Shown: positions 1-64,000 of the stretch, piece after piece | Position numbering within the stretch: the first letter of the stretch is position 1 | How the letters are laid out: each line of letters opens with the position of its first letter | Assembly (NCBI GenBank): GCA_001281695.1 | Contig: LJIE01000001.1 | Span: forward strand, 1,936,586 to 2,000,585 | DNA: 64,000 nucleotides | Origin: a bacterium 336/3 | GTDB lineage: Bacteria; Bacteroidota; Bacteroidia; Cytophagales; Thermonemataceae | Reading direction: 5' to 3' | The notes under the pieces: generated by a model | The model's input: the letters and a program-made list of their open reading frames with translations, nothing else | What the model was told of the DNA's origin: nothing | Database searches by the model: none | Made by a program: the position numbers and the translations under genes

Positions 1-1
1 T

Positions 2-343
2 CTGATGAGTTGGATGTATAATGTTCTTTCGGAAATGGGCGTAAGCAAACTGATAGGTATTACAGAAATAGGAACAGGGATTTTATTAGGATCATATACT
101 TGGTTTAAAAAGGCTAGTTTTGTAGGGGGGATATTGACTTCTATAACATTTTTAGTCACCCTTTCTTTTATTTTTACAACGCCTAACCTAATAACACAAA
201 TAGATGGGTTTTGGGTAGTAGATGCTTTTATTTTAAAAGATATAATGGGTTTGGGAATAGGTTTATGGATAACTGCTAAATCGTGGGAAACTATACAAAC
301 TAAATCATCGGAGTACCCTTTTATAAGCAAGCTAGTAGCATAA
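2..343 (+). CDS. DUF417 (YkgB/RclC-like) inner-membrane protein, 5' end outside window
   Basis: The C-terminal part of a small multi-spanning membrane protein. The frame stays open to the first base of the window, so the ATG at 5 is probably internal. Family members are usually close to 190 residues, against about 113 here. The sequence SKLIGITEIGTGILLGSY, followed by a TM segment with LSFIFTTP and then DAFILKDIMGLGIG, matches my recollection of the DUF417 family. E. coli RclC/YkgB, the best-known member, is linked to reactive-chlorine stress. At least three hydrophobic segments are visible. The specific role here is unknown; the family assignment is fairly good. Confidence 0.7.
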   Translation: MMSWMYNVLSEMGVSKLIGITEIGTGILLGSYTWFKKASFVGGILTSITFLVTLSFIFTTPNLITQIDGFWVVDAFILKDIMGLGIGLWITAKSWETIQTKSSEYPFISKLVA

Positions 344-372
344 AAAAAGCCCATTTAAAATGGGCTTTTTAC
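344..372. terminator. Bidirectional intrinsic terminator
   Basis: An 11-bp perfect inverted repeat (AAAGCCCATTT at 346-356, AAATGGGCTTT at 358-368) is flanked by an A-run on the left and a T-run on the right. It lies between the convergent DUF417 gene and ychF and can serve both strands. Confidence 0.85.
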
Positions 373-373
373 T

Positions 374-1474
374 TTATACATTAAATCTAAAGTGCATAAT
401 ATCACCATCTTCTACTACATAATCTTTGCCCTGCATAGCCATTTTACCAACCTCTTTACAGGCTGTTTCAGATTTGTAAGTGAGATAATCAGTTAGTTTT
501 ATTACTTCAGCCTTGATGAAACCTCTCTCAAAATCGGAGTGAATGACTCCAGCAGCTTGTGGAGCCTTCCAACCTCTTTCTATAGTCCAAGCTCTTACTT
601 CTTTTTCACCTGCTGTAAAATAGGTAATCAAATTTAATAACGAATAAGCACCTCTAATCAATAAATCTAAACCTGATTCATGTAAGCCATACTCTTGTAA
701 AAACATTTTTCTCTCATCTTTATCACTAATTTCAGCAATTTGAGATTCCAAAGCTGCACAAATACGAATAATGCCAGCGTTTTCTGCTTTTACAGCTTCT
801 CTTAAAGCAATTACATGTTGGTTATCTTCATGGAGATTCGTTTCATCTACATTGGCAATATAAAGCATGGGCTTCATAGTAAGTAAAAACAAGTCAGCTA
901 CAGCCTCTTTATCATCTTCTGTTGCATCTGGAAGGGTACGAGCATTTTTACCCTGCTCCAAATGAGCTTTATAACGTTGTAAAGCGTCTAACTCTACCTT
1001 AGCTTTGGCATCACCAGCTTTGGCGGTTCTTTCTACTTTACTGATTTTTTTCTCTACTGAATCCAAATCTTTAAACTGTAATTCCATTTCAATGACCTCT
1101 TTATCCGAAACAGGATTAACAGGACCAATAGAACGCACCACATTTGGGTCATCAAAACAACGTACTACATGGATAATAGCATCTACATCACGAATATTGG
1201 AAAGAAAAGCATTCCCTCTTCCTCCTCCTTTACTTGCTCCTTTAACAAGTCCTGCAATATCTACAAATTCAACAGTTGTATGAACAATGCGTTGAGGATT
1301 TATAATATCAGAAATTGCATACAAGCGAGGATCTGGTACATCTACGATACCTATATTAGGGTCTATGGTTGCAAATTCATAATTAGCAGCCACATTTTGG
1401 ATGCTGGTAAGGGCAGAGAATAAAGTAGATTTACCTACATTGGGCAAACCTACAATTCCACATCTTAATGACAT
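374..1474 (-). CDS. ychF: Redox-regulated ribosome-binding ATPase YchF/Obg-like
   Basis: A P-loop ATPase of the Obg/YchF family that binds ribosomes and prefers ATP in characterised members. It has full family length (366 aa). The Walker A/G1 motif GLPNVGKST is at residues 9-17, the DIAGLVKGAS G3/switch region at about 72-81, and NVDE in place of the NKxD guanine-specificity motif near residue 205. That replacement is the hallmark of YchF. The C-terminal 85 residues are the TGS domain (LNLITYFTAGEKEVRAWTI, ending in GDIMHFRFNV). It starts with ATG and is transcribed alone, sharing the terminator to its left. Confidence 0.97.
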   Translation of the reverse strand: MSLRCGIVGLPNVGKSTLFSALTSIQNVAANYEFATIDPNIGIVDVPDPRLYAISDIINPQRIVHTTVEFVDIAGLVKGASKGGGRGNAFLSNIRDVDAIIHVVRCFDDPNVVRSIGPVNPVSDKEVIEMELQFKDLDSVEKKISKVERTAKAGDAKAKVELDALQRYKAHLEQGKNARTLPDATEDDKEAVADLFLLTMKPMLYIANVDETNLHEDNQHVIALREAVKAENAGIIRICAALESQIAEISDKDERKMFLQEYGLHESGLDLLIRGAYSLLNLITYFTAGEKEVRAWTIERGWKAPQAAGVIHSDFERGFIKAEVIKLTDYLTYKSETACKEVGKMAMQGKDYVVEDGDIMHFRFNV

Positions 1475-1608
1475 AGGATTTTGAAGTTTTTTAGAAATTT
1501 TTTCGCAAAGATATATATTTTGGTAGTTAAAAAAAACTCAAATACAATCTTGTTTGTTAAATCAAAACAAATATATTGGATTAAGCGTTATTGAAATAAA
1601 AAAAGGTT

Positions 1609-2070
1609 ATGGAAGACAATAAGGAGTTTATAAACCCCATTGATAAAGACAAAATAACAGAAAATCCACATAATCTGCCTTATGCTCATACCAGAGGTGG
1701 AGTAGTTATCTTGCCCGAAGATATGGGTAAAACTAAAGGTAAAGCTATTTCTGCAATGTATCAGCAAACAGACAGGCAGATGGGGCAACTTTACCAACAA
1801 ATGAACTTACTTGTAGAACAAGCTAAAAAGCTACAAGAACGTAAGGTCATTTCTGAAAAAATTTATACAGCCCAAATGGGTTTTGAGCCTATTATTGGAA
1901 AAGATTATTATTTATATCAGAAAAAAGATCTAAGTTATATACTTTCCATGATCTCTCCAGAAGAATGGGGGGCAAGGCTTCCTTTTGAGAAGTTCTCAGC
2001 AAAGGTTCAACTACTTGCAGACCACACTTGGGACGTTTTGGATAATAAAGAATATATTGAATATGAGTAA
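1609..2070 (+). CDS. DUF2452 domain-containing protein
   Basis: A 153-residue soluble protein. The opening NPIDKDKITENPHNLPYAHT followed by RGGVVI is the signature I associate with DUF2452, a family common in Bacteroidota with no assigned function. The middle is helical and Gln-rich (MYQQTDRQMGQLYQQMNLL), suggesting a short coiled coil. It is divergent from ychF across 134 bp, and a thioredoxin gene follows 38 bp downstream, so the two may be co-transcribed. No signal peptide or TM segment is visible. Confidence 0.75.
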   Translation: MEDNKEFINPIDKDKITENPHNLPYAHTRGGVVILPEDMGKTKGKAISAMYQQTDRQMGQLYQQMNLLVEQAKKLQERKVISEKIYTAQMGFEPIIGKDYYLYQKKDLSYILSMISPEEWGARLPFEKFSAKVQLLADHTWDVLDNKEYIEYE

Positions 2071-2108
2071 TTCTAGTTGTAAATGCTAAATTTAAAAATA
2101 AAAAAAAT

Positions 2109-2423
2109 ATGTTAATAGAAGCAAATGACAGTACATTCAGCCAAGAATTGAGCCAGCATGGTAAAGTAATTGTGAAATATTATGCCTCTTGGTGTGGTAG
2201 TTGCAAACTTTTTGCACCCAAATACAAAAGACTATCCAACGATGAGCGTTTCACAGATATAGTGTTTTTGGATGTAAACGCAGAAGATAGCCCCGAATCT
2301 CGTAAATTGGCAGGTGTGAATAATTTACCTTCGTTTGCGATTTTCCAAGATGGAAAGCATATTGAAACGGTTTCTACTTCTAAGGAGGAAGGAGTTGTAG
2401 AATTGTTAGAAAAATTAAAATAA
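2109..2423 (+). CDS. Thioredoxin-family protein
   Basis: A 104-residue single-domain thioredoxin fold with no signal peptide, hence cytoplasmic. The active site is WCGSC (Cys29 and Cys32), a CGSC variant of the usual CGPC. The cis-proline loop is at NNLPSFAIF near residue 76. It probably catalyses dithiol-disulfide exchange. The CGSC motif is found in several thioredoxin-like proteins and may shift the redox potential. It is not necessarily the principal thioredoxin of the cell. It follows the DUF2452 gene in the same direction. Confidence 0.88.
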   Translation: MLIEANDSTFSQELSQHGKVIVKYYASWCGSCKLFAPKYKRLSNDERFTDIVFLDVNAEDSPESRKLAGVNNLPSFAIFQDGKHIETVSTSKEEGVVELLEKLK

Positions 2424-2493
2424 AAATTAAAAGAACTAATTCTTCGTGAAAATTGCTAAATTAGCTTGTGAGTTATCATAAGCTGATTTTTTT

Positions 2494-3432
2494 ATGCTCA
2501 GAAAGTACACTATTGCAATTATTATGTTTTTATGTTTACAGGCTTCTGCTCAAGATACTTGTAAAGTAGGTATATTTATTACAGATATCTATGACTTAAA
2601 TTTGGCAGATAAATCGTTTGCTGCTCAATTCTGGCTTTGGGGACTTTATAAAAATGATAGCATCAAAATACTTGAAAACATGGAACTTACTGGGGCTAAA
2701 GATCATGAATATTCTCTTTCAACAACAGAAAGACGAGGTAAATACAATTATGCTACCCAAAAAGGAAAGGCAACTTTTAAGAAAGACTGGAATATTACCA
2801 ATTTCCCATTTGATAGACAAAAGCTTGCTATTACCATAGAAAGTGGCGATGCAGAGCATAACGAATTGGTATATTTGGCAGATACCAAAAATAGTAGTTA
2901 TGATGCTTCGCATATTAAAATTGAAGGTTGGAAAATTTCTAAATTTGAAACTAAAGCAGAAGTCAAATCCTATACATCTAACTATGGAGATCCTGAAATT
3001 ACAGGAAAAGCACAATATAGTTCGTTTATTGCAACTATTACACTTGAACGAGATGGCTGGGGTTTGTTTTTTAAACTATTTACAGGTTTGTATGTAGCTT
3101 TTGCTATTTCTTTGTTACCATTTTTTATGGGACCTGAGAATGCTGAAAGATTTGGAGTACTTGTTGGAGCTTTGTTTGCTGCTGTAGCCAATAAATATGT
3201 AGTAGATTCTATCCTTCCAGAAACTAACGATTACACACTTGTAGATAAAATTCACGTATTAGCTTTTGTTTATGTGCTTATTAGTCTCATTATGACTGTT
3301 TTAGCGTATAGATTATTTGCTATTGGAAAAAATAATTTGGCTAAAAAAATAGATTGGTGGGCTTTTTGGGTGACTTTTATATCGTTTTTTAGTATTAATG
3401 TATATTTGATTGTAAAAGTATTTATTTCATGA
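2494..3432 (+). CDS. Prokaryotic pentameric ligand-gated ion channel (Cys-loop receptor superfamily) homologue
   Basis: A 312-residue protein with a signal peptide (residues 1-20, ending QASAQ). A beta-rich extracellular domain (about 21-186) is followed by four membrane segments: M1 at about 188-212, M2 at 217-240, M3 at 248-275 and M4 at 287-311. The motif NITNFPFDRQKLAI at 100-113 corresponds to the conserved FPFD region of Cys-loop receptors. The M2-M3 linker ILPETNDYTLVDKI also fits the family. Only one cysteine (C23) remains in the mature chain, so the Cys-loop disulfide is absent, as in GLIC/ELIC-type bacterial channels. The ligand is unknown. Its stop overlaps the start of the next gene, implying translational coupling. 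Confidence 0.75.
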   Translation: MLRKYTIAIIMFLCLQASAQDTCKVGIFITDIYDLNLADKSFAAQFWLWGLYKNDSIKILENMELTGAKDHEYSLSTTERRGKYNYATQKGKATFKKDWNITNFPFDRQKLAITIESGDAEHNELVYLADTKNSSYDASHIKIEGWKISKFETKAEVKSYTSNYGDPEITGKAQYSSFIATITLERDGWGLFFKLFTGLYVAFAISLLPFFMGPENAERFGVLVGALFAAVANKYVVDSILPETNDYTLVDKIHVLAFVYVLISLIMTVLAYRLFAIGKNNLAKKIDWWAFWVTFISFFSINVYLIVKVFIS

Positions 3433-4097
3433 AAGCATTGATATTTCTTTTAACATTTTTTTGGGGAATTCAGGCTGGATTCTCTCAAAAAGTCTATGTA
3501 GATTATAAGCCCCAATACACAGAGTGGGTGCGAAACTACATTGTTGATAAAATAGAATACACGAAAGAACATACCATTTTCTATTTTCGTTACATTGGCT
3601 CAAGGGATTATGATGCAATGGATTTTAGAGGTTTGACAAATATTGACCGTTGGTGTCTGGAAAATGTTGAAAATCCCGATGAAACTTTCTACTTGACTGA
3701 TATACGAAATATTAGAGTAGAGAATGAATTGAAAATGGAAACAATAGGGGATAAAGATATATTTTATCATAGCCCACAAGTAGGACAATCTGTAACTTGT
3801 GAAGTATATTTTCCACGATTACCCAAACATATTAAAAAAGCACATTTCTTAGAAGGGAAAGAAGCCAAAGGGAGAACTAATCACTTTCATGCCTTGGATG
3901 TACGCCTTAAAACTTTTGATGATCCTGATTTGGGTACAGAAAATGACAGAACAGAACGAATACTAAAACTCAAAGAACGACTAGTAACGACCTACAAGCG
4001 AACTCAGCGTTATAGCATCCGTTATGTACCTACACAAAACAATCAAAATCTTAAACAGTCAAGTACAACCACTACAGAATGTAAGGCTAGAATGTAA
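3429..4097 (+). CDS. Secreted protein of unknown function, coupled to the ion-channel gene
   Basis: A 222-residue protein with an N-terminal signal peptide (KALIFLLTFFWGIQAGFSQ), so exported to the periplasm or outer surface. The ATG overlaps the upstream TGA by 4 bp (ATGA). The mature part is rich in aromatic and charged residues and includes FYFRYIGSRDYDAMDFRG and an HFHALDVRLKTF stretch. I do not recognise a domain. The overlap with the channel gene suggests that the two products act together, for example as an accessory subunit; this is inference from position only. Confidence 0.6.
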   Translation: MKALIFLLTFFWGIQAGFSQKVYVDYKPQYTEWVRNYIVDKIEYTKEHTIFYFRYIGSRDYDAMDFRGLTNIDRWCLENVENPDETFYLTDIRNIRVENELKMETIGDKDIFYHSPQVGQSVTCEVYFPRLPKHIKKAHFLEGKEAKGRTNHFHALDVRLKTFDDPDLGTENDRTERILKLKERLVTTYKRTQRYSIRYVPTQNNQNLKQSSTTTTECKARM

Positions 4098-4124
4098 AAA
4101 GCCCTTTATACAAGGGCTTTTTTA
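4096..4124. terminator. Bidirectional intrinsic terminator
   Basis: The inverted repeat AAAGCCCTT (4098-4106) / AAGGGCTTT (4112-4120) has A- and T-runs on its two sides. It separates the convergent secreted-protein and S41 protease genes. Confidence 0.8.
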
Positions 4125-5198
4125 TCAAAGTGTTTGAATGGCTTTTTGAATGACAGGATCTATTTTACTTTCTAAATCTTTTTTAGAGTTTTTAATCTCA
4201 ATTTTTACTGGTACACCAACATCTTCTAATAGTTTATTATCTTTAGAGTAATACCTTTGGTTAGATAATGTAAAATTGATTTTATTGGATAGTTTAGCCT
4301 CAAACATATCTGACATTGAACCAGATGTATTAGTTCCAACAATTGTTACATTATTTTGTTCATACAGAGCAATTGTAAAATCTTCTGCTGAACTAGCTGT
4401 TTTATCATTTGTAAGAATAATGATTGGTTTATTATATTTCACTCCTTCGTTGGGAGTAATATAAAAAGGCTGTAAATCAGTAAAACTTTCATAATCCCCC
4501 TTTTTTCTGATAGTTTTGTAATGTGTAAGCCTTTTTTCTGTTGCAAAACGGCTTGCTAATAACTCACCAGCATGTCCACCACCATTGGCTCTTACATCTA
4601 TGATGATTTTTTTCGTGTTGGATAACGATTTGAGAATTTCATCAAAAAAAATGAGCATTGTAGTAATGTCTTTGGCTGCGTTCTTATCATCCATAATGCC
4701 TTTTATATCAGCAAAACAGCGTGTAATTCTGATATAACCAATATCTTTATTTTGAGCATAATAATACAAATATTCATCTCTGAATTTTGGACCTACACCT
4801 TTAGGTTCACTAAAACCATTATTTTTGAGAGTAGCAAAACTAACTTGCCAAAAATCTTTTTCTAATCCTTTAAATTCTTGTTTAAAATAAGATTCTCTTT
4901 TTCCTTTGAATAAAATTTCATCCTTTTGGGATATCGTAACATGACTATCTTTTAAAGGTTCTACCATTTGAATAAACACAGCAATAAGCTCTTTGGTAGA
5001 TGTGTTTTTATTGATAAGAGGTCGGAATTTCTGATAGGTACTATCCCAATTAACACCTTTTAACTTGAAAAAGGCATAATTATCTCTAAAGGTAGTCCAA
5101 TAGGTTTCAAAGTCTTGTTCAGGTTGACTCAATGTGTTTTTTTGTGCAAAACTATAAAGGTTTGTTAATAATAAAATAGAAAGAAAAATATATCTCAT
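4125..5198 (-). CDS. S41-family (C-terminal processing/tricorn-type) serine peptidase, exported
   Basis: A 357-residue protein with a signal peptide (residues 1-19, ending LYSFAQ). The S41 core is visible: DIGYIRITRCF, then KKIIIDVRANGGGHAGEL, then ILTNDKTASSAEDF. The Ser in TASSAEDF (near residue 268) would be the nucleophile. GTNTSGSMSDMFEAKL follows. No PDZ domain is obvious, which fits the short periplasmic S41 proteins common in Bacteroidota. The substrate is unknown. It is a single gene that ends at a shared terminator. Confidence 0.85.
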   Translation of the reverse strand: MRYIFLSILLLTNLYSFAQKNTLSQPEQDFETYWTTFRDNYAFFKLKGVNWDSTYQKFRPLINKNTSTKELIAVFIQMVEPLKDSHVTISQKDEILFKGKRESYFKQEFKGLEKDFWQVSFATLKNNGFSEPKGVGPKFRDEYLYYYAQNKDIGYIRITRCFADIKGIMDDKNAAKDITTMLIFFDEILKSLSNTKKIIIDVRANGGGHAGELLASRFATEKRLTHYKTIRKKGDYESFTDLQPFYITPNEGVKYNKPIIILTNDKTASSAEDFTIALYEQNNVTIVGTNTSGSMSDMFEAKLSNKINFTLSNQRYYSKDNKLLEDVGVPVKIEIKNSKKDLESKIDPVIQKAIQTL

Positions 5199-5441
5199 AA
5201 GTTTTGAATTAGGTTTTGTATATCATTTTATTTATTCACAAATATATCTTATTTATAACTATTGAGTTTGTCAAATCCTGCTTGTTTAAAAAAAAATCAT
5301 CAAAATCATACAATAATATAACTTTAATACGAAAAAAAATGGATGTTTTGCATAGGATTGTGGCTTAAAATTTATTTTTTTCATATATTTCTGCTTTATT
5401 ATTCGTTATTTGTTAAAAATAATATACTAAAACTTACAAAT

Positions 5442-6899
5442 ATGCAAACTGAAAAATTTTATCTCGAACTTTCTGAATCTGAGGGTTCTCACAAATTTTA
5501 CGAAGTAGTTATTGAAGAAGAGAAAGTATCTATTCGTTATGGCAGAATAGGTACAGATGGGCAAAAATCTACGGAAACACTTGCCGATTTTGCTGCTGCT
5601 AAAAAATATGCTGAGAAAAAAGTAGCTGAAAAAAAGAAAAAAGGCTACGAAGAAGCTGTAATGGGGGTTCGTAAAAAACGTAAAATAACACGCAGACCTG
5701 TTGTAAGCTCTTCTTCAAGTAGTGCAGTCATGACATCAGCTTCGGGCAAAAAAATAAAAGTGCCTACTGTATGGAATTTCAATACTGGTTCGGCTGCTTA
5801 TGGTATTTTTATCAATGAAGATGCTTGTTGGGTAGGAAATCAAAATGGTAATATTTTTAAATTAAACCATCAGGGAGAGGTTTTGACTCAATACAAACTA
5901 CCTGAAGGTGTAAAGTGTATCATGGCAGATAAACAATGGATTTATGCAGGTTGTGATGATGGAAATGTGTATGATTTGGGGGGTAAAGTACCTCGTATTG
6001 CTTATGAAATCAATGAAGATGTAGATATTTATTGGTTGGATGTATGTGATGGCTTGTTGGGTGTTTCGGATGCAGACGGCAATGTGGTTGTTGCAAACTA
6101 TGAAGGTGAAGAAGCGGGTAGATTTAAAGGAAAAGGTTCAGGAGCGTGGATGATTCGTTTGGATAGCCAAAATGTGTATTATGGAGATTCAGCAGGTACA
6201 GCAGCTTTTTCCATTAAAGATGGTAGAGAAGTTTGGTTTCAGAAAACTAATTCGGTTTTGTTTGGTTGGCAGGAAGAAGACGCTGTTTTTTCGGGTGTGA
6301 GTGGCATGGGAGTCGAGAAAATCAGTAAGAAAACAGGTAAAAAGATGCAATCTTACGATATGAAAAGTGGGGCTCTTTCTTGTGCTACTTCTGAAGGTGG
6401 AAAGTTTGTTTTTGGTGGAAATGATATGATTTATTGTTTTTCTGAAGATGGAAATCTAGTTTGGAAACTTCCTACGGCTTGTGGTTCGGCTCTTTCAATG
6501 CAATATTTCAAAGGAAAATTGTATGCTGTAACAGGTTATGGAAACTTAATTTGTATTGATGCTTCTGAAGAGGCTATCAATAAAGCCAAAGAAGGAGATT
6601 TACCTGAAACAGTAGAACTCAAAGCCCCTAAAGAACAAGTAGCAGTGGCTCAAACAACAGCTCTTGAAAGCCTTAACCAATCGCAAACAACAGGAAAAGT
6701 GATTTTAAAATGCGTAAAAGATGGTAGTAAATTGCGTGTAAAAGTAGAATCGAATGGATATAAAGCCAATTGGTTTGTGCAATTCCCTAACAATTTACGT
6801 AAAGAAGGAGCTTTTTATGTAGTGGATAAAATAGAAGAGGCTTCGCAAGGTGGATTTTACAGAGTATTAGGAGATATTTATGAGTTAAAACCTCAATAA
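5442..6899 (+). CDS. WGR-domain protein with beta-propeller repeats
   Basis: A 485-residue protein from the ATG at 5442. The frame is open from 5343, but the upstream part is hydrophobic and noncoding-like, while MQTEKFYLEL starts exactly at the domain. Residues 1-75 form a WGR domain (KVSIRYGRIGTDGQKSTE), a module found in PARPs and in bacterial proteins of uncertain role. A Lys/Ser-rich linker follows, then about 300 residues of propeller-like repeats with Gly/Asp turns (WVGNQNGNIFKL, YAGCDDGNVYDL). The C-terminal 65 residues form a separate small domain. There is no signal peptide, so it is probably cytoplasmic. The function is unknown. Confidence 0.75.
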   Translation: MQTEKFYLELSESEGSHKFYEVVIEEEKVSIRYGRIGTDGQKSTETLADFAAAKKYAEKKVAEKKKKGYEEAVMGVRKKRKITRRPVVSSSSSSAVMTSASGKKIKVPTVWNFNTGSAAYGIFINEDACWVGNQNGNIFKLNHQGEVLTQYKLPEGVKCIMADKQWIYAGCDDGNVYDLGGKVPRIAYEINEDVDIYWLDVCDGLLGVSDADGNVVVANYEGEEAGRFKGKGSGAWMIRLDSQNVYYGDSAGTAAFSIKDGREVWFQKTNSVLFGWQEEDAVFSGVSGMGVEKISKKTGKKMQSYDMKSGALSCATSEGGKFVFGGNDMIYCFSEDGNLVWKLPTACGSALSMQYFKGKLYAVTGYGNLICIDASEEAINKAKEGDLPETVELKAPKEQVAVAQTTALESLNQSQTTGKVILKCVKDGSKLRVKVESNGYKANWFVQFPNNLRKEGAFYVVDKIEEASQGGFYRVLGDIYELKPQ

Positions 6900-6907
6900 A
6901 CCAAATA

Positions 6908-6945
6908 TCCTAAACCTATAAGGTTAGAACCTTATAGGTTTAGGA
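6908..6945. repeat. Perfect 16-bp inverted repeat, terminator-like hairpin
   Basis: TCCTAAACCTATAAGG (6908-6923) is exactly complementary to CCTTATAGGTTTAGGA (6930-6945), with a 6-base loop. It starts 8 bp after the WGR gene stop and ends 21 bp before the ATG of the next gene. It could terminate the WGR transcript or stabilise its 3' end, although no long T-run follows. A shorter relative of the core (AAACCTATAAGGTTT) occurs at 56846-56860. Confidence 0.7.
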
Positions 6946-6966
6946 TTGAAAAATAAGACTTCTCAA

Positions 6967-7437
6967 ATGCTTAAAATAACCCTCTCTCATGCAGATATTA
7001 CAGATTTACCTGCTATGCAAAATCTGTTTGTAGAAACGATAACATACGTTTGTTCTAAAGATTATACTCCAGACCAGATAAAAATATGGACATCCAGCAT
7101 TGAAAATACTCAACGTTGGACGGATATTATTGTAAAGCAATATGTACAAATAGCTTTTATAGATGGCAAAATAGTAGGTTTTGGTTCATTGGATAAAGGA
7201 AACTATATAGATTTGATGTATGTACACAAAGATTATCAGGGACAGGGTGTGGCAAATGCCATTTATACAGCTTTGGAGCAAGAAGCCATCAGACAAGGTT
7301 CAAAATCTATTACCTCTGATGTGAGTTTTACAGCAAAACCTTTTTTTGAGAAAAAGGGATTTATAGCTCTCCAAAAGCAAACCTTTGTAAAACAAAGAAT
7401 AGAAATTAGTAATTTTAAAATGGAGAAGGCTTTATAG
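6967..7437 (+). CDS. GNAT-family N-acetyltransferase
   Basis: A 156-residue protein from the ATG at 6967; a TTG 21 bp upstream is in frame but lies at the edge of the hairpin. The GNAT fold is indicated by the beta4/acetyl-CoA loop sequence YIDLMYVHKDYQGQGVANAI (the Q/RxxGxG/A motif) and by a C-terminal FFEKKGFIALQKQTF motif. The IKIWTSSIENTQRW segment resembles putative GNATs of the YafP/PhnO-like type. The substrate is unknown. The next gene starts 13 bp downstream. Confidence 0.85.
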   Translation: MLKITLSHADITDLPAMQNLFVETITYVCSKDYTPDQIKIWTSSIENTQRWTDIIVKQYVQIAFIDGKIVGFGSLDKGNYIDLMYVHKDYQGQGVANAIYTALEQEAIRQGSKSITSDVSFTAKPFFEKKGFIALQKQTFVKQRIEISNFKMEKAL

Positions 7438-7449
7438 ATATTTTAAGCA

Positions 7450-8397
7450 ATGGAAACATTAATTATAAAAAGAGAAAAATGGCAGACGATTACATTGGTC
7501 ATTACTTTGAGTTCAATAGCTTGTTTTTTCCTGTTTATAATGTTTGTAATCATTTCTGCATTTTTTAAAGGAGATGCACCACTTATTGCAACTATATTTG
7601 TTTTGTTGTTTTTTGGAGGGTGTACATTTCTTTTTTTAGGATTAATAATAGGTCATTTTAGATTATCGCCCACAATCATTATTCATAAAGATGAAATAAA
7701 AATAGGCAAGAAAATATACAAATTAACAGATATAGACAAAGTGCATTTTTTTGCAAAAATAAAATATCAATATGTACGATATACTGAAAAAAACCATGCA
7801 GATGGCATAAAAATTAGGTTCAAAAATAGTAAGGAAGATATATCTATCATAGAACCTATGTACTCTGATATTTGGAAGTTGAAGCTTTTTCTAGAGCAAG
7901 TATTTGTTTTAAAAAAAGATTTTCAAATGATAGAATTTGAGAAAAAGTCTTTTCAATCTTTAAAATTAAAAGATGTAAAGAAATATAAAGGTGATTTTAG
8001 TTTTTTCACATTTTTCACAATTTTGACTATTTTCTTGATAGGAATATTAGGAGGGCTTGTATTTTTGTCTGTTCTTGCTTGGAAATCTCAAAGCATAATA
8101 GGCTTTTCCATAACATCTATACTTTCATTGGTGTGTATCTATGGGTATTTTTCAATTCAAAATTATATTTTACTCACGCCAGATTATCTGATAGTTTGTA
8201 ATCATATATTTCCTTGGAAAAAAATTGTGTATGAATTATCAAATCTCAAAAAAGTAAATTATGATGGAATGAATACATTAGACAGTATAACTATAGTGAA
8301 AAACAATTACCAAACTCACAGACATTTTATAGTTTCTTTTGAACAGACAGAGTTTAAGAAAGATTTAGCAGAGAAAATGAGTGAATCTAATCAGTAA
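7450..8397 (+). CDS. Membrane protein of unknown function with two PH-like segments
   Basis: A 315-residue protein. Two hydrophobic segments near residues 16-70 and two near 180-235 alternate with soluble stretches. Each soluble stretch looks like a small beta domain: IIIHKDEIKIGKKIYKLTDI in the first half and YLIVCNHIFPWKKIVYELS in the second. This arrangement (TM pair, PH-like; TM pair, PH-like) suggests an internal duplication, but I recognise no named family. It follows the GNAT gene by 12 bp and may be in the same transcript. Confidence 0.5.
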   Translation: METLIIKREKWQTITLVITLSSIACFFLFIMFVIISAFFKGDAPLIATIFVLLFFGGCTFLFLGLIIGHFRLSPTIIIHKDEIKIGKKIYKLTDIDKVHFFAKIKYQYVRYTEKNHADGIKIRFKNSKEDISIIEPMYSDIWKLKLFLEQVFVLKKDFQMIEFEKKSFQSLKLKDVKKYKGDFSFFTFFTILTIFLIGILGGLVFLSVLAWKSQSIIGFSITSILSLVCIYGYFSIQNYILLTPDYLIVCNHIFPWKKIVYELSNLKKVNYDGMNTLDSITIVKNNYQTHRHFIVSFEQTEFKKDLAEKMSESNQ

Positions 8398-8494
8398 AGT
8401 TGTGGCAATAAATCTTTATAAACTCAAGCATGTATTTTATAAAAATAAATAGAACATCCGTTAAGTGAATCATAAAATCATACAGGTTTTTGTA

Positions 8495-8502
8495 TAGTTT
8501 TG
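8495..8502 (+). promoter_or_regulatory. Candidate Bacteroidota -7 promoter element
   Basis: TAGTTTTG matches the Bacteroidota TAnnTTTG -7 consensus and lies 28 bp before the ATG at 8531, giving a short leader. No good TTG -33 element is seen at the expected distance, so this is a weak prediction. Confidence 0.35.
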
Positions 8503-8530
8503 ATGCAAATAGCATTTAAACAAAACAATT

Positions 8531-9520
8531 ATGCAAAAACATCTTATCTCTCTTCTATGGGTATATTTAGGCGTAATATGCTCTGCCACAGCCCAAGAAA
8601 TCGTTGCCAAACGAACAGTTACAATTCAAGGGAAAATAACAAACTCCATAAAGAAACATTTTCTAGTAGATGAGTACCAAAAAGGGAACTTTTATGCCCG
8701 AATAGCTTTAGGCAATAATATCCATGATTATTTGGTGAATGGTGAGCAAACTAAAACACTTTCGGCTGATGTGGAGTCTGATAAACATAGTAAAAGAGTC
8801 AATAATCTTGAAATGGATACAGACCAAAAAAGCTTTGTTTCTGTGGATGAGAGCAATGTGATAAAAGTTTGGGGCAATGCAAGTGGGCTGAGAGCTACTA
8901 TTCAGGAAAAACTCATGGTTGGGGAAATAGCCATTAATGGTAGTAAACTGGCATACTTGGCATTTAATCCAAGCGGAAGCAGTGCAGGAATAAAGGTATA
9001 TGATTATTTAGGTAAAAAAAGTTTTAGCCTTAAAACCAACGATTTATTTATGGAGGTCAGGTTTAGCCCTGATGGAAAGTATTTGATGGCATACAAGCCC
9101 AATATATTGGATGCAGGTAAAATAACAGTTTGGGATTTGACAACTCGTAAAATAATTTTTAGTGAAACAACCAATATCCAAACTGCTGATTTTACACCAA
9201 ACTCCAAATATTTTGTTTATGAAGCCTATAAAAAGATTTATAAATATGGAGTAGATGGCAAACAAGTATATTCTTCGGAAATAGGAGTAGAAACAAGAAA
9301 ACATACTTTTAGTGCTGATAGTAAATATATTTATGCAAATGGATTCTATCAGTTCTTAAAAATTGATGTTGAAACAGGAAAGATTGTAAAGCAAATTGAG
9401 TATAAAAAAGAGATTTTGGATAAACTTCTATTTTCCAATGATGGCATGTATGCCCTCAAAGCAACTGAGAACTCCATCACCAACGAAGTAAACTTGACAG
9501 TTTTTAAAATCGATTGGTAG
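8531..9520 (+). CDS. Exported beta-propeller (WD40/PQQ-like) protein, function unknown
   Basis: A 329-residue protein with a signal peptide ending near SATAQE (residue 23). The rest is a series of blade-like repeats such as MEVRFSPDGKYLMAYKPN, KITVWDLTTRKIIFSET and HTFSADSKYIYANGFY, typical of WD40-like propellers in which SPDGKYL and VWDL mark successive strands. About five blades can be counted. No enzyme motif is visible. It stands alone between a promoter-like element and a terminator. Confidence 0.65.
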   Translation: MQKHLISLLWVYLGVICSATAQEIVAKRTVTIQGKITNSIKKHFLVDEYQKGNFYARIALGNNIHDYLVNGEQTKTLSADVESDKHSKRVNNLEMDTDQKSFVSVDESNVIKVWGNASGLRATIQEKLMVGEIAINGSKLAYLAFNPSGSSAGIKVYDYLGKKSFSLKTNDLFMEVRFSPDGKYLMAYKPNILDAGKITVWDLTTRKIIFSETTNIQTADFTPNSKYFVYEAYKKIYKYGVDGKQVYSSEIGVETRKHTFSADSKYIYANGFYQFLKIDVETGKIVKQIEYKKEILDKLLFSNDGMYALKATENSITNEVNLTVFKIDW

Positions 9521-9540
9521 AATGAAAATGCTTTAAGTTG

Positions 9541-9586
9541 ATAAACCTTCCAAAAGTGCTGAACTTTGAGAAGGTTTATTTTTTAT
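9541..9586 (+). terminator. Intrinsic terminator of the propeller gene
   Basis: A 10-bp perfect stem (ATAAACCTTC at 9541-9550, GAAGGTTTAT at 9570-9579) with a 19-base loop is followed by a T-rich tail. It overlaps the last codons of the convergent MORN gene. Confidence 0.7.
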
Positions 9587-10436
9587 GGGTTTGTAACTTA
9601 ATTTTCTTGTTTAAAACACCATTTTTCCATATTTGTTTTTCTCGAACTTCTCCATCTGGATTGAGTAAAAAAGATTTTCCATGTTTTTTACCCATTTTAT
9701 ATTCTGTTTCAGATTCTAAAAAACCATTTTCATAAAATTCTTTTACTACACCATTTTCCTCACCTTGTTTATAATTAGCTTCACGTTGTAAAAACCCATT
9801 CTCCCAAAACTCTTTATATTCACCAAAGTAGCCTTTATCATCTTCATAATATATTTTCTCCAAGCTTCCATTTTCATAAAATTCTGAAACAGCAGTTTTG
9901 GAAAAAGTTAAATAATAGTTTCCTTTTTTTCGCTCTTTTACAGAGTAATAACTAAAAAGCGAATGCCTGAATAATGCACCATTCTGGTGAAATTCCTTTT
10001 GGGACAATAAGTTTCCATTTGAGTAAAAAGATTCTTCTATAATTCGTCCAGTGGTATCAAATCGTTTCTCTAATCCAACTTTTGTACCACAGATTATTTG
10101 ATACTCTGTTTGTAATAATCCATTTGGATAATAGATTTTCCAAAGACCATTTTCTCTACCTTTTTCATGCCATTTATAATCGTAAGGCACACTAATAAGA
10201 GCTTTAATATAGCCGAGATTGTATAAACAATCTTTATAGTTTCCCGTTTTAAAAATTTTTCCATCAGAAAAGTAAAATATCCATGTGCTATCAGCTTTTC
10301 GATTTTTATAGAAACCCTGCATTTTGAGGTTTCCGTTTGGATAAAATTCTTTGTATTCTCCATCTTTGATGGGGTTTTGCCCATAAGTAGAGATGTGTAG
10401 TAAAAAAATTGTACTTAGGATAAGAAAAGATTTCAT
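9576..10436 (-). CDS. Exported MORN-variant repeat protein (YwqK family)
   Basis: A 286-residue protein with a signal peptide (residues 1-19, ending STYGQ). It contains repeated MORN_2-type units of the form G-x-[YW]-x-E-F-Y-x-N-G-x-L: GEYKEFYPNGNLKMQGFYKN near the N-terminus, IYYPNGLLQTEYQI, EFYENGSLEKIYYED, EFWENGFLQREANY and EFYENGFLESETEY. Such proteins are often labelled 'YwqK family antitoxin', but a toxin partner is not evident here. It lies 20 bp downstream of the hydrolase gene and may be the last gene of the sprA transcript. Confidence 0.75.
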   Translation of the reverse strand: MKSFLILSTIFLLHISTYGQNPIKDGEYKEFYPNGNLKMQGFYKNRKADSTWIFYFSDGKIFKTGNYKDCLYNLGYIKALISVPYDYKWHEKGRENGLWKIYYPNGLLQTEYQIICGTKVGLEKRFDTTGRIIEESFYSNGNLLSQKEFHQNGALFRHSLFSYYSVKERKKGNYYLTFSKTAVSEFYENGSLEKIYYEDDKGYFGEYKEFWENGFLQREANYKQGEENGVVKEFYENGFLESETEYKMGKKHGKSFLLNPDGEVREKQIWKNGVLNKKIKLQTHKK

Positions 10437-10456
10437 ACAATAAAAATATTAAATTA

Positions 10457-11407
10457 TTACTCTAAAAAAGCCTTTATATCCTCAGTCCATTTGGTGTTGT
10501 ACTTGAGAAGGTAGTTTTCGTGTCCTGCAAGGGGATAGGTGACAATGTTTTTTTGTGTGGTAGGTATATTGTTATAAATCGCATCTATTTCGGCTCTTGT
10601 AACACGATTGTCTTTTTCACCATACAAGAGAAGTGTTTTGGTATTCACTTTTTTTGCATACTCAGTAGGTTTATGCGAAAAAGCCCAAAAGCCATTCTGT
10701 ACGCCTCCCCAAAATACAAGTAAATGCACCAAAGGGTATTTGGGTACACCCAAATTTTTAAAACGGATGGAAACGGTTTCATACATTGTTCCAAACGGAC
10801 ACTCTAACATCAAACCTTTTGCTTTTATGCCATAATCGTGGCAGGCTTTCAGGATAGCTACAGCACCCATAGAAGTTCCAAACAAATAAATATTTTTCTC
10901 GCCATGCTCTTTAAGATATTCAAAACAATGTTTTACCTGCTCAGCCTCATAAAAGCCAATGGTTGTCCGGTTGCCTTCTGAGCCACCCGAACCCATGAAA
11001 TCTACAAGAATGGTGTTATAACCTAATTCTAAAAATACTTCAGCTTTATCAATCATTTTAGATTTGGAGCTACAATATCCATGAAATAAAATGACAGTTC
11101 CTTTGGCTTGTTTGGGAGTCTGGATACTCCATATTTCTGTTTTTTTGCCACCAGTAGGCTGTAAGGTAATGGTTTTAAATGGTAGGGAAGGGGTTTTTGT
11201 ATTTTTTGGGCGTGGATTGTTTACACCAGTCAGAACAATTTTTGTTTTTTCAAGAATGGATAAATCTTTGGATTCTTTTGTTTTTACAACGTCTTTATCT
11301 GTAAAATGGGTAAAATGATAGGCATGAAAGCAAGCAATGATGTTTAATAATAAAAATAAAACACCTGAGATACCTAAAAATCTTTTTATCCACTTTCTTT
11401 TTGTCAT
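10457..11407 (-). CDS. Membrane-anchored alpha/beta hydrolase
   Basis: A 316-residue protein with an N-terminal membrane anchor (about residues 8-30) after a Lys/Arg-rich start. The alpha/beta-hydrolase core shows VILFHGYCSS (oxyanion region), the nucleophile elbow FGTSMGA with Ser179, an acid near LLLYGEKDNRV (about residue 266) and the His in LAGHENYL (about 297). The catalytic triad therefore looks complete. It resembles YqkD/BD-FAE-type serine hydrolases of unknown substrate. It begins 3 bp after the AhpD-like gene and is in a tight operon with it and sprA. Confidence 0.82.
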   Translation of the reverse strand: MTKRKWIKRFLGISGVLFLLLNIIACFHAYHFTHFTDKDVVKTKESKDLSILEKTKIVLTGVNNPRPKNTKTPSLPFKTITLQPTGGKKTEIWSIQTPKQAKGTVILFHGYCSSKSKMIDKAEVFLELGYNTILVDFMGSGGSEGNRTTIGFYEAEQVKHCFEYLKEHGEKNIYLFGTSMGAVAILKACHDYGIKAKGLMLECPFGTMYETVSIRFKNLGVPKYPLVHLLVFWGGVQNGFWAFSHKPTEYAKKVNTKTLLLYGEKDNRVTRAEIDAIYNNIPTTQKNIVTYPLAGHENYLLKYNTKWTEDIKAFLE

Positions 11408-11410
11408 ATT

Positions 11411-12010
11411 TTAATACTGATGTTTGCCCACAGACCAGCCTTTGTGTTGGAGAAGTTTCTCTCCTGATTCTACAGCTTCTTTTTCAAGTTCTGTTCCCAT
11501 CGAATCGTTCCAACGATTTAAGAAGCCAAAAAGAGCAATAACACCTAAAATTTCTACAATTTCACCATCATCCCAATGTTTACGAAGATTTTCGGAAATG
11601 GTATCATCTACAGCATTGGGAACGGTAGAAGCAGCCAAAGCAAAATCTAAGGCAACTCTTTCAGCATCAGAAAAAGCAGTGTGTGTTCTGTACTCCCAAA
11701 TGTGGTCTAATTTTTCTTGTTCAGCTCCGTATCGCTCAGCAGCTCTGATGGTGTGGGCTTGGCAATACTGACAGCCTGTTGCATGGCTACTGATATAGCC
11801 AATCATGCGTTTCAAGGCACTGGTTACTTTGCCTTTACACTCCATTACAGCTTTGTTCATCTCAATAAAGGCATAAGCAATGCGTGGTCTTTTGTGCATA
11901 GTTTTTACGCTATTTGGGCAAAAGCCCAATGTTTCGTTGTAAAACTCTATGAGTTTCAACAACTCTGCATCATCTTCAGGAGATTGTGGGCTTACCAAAG
12001 GCTGTTTCAT
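11411..12010 (-). CDS. Carboxymuconolactone decarboxylase/AhpD-like peroxidase-related protein
   Basis: A 199-residue all-helical CMD/AhpD-type protein. The motif CQYCQAH (C80, C83, H86) is the CxxCxxH signature of alkylhydroperoxidase D-like proteins, in which the cysteine pair acts as a peroxidase redox centre. The remaining sequence (CPNSVKTMHKRPRIAYAFIE, FGFLNRWNDSMGTELE) fits the 'peroxidase-related enzyme' branch. It has no signal peptide. It lies 2 bp after sprA, so it is very probably co-transcribed with it; a link to T9SS is not established. Confidence 0.82.
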   Translation of the reverse strand: MKQPLVSPQSPEDDAELLKLIEFYNETLGFCPNSVKTMHKRPRIAYAFIEMNKAVMECKGKVTSALKRMIGYISSHATGCQYCQAHTIRAAERYGAEQEKLDHIWEYRTHTAFSDAERVALDFALAASTVPNAVDDTISENLRKHWDDGEIVEILGVIALFGFLNRWNDSMGTELEKEAVESGEKLLQHKGWSVGKHQY

Positions 12011-12012
12011 GA

Positions 12013-15000
12013 CTATTGAGCTAAATTATATCTTAATTGAAAACCTACATTGGTATTTTTACGAGGGAATGCAAGCGTAGTGGCTGGCTGATTGATGGTT
12101 CTCTCAAAATAAAACTGAAATGTAAGTGAGTTGTTAATTTTGTAATTGATGTTAGGGCGAAGCTGAAAATTGTAGTTTCCTGAGGTAACAACAGTTTCTT
12201 CTTCAATTTTTCTTTGATAGGTTTTGCTATCACGAATCGTAAAATCTAAACGGAAATCAGCATTGTTTTTCAGAACAACACGCTCTCTATCAGAGTTTCT
12301 GAAAGGTAAACGAATATTCTTCTTAGAAAAACCTAATCCCAAAACAATGTCGTTGTTTCTAATCTCTGTGATTTGAGCATTAGAAAGATTCAAGCCTATA
12401 TCACGGCTACGGTTTATATCCAAACGAAAGTTTAAATTGCTTTTTGTTCTAGCATTGATACCAATTAAAGGACTAAATTTTTCAGAAAGTTGTACTTGTC
12501 CTAGTACCAATACAGGTACAAGTTCTCCATTGGCATTGAGTGTAAAAGGTTGAATATAATTTCCTAAACCATTGTTCAATTGTAATAAGGCTGTACTCTG
12601 ATACTCTAAGGCAGAAGTGAAATTACCAATTCGGTATTCGGAAGAGTATCGGTGAGTAAGTGAGAATGATTGGAAAATCTCTTTGAAACCTTCTAATTTA
12701 GCCAAACCACTATAATCCAATGACCAGTTGGGTAGTGGTAGTTTTGGAAATGCTGATACCTGATTTTTAGCTCCTACATACGTTTCCATGAAGGCAGCAA
12801 CTAGGACATCTTGTGAGCGAGTACGATACGCTGTATCAGAAATCGCATTAGGGTTCAAGGCTGTTAGCTGACGCTGATATTTATCTAAATTGTTGATAAA
12901 CTGATTGAACGTTTCAGAGTTAATGGAATTATCTTTATTGAATGCCGTACCAATAGAAATTACAGTTGTTTGATATGTACCTTTTCTGAAAGGGCTTAGA
13001 GATTGATAAGCTCTTGCAAGTGTATCAAAACGGAAAATTTCTTGATAATTATCTGTACGAACCATTTTGGCATCTACGGTAATCTTGAAATCTCTAAAAG
13101 GCTCAAGATTTACACCCAGCGTAATATTTTCAGTCTTGTTTTGTGTATAAGGATTATTTTGAATTAAATTGGTATCAGGAGGGATAACCATCCAGTTGTT
13201 ATTCAAAATATCAAAACGTTGGTTTGGATTTTGATTACCTAAGACAAAACCAACACCAGGAGCTCCCCAACCATCAGCAAGTCCCAAATAACGAGGACTT
13301 CCTACAATACCTGGTAGTACAGTTCCTTCTTGACGAGCATAATTGAAAGTAGCTGACCTGACAGTCATGAGTGTACGTAAAACACTTCTTACAAAAGGAT
13401 TAACCTCTTTGTTAGGGTCTTTTTTCTTTTTATCTTTTTTATTCTTTTTACCTTTTTGAGTGGTATCTTTGAGTTGTACAGGTTTTTCTACTTTTTCGGT
13501 TTTCTTATCAGTTTTAGCCTTTTTATCATCAGTTTTTGTTTTCTTAGGTTTTGGCTTAGGCTGATAATCGTTTACTTTCTTGAGAAGTTTACTTTTGTTA
13601 TAAAATTTCACAAAATCGGCTCTGGTACGCAGACTTTGCTCTCTACTATTTTGGATATTATTTCCTAAAATTTTCTCTAAGCCCAAAGAAGCTGCTCCCC
13701 AACGATATGTAGCGTTGTAACTATAATCTGCTGAAATGAAGTTTGTAACAGGGAATTTATCCAAAGGCAGTTTATAAGTAGCATTAAAACGTTGGTTATA
13801 GTCTTTCATACGTCCCAATTTGAGCAAATTATCTTGTACAACTTGTTTGCTACCAGGAGCATTCAAATCTCCAAAAGGTTCATCTACAATTGCTTGTGCT
13901 GTGGCATTACCTGTTAGATTCAAGTTTTTAGTCAAATTCCATTGTACACTATAATCTCTATTGAAATTATAAATCTTCTCAAAGAAAGGGTCAAAAGTTT
14001 GAGCACTCAAATCGCCTGAACGGAGTTGCGTTTTGGTAAAGGTTCTATCCAAATCACCTTTGACAGCAATATTATTGGGCAATAAATTGAAATTAAAATC
14101 CTTTATAGCCTTGAGCCAAGGAGATTGAAGTACTTTACCTTTACTTTTCTTAAAAGGCTCTATATAAGTTACTTCTCGTGTATAATTATAACCCAAAGAT
14201 GTTTTCCAGTTTTGTTGTAAATATTGGGCTACATAAGGGCTGGAACGTTCAAGATCGGAGTATGCCCAAGTAGCAGCAAAATTAGAAATATCCCAAAGTT
14301 GTGCCTTTTTCTCTTTACTGATTTTATTTTTCTTGACATTCGAGAAATTGATGCTTCTTCGAGTTTCTCGGTCTTCAATGAGACTTAAAAAATTATTTTT
14401 CTCAGACTCATTTCCAAATTTTTCTACAGAACGTTTAACTCTGACATCTGGATCGAAGGGGTCGAATTCGGGGGTGGAGTTTTTACGTTGATAACTTAAA
14501 AATACAGGTAAACGCAATCCCCATTTGTTTGGAGTAAATTTATCCAAAGCAAAAGTACCTTGTGTATCAAACTCCCAATCATTTCTCAAGGAACGTTCAG
14601 ATACTTTTTGGTTTAAGCTACCAAAACCAGCAGTTTTGAGTGAGCCACTGGCTTGTAGTTGGGCAAAATCGGCAAGTGTAATACCCAAACGAGCATTGGC
14701 AGCTACACCATTTTGTTTGTCAAAACCTACAGCTCTCAATTCATTAAACCAGACACATGCTGTTTTGGGCTGTCTATCATCTCCTTGTAAATTTGGATTC
14801 TTGATACCAAGCATCATGGTGAGTACTGCACTCAAATCGGGATTACCAACCACAGTTACTCTGTATTGACCAACTTGTCTGGTATAAGGTAAAAATATAG
14901 TTCTGATACCTAAGTTGTTACGTTCTGTTTTTGTTTGTACCAAATCTTCAAGGGCTATATCTAAGTTATTTTGTGCTTTCCAGATTACTTCAGGTAAAGA

Positions 15001-18000
15001 ACCTGCAGGAGTAGATTGTACTTCTGAGAGACGTGTGAAAGTTAAAGGAACTTCAATTTCATAATAGTTTTCAGTGAAATCTGTACCTACACGAATAAAA
15101 GCACTAAGTTGTCCATCTTGAATATTTATATCAGACGATTGAGCGTGTATGGGCATTGAAAGACGCTTATAATACAACATATTTAAGTTTGTATTCTTGA
15201 ATACAGCTCTTGCGTCTCTATCCTGAAGATTATTAACACACAATTGTAAAGATTGCTCATTAAATTGTCTGTTATTGATTGTGGTAATATCTGTATCTCT
15301 TTGAAAACCAGGAGGAATAGTGTAAGGGATAACACCTGTAGCTATTTGTCCGTTTTCTTCTAAATTTACTACTGAAACTACAAAAGAAGGATCATAAGGT
15401 TCAGTGGGCAATTGCAATGCTTTATCTTTCAAATCGCCTAAGAATCTACGCCACTGATTAGCTACCATTTGGAATTGAGCCATACGCATTACGATAGGCT
15501 GGTCAAAGTCAGTCATATATAAACGCATATACCTGATAGACTTAAAACCGTTGATATTACCTATTTTATCATTAAACTCACGAACGGGGATACGAAACTG
15601 ATACCATGTAACCACGTCTTGTCCATTCTTTGTGATACGGGAGTCATTTACTTCTACTTTACTCACAATGTAATTTCTACCTACTACCAAATCTTGAGGG
15701 CGTACAGAAATTTTATATTCATAATATTCTTCTAAATCACTTAAACTATTATCTGTGTTTAAGTCCTCATTATCAGGGAAGTTTGTGCCCGATTGTACAA
15801 ATGCTCCATTGGCATTTTCAGGAGAGTTTCCTTCTGTATTGTTGTAGAATTTGTAGCGTTCAATAACTTTAGCATCTTTATTGTCAAGATCTCCTCCCAA
15901 ATAAAATTTAAAATTATCCCCTGAAGGGTCTTGTTCAATTTCTGCTCTTACATTAGCTGGAAGTGTATTGAGATAATCTTGATAAAAATTTGTTTCTTCA
16001 TTGGTTGGCAATCCATCTAAACCCACATCTTGTAAAGCTCTTGAACCACTGATATTGCTAAAGGCATTATTCACAAACTGATTATTGGGTACAAAACCCC
16101 ATATTGTTTGGTCTTTGTCTCCACTTGCTTGTTCTGGTAAGCCATTTTCAAAGAAATGACGAGTATCTTTCATCACATCTTCAGAAATATTGCCTAAATT
16201 GAGGTATAAGTCCCCTCCAGTAGTATTATTTGTACCATTAGCACCATTGGTTACTACTCTGCCTCGTTCGCCTTGTATAAAGGGGTCTAAAAGCCAAAAT
16301 TCTACATACTCAATATTAGCATTATCAAAATCTACTTCATTGGTGATAGCTCTTGTAATAGAAGCAAAATTTTGACGGGGATTTGGTAATTTACCCGCAG
16401 GTGTTAGGGTAGGAGTATAGTTGAATGTTCCTCTTTCATCAGGGAAATAAGCAATGTCAAATGTATTTTCGTTTACTGCTACGTTTTCAAATTGACGATT
16501 GGGGAAAAGTTCTTGAGGAATAACAGCTCTTACATAGTGGTTCTCCAAATCGGCTGCTGTGATGTTGGAAGGTCGTTGTGTTTGGTTGTAAAATACGGAG
16601 TTATCAATATTATACCAAGCCATTCTTGCTCTTCGGAAGGCATAAGCTCTAGGTTCTGAAAGTACACCTTGCTGGGTAAGTATTCGTTGTGGTGTTGAAC
16701 CCAATTTCCAACGTAAATTGCCACTTCTACCCAAATCGAAAGGTGTTCTAGCACCCTCAAAATCATCAATATACGAAACTGCACCACTCAAACGAGCTGC
16801 ATTAGGGCGTAATTGAGCTACTTCAGCTGCAAATTGAATACTTGATTTTTCTTTGGTTTGGATAAGAGGTATAGCATCTACCATTCTGGTTAGGAATCGA
16901 GAATCTTTTTTTACCTGAACATCAAAACCTAACATAGCATTATTAAGAGCTTCTTGTCCTATTGCAACACGTGTAAGAACTGGACGTTCACGAAGATTGA
17001 CTAATGTAGCTCCTAATTTGAAATCTTTATCTACTTGATACTCAAGTCTTGTCCCTAAATAAGAACGAGTTTGGAGATTGAATAAATCTGCTTTCTCAAA
17101 ACTAATCGTAATTTCTTTGCCCGAATTTAAAATGGCATCATTGGTGATGGTTACTTGTCCTGTAGAGTAATTTACTTGATAGTCAGTTCCTTCTGTAAGA
17201 GGCACACCACCAGCTTTTACAATTACAGAGCCTTGAGCTACATTGATACCTGGGAGTGAAATAGAATTTCCTGTTGATGTTCCTTCGTATTGCCCTTTGA
17301 TGAAAAACTTGTTTTTGCTAGCAAAATTATTTTGAGCATCATTTCGAGTACCTGTATAAAGCTCTTGAAAAACATATTTATTGATAAGAGCTAATTCAGT
17401 ATTGGCATTAAATTCTTTCCGAAGATTACTTCCAAAAGGCTCAAGAACAGGAAAAATAATTCTACTTTGTGCTGTCTGAACAGTAATACCTTCCACAAAA
17501 TCGAAATTACCATCTCCAATAGCTCTCCCAAATCTGTCTTGTACAATATTTCCCTGAGCATCAATTGTTCTATCTCCTCTTGGATTGAGTTGGTCTAAGC
17601 CAAAAATTTTAATCAGTTGAACATCTTTTGTATTACCACCTTCTTGAAGAGCTGGATTATCCAAACCAGTTAAATCATCTCTGTAAATAATGCGAAGTTG
17701 AAAACCTTGTTGCTTGAGTTGTCCTGAACCCAAAGAGTACACATTCTTCATCATCAAATTCCAAGAGGGAATATCTGTACGGATGGTAGAAGGGCGTAAC
17801 ATTTTCAGATAAATTACATCTTCTTGTGGGCGATTCACATAGTCTTCTGAAAGTTCACCCACTTTATATTGCTGTCCGTTGTAAGTATATTCGTAAGCTA
17901 CTCCCAAAATCTCATCATTACGCAAAGGGGTATTCAATGAAATATAACCAAGCTGTTGATGAAATGTAAATTCGTTAGCCTCTAATCTTCTGGATGCTCT

Positions 18001-19338
18001 TAAAACCTCAAAATCAGTACCTTTACGTAAGCCTTGAGCCTCTAAAACATCACTACTTGTCTGCGGATTCCGAACAGTGTTATTTTGATTAACATTGTTA
18101 AATAAATTATTAGCCTGATTGGCAGCAGGGAATCGAGCGTTTGCATTAGCTCCTACAAAGGGATTTGTGTTTCTAAAACTTTGGGCTTCACCCAAGTCCA
18201 AAAATGAAACGACATTTCGTAAATTCTGAGTATTATTAGTTCGGTTGGTTATATAAACCTCAACACGTGTAACGACTACACCCGAATTGATGATGGGCAT
18301 CGTGGCAAGAGCAGGCTCATAAGTATTTCTATGAAATTGAGATAAAAAGAAGTGTCTATTTTCCTCATAATCAGTCATTCGTAGTTCAAAACGGCGTACT
18401 TGTGAACCACCTTGCAACTTAATTTCATCAGTAGAAGAACGTTGGTTGGCAATCACTGTCTGAACTTTTAGCTTACCAAATTGCCAATCGGTACGAATAC
18501 CAAATAAATTTTGACTACCTTGAATCAAGGCTACCCCAGGGCTAAACTGAACATTTCCAAACTTTACATCTTGCAAAGCTTCTTCAGGATAGGATTTATA
18601 TTGTACTTTAAAAGCATTCTCAAAATCGAAACTGGCTTTGGTATCATAATTGGTGTTGATGGTTAGCTTATCACCAATTTTACCAGCTAAATTGATATTG
18701 GCGTGTGGGTCAAAATCAAAAATACCATTACTTTGTCTGTCAGCAGGGATAGCAGGGTTACCTACATTCTGACGTTTATAACCTAAATCTAAATTTACAA
18801 AACCGTTAGGTTTGAATTCTACGGCATTTCCTCCAAAAATTCTACCAAATAACTTACTCCCTACAGGAATACGTGGTTTAAGTACAAATTTTGAGTTTTG
18901 AGTGGCACTTTCTTCTTTCAAGCCAGCTCCAGTATTTCTCCAAAAAATTTTACCAGCCTCTTTACTTTGGAAAAAATCCATGTCTTGAGGTTCAATAAGA
19001 GTGGGAGGTCTAAAATAAAAATCTCCCATTTTTTCTTCTACCACATAACGTCTAGCTGTATCATTTAAATCTACTTTAATATTAGTTTTCAGACTGGATG
19101 GTTTTAAATCTAAAGCAGATCTGGTTTGATGTGTACTAAACATATCACCTCTTCTATCTGGAAATTTGAAAGTAGAAAATTTACTTTTTTTGTAAACAGG
19201 TGTATCCAAAGGAGTGTAACCACTTGGATAATCGAAGGTTTTAGTAATATGTTTACTTTGGTGAGTTGTAGTATATGCTAAAAATAAAGAAAAGGCTATA
19301 CTACCTGCTAGCCATGTATGTAAGTTTTGCTTGAACAA
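12013..19338 (-). CDS. sprA: SprA, outer-membrane translocon of the type IX secretion/gliding system
   Basis: A protein of 2,441 residues, the size expected for SprA (Sov in Porphyromonas), the giant beta-barrel pore of the type IX secretion system. A hydrophobic leader lies at residues 8-24. Large repeated modules, rich in Tyr/Asn/Arg strands, follow (NINLAGKIGDKLTINTNYDT, YIDDFEGARTPFDL, GYKRQNVGNPA). The C-terminus ends in an outer-membrane strand (VGFQLRYNLAQ). A Lys-rich low-complexity tract of about 55 residues lies near 1923-1979. The start appears to be TTG: upstream there are only non-start codons to a TAG. It heads the minus-strand gene series. Confidence 0.95.
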   Translation of the reverse strand: MFKQNLHTWLAGSIAFSLFLAYTTTHQSKHITKTFDYPSGYTPLDTPVYKKSKFSTFKFPDRRGDMFSTHQTRSALDLKPSSLKTNIKVDLNDTARRYVVEEKMGDFYFRPPTLIEPQDMDFFQSKEAGKIFWRNTGAGLKEESATQNSKFVLKPRIPVGSKLFGRIFGGNAVEFKPNGFVNLDLGYKRQNVGNPAIPADRQSNGIFDFDPHANINLAGKIGDKLTINTNYDTKASFDFENAFKVQYKSYPEEALQDVKFGNVQFSPGVALIQGSQNLFGIRTDWQFGKLKVQTVIANQRSSTDEIKLQGGSQVRRFELRMTDYEENRHFFLSQFHRNTYEPALATMPIINSGVVVTRVEVYITNRTNNTQNLRNVVSFLDLGEAQSFRNTNPFVGANANARFPAANQANNLFNNVNQNNTVRNPQTSSDVLEAQGLRKGTDFEVLRASRRLEANEFTFHQQLGYISLNTPLRNDEILGVAYEYTYNGQQYKVGELSEDYVNRPQEDVIYLKMLRPSTIRTDIPSWNLMMKNVYSLGSGQLKQQGFQLRIIYRDDLTGLDNPALQEGGNTKDVQLIKIFGLDQLNPRGDRTIDAQGNIVQDRFGRAIGDGNFDFVEGITVQTAQSRIIFPVLEPFGSNLRKEFNANTELALINKYVFQELYTGTRNDAQNNFASKNKFFIKGQYEGTSTGNSISLPGINVAQGSVIVKAGGVPLTEGTDYQVNYSTGQVTITNDAILNSGKEITISFEKADLFNLQTRSYLGTRLEYQVDKDFKLGATLVNLRERPVLTRVAIGQEALNNAMLGFDVQVKKDSRFLTRMVDAIPLIQTKEKSSIQFAAEVAQLRPNAARLSGAVSYIDDFEGARTPFDLGRSGNLRWKLGSTPQRILTQQGVLSEPRAYAFRRARMAWYNIDNSVFYNQTQRPSNITAADLENHYVRAVIPQELFPNRQFENVAVNENTFDIAYFPDERGTFNYTPTLTPAGKLPNPRQNFASITRAITNEVDFDNANIEYVEFWLLDPFIQGERGRVVTNGANGTNNTTGGDLYLNLGNISEDVMKDTRHFFENGLPEQASGDKDQTIWGFVPNNQFVNNAFSNISGSRALQDVGLDGLPTNEETNFYQDYLNTLPANVRAEIEQDPSGDNFKFYLGGDLDNKDAKVIERYKFYNNTEGNSPENANGAFVQSGTNFPDNEDLNTDNSLSDLEEYYEYKISVRPQDLVVGRNYIVSKVEVNDSRITKNGQDVVTWYQFRIPVREFNDKIGNINGFKSIRYMRLYMTDFDQPIVMRMAQFQMVANQWRRFLGDLKDKALQLPTEPYDPSFVVSVVNLEENGQIATGVIPYTIPPGFQRDTDITTINNRQFNEQSLQLCVNNLQDRDARAVFKNTNLNMLYYKRLSMPIHAQSSDINIQDGQLSAFIRVGTDFTENYYEIEVPLTFTRLSEVQSTPAGSLPEVIWKAQNNLDIALEDLVQTKTERNNLGIRTIFLPYTRQVGQYRVTVVGNPDLSAVLTMMLGIKNPNLQGDDRQPKTACVWFNELRAVGFDKQNGVAANARLGITLADFAQLQASGSLKTAGFGSLNQKVSERSLRNDWEFDTQGTFALDKFTPNKWGLRLPVFLSYQRKNSTPEFDPFDPDVRVKRSVEKFGNESEKNNFLSLIEDRETRRSINFSNVKKNKISKEKKAQLWDISNFAATWAYSDLERSSPYVAQYLQQNWKTSLGYNYTREVTYIEPFKKSKGKVLQSPWLKAIKDFNFNLLPNNIAVKGDLDRTFTKTQLRSGDLSAQTFDPFFEKIYNFNRDYSVQWNLTKNLNLTGNATAQAIVDEPFGDLNAPGSKQVVQDNLLKLGRMKDYNQRFNATYKLPLDKFPVTNFISADYSYNATYRWGAASLGLEKILGNNIQNSREQSLRTRADFVKFYNKSKLLKKVNDYQPKPKPKKTKTDDKKAKTDKKTEKVEKPVQLKDTTQKGKKNKKDKKKKDPNKEVNPFVRSVLRTLMTVRSATFNYARQEGTVLPGIVGSPRYLGLADGWGAPGVGFVLGNQNPNQRFDILNNNWMVIPPDTNLIQNNPYTQNKTENITLGVNLEPFRDFKITVDAKMVRTDNYQEIFRFDTLARAYQSLSPFRKGTYQTTVISIGTAFNKDNSINSETFNQFINNLDKYQRQLTALNPNAISDTAYRTRSQDVLVAAFMETYVGAKNQVSAFPKLPLPNWSLDYSGLAKLEGFKEIFQSFSLTHRYSSEYRIGNFTSALEYQSTALLQLNNGLGNYIQPFTLNANGELVPVLVLGQVQLSEKFSPLIGINARTKSNLNFRLDINRSRDIGLNLSNAQITEIRNNDIVLGLGFSKKNIRLPFRNSDRERVVLKNNADFRLDFTIRDSKTYQRKIEEETVVTSGNYNFQLRPNINYKINNSLTFQFYFERTINQPATTLAFPRKNTNVGFQLRYNLAQ

Positions 19339-19639
19339 AGTTGTAATCCGTTTAAATACTTTAAAAAAGTAGTTTTGATTCTATAAGCTTCTGATTAAGA
19401 ATTACAAAAATGAGGGAAAATTATACAAGATGCAAAACCTTATAGCAAATTTTATGCTAATTTTTTTTGATGAAAATTTTGAAAGTGATAAACATTGTTA
19501 CAAATTAACGTCACTCAATTTTATAAGGCAATATTTTATATCAGAAAACAACATTTTCTTGATTTTTTTCAAAGAATCTATTATTATTACATACATATTT
19601 ATAAAGTATAATACATTGTATGGACAATATGAAAATCAA

Positions 19640-20503
19640 ATGACAAGAAGAACTTTAATTTTCAATCCAATCTTTTTAATAGGTCTATTGATATTGCTTT
19701 TAAATGACTTTTATTTAAAACAGACTTATTCAAACGAACTGACAGGGAAACTTTCAGATTTTGTTGGATTAATCGTGTTTCCAGTTTTTATGGCATATTT
19801 AATTCCATCGTCTAAAAAATGGATTTGTATAGTAACTGGTATTTTGTTTATCATTTGGAAAACGCCCATCGTAACGCCTTTGATAGATACATTCAATTTG
19901 ATTCTGCCATTTAAAATACAACGAATCATAGATTACTCAGATTATTGGGCTTTATTGATATTACCTATTTCACACATAATCATACAACTAGATACAGAAA
20001 AAGATATAAAACCAAATTTTGCTTTAAGAGTAAGTAAATTGAGTATTGCCATGATTTCTTTATTTGCTATCTGTGCAACATCAAGAATGCCTGTATACAG
20101 AACAGATATGCCAGAAGGGACAATTTATATAGGTGAAAGTTATAAAGTAAAAAAATCTAAAGAAGAAACTATCCAAATGATAAAATCTTTAGGCTATAAT
20201 GTTGATTATTACGAAAATCCAAATGATAGTGTAGCCATAAAGGCAAATCCATTTCATCCACGAAGATATCCATATTATCAAACTGATAATATCACTATTT
20301 ATGATGATAATAAAAAGCCAATAGACACTATTTTGAATGTCAAATATTCTCTTTATGAATGGAATAAAAATAAAACAATGATTAATGTTATAAATGTTAC
20401 ACTAAAAAATAATAAAAATATCCAAAGTTGGCGAACATTAAAATATCTCAAAAAACAATATAAAGCAATATTAGAAAAAAATATGATTGAGAAAATGAAA
20501 TAA
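19640..20503 (+). CDS. Membrane protein of unknown function
   Basis: A 287-residue protein from the ATG at 19640. The frame is open from 19430, but the first 70 codons are unusually Phe/Ile/Asn-rich, and MTRRTLIFNPIFLIGLLILL gives a natural start before the first TM segment. About five TM segments occupy residues 10-170, including a segment around GKLSDFVGLIVFPVFMAYL. A soluble domain follows (SYKVKKSKEETIQMIKSLGY). The GKLSDFVGLIVFP piece is reminiscent of small integral membrane proteins of unknown role. The next gene starts 28 bp downstream. Confidence 0.5.
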   Translation: MTRRTLIFNPIFLIGLLILLLNDFYLKQTYSNELTGKLSDFVGLIVFPVFMAYLIPSSKKWICIVTGILFIIWKTPIVTPLIDTFNLILPFKIQRIIDYSDYWALLILPISHIIIQLDTEKDIKPNFALRVSKLSIAMISLFAICATSRMPVYRTDMPEGTIYIGESYKVKKSKEETIQMIKSLGYNVDYYENPNDSVAIKANPFHPRRYPYYQTDNITIYDDNKKPIDTILNVKYSLYEWNKNKTMINVINVTLKNNKNIQSWRTLKYLKKQYKAILEKNMIEKMK

Positions 20504-20531
20504 TATTATATTAGTTTATAAAAAACAAGTT

Positions 20532-21011
20532 ATGGGGATTTTAATTAATTTATATCGAGTAAAAAAAGCTGAAAGTTTTGAAGAATTAACAGACTTTCAA
20601 AATGAACTTGATAAAGCTAATGCATCTAAGGTGAATTTGCATAAATTGGCAGGAGATATATGTATGATATTTAATAACAATACAGACCTTTATAAGGAAA
20701 CAAACACCATTCCTTACAAAATGATTTTTGGACACCAAATAGAGAAAACTATTGGAACAAGAGAAATTTATGGTTTTTTGCCAACATTGGAAGTAAAACA
20801 AATTGTAGACTGGATACAACAAAACAAAATAGATACAGAAAGTGGTTTTTTCAATGTATATGAAAATACTTTGCAAGAAGTAAAAGAAGAACTTGAATAC
20901 TGGGACTCACCAGACAAAACGGAATTATATGAAAATTATATAAAACCACTAACAGATTTTTACTTTGTTGCTTTGAAAGAAGAAAATGCAATTATTATAA
21001 CAGGAGAATAG
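20532..21011 (+). CDS. DUF1877-like protein
   Basis: A 159-residue soluble protein starting MGILINLYRV. The overall pattern resembles DUF1877 (YfbM-like): a short beta start, a central LHKLAGDICMIF helix and a C-terminal YIKPLTDFYFVALKEENAII helix-strand. DUF1877 genes are often found among polymorphic-toxin immunity genes. The match is by pattern only and other assignments are possible. It converges with the neighbouring minus-strand gene cluster. Confidence 0.45.
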   Translation: MGILINLYRVKKAESFEELTDFQNELDKANASKVNLHKLAGDICMIFNNNTDLYKETNTIPYKMIFGHQIEKTIGTREIYGFLPTLEVKQIVDWIQQNKIDTESGFFNVYENTLQEVKEELEYWDSPDKTELYENYIKPLTDFYFVALKEENAIIITGE

Positions 21012-21019
21012 AGTGTAAG

Positions 21020-21481
21020 TCAGACATAATATTTTTGATAAAAAACTTTTATTTTTTCTAAGTGAGCTTTCCATTCAGATAGTTTTTCTAAACTGGTTTT
21101 ATCAAGGTGTGTAATTTCTATAGTTAAAAAAAATCTTTCCGTTTCGTCTATCATTTTTTTGTAGAAAGTTTTTGCATCACAAATTCGTTCTATTTTATCC
21201 GATTCATCATAAAATTGTGTACAAACAGAAATGCTATTCCAACTTTGCTGTCTAATATAAAATTCTGCATAATCGCAATAAATACCTGCACTATACACCC
21301 AAGTTTCAGGCTTTTCAAAAACAGGATTGAGATGTTGCAAATAAAAACTCCAAGAACTCAAAAGGTTAAACCCCATATAATGAGGCTCTTCATACATCTC
21401 TATTTCCTCTCCATCTATTTTGAAATGATAGGCAGGAAATACCTCAATATTGGTTGTATGTTCAATTTGATAATGTTCCAT
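21020..21481 (-). CDS. Unassigned small protein in immunity-like cluster
   Basis: A 153-residue acidic, aromatic-rich soluble protein (PHYMGFNLLSSWSFYLQHLN, GIYCDYAEFYIRQQSWNS). No domain is recognised. It follows the previous minus-strand gene by 2 bp and is the last gene of the compact series running from 25962 to 21020. Its size, composition and setting resemble immunity proteins of contact-dependent toxin systems, but nothing in the sequence proves it. Confidence 0.55.
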   Translation of the reverse strand: MEHYQIEHTTNIEVFPAYHFKIDGEEIEMYEEPHYMGFNLLSSWSFYLQHLNPVFEKPETWVYSAGIYCDYAEFYIRQQSWNSISVCTQFYDESDKIERICDAKTFYKKMIDETERFFLTIEITHLDKTSLEKLSEWKAHLEKIKVFYQKYYV

Positions 21482-21483
21482 AA

Positions 21484-22161
21484 TTAAATCTTCTCAAGCC
21501 AATGATAAATAAAAGCATCCAAACAAGATTCAATAGAATGTATATTTTCATTTTTAATGTCTTGTAAGTAATTTTCATGGAAAACAATTTCAAATTCTAT
21601 ACAAGGAAAAATTTTATCTATTTGTGGAGGTGATAAAAATGTTTCTAAAACTTCTAAATTTTGTAAAATATTCATACAACCACAATAACGAGGTATTTCT
21701 GCATCTTCAGGAAAATCATTTTCATCGGGCAGATAAAAATCGTGTTTGGTTTTTTGAATGATATTCTCCCAAAAAATATCTTCCTCTTGTGGTGAAAGTT
21801 CAATATTTGAAACAGTATCAGCATACAAACACTCTTCTTGAATATGTGTAATTGTAGCAGATTTTACATATTTCATCACCGTTTCAAGATTGATAAAATA
21901 ATTGGATAAAAGTGTTCCTGCGTATGTACGTTTACTTTCATCAAGACCTAAATCTTTTTGGAGCATTTTCTGTAAATCTGTATTTAGCTTGTTTTCTTCC
22001 AATAATTCCAACAAAAAAGCTAGAGCAGTAGGTGGAATATCATCTAGATTGTCTTTCAATTCAATGCCAATTTCGTGGTGCTGACTTTGTAAACGCATCA
22101 AAATAGTACAACTTTTATCACTTTTTTTAAAGAAAGACAAGGAAGTAAGGGGAGAACTCAT
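21484..22161 (-). CDS. Unassigned protein in immunity-like cluster
   Basis: A 225-residue soluble protein, strongly acidic, with a Cys-Gly-Cys in IPRYCGCMNILQNLE. The N-terminal half is helical (ALAFLLELLEENKLNTDLQK). No domain is recognised. It lies 90 bp after the 188-residue gene and 2 bp before the 153-residue gene, so at least the latter is co-transcribed with it. Confidence 0.55.
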   Translation of the reverse strand: MSSPLTSLSFFKKSDKSCTILMRLQSQHHEIGIELKDNLDDIPPTALAFLLELLEENKLNTDLQKMLQKDLGLDESKRTYAGTLLSNYFINLETVMKYVKSATITHIQEECLYADTVSNIELSPQEEDIFWENIIQKTKHDFYLPDENDFPEDAEIPRYCGCMNILQNLEVLETFLSPPQIDKIFPCIEFEIVFHENYLQDIKNENIHSIESCLDAFIYHWLEKI

Positions 22162-22251
22162 AGTTTAATTATTTTATCTATATCATCAGTAAAGGCTGTT
22201 TTTTACCTTGATGGTATTCCAATTTAGTTACTCCATTTCAAAATTACAATA

Positions 22252-22818
22252 TTATAACCATTCATTGGCAAAAGTATCTAAAGTAGAAGCATTCTGCATG
22301 CCTTTTTCAAAACCTATGAGGTATTTTTTATCTTTGAAAAATACCTTGGCAGTAAAAAAATTACGAGGGACATTCTCCAAAAAATCGTCCCAATCAAATG
22401 TAAGACCAAATATTTCGTTAGATTTTAGGTCTTCTTCATACATAGCTTTGATAATAGGGTTTTGAGTGTTCTCGAACATATCTTTTGTCCAAACAGTATC
22501 AAAATGCCATTCTAAAATGTCTACTTTTTCAATGATTTTTTTCGCTTCTTCTTCATCATAAAAATTACTTGAATATTTATGCTTTTCGCTATTTTCTCCC
22601 TCAAAATAAGCAATCTCAAAGTGTTTTTCTTCTTGATTTTCATGGCGAAAATACAATGCAAAATCTACCAAAAATGCATATAAGGTAGCATTTCTAAGGG
22701 TTTCATTGGTTTGCAAATCTGGGTTTAAATTTGCTTCTATATGATTGTAGTGTTGTATAAATACTTCACAGTAGGTGTCGGTTACTTCTAAAATCTTTGT
22801 TTGAGATAAATCTGACAT
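22252..22818 (-). CDS. Unassigned acidic protein in immunity-like cluster
   Basis: A 188-residue soluble, acidic protein with a helical first half (ATLYAFLVDFALYFRHENQE) and an aromatic second half (GLTFDWDDFLENVPRNFFTA). It starts 3 bp after the stop of the upstream gene. No family is recognised. Its acidity and operon position fit an immunity protein, by analogy only. Confidence 0.55.
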   Translation of the reverse strand: MSDLSQTKILEVTDTYCEVFIQHYNHIEANLNPDLQTNETLRNATLYAFLVDFALYFRHENQEEKHFEIAYFEGENSEKHKYSSNFYDEEEAKKIIEKVDILEWHFDTVWTKDMFENTQNPIIKAMYEEDLKSNEIFGLTFDWDDFLENVPRNFFTAKVFFKDKKYLIGFEKGMQNASTLDTFANEWL

Positions 22819-22821
22819 ACG

Positions 22822-23241
22822 TTATTTCTGGTTTTTATTTCTAAGTTTTCTCCAACCCCAAAAACCAACTTTTGGTTGTGTATAACTGCCTTTCTTATGG
22901 CATAAGGCTAAAAACTCTTTATTGTTGGATTTTCGTTTTCCTTGCTTTTTTTCGTGTCTTCTATTTTGAATTTCAAAATTCATTTTTTCTAAAAAAATAT
23001 CTCTTTCTGTTTTTAGATATATTGCACACTTTTCTATGGTTTTAGCGTTAGGAAATTTATTTGTGTCTTTTCTTTCAAAAAAGAACATTGTCTCCAAAAT
23101 CTCAAAAATGCTGTTAAATGTTTCGCCTTTGGTATGTGCAAATGCTTCTACACAACGATGCAAGTCAATCCAAGCATGTGAGGCGTCATTGTATTTTGTA
23201 CGCCTCAAAACTGATTTATAACTACAATTAAATTTACTCAT
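22822..23241 (-). CDS. Unassigned basic protein in immunity-like cluster
   Basis: A 139-residue protein from the ATG at 23241, which overlaps the TGA of the LRR gene (ATGA), implying translational coupling; an in-frame ATG six codons upstream lies inside the LRR gene. Unlike its acidic neighbours it is strongly basic, with a Lys/Arg-rich C-terminal half (NRRHEKKQGKRKSNNKEF, then GFWGWRKLRNKNQK). It could bind nucleic acid or be a small effector, but no domain is recognised. Confidence 0.5.
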   Translation of the reverse strand: MSKFNCSYKSVLRRTKYNDASHAWIDLHRCVEAFAHTKGETFNSIFEILETMFFFERKDTNKFPNAKTIEKCAIYLKTERDIFLEKMNFEIQNRRHEKKQGKRKSNNKEFLALCHKKGSYTQPKVGFWGWRKLRNKNQK

Positions 23242-24548
23242 AGTTCTAATGTTATCCAATCGTCATTGTCTTCGTCATAAGTATTCCAATCTATTTCTAC
23301 ACCTTTTTGATGCAATTTTTTTAAGATGTTCATTTCTGAATCGGAGAGTGGTTGTGCAAACCCTGATATTCTTTTTAGTTTAGGAAATTGCTCAAAAATG
23401 CTATAGTTAAAATCAGAAAATAAAGTACCAAAACTCAACACTCGCAGATTTTCAAGAGAACGTATATTTTCTAAATCGTCTTGTTTTTGAGGTAAAAAAT
23501 GAAGGTATTGGAGTTTTTTAAGGCTTTGCAATGCTGAAAAGTCTTTGATACTGTCATTGCCGAAAAGACTTAAATATTCTAAAGAAGTTATATTTTTCAA
23601 AAAAGAAATGTCTGTAAAATAAGTATTCTCTAAGTTCAAAATTTTTAACCCTTTCAGCATTGAAATGCAAGAAATATCTCTAATGTTTTCATGAGAAGCA
23701 TTGAGGTATTTGAATTGACTTATCAGCCTTAAATCTTGTAAAGAAATTTCTTTTTGAACCTCATGTATCAACTTTGGCATAATAGGCAAAGCAAAATTTT
23801 CAACTATATCAGCAGGCAAATCGTATTTTTGTGCAACTAAATTTTGAATAAAAATGTGTTTCCAAATATCATCTAAACTATTCCACCACCTTTGTAAGAC
23901 TTCATCAGTAGGAGGGGAAACTTCTGTACTATAATTCAAACAATAAACAATGCTTTCTTTTTGTTGTTGATAATTTTCTACATAATTCAAAAAATTATAA
24001 GCAGCAGATTCCCATTTGCAACCTTCTACAATATGATTTAACAAAAAAGTACTTTCAGGATTTACAGTTATTTGTAACTGATAACTGGGTGTTTCTACGC
24101 TTTCGGGACTTTCTGCATATTCTTGTTCTGTGAGGTGATAAGGCTGTTTTTGATACTTGAGCCATGTTTCAAATCTATCTATCCAATGCGGAAAATCATC
24201 AACACTCAACACTTCTACAAGCTTAATGTGTGTGTCTGCTTGCTTGCAAAAAGCTATGTACTCAGGTTCATGATGTGGATTATCAAAACGCATCAAAGTC
24301 AAAAGATTTTCTAAAAGTGGTTTATATGCTTCTAAAACAAGCTTTTTATGCGTTTCTTTGTCTAAAGGACTATAAGCAATGCTATGAAGATAGTCTAATT
24401 TTACAAATTCGTACAATTCTACCAAAATTTGCAAAGCAAAATTATAAGAATCATTGATTTGACGTTCGTCAGCATGAATCATACAAACTTCAATGACTAT
24501 TACATTATCTTTTTTCGATAAAACACGAAAAGAATTGAGAGCCGACAT
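23238..24548 (-). CDS. Leucine-rich-repeat protein
   Basis: A 436-residue protein. Residues 1-260 are a helical, acidic region of unknown type. Residues 270-395 contain leucine-rich repeats of about 22 residues: LKGLKILNLENTYFTDISFL, ITSLEYLSLFGNDSIKDFSA and SLKKLQYLHFLPQ. There is no signal peptide, so it is cytoplasmic. LRR proteins occur both as binding scaffolds and as immunity-type proteins. It is coupled by a 4-bp overlap to the downstream basic protein. Confidence 0.7.
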   Translation of the reverse strand: MSALNSFRVLSKKDNVIVIEVCMIHADERQINDSYNFALQILVELYEFVKLDYLHSIAYSPLDKETHKKLVLEAYKPLLENLLTLMRFDNPHHEPEYIAFCKQADTHIKLVEVLSVDDFPHWIDRFETWLKYQKQPYHLTEQEYAESPESVETPSYQLQITVNPESTFLLNHIVEGCKWESAAYNFLNYVENYQQQKESIVYCLNYSTEVSPPTDEVLQRWWNSLDDIWKHIFIQNLVAQKYDLPADIVENFALPIMPKLIHEVQKEISLQDLRLISQFKYLNASHENIRDISCISMLKGLKILNLENTYFTDISFLKNITSLEYLSLFGNDSIKDFSALQSLKKLQYLHFLPQKQDDLENIRSLENLRVLSFGTLFSDFNYSIFEQFPKLKRISGFAQPLSDSEMNILKKLHQKGVEIDWNTYDEDNDDWITLEL

Positions 24549-24573
24549 GTTTTTTGTTTATTAAATTTCGCAA

Positions 24574-24957
24574 TTACATAAATTTTTTATCGAAGTTATC
24601 CAGAATTTCAAGTGCTAATTTTTTGTCTTTAATACTGGTTTCTGCTGGAATATCACACCAAAGTATAGTTACTTCATCTAAAAATACTATCAAAGTTTCA
24701 AGACTTTTAGCCACAGGAAAAATATAAATCTTGTCCCAGTGGTCTACAGCATAAATTTCAGTTGCATTTGATTTTTTAGCCAAAGTGGTCATTCCATTTA
24801 CTTCACCAATTATTTCAAAAGATTGTTGTCCAAAAAAGGATTTTACCTCCTCATAGTTGTATAAATAGGTGTTTAAATCCCAAGTTTCAGGATTATTATC
24901 AAGAACTACTTTGGAAATAAGCCCAAATGGCCATTGTTGTTTATGTAGTATGTTTTT
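24574..24957 (-). pseudogene. 5'-truncated coding remnant without a start codon
   Basis: The visible ATG at 24792 would give only 72 residues. The same frame remains open and protein-like for 55 codons upstream (including NNPETWDLNTYLYNYEEVKS and FFGQQSFEIIGEVNG) back to a TAG at 24958-24960. No ATG, GTG or TTG occurs in that upstream part, so the real N-terminus is missing. Downstream of the ATG the protein continues with YAVDHWDKIYIFPVAKSLET. I read it as the C-terminal half of a decayed gene. Initiation at ATT, or a shorter 72-residue product, remains possible. Confidence 0.55.
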
Positions 24958-24972
24958 CTAAATAATTAAAAA

Positions 24973-25290
24973 TTACCCCAGCATATAGCTATCCCAATCC
25001 GAAGTACCACTTTCAAAATCTTTTAAATCAATGTTTGGGGCAACTTTTACCACAAAATTTGTTTTAACAGTGTTGGGTGTTTCAAAAATAACTTCTATGA
25101 TGTCATCTTGTGTAATTTTGGCAATAGGCAAATGCTCAATATCTTTGTGATAACAGCCTTCTTTTATCATTTCTACTCCAAACCATTTGCCTGCGGTATA
25201 AACGTTTTTTTCGTAAATACTCTTAAAAACACCTTTAATAGTGTTATTTTCGATGCTTGTGAGTTGGATTTCTCCTAATTGTGTTGCCAT
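24973..25290 (-). CDS. Unassigned small protein in immunity-like cluster
   Basis: A 105-residue beta-rich soluble protein (GEIQLTSIENNTIKGVFKSI, TVKTNFVVKVAPNIDL, SDWDSYMLG). No domain is recognised. It lies 12 bp downstream of the SMI1/KNR4 gene and is probably co-transcribed with it. Confidence 0.5.
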   Translation of the reverse strand: MATQLGEIQLTSIENNTIKGVFKSIYEKNVYTAGKWFGVEMIKEGCYHKDIEHLPIAKITQDDIIEVIFETPNTVKTNFVVKVAPNIDLKDFESGTSDWDSYMLG

Positions 25291-25302
25291 ATTTGTAAAA
25301 GT

Positions 25303-25962
25303 TTATTTTTTAGGTCTTTTAAATAATTCAGGTTTAAAATCTTCAAATAAAGCAGGCATCCAAGCGTGGAAGGCTTCAAATACAGTGTCTTGTAGGGTTT
25401 CTATTTCAGGAAGTATAGCTTCTTGCCAACAAAAGAAGCCTTTTGAAGCCAAATACAATTCAAAAAAATGTTCAAAATCAAGCTTGATTTCTCTCACATC
25501 TTCCCCTTGATTATCAATATAATATAAACCTGATTTTTTGTCTGTACCCAAAAACCAAGTACCTTGCATTTCTTCTTCATAATCTATATAAAACTGAAAA
25601 GCCATTTTTAATTCAGTTTCCTCATCCTCCCAACAAACTTCGTCTTTTGTGTCAATAAGCACATTTTGCAAAGCTAAAAACTCTGTATAACACTCAGGTA
25701 AATTCCAATTTTCTTGTTCGCCATCAATTTCTACAAGCTTCTCTTTTTTGGGTTTCCATACTAATTTAAAGCCATTCATTTGTTTGTAAAGATCAATAAA
25801 ACTCTGGGGAAAATTGGTTTGATGCTTTTTTTGATAGTCTTTTAGTAGATTTTGCAAGATTTGTTCATCAATACCTTCATTGATTTTTACTTCCAATATT
25901 TCCACATTAGGATTGCTTTTGAGTTGTGCAATCATTTCTTGGAGTTTTTGTTTGTAATTCAT
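25303..25962 (-). CDS. SMI1/KNR4 (SUKH) family protein
   Basis: A 219-residue protein from the ATG at 25962; a TTG five codons upstream is in frame but less likely. The SUKH signature is visible: LPQSFIDLYKQ-like helix (NFPQSFIDLYKQMNGFKLVW), the central beta sheet (GTWFLGTDKKSGLYYIDNQG) and the C-terminal helix FEHFFELYLASKGFFCWQEA. SUKH proteins are a main class of bacterial immunity proteins against secreted nuclease toxins; in eukaryotes the family acts in signalling. It heads the minus-strand small-gene series. The cognate toxin is not in this window. Confidence 0.8.
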   Translation of the reverse strand: MNYKQKLQEMIAQLKSNPNVEILEVKINEGIDEQILQNLLKDYQKKHQTNFPQSFIDLYKQMNGFKLVWKPKKEKLVEIDGEQENWNLPECYTEFLALQNVLIDTKDEVCWEDEETELKMAFQFYIDYEEEMQGTWFLGTDKKSGLYYIDNQGEDVREIKLDFEHFFELYLASKGFFCWQEAILPEIETLQDTVFEAFHAWMPALFEDFKPELFKRPKK

Positions 25963-26101
25963 AAATATGGATGTCAAAATTTCATTAGTTCCCCTAAAAT
26001 TTCTTTTAAAAGCTATCTTTAATTTATCTTTATCAATACTAATGTTGTAAAATAATTGAAAAACAAGCTAAACATTTTTATTGTATGTAAAAAATAAAAA
26101 C

Positions 26102-26133
26102 AAAAAAGGAATACACTATTGTGTATTCCTTTT
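26102..26133 (-). terminator. Intrinsic terminator of the lipoprotein gene
   Basis: A 12-bp perfect stem (AAAGGAATACAC at 26105-26116, GTGTATTCCTTT at 26121-26132) with a 4-base loop, followed on the minus strand by a T-run. It sits about 27 bp past the stop of the lipoprotein gene. Confidence 0.8.
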
Positions 26134-26159
26134 GAGGTATCTAAATAAATTTCAATTGT

Positions 26160-26999
26160 TTAGTCACCTACGGCTACTGTAAACTGACCTACATTGGTGA
26201 TAGTTACTGTAACTGTTCTGTCGCAAGCACCTGTACCAAAATCTACAGATTTAGAAGCATTTTCACCTACTACAGTGTATGACCCTTGTACTGGGATGCG
26301 TCCGCTTGTTGCAAAACACTCTGCTTTTATGATAAGAGCATTTGTGATTTCTGCTGAGAAAGATTTACCTTTACGGTTTACACCTGATGCATTACCTGTG
26401 ATACTCCAAACATCATTGGTAAAATTCAAATCTCCTGAACCACTCAACCACTCACGAGTTCTGTTGGTTGTCCAAGTAAAAGTACTACCATCGGCATAAG
26501 TTAATTTACCATCAGCTACTACAACTGTGTGTTTAGGATTACCACCTTGTTGAGTAACATTGGTTACAGTTTTTCTACCTTCTACTTTTACGTTATTTAC
26601 ATAGTAATCTTGTGGAGTTGTTACAATTACACTACCTGCTGTCATATATCTACCTGTAGCTACAATAACGATTTTACCTTTACGAGTTCTACCATCTGTA
26701 CAAGTAGTACCAGTTCCAAAATCGATAGTAATAGTCTTGGTTGATGGGCTAAAAGTATAGGTTCCACAACCTCTGAAAGTAGAAGTTCTTTCTGTAGAGG
26801 CATCACGCAAGCCTGCGTTTGCTTCTTGGCTAATCATAGCTTCAGTAGTGATGTTATCTAAATCGTTGAACTGAGCGTCAGCAGTAGCATTATCTACAGC
26901 ACTTTGGTCGAAAATAGCTTCTTTTTGTTTATCACAACTCGTGAGAGCTATTGAACCGACTAAAAGGGCTGAAGCGAAAGTTAAGACAAGTTTTTTCAT
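26160..26999 (-). CDS. Putative lipoprotein of unknown function with internal repeats
   Basis: A 279-residue protein with a lipoprotein signal peptide: KKLVLTFASALL followed by the lipobox LTSC (Cys22). The mature part is Thr/Gly-rich and beta-stranded. Two related segments, KTITIDFGTGTTCTDGRTRK and SVDFGTGACDRTVTVTITN, point to an internal duplication of a small beta domain with a Cys after FGTG. The 185-bp upstream gap is AT-rich. It is probably anchored in the outer membrane. I have seen this FGTG-x-C pattern in other Bacteroidota lipoproteins, without a known role. Confidence 0.65.
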   Translation of the reverse strand: MKKLVLTFASALLVGSIALTSCDKQKEAIFDQSAVDNATADAQFNDLDNITTEAMISQEANAGLRDASTERTSTFRGCGTYTFSPSTKTITIDFGTGTTCTDGRTRKGKIVIVATGRYMTAGSVIVTTPQDYYVNNVKVEGRKTVTNVTQQGGNPKHTVVVADGKLTYADGSTFTWTTNRTREWLSGSGDLNFTNDVWSITGNASGVNRKGKSFSAEITNALIIKAECFATSGRIPVQGSYTVVGENASKSVDFGTGACDRTVTVTITNVGQFTVAVGD

Positions 27000-27183
27000 G
27001 GTTTTAAAAATTTAGTTTTACTTCTTTAAGCTTAGAACACTTTATGCAAAAAAGGTTTAAAAGTATTTTTAATTTTTTTCAAAATCTTTTATTATGTCAT
27101 TTTCTGCATTTTAAAACTTAGAGGCAAAAATGATACAAAGGTTTAAAGCTCCATGAAATATTTTTTTTAATATTTTGTGTTTT

Positions 27184-27810
27184 TTATTTATTATTTTGAT
27201 TATCAGATTTTTGGTATAATCTTTCGCCTGCATTAATCTCGAAATCTAATCGATTCTCTTTGGGAGGAATGGGACAGGTGTAGTCGTCATTATACACACA
27301 GTATGGATTGGTGGCATAATTAAAATCTAAAATAACCTCATCAGTTTTTGGAAAAGCCACATTATTGATGTAGCGACCACCTCTATATGTTGTTTTCTTA
27401 TTGGAGGCATCTAAAAATGGTAGAAATAAAAACTTATCACCAGGTTTATGAAGCAGGAGTATTTTATATTCCTTGCCCTGATACTTGAAAGTAGCATACC
27501 CAAATTTTGCATATTTTTCAGCATCACCTTTGGTCATTTGAATAGGGAAAGGCTCTGCCCCTTTGATAAGGCTTAATTTGGCTTTAATCTTAAAATCAGG
27601 ATTGATGGCAAAATACTGAAGTCCCACAAAGCTATCTTTTTTGGTAATGGGCGATTCGGCACTGTTTTTAAAATATCGGTCTCTGTTCAAACGGTCGTTT
27701 TCTACTTTTTCTTTGTAGGCTTGGGTGTCATTTTCATTACCCAAAACCAAGAAAATAACTAAGGCCAGTGCTACTAACCCAGCTCCAAATAATAAATATT
27801 TCTGTTTCAT
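27184..27810 (-). CDS. DUF1684 domain-containing protein
   Basis: A 208-residue protein with one N-terminal membrane segment (LLFGAGLVALALVIFLVLG). The conserved DUF1684 elements are clear: VGLQYFAINPDFKIKAKL, GGRYINNVAFP, DFNYATNPYCVYN and the C-terminal CPIPPKENRLDFEINAGE. The function of the family is unknown. It starts 1 bp after the DUF2339 gene stop, so the two form a transcription unit. Confidence 0.85.
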   Translation of the reverse strand: MKQKYLLFGAGLVALALVIFLVLGNENDTQAYKEKVENDRLNRDRYFKNSAESPITKKDSFVGLQYFAINPDFKIKAKLSLIKGAEPFPIQMTKGDAEKYAKFGYATFKYQGKEYKILLLHKPGDKFLFLPFLDASNKKTTYRGGRYINNVAFPKTDEVILDFNYATNPYCVYNDDYTCPIPPKENRLDFEINAGERLYQKSDNQNNK

Positions 27811-27811
27811 A

Positions 27812-30800
27812 TTATTCTTTTTGACTTTTTTCTTTGTATTTCATGAATAAATAAGGGAAAATAAGCATCATCACACCAATTGCCATAAATGTAATGATCT
27901 TTTGTTGTAACGTAGAGTTTTGCATATCTATAAAATAGAGCTTTGCTAGAGCTATCAAAAACAAACCAATAGATATTTTTAAAGAAAATTTATGGATTTT
28001 AGAAGTGCTGTGAAACAACAAAATACATGCATGAACTGTAATCAAAATGGTCATCCAGACACTATGAGTATTGTTTGAAAGTAGCTCTACAACAGAAGTG
28101 TATATTCCTAAAGTCAGAATATGTAACAAGAGTAAATCAAAATTCCAAACAATACCTTCTTTTTTCATGGGATAGCGTTTGGTATAGACAAGAATATAGA
28201 AAATAGCTGTCATGAGCATTAAAACTCCAAGTTCTGTATAGCCTAAATTATATCGGATACGCAATGCTGTTACTACATACATGAAGAAAATAATTCCTAA
28301 ACCCAAAAGAGTAGAAATTCGGTAGGCAAATTTGTAGCTAAATTGTATGGGAGCTATTTTTTCTCTAAAAATCACCAGAATACTCAAGAAAATAGTAAAT
28401 ACAAAAACACCCATTAATTCATTAAAATTCAGGTGGAAATATGTTGCTAATCCTAATAAAAATGCAAAATGATAAACGGTATAGGCGTGGAAATAACGAT
28501 ACTCTGACAAAAGATTTACACGATCATTTTTATCTCCTTTGTAAGCGTACAACCCTTTGCTATATACCAAAATAGCTCCAAATATCAGCAAACTAACTAC
28601 CACAGACCACGAAAATAAAGGTGTGGTATATTCAAAAAATGCAATGGTATTGATGAGAGTAAGCAAATGAAATTCTATTTTCACAGCCATTCGCTTTGTG
28701 ATTTTGGCTACTACAAAGGCTATAAGTACAGATACTGACAAAGCTATCAGAATGTAGTCAGGATAGAAACGAAATACAGAAGGCAAAATCAGAATGGGCA
28801 AACACAAAAAGAATATCTCTCTAAAAAGTTTAGATATTTTGAGTGGCATATCTGTGAACTCTTGCTCCTCAGTGTTTTGAAAGAAAGTATAAGTTTCTAC
28901 TCGTTGTATTTTGGGTAAAACTTTTTGATACATAAACTGGAAAAACCACAAGCTCAAAAATAATTCGCCTGCTGCTACTTGAGCCAATCGGGTTTGAAAA
29001 CGAAATATAAATGAATTGGTTTGGAGAGTAGATAAATAGTAACCATACGCCAAGAAACCCAAACATAAAAATGTAATACCTTCACTTACAGGTAAACGAT
29101 ATTTATATGCCCACATCATGCAGACATACACAAATAAAATCATCAGATTGTAAGAAAGAATAGGCAAATAGAAGTTTAAGGGTGTCCAGATTATCACTAA
29201 AACCCAAACAGTTAGAGCCTCCATCACTAGATAAGCTATAAACTTCTCATAATCAGATGAAATACTTTTGAATTTATCCAATAATATTTTACATACAATG
29301 AGAATAACACCCAAACCTAACAGATTTTTATAAGCATCTGTCCAAAGAACTAATTGCCAGTTGGGTAGCATATCAGGGACTAAGAATAATATTTTAACAA
29401 TACCTAATACTAATACCAAATAACCTTCTTTTCGGACATTTTCGAGGGTAAATACAAAACCACAAAATACCAAAGCAAGTCCTTCCAAACTCCAAAATAC
29501 ACCTGATAGATTTTCTTCAAACAATTGAGGAATGGCAAAAGCTATAAATGTGCCTATGAGGGTAAACCACAATACTTTAATTTTCTCGTTGAATGTTTGG
29601 GATAAAACAAAATAACTTACTACAAAAATCAGGGCATTGGAGAGATAAATATAACCCAATGTTCTTTGGAGATTTTCAAGATTATAAGTATAAAACAAAT
29701 TGACAATGAGCATGGTAGTGTTGGCTACCAAAGTAAAAATATCACTTGATTCGAGTTTTTCTTTGATATGAAACTGAAAGCCACTTGCTGATAGTTTTTG
29801 TTTGTAAAGTGTAAAGAAATAAAATAAATAAGCAAATGCCATGATAGCAAGGGTGAGACTGAGGCGAGGAATATTTTCAAAATAGGCTTTGTTGTAAATT
29901 ACTATTCCCAAAATAATAGTACATACCCCAAAAGTTACTGTACCAGCTTTTTGCCAATTGATTTTGAGAGCAATCAGTACTGTAATAGCACTTAAAAGCC
30001 ATAAATACACAAAATAATATCCTGAAATAATATTTGTTCCTAAATAAAACGGAGCAAATGCACCACCAAATAAGCTGACAATCAGTACGATTCGGGTATC
30101 ATAACGCAAAGCCAAATAGAAAGCCAACACACTATTAAGCAAAATCAGCACCAAAACGAGCAGGGGGTAATTGGCAAAAACAGTAAAAAACAGCGAATAC
30201 GAAAGAAAATAAATGAGCAGAAAATTTAAAGAAATACTTAAGCCCAGCAAAGCAGAACCAAAATCATGATATTTCTTTTCTTTTCTATGAAAATAAGCCC
30301 CCAAAACAATAAGCAATATATTGAAGGCAACCGTTCCTGAAATTTTAATTAGTTCAAAAGTATCATCACTTACAAATTGCATCAGATAACCAAAACCGAA
30401 AAGCAAGGCAATAATACCTCCAATAGTCATAAAAAAGACAGGCAAACGGTCTTGTTTCTGATAAAATTTGTATAAATCAATGAAATAGGTAAGCAAAGGT
30501 GTAAAAGGAGCGAAGAATGTTCCGAGCATCAGGGTTTTCATAAAAAACTTTTCAATCTCCTTCCAAACTAAATCCTCATCTGTTTTTTTAACAGACTCTT
30601 CTTCATTGAAAATAACCTTACGTTTGGGTTCTTCTTTGGGCGTTTCCTCCTTTTTGGGTATCTCTTTTTTTACTTCTTGAGCAATAGGTTCTTTTTTTAC
30701 AACAGGGATAACTTTTTCCTCTTTCTTTTTTTCGAATTTCTCTTCTACAAATGGAGTGGTTTCTAAAGCATTTTTTTGCTTGAGAAATGCCAATTTGCGT

Positions 30801-30994
30801 TCTGCTTCATCCAGTCTTGTGTAGAGTTGCTCATATTGAAAACTTACTTGTTTTTTCAGGCTATCTAACTCATTTTTAATTTGTTTTAAGCCAATCTGAG
30901 ATTCTGCAAAAGCCAAACTCTGATAGCATTTTTCACACTTTGAGGCATTTATATCATTGTGATGCTGGCAATAAGGACAAGCAAGTGTTGGCAT
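27812..30994 (-). CDS. Large polytopic membrane protein, DUF2339-type
   Basis: A 1,060-residue protein. The N-terminus has a zinc-ribbon-like motif (CPYCQHHNDINASKCEKC, four cysteines at 6-24). A coiled coil (residues 30-75) and a Lys/Glu-rich linker (80-145) follow. From residue 155 to the C-terminus there are more than 20 hydrophobic segments. This architecture (N-terminal coil/zinc ribbon, then very many TM helices) is that of DUF2339 proteins in Bacteroidota. The function is unknown; a role in envelope or membrane biology is only a guess. It lies 33 bp downstream of dnaG in the same direction. Confidence 0.7.
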   Translation of the reverse strand: MPTLACPYCQHHNDINASKCEKCYQSLAFAESQIGLKQIKNELDSLKKQVSFQYEQLYTRLDEAERKLAFLKQKNALETTPFVEEKFEKKKEEKVIPVVKKEPIAQEVKKEIPKKEETPKEEPKRKVIFNEEESVKKTDEDLVWKEIEKFFMKTLMLGTFFAPFTPLLTYFIDLYKFYQKQDRLPVFFMTIGGIIALLFGFGYLMQFVSDDTFELIKISGTVAFNILLIVLGAYFHRKEKKYHDFGSALLGLSISLNFLLIYFLSYSLFFTVFANYPLLVLVLILLNSVLAFYLALRYDTRIVLIVSLFGGAFAPFYLGTNIISGYYFVYLWLLSAITVLIALKINWQKAGTVTFGVCTIILGIVIYNKAYFENIPRLSLTLAIMAFAYLFYFFTLYKQKLSASGFQFHIKEKLESSDIFTLVANTTMLIVNLFYTYNLENLQRTLGYIYLSNALIFVVSYFVLSQTFNEKIKVLWFTLIGTFIAFAIPQLFEENLSGVFWSLEGLALVFCGFVFTLENVRKEGYLVLVLGIVKILFLVPDMLPNWQLVLWTDAYKNLLGLGVILIVCKILLDKFKSISSDYEKFIAYLVMEALTVWVLVIIWTPLNFYLPILSYNLMILFVYVCMMWAYKYRLPVSEGITFLCLGFLAYGYYLSTLQTNSFIFRFQTRLAQVAAGELFLSLWFFQFMYQKVLPKIQRVETYTFFQNTEEQEFTDMPLKISKLFREIFFLCLPILILPSVFRFYPDYILIALSVSVLIAFVVAKITKRMAVKIEFHLLTLINTIAFFEYTTPLFSWSVVVSLLIFGAILVYSKGLYAYKGDKNDRVNLLSEYRYFHAYTVYHFAFLLGLATYFHLNFNELMGVFVFTIFLSILVIFREKIAPIQFSYKFAYRISTLLGLGIIFFMYVVTALRIRYNLGYTELGVLMLMTAIFYILVYTKRYPMKKEGIVWNFDLLLLHILTLGIYTSVVELLSNNTHSVWMTILITVHACILLFHSTSKIHKFSLKISIGLFLIALAKLYFIDMQNSTLQQKIITFMAIGVMMLIFPYLFMKYKEKSQKE

Positions 30995-31027
30995 CTTAGT
31001 GGATTTAAAATCTAAATATTCTGTTTA

Positions 31028-32947
31028 TTAGCGAATTACATTTCCTAAAACCTCCGCAATTTCTTTTTCTGTATTTTTAAGAATCACATGAATTTGCAAT
31101 GCTTTTTCAATATCCTCTTCGTTATCAGAACGTTGTAAAATTTTTTTGTTGTCCTCCATCATTTTTTGTACTACTCGCCACTTGAGTCGCATAATGTGAG
31201 TATATGCCACATGATTGAGGCGTTCGTCTTTTTTTCGAGTAACCACATCTTCCTCTTCCCAACGGCTACTAATTTCGTATTTTTCTGAAATTAAGTCAAT
31301 AACCGTACTTTTAATGATATTATCTTCTAATCTTAAGAAATAACTGCTGTCTATCAAGTTTCCTTGTGAAAGATTTTCTTTGAAAATACCTAAAATTTCT
31401 TGAAAAATAGGAGTCTCAAAGCTAATTTCCTGAATTTCGTTCAGCAAATAATGTCCAAAAACTTTGTCTTCTGCAATGGGATAATTGGCATAACTCAAAA
31501 GCAAACGAATATTTTCTTGTTCTTGGTAATAAAGAGCATTGTATTCTACAGCTTTTTTGTCAAGTAGTGCATCCTTGCTTTCTGTAAAAAGCTCATCTAC
31601 AACAGCTTTGTCATTTGTTTTCTTTTGGTCTTTGAGTAATAGTTTGTTACCTTCGCTGATAAGCAGACTTTCTTCAATGCCAAAAAGCAAACTGCACTCT
31701 TTATAAAAAATATTTCTCTGAATAACATCAGGAATCTTGATAATACTCGTAACAACCTCTCTGATGGCTTCTCCACGTTTGAAAGGGTCATTTTGAGTAT
31801 CTTTGAGTAAAAAATTTGTTTTAAATTTGATGAAATCTTGTGCATTTTCTTTGATGTACTCCAGCATGGCATTTGTACCATTTTTCTGAACATAGCTATC
31901 TGGGTCTTCGTTTTCAGGTAACCAAACAATATTTACAGAAAGCCCTTCTTCCAAAATAATATCCAAACCACGTAAAGCTGCATTTAAACCAGCTTTATCA
32001 CCATCATAAAGCATGGTTATTTTGTTTGTAAAACGGCGAATGAGGCGTACCTGCTCATGGGTAAGCGAAGTACCTGATGATGCCACAACATTCTCAATAC
32101 CAGCTTGATGTAACGAAACAACATCAGCGTAACCTTCTACCAATAAACATTCTTCTGCTTGTAGAATTGCTTTCTTAGACTGAAAAAGCCCATACAAAAT
32201 TCTGCTTTTGTTGTAAATGGGTGTTTCAGGAGAATTGATGTATTTGGCAATGGATTTATCTTTTTTGAGTGTCCTGCCTCCAAAGGCAATCACACGCCCC
32301 GAAACATTATGAATCGGAAAAATGACACGCTCTCTGAAACGGTCATAGTATTCTTGTTTTCCTTCTTTTTGAATAACCAAACCAGCCTTTTCTAAAATTT
32401 CAGCCTGATAACCTTTTCGAGTGGCATTTCTAAGAAAAGCGTCCCATTCTGCCGAACTATACCCCAAATCAAATTTTTGAATGGTTTTTTCATTAAAACC
32501 ACGTTCTTTGAAATAGCTCAATCCAATGGCTTTGCCATCATCTGTATATAAAAGTTGTTCGTGAAAAAACGTTTTGGCATAATTTAAGGCAATGAGCAAA
32601 CTATCTTTTTCATTTTGCTCTTGCATTTCGGTGTCTGTAGGCTTCTGATAAGCTTCTTCGGGGAGAGCAATTTTATATTTTTCAGCAAGTTGCTTGAGGG
32701 CTTCGCCATAACTGACACCCTCAATTTCCATGATGAAATTCACAGAATCGCCACCTTTGCCACAACCAAAACATTTATAAATGCCTTTGGCTGGTGATAC
32801 ATAAAAGGAGGGAGTTCGTTCGTTATGAAAAGGGCAACAAGCCTTCAAATCTTTTCCAGATTTTTGTAAATGAACATATTCCCGAATTACCTCAACTACA
32901 TCAATGGTTTGATAAATTTTCTCGACAATATCTGGAGGAATACGCAT
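31028..32947 (-). CDS. dnaG: DNA primase
   Basis: A 639-residue primase that makes the RNA primers for DNA replication at the fork. The CHC2 zinc finger is C38-P-F-H41 and C59-F-G-C62 within CCPFHNERTPSF and YKCFGCGKGGD. The TOPRIM domain shows CLLVEGYADVVSL (catalytic Glu) and MLYDGDKAGLNAAL (DGD metal ligands). The C-terminal helical helicase-interaction region is present. It is of full length. It begins immediately with MRIPPDIVEKI, the usual start. Confidence 0.97.
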   Translation of the reverse strand: MRIPPDIVEKIYQTIDVVEVIREYVHLQKSGKDLKACCPFHNERTPSFYVSPAKGIYKCFGCGKGGDSVNFIMEIEGVSYGEALKQLAEKYKIALPEEAYQKPTDTEMQEQNEKDSLLIALNYAKTFFHEQLLYTDDGKAIGLSYFKERGFNEKTIQKFDLGYSSAEWDAFLRNATRKGYQAEILEKAGLVIQKEGKQEYYDRFRERVIFPIHNVSGRVIAFGGRTLKKDKSIAKYINSPETPIYNKSRILYGLFQSKKAILQAEECLLVEGYADVVSLHQAGIENVVASSGTSLTHEQVRLIRRFTNKITMLYDGDKAGLNAALRGLDIILEEGLSVNIVWLPENEDPDSYVQKNGTNAMLEYIKENAQDFIKFKTNFLLKDTQNDPFKRGEAIREVVTSIIKIPDVIQRNIFYKECSLLFGIEESLLISEGNKLLLKDQKKTNDKAVVDELFTESKDALLDKKAVEYNALYYQEQENIRLLLSYANYPIAEDKVFGHYLLNEIQEISFETPIFQEILGIFKENLSQGNLIDSSYFLRLEDNIIKSTVIDLISEKYEISSRWEEEDVVTRKKDERLNHVAYTHIMRLKWRVVQKMMEDNKKILQRSDNEEDIEKALQIHVILKNTEKEIAEVLGNVIR

Positions 32948-32994
32948 AAAAAATGAATGGTAAATTGTAAACGATTAAATGCTAAATGTTAATT

Positions 32995-33441
32995 TTATTT
33001 TAGAAGATATGTAAAATGAACTACTTCATTAGATATTGCACCTGTAGAACGATAAAAATCCAAAGCATGGCTATCTTCTATATCTACCTGTACAAAAATT
33101 TCATGAATGTTTTCAGTTTTACAAAAAGTTTGTAAGTGTGTAATCAATTGTTTACCAATGCTTTGTCTTTGGTATTCTGGTTTTACTGCTAAATCATAAA
33201 TATATATCAAAGGCGAATTACCAAAATAATGATAGAGAGTGTAAGCTGTAAGTCCTCCAATTACTTTCTTATCTAAAATTGCTACAAATACATGGAAAGC
33301 ATCATTTTGAATCATTTTATTGAGTAAATCGTAAGATGTTGGTTTTGAATCTTGTATTTCAAAAGTTTCTTTAAAAACAAGTACCAATTCTATGAATTTA
33401 TCTAGTTCATCAATAGTCAATTTTTTTATTTCTACAGACAT
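32995..33441 (-). CDS. GNAT acetyltransferase resembling AAC(3)-I aminoglycoside acetyltransferases
   Basis: A 148-residue protein from the ATG at 33441; an ATG 17 codons upstream is in frame, but family alignment favours the later start. The acetyl-CoA loop reads IYIYDLAVKPEYQRQSIGKQ, and the following IHEIFVQVDIEDSHALDFYR and GAISNEVVHF are strikingly like the AAC(3)-I family (which has IYIYDLAV, YVQADYGDDPAVALY and EEVMHF). Many chromosomal members of this group have not been shown to confer resistance, so the substrate is uncertain. It is divergent from the EamA exporter. Confidence 0.75.
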   Translation of the reverse strand: MSVEIKKLTIDELDKFIELVLVFKETFEIQDSKPTSYDLLNKMIQNDAFHVFVAILDKKVIGGLTAYTLYHYFGNSPLIYIYDLAVKPEYQRQSIGKQLITHLQTFCKTENIHEIFVQVDIEDSHALDFYRSTGAISNEVVHFTYLLK

Positions 33442-33466
33442 TCTATAAAAATTAACATTCGTAAGT

Positions 33467-33500
33467 TTTGCATTACTTTCTACAAATATCATTATTTTTG
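33467..33500 (+). promoter_or_regulatory. Candidate Bacteroidota promoter for the EamA gene
   Basis: TTTG at 33467-33470 and TATTTTTG (TAnnTTTG) at 33493-33500 are separated by 22 bases, consistent with the Bacteroidota -33/-7 pattern. The predicted start would give a leader of about 50 bases before the ATG at 33560. The AT-rich background makes chance matches likely. Confidence 0.4.
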
Positions 33501-33559
33501 CTCAAAAAATCAGGTAAAAACTAAAATTTATCATTCACACATCATTTTACACTCATTTT

Positions 33560-34465
33560 ATGCTTTTTTTGATTGGAGTGGCACTCTCAGCCAGTTTGTT
33601 CTTGATATTTAGAGCGTTTAACAAATTAGGAATCAATACTTTTCAGGCAATTGTAACCAACTATTGGACATGCGTTATTACAGCTCTTTTGTATGTATGG
33701 GATTTTGAAGCAGTTGCAAATATTTCTTGGGAAAATTTATGGGTAAAAGTACCTTTAGGTTTAGGATTTATTTTTATCAGTACATTTTATCTGATGGGTT
33801 TTGTAGCTCAAAACATCAGTATTTCAGCTTCTTCGGTAGCTGCTAAAATATCGCTGATTATCCCTGTGTTGTTCAATTTGTTCTTTTTCAATACTGATAA
33901 GTCATTTGACTGGCTTAATTATTTGGGCTTGGGTTGTGTTTTTGTGGCTATTTTCCTGACATCGAGCAAAGTAGAATCTGAAGAGCCTCAAGCTAAAACC
34001 CAAAAATCATGGGGTAATATTGTACTTATTTCACTCATATTTTTGATGAGTGGGGCAATAGACACGAGTATCAATTGGGTGAGTAAAGAATCTGCGAAGG
34101 ATGCTACTTCTCAGGCTTTGTTTTCCATGCTTATTTTTGGAGTGGCTGGAATAGTGGGTATTATCATTTTATTGAAAAAGATAATTTTAGATAAAGAAAA
34201 AGTTGAGATGAAAAGTATTTTGGGAGGTATTGTATTGGGTGTAGTCAATTACTTTTCAGTTATTTTTATGATACGCTCATTGCAGGTAGAATTTGCTAAT
34301 AATGGAGCATTTTTCTTTCCTGTATTCAATATTGCTATCATTTTATGTTCTACGGCTTTTGCCATTTTACTTTTTAAAGAACGCCTCAATACACTTAATA
34401 AAATAGGGATTGGCGTAGCTGTTATAGCTATTTTACTGATTTCATATCAGAGTATCTTGGGTTAA
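33560..34465 (+). CDS. EamA/DMT-superfamily transporter
   Basis: A 301-residue protein with about ten TM helices in two five-helix halves, typical of the drug/metabolite transporter superfamily. Sequence marks include SASSVAAKISLIIPVLFNLF in the first repeat and ANNGAFFFPVFNIAIILCST then LFKERLNTLNKIGIG at the C-terminal end, the usual EamA closing motif. The substrate is unknown (such proteins export amino acids or other metabolites). It is a single gene, bounded by a putative promoter and a strong terminator. Confidence 0.85.
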   Translation: MLFLIGVALSASLFLIFRAFNKLGINTFQAIVTNYWTCVITALLYVWDFEAVANISWENLWVKVPLGLGFIFISTFYLMGFVAQNISISASSVAAKISLIIPVLFNLFFFNTDKSFDWLNYLGLGCVFVAIFLTSSKVESEEPQAKTQKSWGNIVLISLIFLMSGAIDTSINWVSKESAKDATSQALFSMLIFGVAGIVGIIILLKKIILDKEKVEMKSILGGIVLGVVNYFSVIFMIRSLQVEFANNGAFFFPVFNIAIILCSTAFAILLFKERLNTLNKIGIGVAVIAILLISYQSILG

Positions 34466-34485
34466 GTAGTATTTAGATTTTAGAT

Positions 34486-34522
34486 AAAGAAAAAGGCTTG
34501 AATATATCAAGCCTTTTTCTTT
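34486..34522. terminator. Strong bidirectional terminator
   Basis: A 16-bp perfect stem (AAAGAAAAAGGCTTGA at 34486-34501, TCAAGCCTTTTTCTTT at 34507-34522) with a 5-base loop lies between the convergent EamA and kup genes. Confidence 0.9.
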
Positions 34523-34526
34523 ATGA

Positions 34527-36482
34527 TTAATCGTAAACTCTTTGAAGTTGTACACCTGTCGCAGGGTTGATAACAAGAGGTACTTTTTCGATGGTAACCA
34601 AACTCGTATCCAAACCAAACCATTTTTCGGGAGAGGCTGTAAAGTTCTTAACACTAATATCTGTATTTAAGATAAATTGTTCCATAAATGGCAAATCATT
34701 ATCAGATGAAAGTACTTCTTCCAAAATAACGAAACGGAAGTCTCCAATCACGTTTCTACCTTTAAGAGAATGATAACGGCTTCTTACGTCAATCTCTCCA
34801 TTGCGTACCATTTCCTGAATGACGAGCCTCAAAAACAGGCTGATACGTTGTTCAACTCTGAATCCAAGTCTAAATTCTACTTTTACAACATCATCTTCAG
34901 CAATGACTTTGGTTTTATACTCCATCGTGTAGGGTTCATCTGTAACTTCAATGTGTACAAACCAGTACAAATCAGCACGTTTAGGCTGTTTTTGCAAAAT
35001 AGAATAAATAATTTTTTGTTCCACCTTGTCTTCACTTCGCATGGTACTCAAAAATACTAAATGTGTAGCATATTTGGGAATGGTCGTATCTTTACTGAGA
35101 GCCATGAGTTGCTCTAAATAATCACTGATTTTTACATAATCGGTGAGTCTTCGTTTAATATCTACAGCCTTGTGGCGTATCCACATCACAAATACAATTA
35201 CAAAAGCAATGAGTATTGAAATAAAACCTCCATTTGCAAATTTTACAGCATTGGCAACAAAGAATGCAATTTCAATTACCAAATATACAACAAGTATCAA
35301 ACCTACTATAATAGGATTAACTTTGAACATTTTAAGGTAATAAGCCAATAAAATGGTCGTCATGAGCATGGTAGTAGTAATGGCAAGCCCATAAGCTGCT
35401 TCCATTTTCGAGGATTCTTGGAAATACCAAACCACCCCAATACAACCAAACATTAATAAACTATTAACACTAGGAATATACAATTGCCCTTTGAATTTGG
35501 AGGGATAATTGATTTTTACTTTAGGATACAAATTGAGTCTAATAGCCTCACTGACAAGTGTAAAAGAACCTGAAATAAGGGCTTGGCTGGCAATAATGGC
35601 TGCTAATGTTGCAATAATAATACCTATAAGGGTAAACCACTGAGGCATAATATCATAGAATGGATTACCTTCATTTTTTTGTCCTTCTTTGAGCATTAGC
35701 ATAGCTCCTTGTCCAAAATAATTAAGCAAAAGCATAGCTTTTACAAAAATCCAACTAACACGAATATTGGGTCTTCCACAATGCCCTAAATCTGAATACA
35801 AAGCCTCTGCACCTGTCGTACATAAAAAAACAGCTCCTAATATCCAAAAACCATGATGCGTATTGGCTATCATGTTGTAGGCATAATAAGGATTGATGGC
35901 AGCAAATATGCTTGGGTTTTCAATGATTTTATTGAAACCTAAAATGCCCAACATACTAAACCAGACAAACATCACAGGTCCAAAACCTTTACCCACAATG
36001 GAAGTTCCAAATCTTTGGAAAAAGAAAATAAAGATAATGATAATCGTTGCTATCCAAACAATATTATTTGTAGTAATGGTTGGATAAATACCTCTTAATC
36101 CTTCTACAGCCGAAACTACCGAAATAGGAGGGGTAATAATACCATCTGCAAGGAGCATTGCTCCTCCTATCATGGCAACAGCAATAAGCCACTTTGAACG
36201 CCTACGAACAAGTGTATATAAAGAAAAAATCCCACCTTCGCCCTTATTATCAGCTCGAAGTGTGAGAATTACATATTTAACAGTTGTTTGAAGTGTAAGT
36301 GTCCAAAAAACGGCTGATATACCCCCATATACTAAGTCTTTTGTGATAATCCCGCCACCTTCATTGATAATAGATTTCATTACATAGAGAGGGGATGTTC
36401 CAATATCCCCAAAAATTATCCCCAAAGTAACTAGAACACCTGCTCCTGTTAGCTTATGGAGATTATTATGGTCTTGTCCCAT
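34527..36482 (-). CDS. kup: KUP-family potassium transporter
   Basis: A 651-residue potassium uptake protein of the KUP/HAK/KT family. The N-terminal signature GVLVTLGIIFGDIGTSPLYV in TM1 is diagnostic. DNKGEGGIFSLYTLVRRR, ADGIITPPISVVSAVEG and TGAEALYSDLGHCGR are further family motifs. About 12 TM helices occupy residues 12-430 and a cytoplasmic C-terminal domain follows. It is of full length. It is transcribed alone, divergent from the histidine kinase gene. Confidence 0.96.
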   Translation of the reverse strand: MGQDHNNLHKLTGAGVLVTLGIIFGDIGTSPLYVMKSIINEGGGIITKDLVYGGISAVFWTLTLQTTVKYVILTLRADNKGEGGIFSLYTLVRRRSKWLIAVAMIGGAMLLADGIITPPISVVSAVEGLRGIYPTITTNNIVWIATIIIIFIFFFQRFGTSIVGKGFGPVMFVWFSMLGILGFNKIIENPSIFAAINPYYAYNMIANTHHGFWILGAVFLCTTGAEALYSDLGHCGRPNIRVSWIFVKAMLLLNYFGQGAMLMLKEGQKNEGNPFYDIMPQWFTLIGIIIATLAAIIASQALISGSFTLVSEAIRLNLYPKVKINYPSKFKGQLYIPSVNSLLMFGCIGVVWYFQESSKMEAAYGLAITTTMLMTTILLAYYLKMFKVNPIIVGLILVVYLVIEIAFFVANAVKFANGGFISILIAFVIVFVMWIRHKAVDIKRRLTDYVKISDYLEQLMALSKDTTIPKYATHLVFLSTMRSEDKVEQKIIYSILQKQPKRADLYWFVHIEVTDEPYTMEYKTKVIAEDDVVKVEFRLGFRVEQRISLFLRLVIQEMVRNGEIDVRSRYHSLKGRNVIGDFRFVILEEVLSSDNDLPFMEQFILNTDISVKNFTASPEKWFGLDTSLVTIEKVPLVINPATGVQLQRVYD

Positions 36483-36633
36483 AGCAAAATTGTTTTTTGA
36501 AAAAAAGTTGTTATTTTCGTGGCAAATTAAAGTGTTTTTTTAGATAAATGTAGTATTTTCTCTAAGAAAAGATAAATAAGAGTCTTTAGTTGTTGATAAA
36601 CAGCTAATTGCCCGATAAAAAAGCCCAATAATT

Positions 36634-38958
36634 ATGCAACAAAGCATTATTCAGCAAATAACATCTTCACTCAGCGATAGCTGTGCTTGGCTGGTATTGG
36701 ACAGTCGTGCCAAAATACAGGAACATAATGTTTTAGCTAAAAATATATTAGCAACAGATAAAAAAAACCTCCAAAAAGCGGATTTTCTAACATACATAGA
36801 AGGTGTTTTAGAAAATGAATTAAAAGAAATTGTCAATGGGAAAACTTGGACAGGAGACATTAAAATTAAAAAGACTTCAAGAGAATATTATAGTACTTTT
36901 TTACCCATTCAAGAAAATAAATCTGATACTCAAATAGTCGTAAGCATTTACCCAAATGTTTCCGAAAAATTTACAAGACGCTCACCTAAGTTTTTTAAAT
37001 TATTACAAAATACTTCAGATGGTATCCTATTACTTAATGCTGAAACAGGCAATGTGCTGGAAACCAATGAAACAGCCTTGAAATATTTGGGTTATACCCA
37101 TGAGGAAATTTTAGAAAAATCCTTTAAACAAATTGATGTTGAATTAAATGGACAAACAGGATTAAGTTGGAAAAAGTTTTTGATTGAACTCAAACAAAAA
37201 AGCCCTGAGACCTTACAAACACTTTCAAGGTATATCCAAAAAAATGGCTCAATTATTCCTGTGGAGAGTAGCATTTCTTATGAAGAAAATGAAGGAGATG
37301 CTTATATTAGTATTCTATTCAAAGATGTAAGTAGCCACGACCGTATTGAAGAAATCTTGGATGCTCAACAGAAAAAGTTTCAATTACTCATTGAAAATTT
37401 AGATGATTCCATTTTGCTTTTAGATGAAGGAGCTAATATTATGTATGCTTCACCTGCTGCTCATAAAAACTGGGGTTATCAGAATAATGAACTGCAAGAA
37501 CAATATTTGTTTGACTTGGTACATCCCTACGATTCATCTTTAGTGAAGAAAATATTTTTTGAAATTATCAATACACGTAGAAAATTATTTAGAACTACCT
37601 TTCGTATTTTGTATAAAGATGGTTCTGACCATTGGATGGAAGTAAAAGCCAAAAACTTACTCAGAGAGCCTTCTATCAATGCCGTTTTGATGATTGTGCA
37701 AAACGTAACACAACAAACACTTGCTGAGGAAAAAATTATTCAGGCTCTTGAAACAGAAAAAAAGCTTAACGAAGAGTTGGCTCAAAGAGAAGAAAAACTA
37801 AAAAACACACTTGACATCATCAAACAAAAAGAAATTGAACTTAAAAAAGCCAATCAAATACTAGAAGATGCTCAAACATTTGCTAAAATGGGGTCTTGGC
37901 ATATAGAAACAGAGCCAGAAGAGTCTATAGCTTGGTCTAAACAGACTTTTATAGCCTTTGGCATGAATCCTTTTATAGATAAAACTCCTCGTAATAGTCA
38001 AGAATTGAGACAGTTAATCCATGAAGATGATAGAATTAAATTATTAGAGTTGTATAAAAGAGTACTTAGTGGTGAAACAGAAACCTATGAAATAGAATTG
38101 AGACAATATCAAAAAAATGATGATGCATACCGTTGGTTTCTTACAAAAGCTCAATCTGTTAAAAATGAAGAAAATAAAATTATAGGTATATCAGGGATTA
38201 CACTTGATATACATGAACGCAAATTGGCTGAAGAGAAGCTTAGACAAACCAATGACGAACTTAGCAAAGCAAACTCTGAACTAGACAGGTTTGTATATAG
38301 TGTATCTCACGATTTGAGAGCTCCTATATCCTCACTTTTAGGGCTTATTCAGCTTTCTCGAATGACAGATGATGTGGAAGAAGTAAAACAATATATGTCT
38401 TTGCAAGAAAAAAGTATTCAAAGACTTGATAATTTCATCAAAGATATTTTGGACTATTCTCGAAATGCTCGATTAGAATTTACTCCTGAGCCCATTTCGT
38501 TCAAAGAAATCTTAGAAAATTGCTTTGAACAACACAATCACATGGAGAATGCCAAACGTATTGAAACTATTATCAAAATCAATGAGGAGAAAACGTTCTA
38601 CTCAGATAAAAACAGATTGAATATTATATTTAATAATTTGCTTTCTAATGCTATTAAATACGCAAACCAAAGACAGTTAAGATGTTATATTCAGGTGTTT
38701 GTAGAAACTGATGACAAAGAGGTAAAAGTAGAAATCCAAGATAATGGAATAGGTATTGGCAAAGAACATATCAACAAGGTTTTTAATATGTTTTACAGAG
38801 CCAACGATTCGCTTGCAGGCTCAGGATTAGGCTTGTATATTGTCAAAGAAACAGTAAATAAATTACAAGGCTTTATTAAACTGGACTCCGAATTGGGGCA
38901 GGGTACAAGGATAGTGCTTACACTACCTAATAAAAAAGATGAAGTAAATGAATCTTGA
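36634..38958 (+). CDS. Soluble multi-PAS sensor histidine kinase
   Basis: A 774-residue protein with no TM segment or signal peptide. Four PAS-like domains are visible: about 10-110 (divergent), 120-235 (TSDGILLLNAETGNVLETNE), 248-365 (LDDSILLLDEGANIMYASPA) and 415-535 (MGSWHIETEPEESIAWSK), with a coiled coil at about 365-412. HisKA has the phosphoacceptor His559 in YSVSHDLRAPISSL. HATPase_c shows the N box FNNLLSNAIKYA, G1 DNGIGIG and G2 GSGLGLYIVKE. No response regulator is adjacent, so it is an orphan kinase responding to an intracellular signal. Confidence 0.92.
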   Translation: MQQSIIQQITSSLSDSCAWLVLDSRAKIQEHNVLAKNILATDKKNLQKADFLTYIEGVLENELKEIVNGKTWTGDIKIKKTSREYYSTFLPIQENKSDTQIVVSIYPNVSEKFTRRSPKFFKLLQNTSDGILLLNAETGNVLETNETALKYLGYTHEEILEKSFKQIDVELNGQTGLSWKKFLIELKQKSPETLQTLSRYIQKNGSIIPVESSISYEENEGDAYISILFKDVSSHDRIEEILDAQQKKFQLLIENLDDSILLLDEGANIMYASPAAHKNWGYQNNELQEQYLFDLVHPYDSSLVKKIFFEIINTRRKLFRTTFRILYKDGSDHWMEVKAKNLLREPSINAVLMIVQNVTQQTLAEEKIIQALETEKKLNEELAQREEKLKNTLDIIKQKEIELKKANQILEDAQTFAKMGSWHIETEPEESIAWSKQTFIAFGMNPFIDKTPRNSQELRQLIHEDDRIKLLELYKRVLSGETETYEIELRQYQKNDDAYRWFLTKAQSVKNEENKIIGISGITLDIHERKLAEEKLRQTNDELSKANSELDRFVYSVSHDLRAPISSLLGLIQLSRMTDDVEEVKQYMSLQEKSIQRLDNFIKDILDYSRNARLEFTPEPISFKEILENCFEQHNHMENAKRIETIIKINEEKTFYSDKNRLNIIFNNLLSNAIKYANQRQLRCYIQVFVETDDKEVKVEIQDNGIGIGKEHINKVFNMFYRANDSLAGSGLGLYIVKETVNKLQGFIKLDSELGQGTRIVLTLPNKKDEVNES

Positions 38959-39116
38959 TTACAACAATTTTATGAATAGATTTTTCTGGAAACTACTTTA
39001 GAAAAGAAAAAAGATAAAGGAAAAAAACATCTACACTCCTTTTTCTTTACTCTTTTTTACAAAAAATTAACAAATACGATATTAATTCAATACTAAGTAC
39101 TAAAAATATACTATTT

Positions 39117-40592
39117 ATGAGCAAGAAAATAACACCTCGTGACCAAAATTATTCGGAATGGTATCTTGACATTGTAAAAGAAGCAGATTTAGCAGAACAT
39201 TCTGCCGTAAAAGGTTGTATGGTTATCAAACCTTATGGTTATGCCATTTGGGAAAAAATGAGAGATGACTTAGACAGACGTTTCAAAGAAACAGGGCATC
39301 AAAATGCTTATTTCCCCCTTTTTATACCCAAAAGTTTGTTTGAGGCAGAAGAAAAGAATGCAGAAGGCTTTGCCAAAGAATGTGCTGTTGTAACGCATTA
39401 TCGCCTCAAAAATGACCCTAACAACAAAGGAAAACTTATTGTTGATCCTGATTCTAAATTAGAGGAAGAACTAATTGTACGCCCAACCAGTGAGGCTGTT
39501 ATCTGGAATACCTACAAAGGCTGGATTCAGTCGTATAGAGATTTGCCTTTGCTGATAAACCAATGGGCAAACGTAGTACGTTGGGAAATGCGTACACGCT
39601 TATTTTTACGTACAGCAGAATTCTTATGGCAAGAAGGGCATACAGCTCATGCAACCAAAGAAGAAGCCATTGCTGAAACTGAACAAATGTTAGAGGTATA
39701 TGCTGATTTTGCAGAAAATATACTTGCTATTCCTGTAATTAAAGGTATTAAAACAGCCAATGAACGCTTTGCAGGAGCAGAAGAAACATATTGTATTGAA
39801 GCCATGATGCAAGATGGAAAGGCTCTCCAAGCAGGTACATCACATTTTTTAGGGCAAAATTTCGCCAAAGCTTTTGATGTGAAGTTCTCAAACAAAGAAA
39901 ATAAATTGGATTATGTATGGGGAACATCGTGGGGAGTGAGTACACGCCTCATGGGAGCATTAGTAATGAGTCACTCTGATGATTCAGGTCTTGTAATACC
40001 ACCTCGTTTAGCACCCATTCAAGCAGTAATAGTTCCTATTTACAAGGGTGCAGACTCTATTCCAACACTTGATGAAGCATGTTTGACACTCAAAAAACAA
40101 TTGGAAGCCAAAGGTATCATTGTAAAATTTGATAACAGAGATACCCAAACACCAGGTTTCAAATTTGCTGAATGGGAAGTAAAAGGTGTGCCTGTTCGTT
40201 TGGCTTTAGGGCTTAGAGATTTGGAAAATAAAACCATTGAAGTGGCAAGACGTGATACCAAAGAAAAACAAAGCGTAGCCTCTGAAGGTATTGCAGAATA
40301 CGTAAGCAATTTATTAACTGAAATTCAAAACAATCTTTATCAGAAAGCTTTAGAACGTAGAACACAAATGACTTACGAAGTTAATTCTTATGATGAACTG
40401 AAGACTGTTTTGGATAAAGGTGGTTTTGCCCTTGCTCATTGGGATGGAACAGGAGAAACAGAACAGAAAATTAAAGAAGAAACCAAAGCAACAATTCGTT
40501 GTATTCCATTAGGAAACAAACAAGAAGAAGGGAAATGCATTTATTCAGGCAAACCTTCTAAAGAAAGAGTTGTTTTTGCTATAGCATATTAA
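39117..40592 (+). CDS. proS: Prolyl-tRNA synthetase (type 3, archaeal/eukaryal-like)
   Basis: A 491-residue class II aminoacyl-tRNA synthetase charging tRNA-Pro. It is the short form lacking the INS editing domain. Start sequence [20 protein letters not shown], then [36 protein letters not shown] (motif 2 region) and [20 protein letters not shown] (motif 3 region). The anticodon-binding domain has [19 protein letters not shown]. The C-terminal zinc-binding-type domain ends [10 protein letters not shown], as is typical. A terminator follows the stop. Confidence 0.96.
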
Positions 40593-40600
40593 TAAAGAGC

Positions 40601-40630
40601 AACCTACAAAATTTTGTAGGTTGTTTTTTT
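40601..40630 (+). terminator. Intrinsic terminator of proS
   Basis: The palindrome CTACAAAATTTTGTAG (605-620 of this kilobase), extended by CAA/TTG across a bulged base, is followed by a T-run that ends directly at an in-frame ATG (40631) of the next gene. This close packing supports the later start (40661) for that gene. Confidence 0.7.
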
Positions 40631-40660
40631 ATGTGTACTTTTTTGAAAAAAAGCCTTTTT

Positions 40661-41884
40661 ATGTTGAAAAAAATAGGATATACCTTCATACTTTTCATAG
40701 TAATTGTACTGGCTTATATCAATATGAGGCTTCACATGAGTACAAGCCTTCAAAATGAAGAGAAAACGCATAAGGATGTTCTTCTACAACTCCAATTTAT
40801 AGAAATCCAGCTAAAAAAGAAGGATTTGGCTGTAGAAATGCAAATGCTGTATCCAGAAGGTTATGTGTTTTCTAATGTATTGTATGGACTTACATGGGCA
40901 GAAATAGCCCAAAAATCAGATAAAACTTCTCTTATCCATCAAAAAGCTATTCAGGAAATTTTATATGCTTATAATCAGGTAAATACCAAATATGCTCAAA
41001 GTATTTTTCCTACATCTACCAAACCTCAATATGGAGTATTTTATGCAGGATGGAGAAATTATTTATTGGGAAAACTCCTTGAAATACAAACATATAAAAA
41101 CATTAAAGAACTAGAAGTTTTCAAACAGAATTGTGAGGAAATAGCAAAGGCTTTTCAAAACTCAAAATCGCCTTTTTTAGAGTCTTATCAGAAGGCTTCT
41201 TGGCCTGCCGATTCGTTTGTAGCGATGATGTCTCTACATTTGCACGATAAACTCTTTGAACCAAAATATCAGGAACTTATCAAACAATTGATAGTTAAAG
41301 TAAAAATGCTTTTAGATAAGCAAACTAGACTTATACCTCACTCAGTAGATTCAAGTACAGGCGATAAGATAGAAGGAGCAAGAGGCTCTTCGATGGCTTT
41401 GATGCTTTTATTTCTTTCAGAAATAGAGCCTACATTTGCCCAAGAGCAATTTGAGTTGTTTAAAAAACAATTTTCTCAAACCATTTTGCAGTTGCCATCT
41501 ATCAGAGAATATCCACATGAAAGTTCTGGAGTAGGCGATGTAGATTCGGGTCCTGTAATTTTTGGGATGAGCCCTGTGGCGACTATTGTGTCAGTTGGGG
41601 TATTTGAGAAGTTTGGAGAATATAAAACAGCTAATAGTATGTTTAGTTGTATTGAAACATTTGGATTCTCTTATAGCTCAAAAACAGAGAAAAAGTATTT
41701 AATGGGCAAAATGCCCATAGCAGATATATTTATTGCTTGGGTGAGGGTACAAGGTACCCAAAAGATTGTTCAAGAAAATCCATTTGGCTCAATATTTTTA
41801 TTTAATACGTTGTGTAGTGGCTTTATAATGCTTATATTGATAGTCCTTACAAGAAAAAGGCTTAAAAATATTTTAAAAAAATAA
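40661..41884 (+). CDS. Membrane-anchored protein of unknown function, helical-barrel-like
   Basis: A 407-residue protein from the ATG at 40661; an earlier ATG at 40631 abuts the proS terminator. An N-terminal membrane anchor (KKIGYTFILFIVIVLAYI) and a C-terminal TM segment (IFLFNTLCSGFIMLILIVL) enclose an extracytoplasmic helical domain. Motifs such as YGVFYAGWRNYLLGKLLEIQ, GARGSSMALMLLFLSEIEP and SGVGDVDSGPVIFGMSPVAT recall alpha/alpha-toroid enzymes, but I do not recognise a family. The next gene begins 5 bp downstream and is probably in the same transcript. Confidence 0.55.
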   Translation: MLKKIGYTFILFIVIVLAYINMRLHMSTSLQNEEKTHKDVLLQLQFIEIQLKKKDLAVEMQMLYPEGYVFSNVLYGLTWAEIAQKSDKTSLIHQKAIQEILYAYNQVNTKYAQSIFPTSTKPQYGVFYAGWRNYLLGKLLEIQTYKNIKELEVFKQNCEEIAKAFQNSKSPFLESYQKASWPADSFVAMMSLHLHDKLFEPKYQELIKQLIVKVKMLLDKQTRLIPHSVDSSTGDKIEGARGSSMALMLLFLSEIEPTFAQEQFELFKKQFSQTILQLPSIREYPHESSGVGDVDSGPVIFGMSPVATIVSVGVFEKFGEYKTANSMFSCIETFGFSYSSKTEKKYLMGKMPIADIFIAWVRVQGTQKIVQENPFGSIFLFNTLCSGFIMLILIVLTRKRLKNILKK

Positions 41885-41889
41885 ATGCT

Positions 41890-42321
41890 ATGTTCATCAA
41901 AATATTTGCAATAACCTTTTTTATCTGTTTTGCCCTGATGTGTATGTATGGCTGTTATAATTGGTCAAATACGTTATATCAGTATGCTAAAAGAGGCATA
42001 CAAACACAAGCAGAAGTAATAGAAGTAAAAAAGTTTGGAAGCAATAAGCCCAGTTATTATGCTTTTTTACAGTTTCAAGACATAAAAAACAAAACTTATA
42101 CCATTGAACGGAGAATGAGAGCCAAAGAAGGTGAAAAAATAGCTATTCAATACTTGTCTGAATCTCCTGAAAATGCTACTACCGAATCCAGAGCAATGAT
42201 GTTTTTTTATGTAATAGCTTCATTTTTAATGGGTATACTTGTAACAATGGGTTTGATTATTTTCACTAATAATCCTCTTTCACATATTATCTTGAAAAAA
42301 TTTAAAAATAAAAAGATTTAA
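41890..42321 (+). CDS. DUF3592-like membrane protein
   Basis: A 143-residue protein with a TM segment at each end (residues 3-22 and about 100-125). In between lies a soluble beta domain: QTQAEVIEVKKFGSNKPSYY and KAKEGEKIAI-like AKEGEKIAIQYLSESPENA, the pattern of DUF3592 (a small membrane-flanked beta-barrel domain of unknown function). It follows the upstream gene by 5 bp. Its stop overlaps the stop of the convergent DoxX gene by 3 bp. Confidence 0.6.
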   Translation: MFIKIFAITFFICFALMCMYGCYNWSNTLYQYAKRGIQTQAEVIEVKKFGSNKPSYYAFLQFQDIKNKTYTIERRMRAKEGEKIAIQYLSESPENATTESRAMMFFYVIASFLMGILVTMGLIIFTNNPLSHIILKKFKNKKI

Positions 42322-42725
42322 CGAATTTTCTTGACTTTCAAAATCCACCAGAAAAAGACAAAATGGAATAGAAGTCTGCCATACAAACCATAATAAGTGG
42401 GTTTCTGAGAAAAATCAATCAGACTGCCTCCAACATCCATAACAGGAGGCTCAAAAAGATGACTGATATGAATACTCCAAAAACTCATCAAGAGTCCGAA
42501 AATACCCCAAACACCGATATTTCTGTATTTAGAAGGAATCAGCATGAGTCCAAAAATAATTTCTAAAGCTCCTGAGGCGTAATTTAAAAAAGGCTTTTGG
42601 ATAAACCAAGAAGGCATCATGGTTACATAAAAATCTGGATTAATAAAGTGGTTTGTACCCATCACAGCATAAAATATAGCTGTGAAATATAAAAAAAACT
42701 TGCTTTGAAATATGTTTGTAGCCAT
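42318..42725 (-). CDS. DoxX-like four-helix membrane protein
   Basis: A 135-residue protein with four TM helices. The pattern FYAVMGTNHFINPDFYVTMM in TM1, then ASGALEIIFGLMLIPSKYRN in TM2 and an acidic/aromatic third loop, fits the DoxX/DoxD-like family. These proteins have been linked to oxidoreduction or membrane quinone processes, but most are uncharacterised. It overlaps the DUF3592-like gene tail to tail and has no separate terminator on that side. Confidence 0.7.
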   Translation of the reverse strand: MATNIFQSKFFLYFTAIFYAVMGTNHFINPDFYVTMMPSWFIQKPFLNYASGALEIIFGLMLIPSKYRNIGVWGIFGLLMSFWSIHISHLFEPPVMDVGGSLIDFSQKPTYYGLYGRLLFHFVFFWWILKVKKIR

Positions 42726-42792
42726 AACGTTTTGTATTTTGTACCAATATGTAAAACTTTTGGGAGTACGAAAAGTTTTTGATTAAAAAGCT

Positions 42793-45246
42793 ATGCAAAA
42801 AATTTATCTTCTTTCTGGAAATGGTAGTTATAAAGCTTGGTGGGACGATTGTCTGCCTTTGTTCAAAGAAAAACAACCCATTCCCCTCGAACTTCCTGGT
42901 TTTGGAAGCAATACCTCTCAAAAATATCAAAATTTAGAGCAATTAGCTCGAGCTCTATTGGAGCAAACCGAAGAAAATCAAGAGATTTTTGCTGTGGGGA
43001 TCAATGCTTTGGTGGTATTGCATGCCCTTGTTCGAAAGCCCAAACACTTCTCAAAAGTGATATTACTCGCTCCTGTGGGGGCTTTTTTATGGGAAAGGAG
43101 TTTTGTGAAAATCATGTCTTGGAAGCCTATTCGTAAAACAATTCACTTTTTACTCAAAAACTTTCCTAAAGTGTTTGCTCATAAATTTTCATCTAAAAAA
43201 TGGACAAATAGTCAATACAAACGCATGGGAGAGGGTTACAAGCAATGCAAAGCCTTTGAAAAATATTTTGAATTTGTTCAGCCTCATAATGCCCTTACAC
43301 TTTTTGAGTGGATAGAAACACCCATAGAACTTATTTGGGGAACAAAAGATGCTGTTTTGGGTATCAATCAAGCTCCAGCTTGGGATTCTATTCTCCCGAG
43401 AGCCGATTTGAGTATCAGCATTCATGAGCATTGGGAACATTATCCCTATATCGATAACCCTGAAGAGTTTGCAAATTTTATTGAAAAGCACAAACCACAA
43501 TTCAAGGCACACACCAAAGGAGGAAGGCTTGCTTTGGCTACTTTAGCAGGTTTGCCTGTACCCAAAAAGGTAATTGTGAACCCTCAGACAGATTTAATGG
43601 CTGTTCTGAACCTGCTCAATACGACTAAACTTTTTGCTGTGCGTTCTTCTGCCTCCAACGAAGATAAAATAGATAAATCCAATGCAGGAATCCATACTTC
43701 GTATTTGAGAGTTGGAGCATCAGAGATTATTGCCAAAACACAAGATTTATTTCAAAAAGGTATTGATGAAGTGGTGATTCAAGAGTTTGTAGAGCCAATT
43801 ATTTCTGGGGTTGCATTTGTAAGAAATATTTCAGCGGAAATAGATTTGGTAGAAGGACATTTAGAAGAGTTTATTTCAGGGAAAAAAGAACCACACAGTT
43901 TTACAATTTCTAAAATGGGCGAAAACTGGGAAATTCCCATTTCTTCAGAAGCTCAAAATTTGCTTAACACCAAAGGTTTGAAAATAAAAGAATTGTGGAG
44001 TTTTCTACAAAAGACCATTAAAGTTTTTCATTATCAATCTTCTGATATTGAGTGGGCTTGGGATGGTTATCAATTTCATCTGTTTCAGATACGCCCTGTT
44101 ACACATTATTTATGGCGTAGAAGCCTGACTTCTGCCAATATGGATGAAATTCTGCCCAAACAAGTCAGTAAACTGATGGAATATGCTCAACAGAAAGCTT
44201 CTTTGAATATCGGGCGTGTTTATAGCCTTTGGGATAAAAGAGTTCTCAATGACAATGAGCCTTTTAGCGTAACAGCCGAAGACAATGCTTCTTACATCAA
44301 TTCTGATTTATTTTTGGCTCGTTTCAGAGATTGGGGCTTGCCGAGCAGTCTGTATGCCAAAGAAATAGGTGGGGCAGTGCCTCATTTGCCTTTTAACTTT
44401 TGGAAATTCTTTCAAAATATTCCTGTTTTTCTTACAATGCAGGCAGTTTCAAGAAAGAGAATCCTCAAAATAGAACAAGAATTAAAAGTTTTTGAACAGG
44501 AATTAGAAAATATCAGAAAACAACAAAGCCCTCAGAAAGAAACAGATTTGGTAAATTGGTTTACAAGATATTATGTTTGGATAGTGCAGAACAATATTTT
44601 TATCAACAATTGTATTTCTACCTCTTTTGGAACGTTTTGGGGCAAGCGAAAAACAGTTTATGATGCTTTAAATCCACAAGATTTCCCTCATAGAATTCAT
44701 TTTGAAAGTGACCCTGCAACCCCAAGAAATAATAAAGACGAAAAACCTCTGCTTCCATTTCCAAAATGGAGCAAAGGCATCCGAATAGCCCATTATTTGA
44801 ACATGATGGGACTTCAAAGCTATTATTTTGAAGTTCGGGAGTGGTTTAGAGATAACAATATGCGTCTGTTTCATCGTCTGCACAACGCCCTTGAGGATTC
44901 GGAGTGGTTAGAGGCTCATGAGGGCATCCGAACAAAATCGGGTTGTTTTTGGCAAAATGGGGGCGAAACACTTTCTCAGGCATTTTCATTTATGATTTAC
45001 CCTGGGCGTGCAGAAGGCATTTTAGGGAAAGATATATTGGTAGTAGATGCCTTAGAGCCAGGGCATTTTGAAGATTATAAACGAGCCAAAGCTGTTATTT
45101 CTCGCACAGGAGGCAGGCTTTCGCATGGGGCAACTCTGCTTCGGGAGCTTCAAAAACCTTCGGCTGTGGTGAGTAATTTCCCAAAAGAATTTGAAGAAAA
45201 ATTTGTTATTTTTGAAAACGGAAAAATTCTGGAAAAAGGAGTATAG
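42793..45246 (+). CDS. Fusion of a degenerate alpha/beta hydrolase with a PEP-synthase/rifampicin-phosphotransferase-like enzyme
   Basis: An 817-residue protein. Residues 1-235 form an alpha/beta-hydrolase fold (LLSGNGSYKAWWDDCLPLF, PLELPGFGSN, Asp186 in WGTKDAVL, His in HEHWEHYPYIDNPEEF). The nucleophile position, however, reads GINAL with Asn71 in place of Ser. Residues 245-440 are a PPDK_N/ATP-grasp domain (FAVRSSASNEDKIDKSNAG, EFVEPIISGVAF, FQIRPVTHY). Residues 445-715 form a linker. The C-terminus is the swivelling PEP-utiliser domain with the phosphohistidine His778 in GGRLSHGATLLREL. The three-part back end is like rifampicin phosphotransferase or PEP synthase. The substrate is unknown. 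Confidence 0.8.
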   Translation: MQKIYLLSGNGSYKAWWDDCLPLFKEKQPIPLELPGFGSNTSQKYQNLEQLARALLEQTEENQEIFAVGINALVVLHALVRKPKHFSKVILLAPVGAFLWERSFVKIMSWKPIRKTIHFLLKNFPKVFAHKFSSKKWTNSQYKRMGEGYKQCKAFEKYFEFVQPHNALTLFEWIETPIELIWGTKDAVLGINQAPAWDSILPRADLSISIHEHWEHYPYIDNPEEFANFIEKHKPQFKAHTKGGRLALATLAGLPVPKKVIVNPQTDLMAVLNLLNTTKLFAVRSSASNEDKIDKSNAGIHTSYLRVGASEIIAKTQDLFQKGIDEVVIQEFVEPIISGVAFVRNISAEIDLVEGHLEEFISGKKEPHSFTISKMGENWEIPISSEAQNLLNTKGLKIKELWSFLQKTIKVFHYQSSDIEWAWDGYQFHLFQIRPVTHYLWRRSLTSANMDEILPKQVSKLMEYAQQKASLNIGRVYSLWDKRVLNDNEPFSVTAEDNASYINSDLFLARFRDWGLPSSLYAKEIGGAVPHLPFNFWKFFQNIPVFLTMQAVSRKRILKIEQELKVFEQELENIRKQQSPQKETDLVNWFTRYYVWIVQNNIFINNCISTSFGTFWGKRKTVYDALNPQDFPHRIHFESDPATPRNNKDEKPLLPFPKWSKGIRIAHYLNMMGLQSYYFEVREWFRDNNMRLFHRLHNALEDSEWLEAHEGIRTKSGCFWQNGGETLSQAFSFMIYPGRAEGILGKDILVVDALEPGHFEDYKRAKAVISRTGGRLSHGATLLRELQKPSAVVSNFPKEFEEKFVIFENGKILEKGV

Positions 45247-45371
45247 AATTTTTAGAGAAAGGACTCAAGAGAAAAGAAAAAAGATTGAATTGGTATATTT
45301 CTCAACTACGACAGATTATTTTCTTTTTTCTATTCTCTTTTATCAAACAAACAATGTAAAACCTCTATATT

Positions 45372-45758
45372 ATGCAAAATGTAAATGTTTTTGGTGAAGC
45401 CCTTAAAACTTGTAGCAATACACCCCTGACAGGCTATTTTAGAGATGGTTGTTGCAATACAGATGCCACCGATTATGGTTCTCATACGGTTTGTGCCATC
45501 GTAACAGACGATTTTCTGGAGTTTTCGGCTCAAATGGGCAACGATTTGACTACCCCCATGCCATTGTATGAGTTCGAGGGACTCAAAGCTGGCGACCGTT
45601 GGTGTTTGTGTGCCTCTCGTTGGCTGGAGGCTTACAGGGCAGGTAAAGCCCCTTTCGTGGACTTAGAAGCCACCAACGAACAATCCCTAAAACTAATTCC
45701 TATGGAAATACTCTTAAAATATGCTTTGAAGAAGGATGAGAAGCCTTCATCAGAATGA
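45372..45758 (+). CDS. DUF2237 family protein
   Basis: A 128-residue protein. The DUF2237 pattern is nearly complete: NVFGEALKTCSNTPLTGYFR, DGCCNTDATDYGSHTVCAIV, TDDFLEFSAQMGNDLTTPMP and GDRWCLCASRWLEAYRAGKA, ending APFVDLEATNEQSL. The several conserved cysteines suggest metal or redox chemistry, but the function is unknown. The macro-domain gene follows directly. Confidence 0.92.
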   Translation: MQNVNVFGEALKTCSNTPLTGYFRDGCCNTDATDYGSHTVCAIVTDDFLEFSAQMGNDLTTPMPLYEFEGLKAGDRWCLCASRWLEAYRAGKAPFVDLEATNEQSLKLIPMEILLKYALKKDEKPSSE

Positions 45759-45785
45759 ATAATGCTAAAAACCTTAAACCTACAC

Positions 45786-46418
45786 ATGAAATTTTATTTT
45801 GTAGATATTAATTCCCAACTAACAGATGCATGGAATAAAGTATTTCAGGGCGTTGAAAATGTAGAAGTTAAGAACCAATCTATATTTGATTTGTCTTGTG
45901 ATGCCATTGTTAGTCCAGCAAATAGTTTTGGATATATGAATGGTGGGATAGATTTTGCCATTTCTAAGAATCTGGGCTGGCATATTGAAAAGAAATTACA
46001 AAAACTCCTGAGAGAAAAATATTATGGAGAGCTTTTAGTTGGGCAGGCTGTACTCGTAGAAACCGAAAACACTCAATATCCCCATCTGATTTCTGCACCA
46101 ACCATGAGAACGCCCATGACCATCCTGCGTTCCCCGAATGTGTATTTGGCTACTAAAGCAATCTTAGTTTTGCTAAAACATGGTACTTTTGAGGATGGAA
46201 CTAAAATAGGAGATAAAATTGAAACGGTTGCTATCCCAGGGCTTGGAACAGGAGTAGGACAAGTGCCACCTTTATTGTGTGCAAGACAAATGAGAATTGC
46301 ATGGGAAGATGTAATGAATGAAAAATATAAAACAGAAGAAGGTTGGGAAGAATTGAGGTCTAATTATGCATATTTCTTCACTCATGACGAAAAAGACTTG
46401 CATTATGATATTCCATAA
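45786..46418 (+). CDS. Macro-domain protein (ADP-ribose binding/hydrolase-like)
   Basis: A 210-residue protein from the ATG at 45786; an upstream ATG at 45762 is in frame, but MKFYFVDIN is the natural domain start. The macro fold is shown by DAIVSPANSFGYMNGGIDFA (ADP-ribose-binding loop 1) and AIPGLGTGVGQVPPLLCARQ (loop 2 with GxGTGxG). Macro domains bind or remove ADP-ribose from proteins, nucleic acids or metabolites. Residues around NSFGYMNGG differ from the canonical NAAN, as in the phage-tail/Tpp1-like macro subgroup. Confidence 0.88.
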   Translation: MKFYFVDINSQLTDAWNKVFQGVENVEVKNQSIFDLSCDAIVSPANSFGYMNGGIDFAISKNLGWHIEKKLQKLLREKYYGELLVGQAVLVETENTQYPHLISAPTMRTPMTILRSPNVYLATKAILVLLKHGTFEDGTKIGDKIETVAIPGLGTGVGQVPPLLCARQMRIAWEDVMNEKYKTEEGWEELRSNYAYFFTHDEKDLHYDIP

Positions 46419-46439
46419 AAAATATTAAATAAAAGAACT

Positions 46440-46793
46440 ATGTATCGAGAAAAATATTGTCAGCAAAGAGCTATTCAAATGTATGCCTCTGGACAAACAA
46501 AAACCGAAGTAATAGAAATGCTCAAAGAAGAAAATGCAAAAGAAGAAGAATTAGAAGCATTGGCGGATACATTCTATAAAGATTATCAATTCCTTCAAAA
46601 GCAGAGGCATAAACAACGCAAGCAAGATGCAGAACAAAACATGATAGTAGGTGGTGTTTTGTTGGGTGTGGGTATATTGCTCAGTTTAATACTTTCGGAG
46701 GAAGGAAGCTATAATATATGGTTTACAGGATTGATCATAGGAGGAGCAATTGCTCTTGGAAGAGGAATAATTTTGAAAAATAATACAGATTGA
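46440..46793 (+). CDS. Small membrane protein of unknown function
   Basis: A 117-residue protein. The N-terminal half is soluble and helical and very charged (AIQMYASGQTKTEVIEMLKE, KQRHKQRKQDAEQNM). Two TM segments follow (VGGVLLGVGILLSLIL and FTGLIIGGAIALGRGIIL). It lies 21 bp after the macro-domain gene. No family is recognised. Confidence 0.55.
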   Translation: MYREKYCQQRAIQMYASGQTKTEVIEMLKEENAKEEELEALADTFYKDYQFLQKQRHKQRKQDAEQNMIVGGVLLGVGILLSLILSEEGSYNIWFTGLIIGGAIALGRGIILKNNTD

Positions 46794-46885
46794 ATGAAAT
46801 GAATAAAAGATAATGTTTTTTATACATTACTGGAAACACTTTTATCTTAAATTATATGGGATATATTATGGTATCTGATGAATTG

Positions 46886-46893
46886 TATCTTTG
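46886..46893 (+). promoter_or_regulatory. Candidate -7 promoter element of the restriction-modification gene
   Basis: TATCTTTG matches the Bacteroidota TAnnTTTG element and would start transcription about 57 bases before the ATG at 46957. No TTG is found at the ideal -33 distance. Prediction only. Confidence 0.4.
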
Positions 46894-46956
46894 AGATATT
46901 TGTATTAACTTGGAATCATTGTAGTGTTAGCTTTTACCTGAAAAAATAACAAGTAA

Positions 46957-49900
46957 ATGATTTTAAATGAGTTGAAGCCCCGAAAAGTGCTTAACAAAGC
47001 CTTTTTAAAAGTACGACCCAACAGAATTGAAATAGAAAACTTCAAAAAGAATCTCACCAACTTATTGAATGGGATTAATGAGAAAGAAAGTGAAGAATTT
47101 CATAAAAATTTGGTCATTGACTTTCTAAAGAAAACCTACTACGACCCCAACCATTTTATTAATACCAAAGATAGAAAAGACCTAGTCATTCATAATGGTA
47201 GCAATGCTCAAAGTACTGTAGGGGTGATTATTGAAACCAAAAAGCCCACCAACAAACCTGAAATGCCTACCAAAGAGAATCTGAATGTAAAGGCATTTCA
47301 GGAGCTTGTTTTGTATTATCTCAGAGAGCGAATTATACACAAAAATCTGGAAATCAAAAACTTGATTATTACCAATGTGTATGAGTGGTTTGTTTTTGAT
47401 GCTCATGTTTTTGACAGGCTTTTTGCTCAGAATAAACAATTAGTGAAGTCATTCACAGATTTTGAGGCTGGAACGCTTGTAGAAAGCAAAACGGACTTTT
47501 TCTATGAACAGATTGCCAAACCTTTTATTGCACAAATCAACACAGGGATAGAATTTACTCATTTCGATTTACGAGAGTACACCCCCCTTTTGAGAGGGGT
47601 TGGGTCTGAACATCAAAACAAAGCAGATGACAACCATCTAATTGTCCTTTTCAAACTACTTTCGCCAGAACACCTTTTAAAACTACCTTTTGCCAACGAC
47701 AGCAACAGCCTTGATAAACGCTTCTACAGCGAATTGTTGCATATAATTGGTCTCACCGAAACCAAAGAAGGCGGTAAAAAACTCATTGAACGTAATAAAG
47801 AAGGAGAAAGAAACTCAGGGACAATTTTGGAAGATGCTATCATTCAGTTGGATAGTCTCGATAAAATCAGCCGTTTACCCAATCCATCACAATTTGGTGA
47901 AAATTTTCAGGAACGCCTTTTCAATGTAGCTTTGGAGCTTTCCATCACTTGGATAAACAGAATCTTGTTTCTTAAACTTTTAGAGGCTCAGCTTATCTCT
48001 TACCACAAAGGAGATAAAAATTACGTTTTTTTGAGTCTAGAAAAAATCAAAGATTATGACGATTTGAACAGCTTGTTTTTTCAGGTGCTTGCCCGAAAAC
48101 ATGATGAACGAAACAGTGATGTCAAGAAAGCTTTTGAAAAAGTTCCTTACCTCAATAGTTCTTTGTTTGAGCCTACCGAACTTGAACACACAACATTGTT
48201 TATCAGCAATCTGCGAGATGAAAAAACGATTCCTTTACATTCTAAAACAGTTTTAAAAAACGAACAGGGCAAAACCCTCACAGGAAATCTCAATACCTTA
48301 GAATATCTGTTTCGTTTCTTGGATGCCTACGATTTTAGCTCCGAAGGCTCAGAAGAAATCCAAGAAGACAACAAAACCCTCATCAATGCTTCTGTTTTGG
48401 GTTTGATTTTCGAGAAAATAAACGGCTACAAAGATGGTTCTTTTTTTACACCTGGGTTCATCACAATGTATATGTGTCGTGAAACCATCCGAAAGGCTGT
48501 TTTACAGAAGTTTAATGAAGCTGTGAAAAACACACCCCAAAACTTGAAAAATAAGGAAGCTGTAACACCCCTTACAAAAGGAGATTTACAAATTGGGAGT
48601 GTGTCTGAGGGTGTTAAACGAGAAATTATCCCATACAACCCAAAATTAAAGGAACTTGCCCGAGAACTTAGAAATAATAGCACAAAATCAGAAATTATAC
48701 TCTGGAAAGAACTCAAAGGCAAATTTGAGGGTAAATATGATTTCCACAGACAAAAACCTTTAGACAATTTCATTGCTGACTTCTTCTGTTATGAATTAAA
48801 ATTAGTAATTGAAATTGATGGCGAAACACATAATTGGGAAGAAACACAACAGAAAGATTTTGAAAAAGAAAGTAAGTTAAATGAATTAGGACTCAATGTT
48901 CTACGTTTTCCTGATTCTGATATTTTTAAGCATCTGGAAGCTACACTAGAAACCATTCGTAAATACATTGAAGGTTTTGAAAAAGGCGATTTATCAGAGT
49001 TTCGTTATGAAGATACTCCCTTAAATCCTTTTACAGGCATAATAGTTGAAAATGATACAGCTCTATTAAACAAGGGCTTAAAAACTCCCCTCTTGAGAGG
49101 GGTTGGGGGTGTGTCATCCCTCCTTGAGGAGGGTAAGGGAGGTGTTATATTCAAAACGCTTGATGATGTGTATGAGCAAATTGGTAATGGGAAGCTATTT
49201 ACCAGAAAAGAAGCCAACGAAATTGTAAACAGCCTCAAAATCTGTGACCCTGCTGTGGGTTCAGGGCATTTTTTGGTTTCGGCTCTCAACGAAATCATTG
49301 CCATCAAGAGTGAACTCCAAATTCTGCAAGATGCTCAAGGCAAACGCCTCAAAAACTACACCATAGAAGTGGTAAATGATGAACTCATTGTAACAGATGA
49401 AGATGGAGAGCTTTTTGAGTACAAACCCAAAAGCCCTGAAAGCCAGCGAATACAAGAAACCCTTTTCTATGAAAAGCAGACCATTATCGAGAACTGCCTG
49501 TTTGGAGTGGATATAAACCCCAATTCTGTTAAAATATGCCGTTTGCGTCTCTGGATTGAGCTTCTCAAAAATGCCTATTACAAACACCTCGCTGACCCTC
49601 CTCAAGGAGGGAAAACTCTCAACTCTCCAGAGGGGAGTCACATGGAGTTGCAAACCCTGCCCAATATTGACATCAATATTAAAACAGGCAACTCGCTGGT
49701 GAGTCGTTTTGCCTTAGATGCCGATTTGAGCCAAGCCCTCAAAAAAAGTAAATATACCATTGATAGCTACCAAATAGCCGTAGATACCTACCGAAACGCC
49801 CAAAACAAAGAGCAGAAAAGGGAAATGGAACGCCTCATTGCTGATATTAAATCGGATTTTAGAAGCGAAATAGCCAAAAACGATCCTAAACTCAATAAAA

Positions 49901-51246
49901 AACGAAAACTGGAAGGAGATTTATTTACCCTAATGAACCAGATTTCTGTTTTTGGCGAAACAGAAAAAGAAAAGAAAGAGAAAAACAAAAAAGCTGAAAA
50001 ACTCACCCAAGAAATACAGAAAATTGAAGCCGAAATTGAAGAAATAAAAAACAATAAAATCTTTGAAAATGCTTTTGAATGGCGTTTTGAGTTCCCTGAA
50101 GTCTTAGACAATGAAGGCAATTTTGTCGGTTTTGATGCAGTGATTGGAAATCCGCCATATATTCCATTAGAAGCATTTAGTCTTAATCAAAAGACATTTT
50201 TTAGCAAAAAATATATACAACTAGAAAGAAAATATGAATCATCTGTACCCTTTATTTTAGAAGGTTTAAATATTTTAAACATATCTGGTCTTTTAGCATA
50301 CATAGCACCTATTACTTGGCAAACAGGGGAAAATTATTCGAAGTTCAGGAAATCTTTTTTTGAAAATTTTGGTATAGACAAATTGATAAATCTGCCATTT
50401 AATATTTTTGAAGATGCCTATGTTGATACAGCATTATATTTTATCTCTAAGGAAAGAAAATCTGAATATTCTATTTATTCTTTTGAGAAAAAGGCACAAA
50501 TTAAAACGTTAGAAAACTTAAATTATATAACTTTTAAAACTTCTGACCTTAAAATACCTGATTTTAAAATATTTATTGATAAAACTTCACAGCAGTTTTC
50601 AAGATTTGATTCTAGTGATTTTGTTTCATTTGGTTCTATTACCAAATCAACACAGGGATTATCCAGTAGTAACTTTATAGAAACAAATAATAAGTTATCA
50701 GAATATATTTATCCATTTCTTGAAAAAGGTAATGTTTATAATTACAGTTTAATTAAAGAAAAAATATATAACACAGATTTATCTGATAAAAAAAATCTTT
50801 TGGAATACTATCAAGCTGAACCTAAAATTTTAATAAGACGAATAATTAATCGTCAAAATAGACTATCTGTAGCATATTGTGATGAAAAATTAGTTTTTAA
50901 GAAAGATATAAATCCTTTTATACCAATTGACAACAATTTTGATTGTTTTTATTTGACTGGAATCGTAGCAAGTAAACTTATTTCATTTATTTACTTAAAT
51001 TCCTCAACAATAGCAACAAAAGATGATTTTAGACAAACTACCTTAGGTGAGTTGAGAAAATTGCCTATTCCAAAAGTAAGTATAAATAGACAAAATGGAA
51101 TTAAAATTATTGTTTGTAAAATTTTAGAACTCAAAGCTCAAGACCCAAAAGCAGACACCCAAGCCTTAGAAGCCGAGATAGACCAGATGGTGTATGCGTT
51201 GTATGGGCTTACTGAAGAAGAAATCAAGATTGTGGAGGGTAGTTAA
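46957..51246 (+). CDS. Single-chain Eco57I-like (type IIG/IIL-type) restriction-modification enzyme with inserted DUF559 domain
   Basis: A 1,429-residue protein combining cleavage, methylation and target recognition. A PD-(D/E)XK-like nuclease region lies near residues 60-95 (DRKDLVIHN and VGVIIETKKP). The methyltransferase has motif I CDPAVGSGHFLVSALNEI (about 763) and motif IV DAVIGNPPYIP (about 1063). The target-recognition region is about 1085-1390. Residues about 521-731 are an extra block with a DUF559 nuclease domain (560-675), flanked by repeat-derived peptides (TPLTKGD, TPLLRGVGGV). Two more repeat-derived inserts occur at YTPLLRGVGS (about 207) and ADPPQGGKTLNSPEGS (about 878). All keep the frame open. 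Confidence 0.88.
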   Translation: MILNELKPRKVLNKAFLKVRPNRIEIENFKKNLTNLLNGINEKESEEFHKNLVIDFLKKTYYDPNHFINTKDRKDLVIHNGSNAQSTVGVIIETKKPTNKPEMPTKENLNVKAFQELVLYYLRERIIHKNLEIKNLIITNVYEWFVFDAHVFDRLFAQNKQLVKSFTDFEAGTLVESKTDFFYEQIAKPFIAQINTGIEFTHFDLREYTPLLRGVGSEHQNKADDNHLIVLFKLLSPEHLLKLPFANDSNSLDKRFYSELLHIIGLTETKEGGKKLIERNKEGERNSGTILEDAIIQLDSLDKISRLPNPSQFGENFQERLFNVALELSITWINRILFLKLLEAQLISYHKGDKNYVFLSLEKIKDYDDLNSLFFQVLARKHDERNSDVKKAFEKVPYLNSSLFEPTELEHTTLFISNLRDEKTIPLHSKTVLKNEQGKTLTGNLNTLEYLFRFLDAYDFSSEGSEEIQEDNKTLINASVLGLIFEKINGYKDGSFFTPGFITMYMCRETIRKAVLQKFNEAVKNTPQNLKNKEAVTPLTKGDLQIGSVSEGVKREIIPYNPKLKELARELRNNSTKSEIILWKELKGKFEGKYDFHRQKPLDNFIADFFCYELKLVIEIDGETHNWEETQQKDFEKESKLNELGLNVLRFPDSDIFKHLEATLETIRKYIEGFEKGDLSEFRYEDTPLNPFTGIIVENDTALLNKGLKTPLLRGVGGVSSLLEEGKGGVIFKTLDDVYEQIGNGKLFTRKEANEIVNSLKICDPAVGSGHFLVSALNEIIAIKSELQILQDAQGKRLKNYTIEVVNDELIVTDEDGELFEYKPKSPESQRIQETLFYEKQTIIENCLFGVDINPNSVKICRLRLWIELLKNAYYKHLADPPQGGKTLNSPEGSHMELQTLPNIDINIKTGNSLVSRFALDADLSQALKKSKYTIDSYQIAVDTYRNAQNKEQKREMERLIADIKSDFRSEIAKNDPKLNKKRKLEGDLFTLMNQISVFGETEKEKKEKNKKAEKLTQEIQKIEAEIEEIKNNKIFENAFEWRFEFPEVLDNEGNFVGFDAVIGNPPYIPLEAFSLNQKTFFSKKYIQLERKYESSVPFILEGLNILNISGLLAYIAPITWQTGENYSKFRKSFFENFGIDKLINLPFNIFEDAYVDTALYFISKERKSEYSIYSFEKKAQIKTLENLNYITFKTSDLKIPDFKIFIDKTSQQFSRFDSSDFVSFGSITKSTQGLSSSNFIETNNKLSEYIYPFLEKGNVYNYSLIKEKIYNTDLSDKKNLLEYYQAEPKILIRRIINRQNRLSVAYCDEKLVFKKDINPFIPIDNNFDCFYLTGIVASKLISFIYLNSSTIATKDDFRQTTLGELRKLPIPKVSINRQNGIKIIVCKILELKAQDPKADTQALEAEIDQMVYALYGLTEEEIKIVEGS
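47578..47606 (+). repeat. In-frame half-copy of the palindromic repeat
   Basis: CCCCCCTTTTGAGAGGGGTTGG, encoding TPLLRGVG, matches the CCCCTCTTGAGAGGGG half of the downstream array units. It lies inside the restriction-modification gene between FDLREY and the conserved LFKLLSPEHLLKLPF block. Confidence 0.75.
48564..48620 (+). repeat. Diverged palindromic-repeat copy at left edge of the DUF559 insert
   Basis: The sequence around ACACCCCTTACAAAAGGAG and GTGTGTCTGAGGGTGTT retains the order and ends of a repeat half-unit but has many changes. It runs straight into the DUF559 start KREIIPYNPKL. Confidence 0.5.
49081..49146 (+). repeat. Palindromic-repeat copy at right edge of the DUF559 insert
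   Basis: Both palindromes of the array unit are present: TCCCCTCTTGAGAGGGG then, after GTTGGGGGTGTGTC, ATCCCTCCTTGAGGAGGG. Compared with array units the two hairpins are in the opposite order. Translated in frame as TPLLRGVGGV-SSLLEEGKGGV. Confidence 0.8.
49591..49634 (+). repeat. In-frame palindromic-repeat copy in the methyltransferase region
   Basis: CCCTCCTCAAGGAGGG, identical to the first hairpin of the array units, is followed by AAAACTCTCAACTCTCCAGAGGGGAG, a diverged second hairpin. Translated as DPPQGGKTLNSPEGSH, it interrupts the conserved KNAYYKHLA / MELQTLPNIDINIKTGNSLV block. Confidence 0.75.
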
Positions 51247-51247
51247 A

Positions 51248-52257
51248 CTGCAAGGAGGCAATAAAGTCCCCTCTTGAGAGGGGATTGAGGGGTGTGTCTT
51301 TTGTAGATATTGTTTTTTCTTGGAAACTGCATCAAAAACATCTCCCTAAACCTCCTCAAGGAGGGAATAAAAGTTTCTCTTTAGAAGGGATTGAGGGTGT
51401 GTCTTTTGTAGATATTGTTTTTTCTTGGAAACTGCATCAAAAACATCTCCCTAAACCTCCTCAAGGAGGGAATAAAAGTTTCTCTTGAGAGGGGATTGAG
51501 GGTGTGTCTTTTGTAGATATTGTTTTTTATAGAAACTGTATCAAAAACACCTCCCTAAACCTCCTCAAGGAGGGAATAAAAGTCCCCTCTTGAGAGGGGA
51601 TTGAGGGGTGTGTCTTTTGTAGATATTGTTTTTTCTTGGAAACTGCCTCAAAAACACCTCCCAACCCTCCTCAAGGAGGGAATAAAAGTCCCCTCTTGAG
51701 AGGGGATTGAGGGGTGTGTCTTTTGTAGATATTGTTTTTTATAGAAACTGTATCAAAAACACCTCCTAACCCTCCTCAAGGAGGGAATAAAAAAGTTTTC
51801 TTTTGAGAGGGGATTGAGGGTGTGTCTTTTGTAGATATTGTTTTTTCTTGGGGACTGCATCAAAAACACCTCCCTAACCCTCCTCAAGGAGGGAATAAAA
51901 GTTTTCTCTTGAGAGGGGATTGAGGGTGTCTTTTGTAGATATTGTTTTTTATAGAAACTGTATCAAAAACACCTCCCAACCCTCCTCAAGGAGGGAATAA
52001 AAAAAAATCTCCTGAGAGGGGATTGAGGGGTGTGTCTTTTGTAGATATTGTTTTTTCTTGGAAACTGCATCAAAAACACCTCCCTAACCCTCCTCAAGGA
52101 GGGAATAAAAAAGTTTTCTCTTGAGAGGGGATTGAGGGTGTGTCTTTTGTAGATATTGTTTTTTCTTGGAAACTGCATCAAAAACACCTCCCAACCCTCC
52201 TCAAGGACAAGGAGGGAATAAAAGTCCCCTCTTGAGAGGGGATTGAGGGGTGTCTTT
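51248..52257 (+). repeat. Tandem array of ~105-bp units, each with two GC-rich hairpins
   Basis: The roughly 1,050-bp gap between the restriction-modification gene and the McrB-like gene is filled by nine near-identical units plus partial ends. Occurrences of TCTTTTGTAGATATTG begin at 51297, 51402, 51507, 51613, 51719, 51825, 51929, 52035 and 52143; a truncated one is at 52253. Spacing is 104-110 bp. Each unit carries CCTCCTCAAGGAGG, an AATAAAAG spacer, a CCCCTCTTGAGAGGGG-type hairpin, ATTGAGGGGTGTGTC and a T-rich link. Two link variants occur (CTTGGAAACTGCAT and ATAGAAACTGTAT). No unique spacers are present. Because 105 is a multiple of three, open frames run across units, but these are not convincing genes. 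Confidence 0.95.
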
Positions 52258-52296
52258 AAAAACTATATGTATTTTAAAAATTAACTTCATTATAAA

Positions 52297-53784
52297 ATGG
52301 CAACATATTTCTGTAATTGTGGAGAAAATATTGATAACTATAATCTGTGTATAGAGCATAATGTAGCAGGTTTTCCATCAAATGGCTATGAAATAGGAAG
52401 TCTTGTGTATTTAATTGTCAAAGAAAAAGGCAACTGGAAATTGGGTGCAAAAGGCATTTTAAAGAACATTACTAATAATAAGCCTTGGGCAGATGCAGAA
52501 AAATACCAATCTGCATTTGATATTGATTGGCAAACTCTTACCCCAAAAATAGATGTTACAACAGATTTACAAAATATTTATAAACCAAACTTTGGTCTTG
52601 CTATTCAAGGTAAAAAAGATATTGATACTTTTCAGGGCAAGGGTGATGAGTTAAAAGAAAAATTTAATAGTTATTTTAAAAATGAAAACCCAACTAAGAA
52701 TATAATGGTCGACTCAGTGTTACTCACAGCCATCAAAACGAAGCCTTTTATTATTCTGGCGGGTATATCGGGAACTGGCAAATCGAGGTTGGTCAGAACG
52801 CTTGCTTATCAAACTTGTAATAAAGAAGAACTGAGACAAGAACCCAAAAAACCTGGGAATTTTGAGTTAATCCCTGTCAGACCCAATTGGCATGATTCTT
52901 CTGAACTAATGGGTTATGTCAGCAGAATAAATGGGGTAAAATACATTACTACATCATTTTTAAAATTTATTGCAAAAGCTTGGAAACACAAGGAAATACC
53001 TTTTTTTCTTTGCTTAGACGAAATGAATCTTGCACCTGTAGAACAATACTTTGCCGAATATCTGAGTATTATAGAAACACGACAAGTCCAAAATAAGGAG
53101 GTTGTTACAGACTTTTTAATTTCAAAAGTAAGTTTTGAGAATGATGGTGAGGGTTTGTACTTTCAATTATTGAAAGATTTAGGATTGGATGCAAGCCAAT
53201 TTCCTGAAGGAATTAGCATTCCAAGCAACCTGATTGTAATGGGGACAGTCAATATGGACGAAACTACCCACTCTTTCAGCAGAAAGGTTCTTGATAGAGC
53301 TATGACTTTTGAAATGAATGAGGTGGACTTAAAAGCTGGTTTGGAGGCTTCTAAAAATGACTGGAGTTACCCTTCTGAATATATCACAGCAACTGAAGTA
53401 TTGGGAAGATATACTTCAGGAGCAGAAGTGTACAAAGAGTCTTTTATAGATAGAGAGGAAGTATTGAAATTTCTTGAAGAAAAAATAAATGCTGTTTTAA
53501 AAAAGACACCTTTCCAAATTGCTTATCGGGTCAGGGACGAATTTCTCATTTATTGCTATTATGCAAGTCTTAATTCAACTAACCAAGATTGGCTAACCAA
53601 TGCTCTTGATGCCATGACACACATGAAAATTTTATCTCGAATAGAAGGAGATGAGACAAAAACGGAAAAGGTATTAAGAGAATTAAAAGGCAGATTAACC
53701 GAAAAGTACAAAAAATCCTATGACAAACTCGAAGAAATGGAAGCTCGACTCAAGGATAATGGTTACACATCATTCTGGTCATAA
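52297..53784 (+). CDS. McrB-like AAA+ ATPase of a two-gene restriction system
   Basis: A 495-residue protein. Residues 1-110 form an N-terminal domain (GSLVYLIVKEKGNWKLGAKG), possibly a PUA/EVE-like modified-base reader. The AAA+ domain has Walker A GISGTGKS near residue 155, VRPNWHDSSELMGYV, Walker B FLCLDEMNLAPVEQYFAEYL and the sensor-like VMGTVNMDETTHSFSRKVLD. This set is characteristic of McrB-type ATPases paired with DUF2357 nucleases, which cut modified or foreign DNA. The partner starts at the stop codon (TAATG overlap), so the two are translationally coupled. The start is 40 bp beyond the repeat array. Confidence 0.85.
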   Translation: MATYFCNCGENIDNYNLCIEHNVAGFPSNGYEIGSLVYLIVKEKGNWKLGAKGILKNITNNKPWADAEKYQSAFDIDWQTLTPKIDVTTDLQNIYKPNFGLAIQGKKDIDTFQGKGDELKEKFNSYFKNENPTKNIMVDSVLLTAIKTKPFIILAGISGTGKSRLVRTLAYQTCNKEELRQEPKKPGNFELIPVRPNWHDSSELMGYVSRINGVKYITTSFLKFIAKAWKHKEIPFFLCLDEMNLAPVEQYFAEYLSIIETRQVQNKEVVTDFLISKVSFENDGEGLYFQLLKDLGLDASQFPEGISIPSNLIVMGTVNMDETTHSFSRKVLDRAMTFEMNEVDLKAGLEASKNDWSYPSEYITATEVLGRYTSGAEVYKESFIDREEVLKFLEEKINAVLKKTPFQIAYRVRDEFLIYCYYASLNSTNQDWLTNALDAMTHMKILSRIEGDETKTEKVLRELKGRLTEKYKKSYDKLEEMEARLKDNGYTSFWS

Positions 53785-56011
53785 TGGAAATTATTAAAAT
53801 AAAACATAATGATTTTGAGATGCTTATTGAATGTAATCATCTTATAGGTACTTTTGAAAAAGCCAAAAAAAACAACCTGAAATTTTTTCATCTACTTCTT
53901 ATTCAATTAATGAAGGCAGTATATCCATATACAATTTTAAGAGTGAAAGTTTAGAGCCTCTGGCTTCTGAGAAAACACATCCATTGATCTTCGAAAACAA
54001 AGATTATTTTGTTGGTATCACATTCAAAGAAGAATTAAGTATTGAGCCACATATTTATTCAAAAACCAAAGACATAGCAGAGAAATTTTATTATAGAGAA
54101 AAGATAAATTTTTTGGCAGGAACCATCAATTTTGGGAATGATCTTGGAAAAAGTGATCTTATTTTAAGATATAAAAAGAATGATGTTGATTGTGAAATTA
54201 TATTTCAATTTGAGGTATTCCCAACAAAACTGAATTATAAAAGCGATTATGAGAAAATTGTATCAGATATTGAAAAAGACTATCCTTACCTTGTTTTAGA
54301 CTTTCTGAAAAAAACATATACTTCATTTAAAACAGGCGATCATGCAAATACTGATTTAATTTGGTGGCAGGTTTTTGGTGGACTCTACAATAACTTTATC
54401 CAGTCTGCAAAGTTTATTCTAAATAAACCCCATAGCCGTATTATTAGAGAAACAAAATTTGTAAAAGCAGATAAAATTAACAAATGGACAAATTTTTTAG
54501 AAGAGGAATATTCAAAATATAAAGATTACCCTCATAAAAATTACCGTTCGGAGTACAAAACATTAACAAACAACACATCCGAAAATAGATTCTTTAAACA
54601 TGCTGTCTTTCAGACATTCAAACGGTATAAAAAAGTAAAAACTTTTATTGAAAGTAAATTCAATGATAAAATTACTGAAAATTTTAAAAAAGAATTGTCT
54701 TCTATTGAAAAGCAACTCAAGACAATTGCTGTGAATCCATTTTTTAGAACAATCGGTAATTTTAAGGGGATAAAACAAGAGTCTCTCGTCTTGCAAAAAG
54801 CAACAGGTTATAGCACTATCTACAAATCATGGATTATGCTGAATAGTGGCTTAAGATTTTTAGAAGGAATTCAGAAAATTGAACTTAAAAATATTGCTGA
54901 ACTATATCAGATTTGGTGTTTTCTTGAGCTTAAAAATATTTTACAACAACTTTTGGGTAAAAACAATCCTGATGAAGTTGATTTGGCTGAAATACAAGTA
55001 AATGATTTTGTCTTTAAAATAAAGAAAGGGGCAAAATCGAAAGTTGTATTCAACAAACCTAATGGTGAAGTGATAGAATTATATCATGAGTATTCCTACG
55101 GAAAATCTGAAAGTCAGGGTGTTAAATCCTTTACAGTAAACCAAAGACCTGATATTGTTTTGAAGATTACAAAAAACGATTTGAAAGAAAACTATGTTCT
55201 TACATACTTATATGATGCTAAATATCGGTTAGCCTCCGACGAAAAAGAAGGCTCCCCTGACTTACCGACAGAAGATTCTATCAATCAGATGCATCGTTAT
55301 AGAGATGCTATTTATTATGTCAATAAAAATGAAATCAAGCCCGAAAAGGAAATAGTAGGTGCTTATGTTCTTTTCCCTGGTTCTGGAGAAATCGAATCTA
55401 TCAAAAAACAAGATTACTACCAAGCCATCGAATTTGTAAATATTGGAGCTTTTCCATTGAAACCAAACGATTCTTTAAATAGAAGCCTTTTGGAAGAACA
55501 TTTAAAAACAATTATTGAATTGGATACAGAATCTGTCTTAATAAACATCTCTCCACATAAATTAACCAAGTATGAAAAACACAATCCTGAAGTATTAATA
55601 GGAATTGTTAATAAAGGAAGTCAAACTCAGTATTTTGAAACTGAGCAGAATTTGATTTATCACACAGGTAAAATACAACCTTCAATATTTAAGACTGAAG
55701 ATTCTGGTTATGTTAAAGTAAAATCTGATATTAAATTTTTTGCTCCCTATTTTTCAGGTAAAGGAATAAAAGAGTATTATGAAATCGTAGACTTTCAAAT
55801 TTTACCTCGTAATGAGATTTTTGCAGATACTCATTTTTTAGCAAAAAGAAATGATACCAGCCAACGGCTGGTCATCAGTTTGGGTAAAAAGTATGTAATT
55901 GATAAGAACAAATATTTTAAATGCAAAATTACAGTATACAGATACACAACTCTAAAAAATATCAGAAGCCCAAAAGATGGTGAGATTGAAGTTTTAAAGA
56001 TAAACTCATAG
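53784..56011 (+). CDS. DUF2357 (McrC-like PD-(D/E)XK) nuclease subunit, reading frame split by a -1 shift
   Basis: The frame that starts at the ATG 53784, overlapping the McrB-like stop, encodes MEIIKIKHNDFEMLIE and then hits a TAG at about 53952. A -1 shift in the A8 run 53865-53872 joins it to the long frame (QPEIFSSTSYSINEGSISIY...) that continues to 56011. The long frame alone could start only at a TTG (53984). In the main part, nuclease residues are RPDIVLKI and YLYDAKYRL (about 390 and 410 residues after 53984), a PD-(D/E)XK centre. DUF2357 proteins partner McrB-like ATPases. The shift may be programmed, a mutation or a sequencing error. Confidence 0.75.
53867..53873 (+). other. Candidate -1 ribosomal slippery heptamer
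   Basis: In the zero frame of the ATG at 53784 the codons read GCC AAA AAA AAC, giving A AAA AAC at 53867-53873. This is a classical X XXY YYZ slippery site. A slip here leads precisely into the long nuclease frame. I did not identify a convincing downstream stimulatory hairpin. Confidence 0.5.
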
Positions 56012-56037
56012 GATAGTTGTAGTTTTTCTTTAATAGA

Positions 56038-56586
56038 TTATTCGCCAAAAAATACCTTTTCAAGAAAAGCTATTTTCTCTTCTTCATTCCATTTTTTAGT
56101 TTTTATATTCAGATTGTATGCTGTTTTGCCTTTTAGTCCAAATAAAAAATAATCGTTTCCAAGTTCGCTATTGAGATTCCATACCAAATATTGTTTTTCT
56201 TTATTCTCTTTAATAAGTCTTAATTGTCCGTTGGTTTTTTCCTTCAAATAGTTAGCATCCCACTCATAAAACTTTCTCACAAAATTTTCAGGTGTAACCT
56301 CTGGATTATTATATGAGAATTCGTATTTATTCCATTGTTGTAAGGCAATTGCTATACTTACAGAGTCTTTTCCAACATAAAAGTATTGTTCACTTACCTC
56401 ATACTTTTTCTTTTTTACCCATTTCCCAGGAACTCTAACTACTCCATGAGGGAAAATTGTGATAGTAGTTTGGTCTTTTATTTTATCGTAGTCTTCAGAA
56501 TAAATAGTTGAAGTAGATTTTGTTGTAGCACAAGAAAGCAAAATAGTTGAAAGAATGATAGTCAAGAATAGTGATAATTGTTTCAT
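56038..56586 (-). CDS. Putative lipoprotein of unknown function
   Basis: A 182-residue protein with a lipoprotein signal: KQLSLFLTIILSTILLSC with Cys19 as the lipidated residue. The mature part is Lys/Glu/Tyr-rich (GKWVKKKKYEVSEQYFYVGK, QYLVWNLNSELGNDYFLFGL) and probably folds as a small beta/alpha domain. I recognise no family. It converges with the DUF2357 gene across 26 bp. Confidence 0.65.
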   Translation of the reverse strand: MKQLSLFLTIILSTILLSCATTKSTSTIYSEDYDKIKDQTTITIFPHGVVRVPGKWVKKKKYEVSEQYFYVGKDSVSIAIALQQWNKYEFSYNNPEVTPENFVRKFYEWDANYLKEKTNGQLRLIKENKEKQYLVWNLNSELGNDYFLFGLKGKTAYNLNIKTKKWNEEEKIAFLEKVFFGE

Positions 56587-56757
56587 GGTACTTTATTTTT
56601 GGTTTGGTCTTTTATAAATCTATTTTGAGTGTATTGGCATTTTTTCGATATAATGTTCAAAAAACTCCCTACATAGGAAAAAAGTTCCTCTTAATAGGGA
56701 TTCAAGAGCTAAAATTCTATTCACATTGCACCTTCAACCTTATAGTGTTTTTTTGCC

Positions 56758-56819
56758 CTTGTTGGTCTTCTTGACCAACAAGCCATATTTTACTTTCGCT
56801 GGTGAAGAATACCAGCGAA
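56758..56819. repeat. Two adjacent strong hairpins
   Basis: CTTGTTGGTC (56758-56767) pairs with GACCAACAAG (56773-56782), 10 bp with a 5-base loop. Eleven bases on, TTCGCTGGT (56795-56803) pairs with ACCAGCGAA (56811-56819), 9 bp with a 7-base loop. Together they fill much of the 282-bp gap between the lipoprotein and araC-type genes, which has no gene. They may be a small interspersed repeat or a structured RNA. Confidence 0.65.
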
Positions 56820-56840
56820 GGCGGATAAAAGATGTGAAGA

Positions 56841-56860
56841 AACAAAAACCTTATAGGTTT
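56841..56860 (-). terminator. Putative terminator of the AraC-type gene
   Basis: AAACC (56846-56850) and GGTTT (56856-56860) pair around TTATA; on the minus strand this reads AAACCTATAAGGTTTTTGTT, a short hairpin with a T-rich tail 9 bp past the stop codon. Confidence 0.5.
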
Positions 56861-56868
56861 GATATAAT

Positions 56869-57747
56869 TTATATATTTATGGAGTTCTGATAATATTGCA
56901 GTCTAAACTCTGTTGCTGTCAGGACTGTATGCTTCTTGAAAAATTTTGCAAAATGAGTCATTTCAAAGAAACCTAATTGTTCAGTAATATTAGATATTGA
57001 TAATTTCCTATCTATTAACAAACGTTTAGCTTCTAAAATAATCCGTTCTGTAATAATATGACTAGCTGTTTTATTTAATAATGATTTACAAATTCTATTG
57101 AGATGTTTTGGTGTAATATTTAGCTCTTTGGCATAAAAAGAAGCTTTTTTTTCAATAACGAAGTTTTTTTCAACTAGCTCATAAAACATATTCAGTTTGA
57201 GATTATAGGGATTGATAATATAATTTCCATCTGAAGCCAATACGGACATATCTATAAGAATACAATCAATTAAATTGATGATTTTATCACGTTTTGTATT
57301 TGAATCAAGTATATACTCTTTTAAGATAAGTTCCATTAAATATTCTAAACTTATCATATCATCCTTTTCTATATCCAAAAAAGATATATTACTAGATGAC
57401 ACAAATAATGGATAATTTTGTATTTTTTTTGATTGAAAATATAAATTATATATTTCTTTCGTGATAAAGATAATATAGCCATCCACTTCTTTTGATAATT
57501 CCCAATGATGAATTTGTCCTGGTTGGATAATAAAAAAACTTCCCTTTTTAACAGGATATTCTTGAAAATCTATCCAATGTTTACCTGTTCCTGCATTAAA
57601 AAGCATTATTAAATAAAAAACATGCCCATGTGGTTGATTAATAAAGCCATGTTCTGTAATATGATTACTAATTTTGTTTATGTAGATATTTTCTTGAAAA
57701 GACGAACACTTAAAGTTCCTTATCTCATAAATAGGATATTTTTTCAT
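56869..57747 (-). CDS. AraC-family transcriptional regulator
   Basis: A 292-residue DNA-binding protein. The N-terminal cupin-like sensor domain shows NQPHGHVFYLIMLFNAGTGK and SFFIIQPGQIHHWEL (about residues 37-90). The C-terminal 100 residues hold the two helix-turn-helix motifs of the AraC/XylS family: FYAKELNITPKHLNRICKSL and ISNITEQLGFFEMTHFAKFF. The ligand is unknown. It is divergent from the DUF983 gene across 84 bp, which might be a target. Confidence 0.9.
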   Translation of the reverse strand: MKKYPIYEIRNFKCSSFQENIYINKISNHITEHGFINQPHGHVFYLIMLFNAGTGKHWIDFQEYPVKKGSFFIIQPGQIHHWELSKEVDGYIIFITKEIYNLYFQSKKIQNYPLFVSSSNISFLDIEKDDMISLEYLMELILKEYILDSNTKRDKIINLIDCILIDMSVLASDGNYIINPYNLKLNMFYELVEKNFVIEKKASFYAKELNITPKHLNRICKSLLNKTASHIITERIILEAKRLLIDRKLSISNITEQLGFFEMTHFAKFFKKHTVLTATEFRLQYYQNSINI

Positions 57748-57831
57748 AAATGTCTTTTTTGTATAAATTAATACGTAAAGTATACTATAAAAAGAAACTA
57801 AGATGTTTTTATTTTGTAATAAAAAACAATT

Positions 57832-58176
57832 ATGTATTATTTAGTTCAGAATAAATGTCCTAATTGCCATAAAGGCAAAGTTTTTGAAGTTAAAAATGTT
57901 TTGTTTTCATGGGGTTTTTCTAAAATGAATGAAGAATGTAGTTTTTGTAACTTTAAATTTGATAAAGAACCTGGTTATTTTTTTGGAGCCATGTACGTGA
58001 GCTACGGATTAGGCATGTTAGAAGGGATACTTACTTATTTAATTTGTCATTACATTTTGAATATTCCAAAATTTGATTGGATTCTCTTTATAATGTGTTC
58101 AGTAATATTATCATTATGTTTCTTTAATTTTAGACTTTCAAGGTTAATTTGGATATACTTTATGAAAAACTTATAG
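57832..58176 (+). CDS. DUF983 domain-containing membrane protein
   Basis: A 114-residue protein. The N-terminus is a zinc-ribbon-like element with CPNCHKGKVF and, after a short loop, ECSFCNFKFDKEPGYFFGAM, the DUF983 signature. Two TM helices follow. Bacteroidota members usually stand as single genes of unknown function. It is bounded downstream by a bidirectional terminator shared with guaA. Confidence 0.88.
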   Translation: MYYLVQNKCPNCHKGKVFEVKNVLFSWGFSKMNEECSFCNFKFDKEPGYFFGAMYVSYGLGMLEGILTYLICHYILNIPKFDWILFIMCSVILSLCFFNFRLSRLIWIYFMKNL

Positions 58177-58207
58177 CTCAGAGCTTTTCTTTTCAAGATT
58201 AAAAAAT

Positions 58208-58241
58208 AAAAAGTCCTTCAGTTTAAACTAAAGGACTTTTT
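58208..58241. terminator. Bidirectional terminator
   Basis: An 11-bp stem (AAAAAGTCCTT at 58208-58218, AAGGACTTTTT at 58231-58241) encloses a second palindrome AGTTTAAACT. It lies between the convergent DUF983 and guaA genes. Confidence 0.85.
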
Positions 58242-58266
58242 TTATCTAATTTCTCACATCTAAAAA

Positions 58267-59793
58267 CTATTCCCACTCAATAGTAGCAGGGGGTTTAGAA
58301 GAAATGTCGTATACTACTCGGTTTACACCTTTCACCTTGTTGATAATCTGGTTTGAAATATCAGCCAAGAAATCGTAAGGCAGTCTGCACCAGTCGGCAG
58401 TCATGCCATCCAAACTGCTTACAGCTCTCAAGGCTACAACACGCTCATAGGTACGTTCATCACCCATCACACCCACACTCTGGATAGGCAATAAAATAGC
58501 TCCTGCCTGCCAAACTTCGTTGTATAGGTTTGCTTTTTTCAAGCCTTCAATAAAAATAGCATCTACTTCTTGCAATAAAGCTACTTTTTCGGCTGTAATA
58601 TCGCCTAAAATACGAATGGCAAGCCCTGGACCAGGGAAAGGGTGACGATTTAAAATATTTTCAGGTAAACCCAATTCTCTTCCAATTAATCTTACTTCAT
58701 CTTTGAAAAGGGTATTCAAGGGTTCAACAATTTTAAGATTCATTCTTTCAGGCAAACCACCAACATTATGATGCGATTTGATGGTCACAGAAGGACCAGC
58801 CACACTTACACTTTCAATCACATCAGGGTAGATAGTACCCTGTCCCAGCCACTTTACATCCTGAATTTTATGAGCTTCAATATCAAAAACATCAATAAAA
58901 GTTTTTCCAATGGCTTTTCTTTTGGCTTCTGGGTCAGAAAGTCCAGCCAATTCTTTGTAAAATAAGTCTTTCGTATCTACACCCACCACATTCAAACCCA
59001 AATCCTGATAAGAGTGTAAAACGCCTTCAAATTCATTTTTACGCAAAAGACCATTATCTACAAAAATACAATACAGATTTTTACCAACAGCTTTATGCAA
59101 AAGCATCGCTGCTACACTCGAATCCACACCACCCGAAAGTCCTAAAACTACTTTATCAGAACCTAATTTTGCTTTTAAATCAGCTACCGAGCTTTCTATA
59201 AATGAGGCAGATGTCCAGTCCTGAGAGCATTTGCAAATATTGACTACGAAATTCTTTAGAAGAACTTTGCCTTCCAAAGAGTGTGTTACCTCAGGATGAA
59301 ATTGAATACCAAAGGTTTCTTCGCCTTGTATCTGGAAAGCTGCTACTCGTACACTTTCTGTACTTGCAATGAGTTGGAAATTTTCAGGAATTTGTGTAAT
59401 CGTATCTCCATGGCTCATCCAAACCTGCGAATGATCAGAAAGCCCATTTAAAAGGGCATTACCTTGCTCAAAAGAAGCTAAATTAGCTCTGCCATACTCA
59501 CGTGTAGGAGAGGCTTCTACACTTCCATCGAACTTCTGAGCAAGTAACTGAGCTCCATAACAAACACCTAAAATAGGTAGTTTCTTACGAATAGCCATCA
59601 AATCTACATCAGGAGAGCCTGCATCTCGTACAGAACAAGGGCTACCCGAAAGAATGATGCCTTTGATGTCATCAGTAAGGTTTGGAATTTTGTTGAAAGG
59701 ATGAATTTCACAATAAACGTTCAATTCTCTAACTCTACGGGCAATCAGCTGGGTATATTGCGAACCAAAATCAAGAATCAGAATTTTTTCCAT
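58267..59793 (-). CDS. guaA: GMP synthase (glutamine-hydrolysing)
   Basis: A 508-residue enzyme converting XMP to GMP with glutamine and ATP in purine synthesis. The class I glutamine amidotransferase domain has the nucleophile Cys in [12 protein letters not shown] and His-x-Glu in [12 protein letters not shown]. The ATP-pyrophosphatase domain has the P-loop [16 protein letters not shown]. The dimerisation domain ends with the invariant KPPATIEWE. It is of full length and starts with [20 protein letters not shown], as is typical. Confidence 0.97.
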
Positions 59794-59888
59794 GGGTTTG
59801 GGGTTTGCTAAAATTTTGTCGCAAGTTAGAGAATTTTATCTAAAATTCTTTATCTTGCTATCAATAAAGGCAAAATACTCTTATAACC

Positions 59889-60689
59889 ATGCAAGAAAAT
59901 ATTCAATTTCCAAAAGAACTAGAAAGTTTCTTTCCTGTTTTTGAAAAACTCAAGAAGAAGTTTATCAACATCACCAACACTCCCCAAAAAGATGTTCAGA
60001 TTTGGCAAAGTAAATTTGGTGGAATGCCATTTTTGCCTGTTGGAGTAGAGTATCCCAAAAATGCCAAAGGTGAGCCTTTGTATTTGCTGGCTCAAATTAA
60101 TTTTGAAGAAGTTCCAGCTATCGAAAATTTTCCACAAAAAGGTATTTTACAGTTTTATATCGCTGATGACGATTTGTACGGAATGGATTTTGACAAACCT
60201 TCAGAGCAAAATGGTTTCAGAGTGTTGTATTTTGCCGATATTGATAAAGAAAGCTTTCAGAGAGATTTACCTTTGGTCAAAGCTGAACTTACACCTTTGG
60301 GTAAGAATCTTGAGACCCATCAACTGACATTTGAGGTTGCAGAAGAATATGTAGGACTTAACGATGCAAATTTAGAATCTGCTTTGGGGGATAAATTAGA
60401 CGAGTTTAATGAAATAATTGAAGCCAATGAGTATAAAATTGCCGACTGGCTTAGTAATCAGGTACGCAATGCAGGGCATAAAATAGGAGGCTATGCCGAT
60501 TTTGTACAAGAAGACCCCCGAAAATATGATGAAGAAAAATTTAAACAATACAATACCTTGCTTTTTCAAATGGATAGCGAAGGTAGTATTTGTTGGGGTG
60601 ATATGGGAGTAGGCAATTTCTTTATTGATATAGAAAAACTCAAAAAATTAGACTTTTCAGATGTTTTATATAACTGGGATTGTGGATAA
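59889..60689 (+). CDS. DUF1963 (YwqG-like) protein
   Basis: A 266-residue soluble protein. The DUF1963 pattern is clear: WQSKFGGMPFLPVGVEYP, LYLLAQINFEEVP, GILQFYIADDDLYGMDFD and, near the end, LLFQMDSEGSICWGDMGVGN then FFIDIEKLKKLDFSDVLYNW. The function is unknown, but it is widespread and often found among toxin-immunity genes. It is divergent from guaA across 95 bp; the next gene lies 71 bp downstream. Confidence 0.88.
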   Translation: MQENIQFPKELESFFPVFEKLKKKFINITNTPQKDVQIWQSKFGGMPFLPVGVEYPKNAKGEPLYLLAQINFEEVPAIENFPQKGILQFYIADDDLYGMDFDKPSEQNGFRVLYFADIDKESFQRDLPLVKAELTPLGKNLETHQLTFEVAEEYVGLNDANLESALGDKLDEFNEIIEANEYKIADWLSNQVRNAGHKIGGYADFVQEDPRKYDEEKFKQYNTLLFQMDSEGSICWGDMGVGNFFIDIEKLKKLDFSDVLYNWDCG

Positions 60690-60760
60690 AACAAGATTAT
60701 TATAAATTTTAAGTGCTAAATATCTATTGATAACTGTTCACTAATAATGGCTAATTAACA

Positions 60761-61882
60761 TTGAAGTCTGATAGTTTAATTTGTACCAAAACACAAGAAG
60801 AGTATCCTCTTCATGAAGTACGCTGGCAGAGTAATGGTGGGCATTTGTTAGATATTCGTTTCAAACCCACACTCGATAAAAATCTGATTCGTCAAAGAGC
60901 AGCTAATCTTTGGCGTTATAGGGAAGCTTTGCCTATTTTTGATGATACTCATATCGTTAGCTTTGGAGAAGGAGCAACCCCACTCCAAAAAATCATGATA
61001 GACAATATTGGTGTGCATTTTAAGTTGGATTTTATGTTTCCAACAGGCTCTTACAAAGATAGGGGCAGTGCTGTAATGGTTAGCAAAATGAAAGAGTTGG
61101 GCATTACACATGCAGTACAAGACTCATCAGGCAATGCAGGAAGTTCTGTAGCCGCTTATTGTGCCAAAGCTGGTATTACTTGCGATATTTATGTTCCTAA
61201 AGGTGTTTCAGATGGAAAACTGGTACAAATGAAATGCTATGGAGCAAATGTAATAGTAGTAGATGGTACACGAGAAGATACTGCTGAGACAGCTTATCAA
61301 GCAGCTAAAAATAGCTATTATGCAAGCCATTGTTGGAATCCTTTCTTTTTTCAGGGTACAAAAACTTTTGCATTTGAAGTATGCGAACAATTGGGCTGGA
61401 AAGCCCCTGATACCCTTATTCTACCCGCAGGAAATGGGACATTGCTCATTGGAGCTTATATTGGATTCAAGGAACTTTTAAAAGCAGGCATTATTGAGAG
61501 TATGCCTAAAATTATAGGCGTACAAGCGACACATTGCTCTCCGTTATATGAAGCTTTTAATGAAGGTTTGACCTACATCCCCGAAATTATCACATTGCCT
61601 ACTTTAGCAGAAGGAATAGCCATTGCTCAACCTGTACGAGGCAAACAAATGCTTCAGTATGTAGAACTTACAGAAGGAGTTTTTATGTGTGTAAGTGAAG
61701 AGGAAATCAAAGATACTTTGATAATGATGGGTAAAATGGGCTATTTTATTGAGCCTACTTCGGCTGCTGTAGTAGCAGGTGTACGTAAATACATTCTTAC
61801 AGCCCCACCACATGAAAAAATAGTTTCTGTACTTACTGGTTCTGGACTAAAAGCTACAGAGAAAATACTCAAAATACTGTAA
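60761..61882 (+). CDS. thrC: Threonine synthase-like PLP-dependent enzyme
   Basis: A 373-residue fold-type II PLP enzyme. The Schiff-base lysine is Lys99 in FPTGSYKDRGSAVM; SSGNAGSSVAAYCA and the Gly-rich ILPAGNGTLLIGAY bind the cofactor phosphate. The N-terminal SLICTKTQEEYPLHEVRW is the threonine synthase leader. It would convert O-phosphohomoserine to threonine. The start is TTG: a TAA lies three codons upstream and no ATG follows until deep inside. It could be a related PLP enzyme, but the leader supports ThrC. Confidence 0.8.
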   Translation: MKSDSLICTKTQEEYPLHEVRWQSNGGHLLDIRFKPTLDKNLIRQRAANLWRYREALPIFDDTHIVSFGEGATPLQKIMIDNIGVHFKLDFMFPTGSYKDRGSAVMVSKMKELGITHAVQDSSGNAGSSVAAYCAKAGITCDIYVPKGVSDGKLVQMKCYGANVIVVDGTREDTAETAYQAAKNSYYASHCWNPFFFQGTKTFAFEVCEQLGWKAPDTLILPAGNGTLLIGAYIGFKELLKAGIIESMPKIIGVQATHCSPLYEAFNEGLTYIPEIITLPTLAEGIAIAQPVRGKQMLQYVELTEGVFMCVSEEEIKDTLIMMGKMGYFIEPTSAAVVAGVRKYILTAPPHEKIVSVLTGSGLKATEKILKIL

Positions 61883-61969
61883 AACTTACATGCCTATTGC
61901 ATCTTGTGTCTATTTTTTGTAATTTTAATTTATAAAATTTAACACTTGTTACAAAACACCATATCCTTT

Positions 61970-62883
61970 ATGAGAAATATACAACTATTGCTATTGCTAA
62001 CATTATTCTATGCACAAAACTTATTAGCTCAAGACATTCCTAAAGAACTTGTAGTTGCCATTGGACATACACAAATGGATAAAAAAGGTGCAGAAGTAGA
62101 TAAATTATTACAAGAGTATCTTGCAAAAAAATTAGCAATGCCTGTAAAAGTCTATTACCCAAAGAATATCTTTGAAATGTTAGATAAGATAGATAGCAGT
62201 AAAGTTCATGTAGTAGATATTAACCCTTTCGGATATGTAATGGCATCTTTAAATGGAAAAGTGGATGTGATAGCTATTAGAGGTGATAAAAACAAACAAG
62301 TAGAAACCTACAATAGTTGTATTTTGGTCAATTCCAAATCACCTATCAAAAAGATTGAAGATATTAAAAAATTAGGCTCTAAACTTGAAATGACATTTGT
62401 AAATGCTGCTTCTACCTCTGGGCATTTGGTACCAAGATTATACTTTAACTCTATTAATTTAGATGTCGAAACTGTATTTAAAGAAGTTAATTTTAAGAAA
62501 ACTCATGTTGGTGTAACAGATTATCTAAAAACAAACCCCAATGCAGTAGGAGCTTGTGCCTATAACTTCTTCCAAGACCAAATCGCTGAAGGGAAAATTA
62601 AAAAAGAAGATTTTCGTATTTTATGGAAATCTCCAAATATTCCTCATGGACCTGTGGCAGCTTTGAAAAACCTAAATCCTACTTTGAGAAACAAAATTCA
62701 AGAAGCATACTTGGCAATACCCACAGAAGCCCCTGAATTATGGAAAATTATGCTTGCAAACTGGTTGCAAAACCCGAAAATACTACTTATATCAAAGGTT
62801 CTGATGAAGCATTTAACTCTTTACGCAAAATCACCAACGAAGCGGACGATTTAATACTCATTTTAAATTTTTATAGAGAATAA
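61970..62883 (+). CDS. PhnD-like periplasmic phosphate/phosphonate-binding protein, frameshifted near the C-terminus
   Basis: The ATG at 61970 follows an in-frame TTG at 61946; the former begins the signal peptide (residues 1-21, ending QNLLAQ). The PhnD/transferrin-like domain is visible: GHTQMDKKGAEVDKLLQEYL, VHVVDINPFGYVMAS, VNAASTSGHLVPRLYF and GACAYNFFQDQI. At about 62773-62776 a -1 shift leads to a better C-terminus (NTTYIKGSDEAFNSLRKITN, stop at 62881-62883); without it the unshifted frame ends at 62854 in an unrelated tail. No permease or ATPase genes are adjacent, so it is an orphan binding protein. Confidence 0.72.
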
Positions 62884-62915
62884 CCTTTAAAATATTTTAT
62901 CTTCAAATGTTTAGA

Positions 62916-62955
62916 ATAAAAAAAGCCTTTCCTGTATCTAGGAAAGGCTTTTTAG
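62916..62955. terminator. Bidirectional terminator
   Basis: A stem of AAAAAGCCTTTCCT and AGGAAAGGCTTTTT with a 6-base loop lies between the PhnD-like and the convergent YjbR-like gene. It overlaps the last codons of the latter. Confidence 0.85.
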
Positions 62956-63297
62956 TTCATCTTGTAGTTTTTTAGTTAGACTTGCTACTACTAAATTATA
63001 GGAATCATCAATCCACTCTAAAACAAGCTTTTGAGGTTTTATACTTTCCACAAGAATTGTATTCCAATGTTTTTTATTCATATGGTATCCAGGGCGTACA
63101 CCATCATATTGTTCTCTGAGCTCAACAGCTTTTTCAGGCTCACATTTTAAATTAATAGAAAAAACTTCACGATCTAAGCCTGTTAGAGCAAACATTTTCC
63201 CCATTACTTTAAATACAAGTGTTACATTATCAAAAGGAAATTCTTCTGTAACACCTTTCTTTTTAATACAGTAATTTCTGAAATCTTCAATATCCAT
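62938..63297 (-). CDS. MmcQ/YjbR-family protein
   Basis: A 119-residue protein. Family marks are GVTEEFPFDNVTLVFKVMGK, FALTGLDREVFSINLKCEPE and VRPGYHMNKKHWNTILVES. The MmcQ/YjbR fold resembles DNA-binding modules with a double wing, but most members have no known role. It ends inside the shared terminator and starts 41 bp after the stop of the DUF4197 gene. Confidence 0.9.
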   Translation of the reverse strand: MDIEDFRNYCIKKKGVTEEFPFDNVTLVFKVMGKMFALTGLDREVFSINLKCEPEKAVELREQYDGVRPGYHMNKKHWNTILVESIKPQKLVLEWIDDSYNLVVASLTKKLQDELKSLS

Positions 63298-63338
63298 CTT
63301 TACAATGAGTATTTAATAACATTTATAATTTGGTATTC

Positions 63339-64000
63339 TTATCTTTTCTTATCCAACTCCCCAAATACTTTCTGTAAAAGAGCTGTAGTACGAGCTAAGG
63401 GTGTATTTCTGATTTTTTGCTCTTCTTGAGCAATACGCCAAAATAAACCATCTAATGCTTTTTGAGTAGTATATGCTCCCAAATCGCTGTTAATAGGTTG
63501 TCTTACATTTACAAGAGCTCCAGCAGGAGAATTAGCTAATTTATTGTAAGGGGTTGTAATAGCTTGCCATGCTTGTGTTGCACCTACTTTACTCAATGAA
63601 GCATTGATTTTAGGAGCATAAGCTTGGGTAAGCTTTTGTAAGGTTTTTTCTTTAAGGTAATTTGTTGCTGCATTTTCATTACCAAATAAAATATTTTTAG
63701 CATCTGTAATACTCATAGAAGTAATAGCATCTACAAAAATAGGTTTGGCTTCATTGGCAGCATCTTCGGCTGCTCTATTCATCTTCAGTACTGCTTCATC
63801 TACCAATTTCTGTCCTTGAGGAATATTTTTGACAATCAAATCTTGTACTTTTTGGGCTTCAGGTGGAAGCAATAATTTAATAGCCTGATTACCAAAGTAT
63901 CCATCCATTTTGATAAGCTCATTTACGCCATTGCCAATCCCTTGATTGAGAGCTTCTTTTAGTCCACTGGCTATATCTGCCTCAGTAAGAGGTTGGCCCG
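63339..64000 (-). CDS. DUF4197 protein, 5' end outside window
   Basis: At least 220 residues; the frame is open to the last base of the window, so the internal ATG at 63908 is not the start. The last bases encode GQPLTEADIASGLKEALNQG, a typical DUF4197 beginning after the signal region. NAATNYLKEKTLQKLTQAYA and QPINSDLGAYTTQKALDGLF are further family marks. Such proteins are usually exported (the signal peptide would lie outside the window). The function is unknown. Confidence 0.85.
   Translation of the reverse strand, partial: GQPLTEADIASGLKEALNQGIGNGVNELIKMDGYFGNQAIKLLLPPEAQKVQDLIVKNIPQGQKLVDEAVLKMNRAAEDAANEAKPIFVDAITSMSITDAKNILFGNENAATNYLKEKTLQKLTQAYAPKINASLSKVGATQAWQAITTPYNKLANSPAGALVNVRQPINSDLGAYTTQKALDGLFWRIAQEEQKIRNTPLARTTALLQKVFGELDKKR

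Follow-up and report, generated by a model that had tools for sequence, protein, structure and literature searches.

E. coli has been known since the 1990s to contain triplex-forming repeats of the BoxC type, which occur in hundreds of genomes; in E. coli, the ends of their inverted pairs have different loop types (A/B). The BoxC/PIT/TM repeat consists of a pyrimidine stem, a loop, a purine stem, a 3-nt loop and a purine third strand in mirror order. It frequently stands in inverted pairs, is found in many genomes, and has been described without a mobility gene and as always intergenic in E. coli (PMC4666352). Holder et al. (2015; PMC4666352) demonstrated that the E. coli motif forms a triplex in vitro; they counted 23 copies in K-12, noted inverted pairs, linked the motif to genome instability, and sought transposases and integrases near the motifs and reported none. 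REP elements and REPINs with their RAYT are likewise short dispersed hairpin repeats, solo and paired, and flank a one-gene full version. Rickettsia palindromic elements are palindromic repeats that lie in frame in protein genes, and we know of no nuclease gene in them. The EDxHD homing endonucleases include I-Bth0305I (PDB 3R3P), which is encoded as a homing endonuclease of a group I intron. The DUF559/YcjD family (PF04480; PMC1189080) is known only as a predicted nuclease, with no element described for it, and YcjD already appears in the PD-(D/E)XK family list of a 2005 paper.

Within the window, the whole stretch of 64,000 nucleotides analysed here, a DUF559 domain lies in frame inside a restriction-modification gene. 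The repeats beside it share the build and the inverted pairing of BoxC; unlike BoxC as described, they are tied to DUF559 and lie in frame inside genes. Compared with REP/RAYT, the element has a PD-(D/E)XK nuclease and no Y1 HUH transposase, sits in frame in genes and re-occupies one site. Its predicted fold and active-site signature are those of the EDxHD homing endonucleases and Vsr; in contrast to the former, there is no intron or intein here, and the element has its own hairpin ends and solo derivatives. The in-frame position is shared with the Rickettsia elements, while the sequence probably differs. The parts are known separately; a search of the open-licence literature, which leaves most subscription journals outside, found no paper on a link between DUF559 and triplex repeats or on the resulting element class. 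We conclude that the block is probably a single copy of a small element that spreads itself, with its nuclease driving homing or insertion. The mobility of repeat and nuclease as one unit is well supported, and the nuclease would be the driver of the spread.

An inserted nuclease block in a restriction-modification gene

Profile search of the host protein gave the domain order DUF7149, DUF7814, [DUF559], Eco57I MTase and TaqI_C, with PF04480 matching residues 563–671 (E 1e-25; 90.2 bits against a curated cut-off of 20.6). About 20 of the 27 homologous loci in the comparison set align through query residues ~521/733 without the DUF559 block, and the block in the 1429-aa gene is therefore an insertion (Table 1). 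The sequence-only reading, which took the host protein to be continuous on either side and looked to uninserted relatives as its check, is thus borne out. Two homologues, L012 and L013, carry DUF559 at the same position as the window gene.

Table 1 Features of the host gene and its repeats (positions are those of the window)
Feature	Position	Strand	Remarks
Host gene, type IIG-like restriction-modification protein	46957..51246	+	ORF of 1429 aa including the insertion
Solo repeat copy in frame	47578..47612	+	Peptide TPLLRGVGS, missing from homologues
Inserted element, 618 bp = 206 codons	48529..49146	+	Terminal inverted AACACACCCC / GGGAGGTGTT; bounds approximate, termini placed as in the RecG and mutase alleles
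Left end, degenerate repeat remnant	48529..48617	+	Terminal 13-mer match only
DUF559 nuclease domain (PF04480)	48643..48969	+	Catalytic signature E579, W583, Q599, D608, E619, D621, H625, D634 intact
Right-end triplex motif 1	49087..49114	+	CCCCTCTT-GAGAGGGG, loop, GGGGTGTG; mirrored third strand with T facing A; read from sequence
Right-end triplex motif 2	49117..49146	+	CCCTCC TTGA GGAGGG TAA GGGAGG TGTT
Solo repeat copy in frame	49576..49635	+	Peptide DPPQGGKTLNSPEG; at the site of the L034 DUF559 element
Array, ten direct copies	51238..52283	+	Spacing ~105 bp

The same reading had placed palindromes of the array family at both edges of the in-frame insertion. This stands for the right edge, where two clean array-family motifs score 55 against a shuffle null maximum of 27. 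The left edge is degenerate, its sole match being the terminal 13-mer AAAAACACACCCC / TTGGGAGTGTGTC (p 0.005 against the right edge and 0.045 against the array unit). Each array unit comprises two triplex motifs in inverted orientation (~66 bp together) and a non-motif spacer of ~37 bp; short stretches of the array remain open as reading frames. Allowing up to 3 mismatches, no copy of the window repeat was found elsewhere in the window genome, the repeat being confined to the host-gene locus, which counts against a self-spreading element, and this whole genome has a single DUF559.

Two further copies stand in frame in the host gene as solo repeats, neither with a DUF559 (p <= 0.0005). Where the window gene has the second of them, the homologue L034 has a whole but different DUF559 element, and at this cassette site the homologues L012 and L024 have palindromes alone, which argues that repeats and cassette use the same sites. 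The DUF559 of the window and that of L012 are 89% identical in amino acids with four-fold synonymous sites saturated, indicating that the embedded domain is under purifying selection. Given the same saturation, the idea that the window copy arrived recently by horizontal transfer found no support.

Downstream of the array, positions 52297–53784 encode an AAA-type protein that matches the candidate defence model PADLOC PDC-M26A; given this match, the locus possibly belongs to a defence island.

Triplex motifs beside DUF559 genes

PF04480 is present in 170 of 296 genomes of the window's phylum. We surveyed 80 DUF559 loci of the phylum with 6 kb per side, a sample of stronger hits only in which long ORFs were deliberately over-sampled. 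Strict GC-rich palindromes reached 4.38/kb within 100 bp of DUF559 compared with 0.11–0.13/kb beyond 2 kb at these loci, a ~40-fold enrichment. They lay on both sides of the gene at 33 of the 80 loci and at 1 of 312 shifted pseudo-sites; other DUF559 genes are thus palindrome-flanked, as the sequence-only reading had expected. The left and right repeats of one locus matched each other (at least 40 bits) in 37/80 cases, as against 68/6320 between loci and 0/80 for distal sequence. The repeat–nuclease–repeat arrangement was also seen in examples from Alphaproteobacteria, Cyanobacteria and Deinococcota.

Each hairpin has a pyrimidine/purine stem; after a short loop comes a purine strand in mirror order, with A or T facing A, in keeping with the intrastrand-triplex rule. 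When the script required the third strand, the motif was found at 50 of the 80 DUF559 loci and at 8 of the 312 controls, and its density was 3.2/kb beside DUF559 versus 0.03–0.05/kb at a distance of 2–6 kb. Judged by their sequence, the palindromes flanking DUF559 are BoxC/PIT/TM intrastrand-triplex motifs, an identity that the earlier reading did not recognise.

The nuclease might be a bystander of these motifs. They would then spread by slippage, by recombination, or through RAYT or another transposase, and DUF559 would lie between them because the motifs are recombinogenic. The link between the motif and genome instability (Holder et al., 2015; PMC4666352) fits this view, as do the motifs in some genomes without DUF559 and the presence of some Y1 transposase in 14 of 16 genomes searched. 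However, edge palindromes were found at 23 of 26 DUF559 loci but at 0 of 29 Vsr and 1 of 29 HNH loci of the same phylum, although these are nucleases too, and the DUF559 active site is invariant. Within genomes, moreover, repeat similarity follows nuclease identity across loci (rho 0.67, n = 32), a correlation also expected from duplication of whole units, which is itself mobility. The repeat-flanked unit contains no Y1 (HUH) transposase, only DUF559, and in one genome, G084, the element is intact although the whole genome gave no Y1 match. We therefore regard spread without the nuclease as unlikely. The likeness to REP/RAYT pairs proposed in the earlier reading holds for the dispersed solo copies that track the nuclease and fails for the transposase, the element not being a RAYT.

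At least five CCTCTCC..GGAGAGG palindromes were present in 24 of 126 genomes with a strong DUF559 and in 4 of 170 without (Fisher, about 1e-6). Three motif-rich genomes have no detectable DUF559 (G086, 34 copies; G001, 12; G055, 6; L209–L220). In these, either the nuclease has been lost or the motif has another driver, and they count against a necessary role of DUF559.

The DUF559 nuclease

The residues E, W, Q, D-F, E-x-D-G..H and D show no variation across all 85 copies compared (strong hits only), 45 of which lie inside host proteins, essential ones included. The profile of the window DUF559 matched 3HRL (E 2e-33) and, with E 1.6e-6, the catalytic domain of I-Bth0305I, and its predicted fold ranks these two first and Vsr lower. 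Sequence and model together point to a PD-(D/E)XK/Vsr-like fold with the corresponding active-site residues. A Caulobacter DUF559 protein is needed for the SOS response in cells without a cytosine methylase, and its authors interpret it as a mismatch-repair enzyme (PMC12907096); we count the SOS requirement for an element driven by the nuclease and the mismatch-repair interpretation against it.

Unrelated hosts and allele series

In-frame DUF559 hosts are mutually unrelated: they include LeuRS, MetH, RecG, HemF, HisA/F and a PurL-type amidotransferase, and further a methylmalonyl-CoA mutase fusion, HsdR, HsdM, type ISP enzymes and UvrD-like helicases. LeuRS has DUF559 in frame at aa ~322 and ~562 in different genome groups (L091, L093, L106 and L113 versus L101, L103 and L105).

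Empty, solo-repeat and full alleles occur within a single genus at the RecG site, and at the mutase site a single genus has these three and truncated alleles as well. The full allele requires 5 changes on the RecG tree, where well supported branches force at least 3; the mutase tree calls for 10, at least 4 of them forced, and this is no fewer than with shuffled labels. Sequence identity between DUF559 copies does not follow that between their host genes (rho −0.02). Both series thus combine presence and absence at a fixed site with horizontal spread, and the homing-like behaviour suggested by the sequence-only reading reappears here as alleles scattered over the host-gene trees. Such repeated gain and loss at one site is how homing elements behave. 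At several host sites, an old insertion followed by losses and recombination could account for the pattern. No target-site duplication was apparent at the RecG and mutase junctions in comparisons with relatives only ~80% alike, which speaks against a DDE transposase, though not decisively.

These alleles also weaken the idea that DUF559 was recruited by fusion to serve this restriction-modification protein in restriction or repair. Several hosts are indeed of this type (HsdR, HsdM, type ISP, Eco57I), and the embedded domain is under strong purifying selection. Nevertheless, LeuRS, MetH, HemF, HisA/F and the mutase are hosts too, a single site is occupied in some members of a genus and empty in others, and solo repeats insert without the domain, making recruitment very improbable. 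Also very improbable is a splicing element, an intron-like or intein-like insert that leaves the RNA or the protein and uses DUF559 for homing. Kinship to the intron-encoded I-Bth0305I and the essential genes among the targets would suit it, but there is no Rfam match in 46500–52500 and no intein (Hint) domain among the Pfam matches of the host proteins. Moreover, the reading frame stays open through the insert, and at 30–90 bp the solo copies are too short for an intein. With the tests for RAYT, intein and intron having failed, the element falls outside those classes.

A proposed model for the spread of the element

The self-spreading element that we favour would consist of a gene for DUF559, an EDxHD/Vsr-like PD-(D/E)XK nuclease, between two inverted ends, each a putative intrastrand-triplex (BoxC-type) hairpin with its head outward. 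The pyrimidine-headed ends are stop-free in the needed frame, so that the host protein stays readable after insertion in a tolerant loop. DUF559 may nick or cut DNA at uninserted alleles, at the repeat ends or at both, and repair of the break would copy the element into the site, which amounts to homing; less often, the element might be copied to a new site via short homology. Solo repeats would be non-autonomous derivatives formed by internal deletion and still spreadable by the same nuclease. In behaviour, the element would combine traits of REP elements with those of homing endonuclease genes.

Whether this extends to a widespread bacterial element class, in which DUF559 recognises triplex-forming hairpin ends and spreads itself and solo BoxC-type repeats, in frame in essential genes and without splicing, is a proposal to which we give even odds. 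The element may explain the long-standing puzzle of BoxC/triplex repeats, whose spread had no known agent. It ties DUF559 genes, common and unexplained, to triplex repeats and makes the question of their spread directly testable. It would also represent selfish DNA living in essential enzymes (LeuRS, MetH, RecG) without splicing, and would account for many of the odd in-frame DUF559 'fusions' in annotation.

In E. coli, the DUF559 gene is ycjD, whose neighbours are sapF and fabI. A BoxC copy adjoins it downstream and thus on one side only, which counts against the favoured reading. The K-12 ycjD (L233, 1977–2330) lies in a region covered to at least 80% in 3362 of 5426 E. coli genomes. The three ycjD-less strains that we inspected do not offer a clean empty site, as they have an efflux operon beside sapF. 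In one E. coli strain (L237), an internal deletion truncates ycjD.
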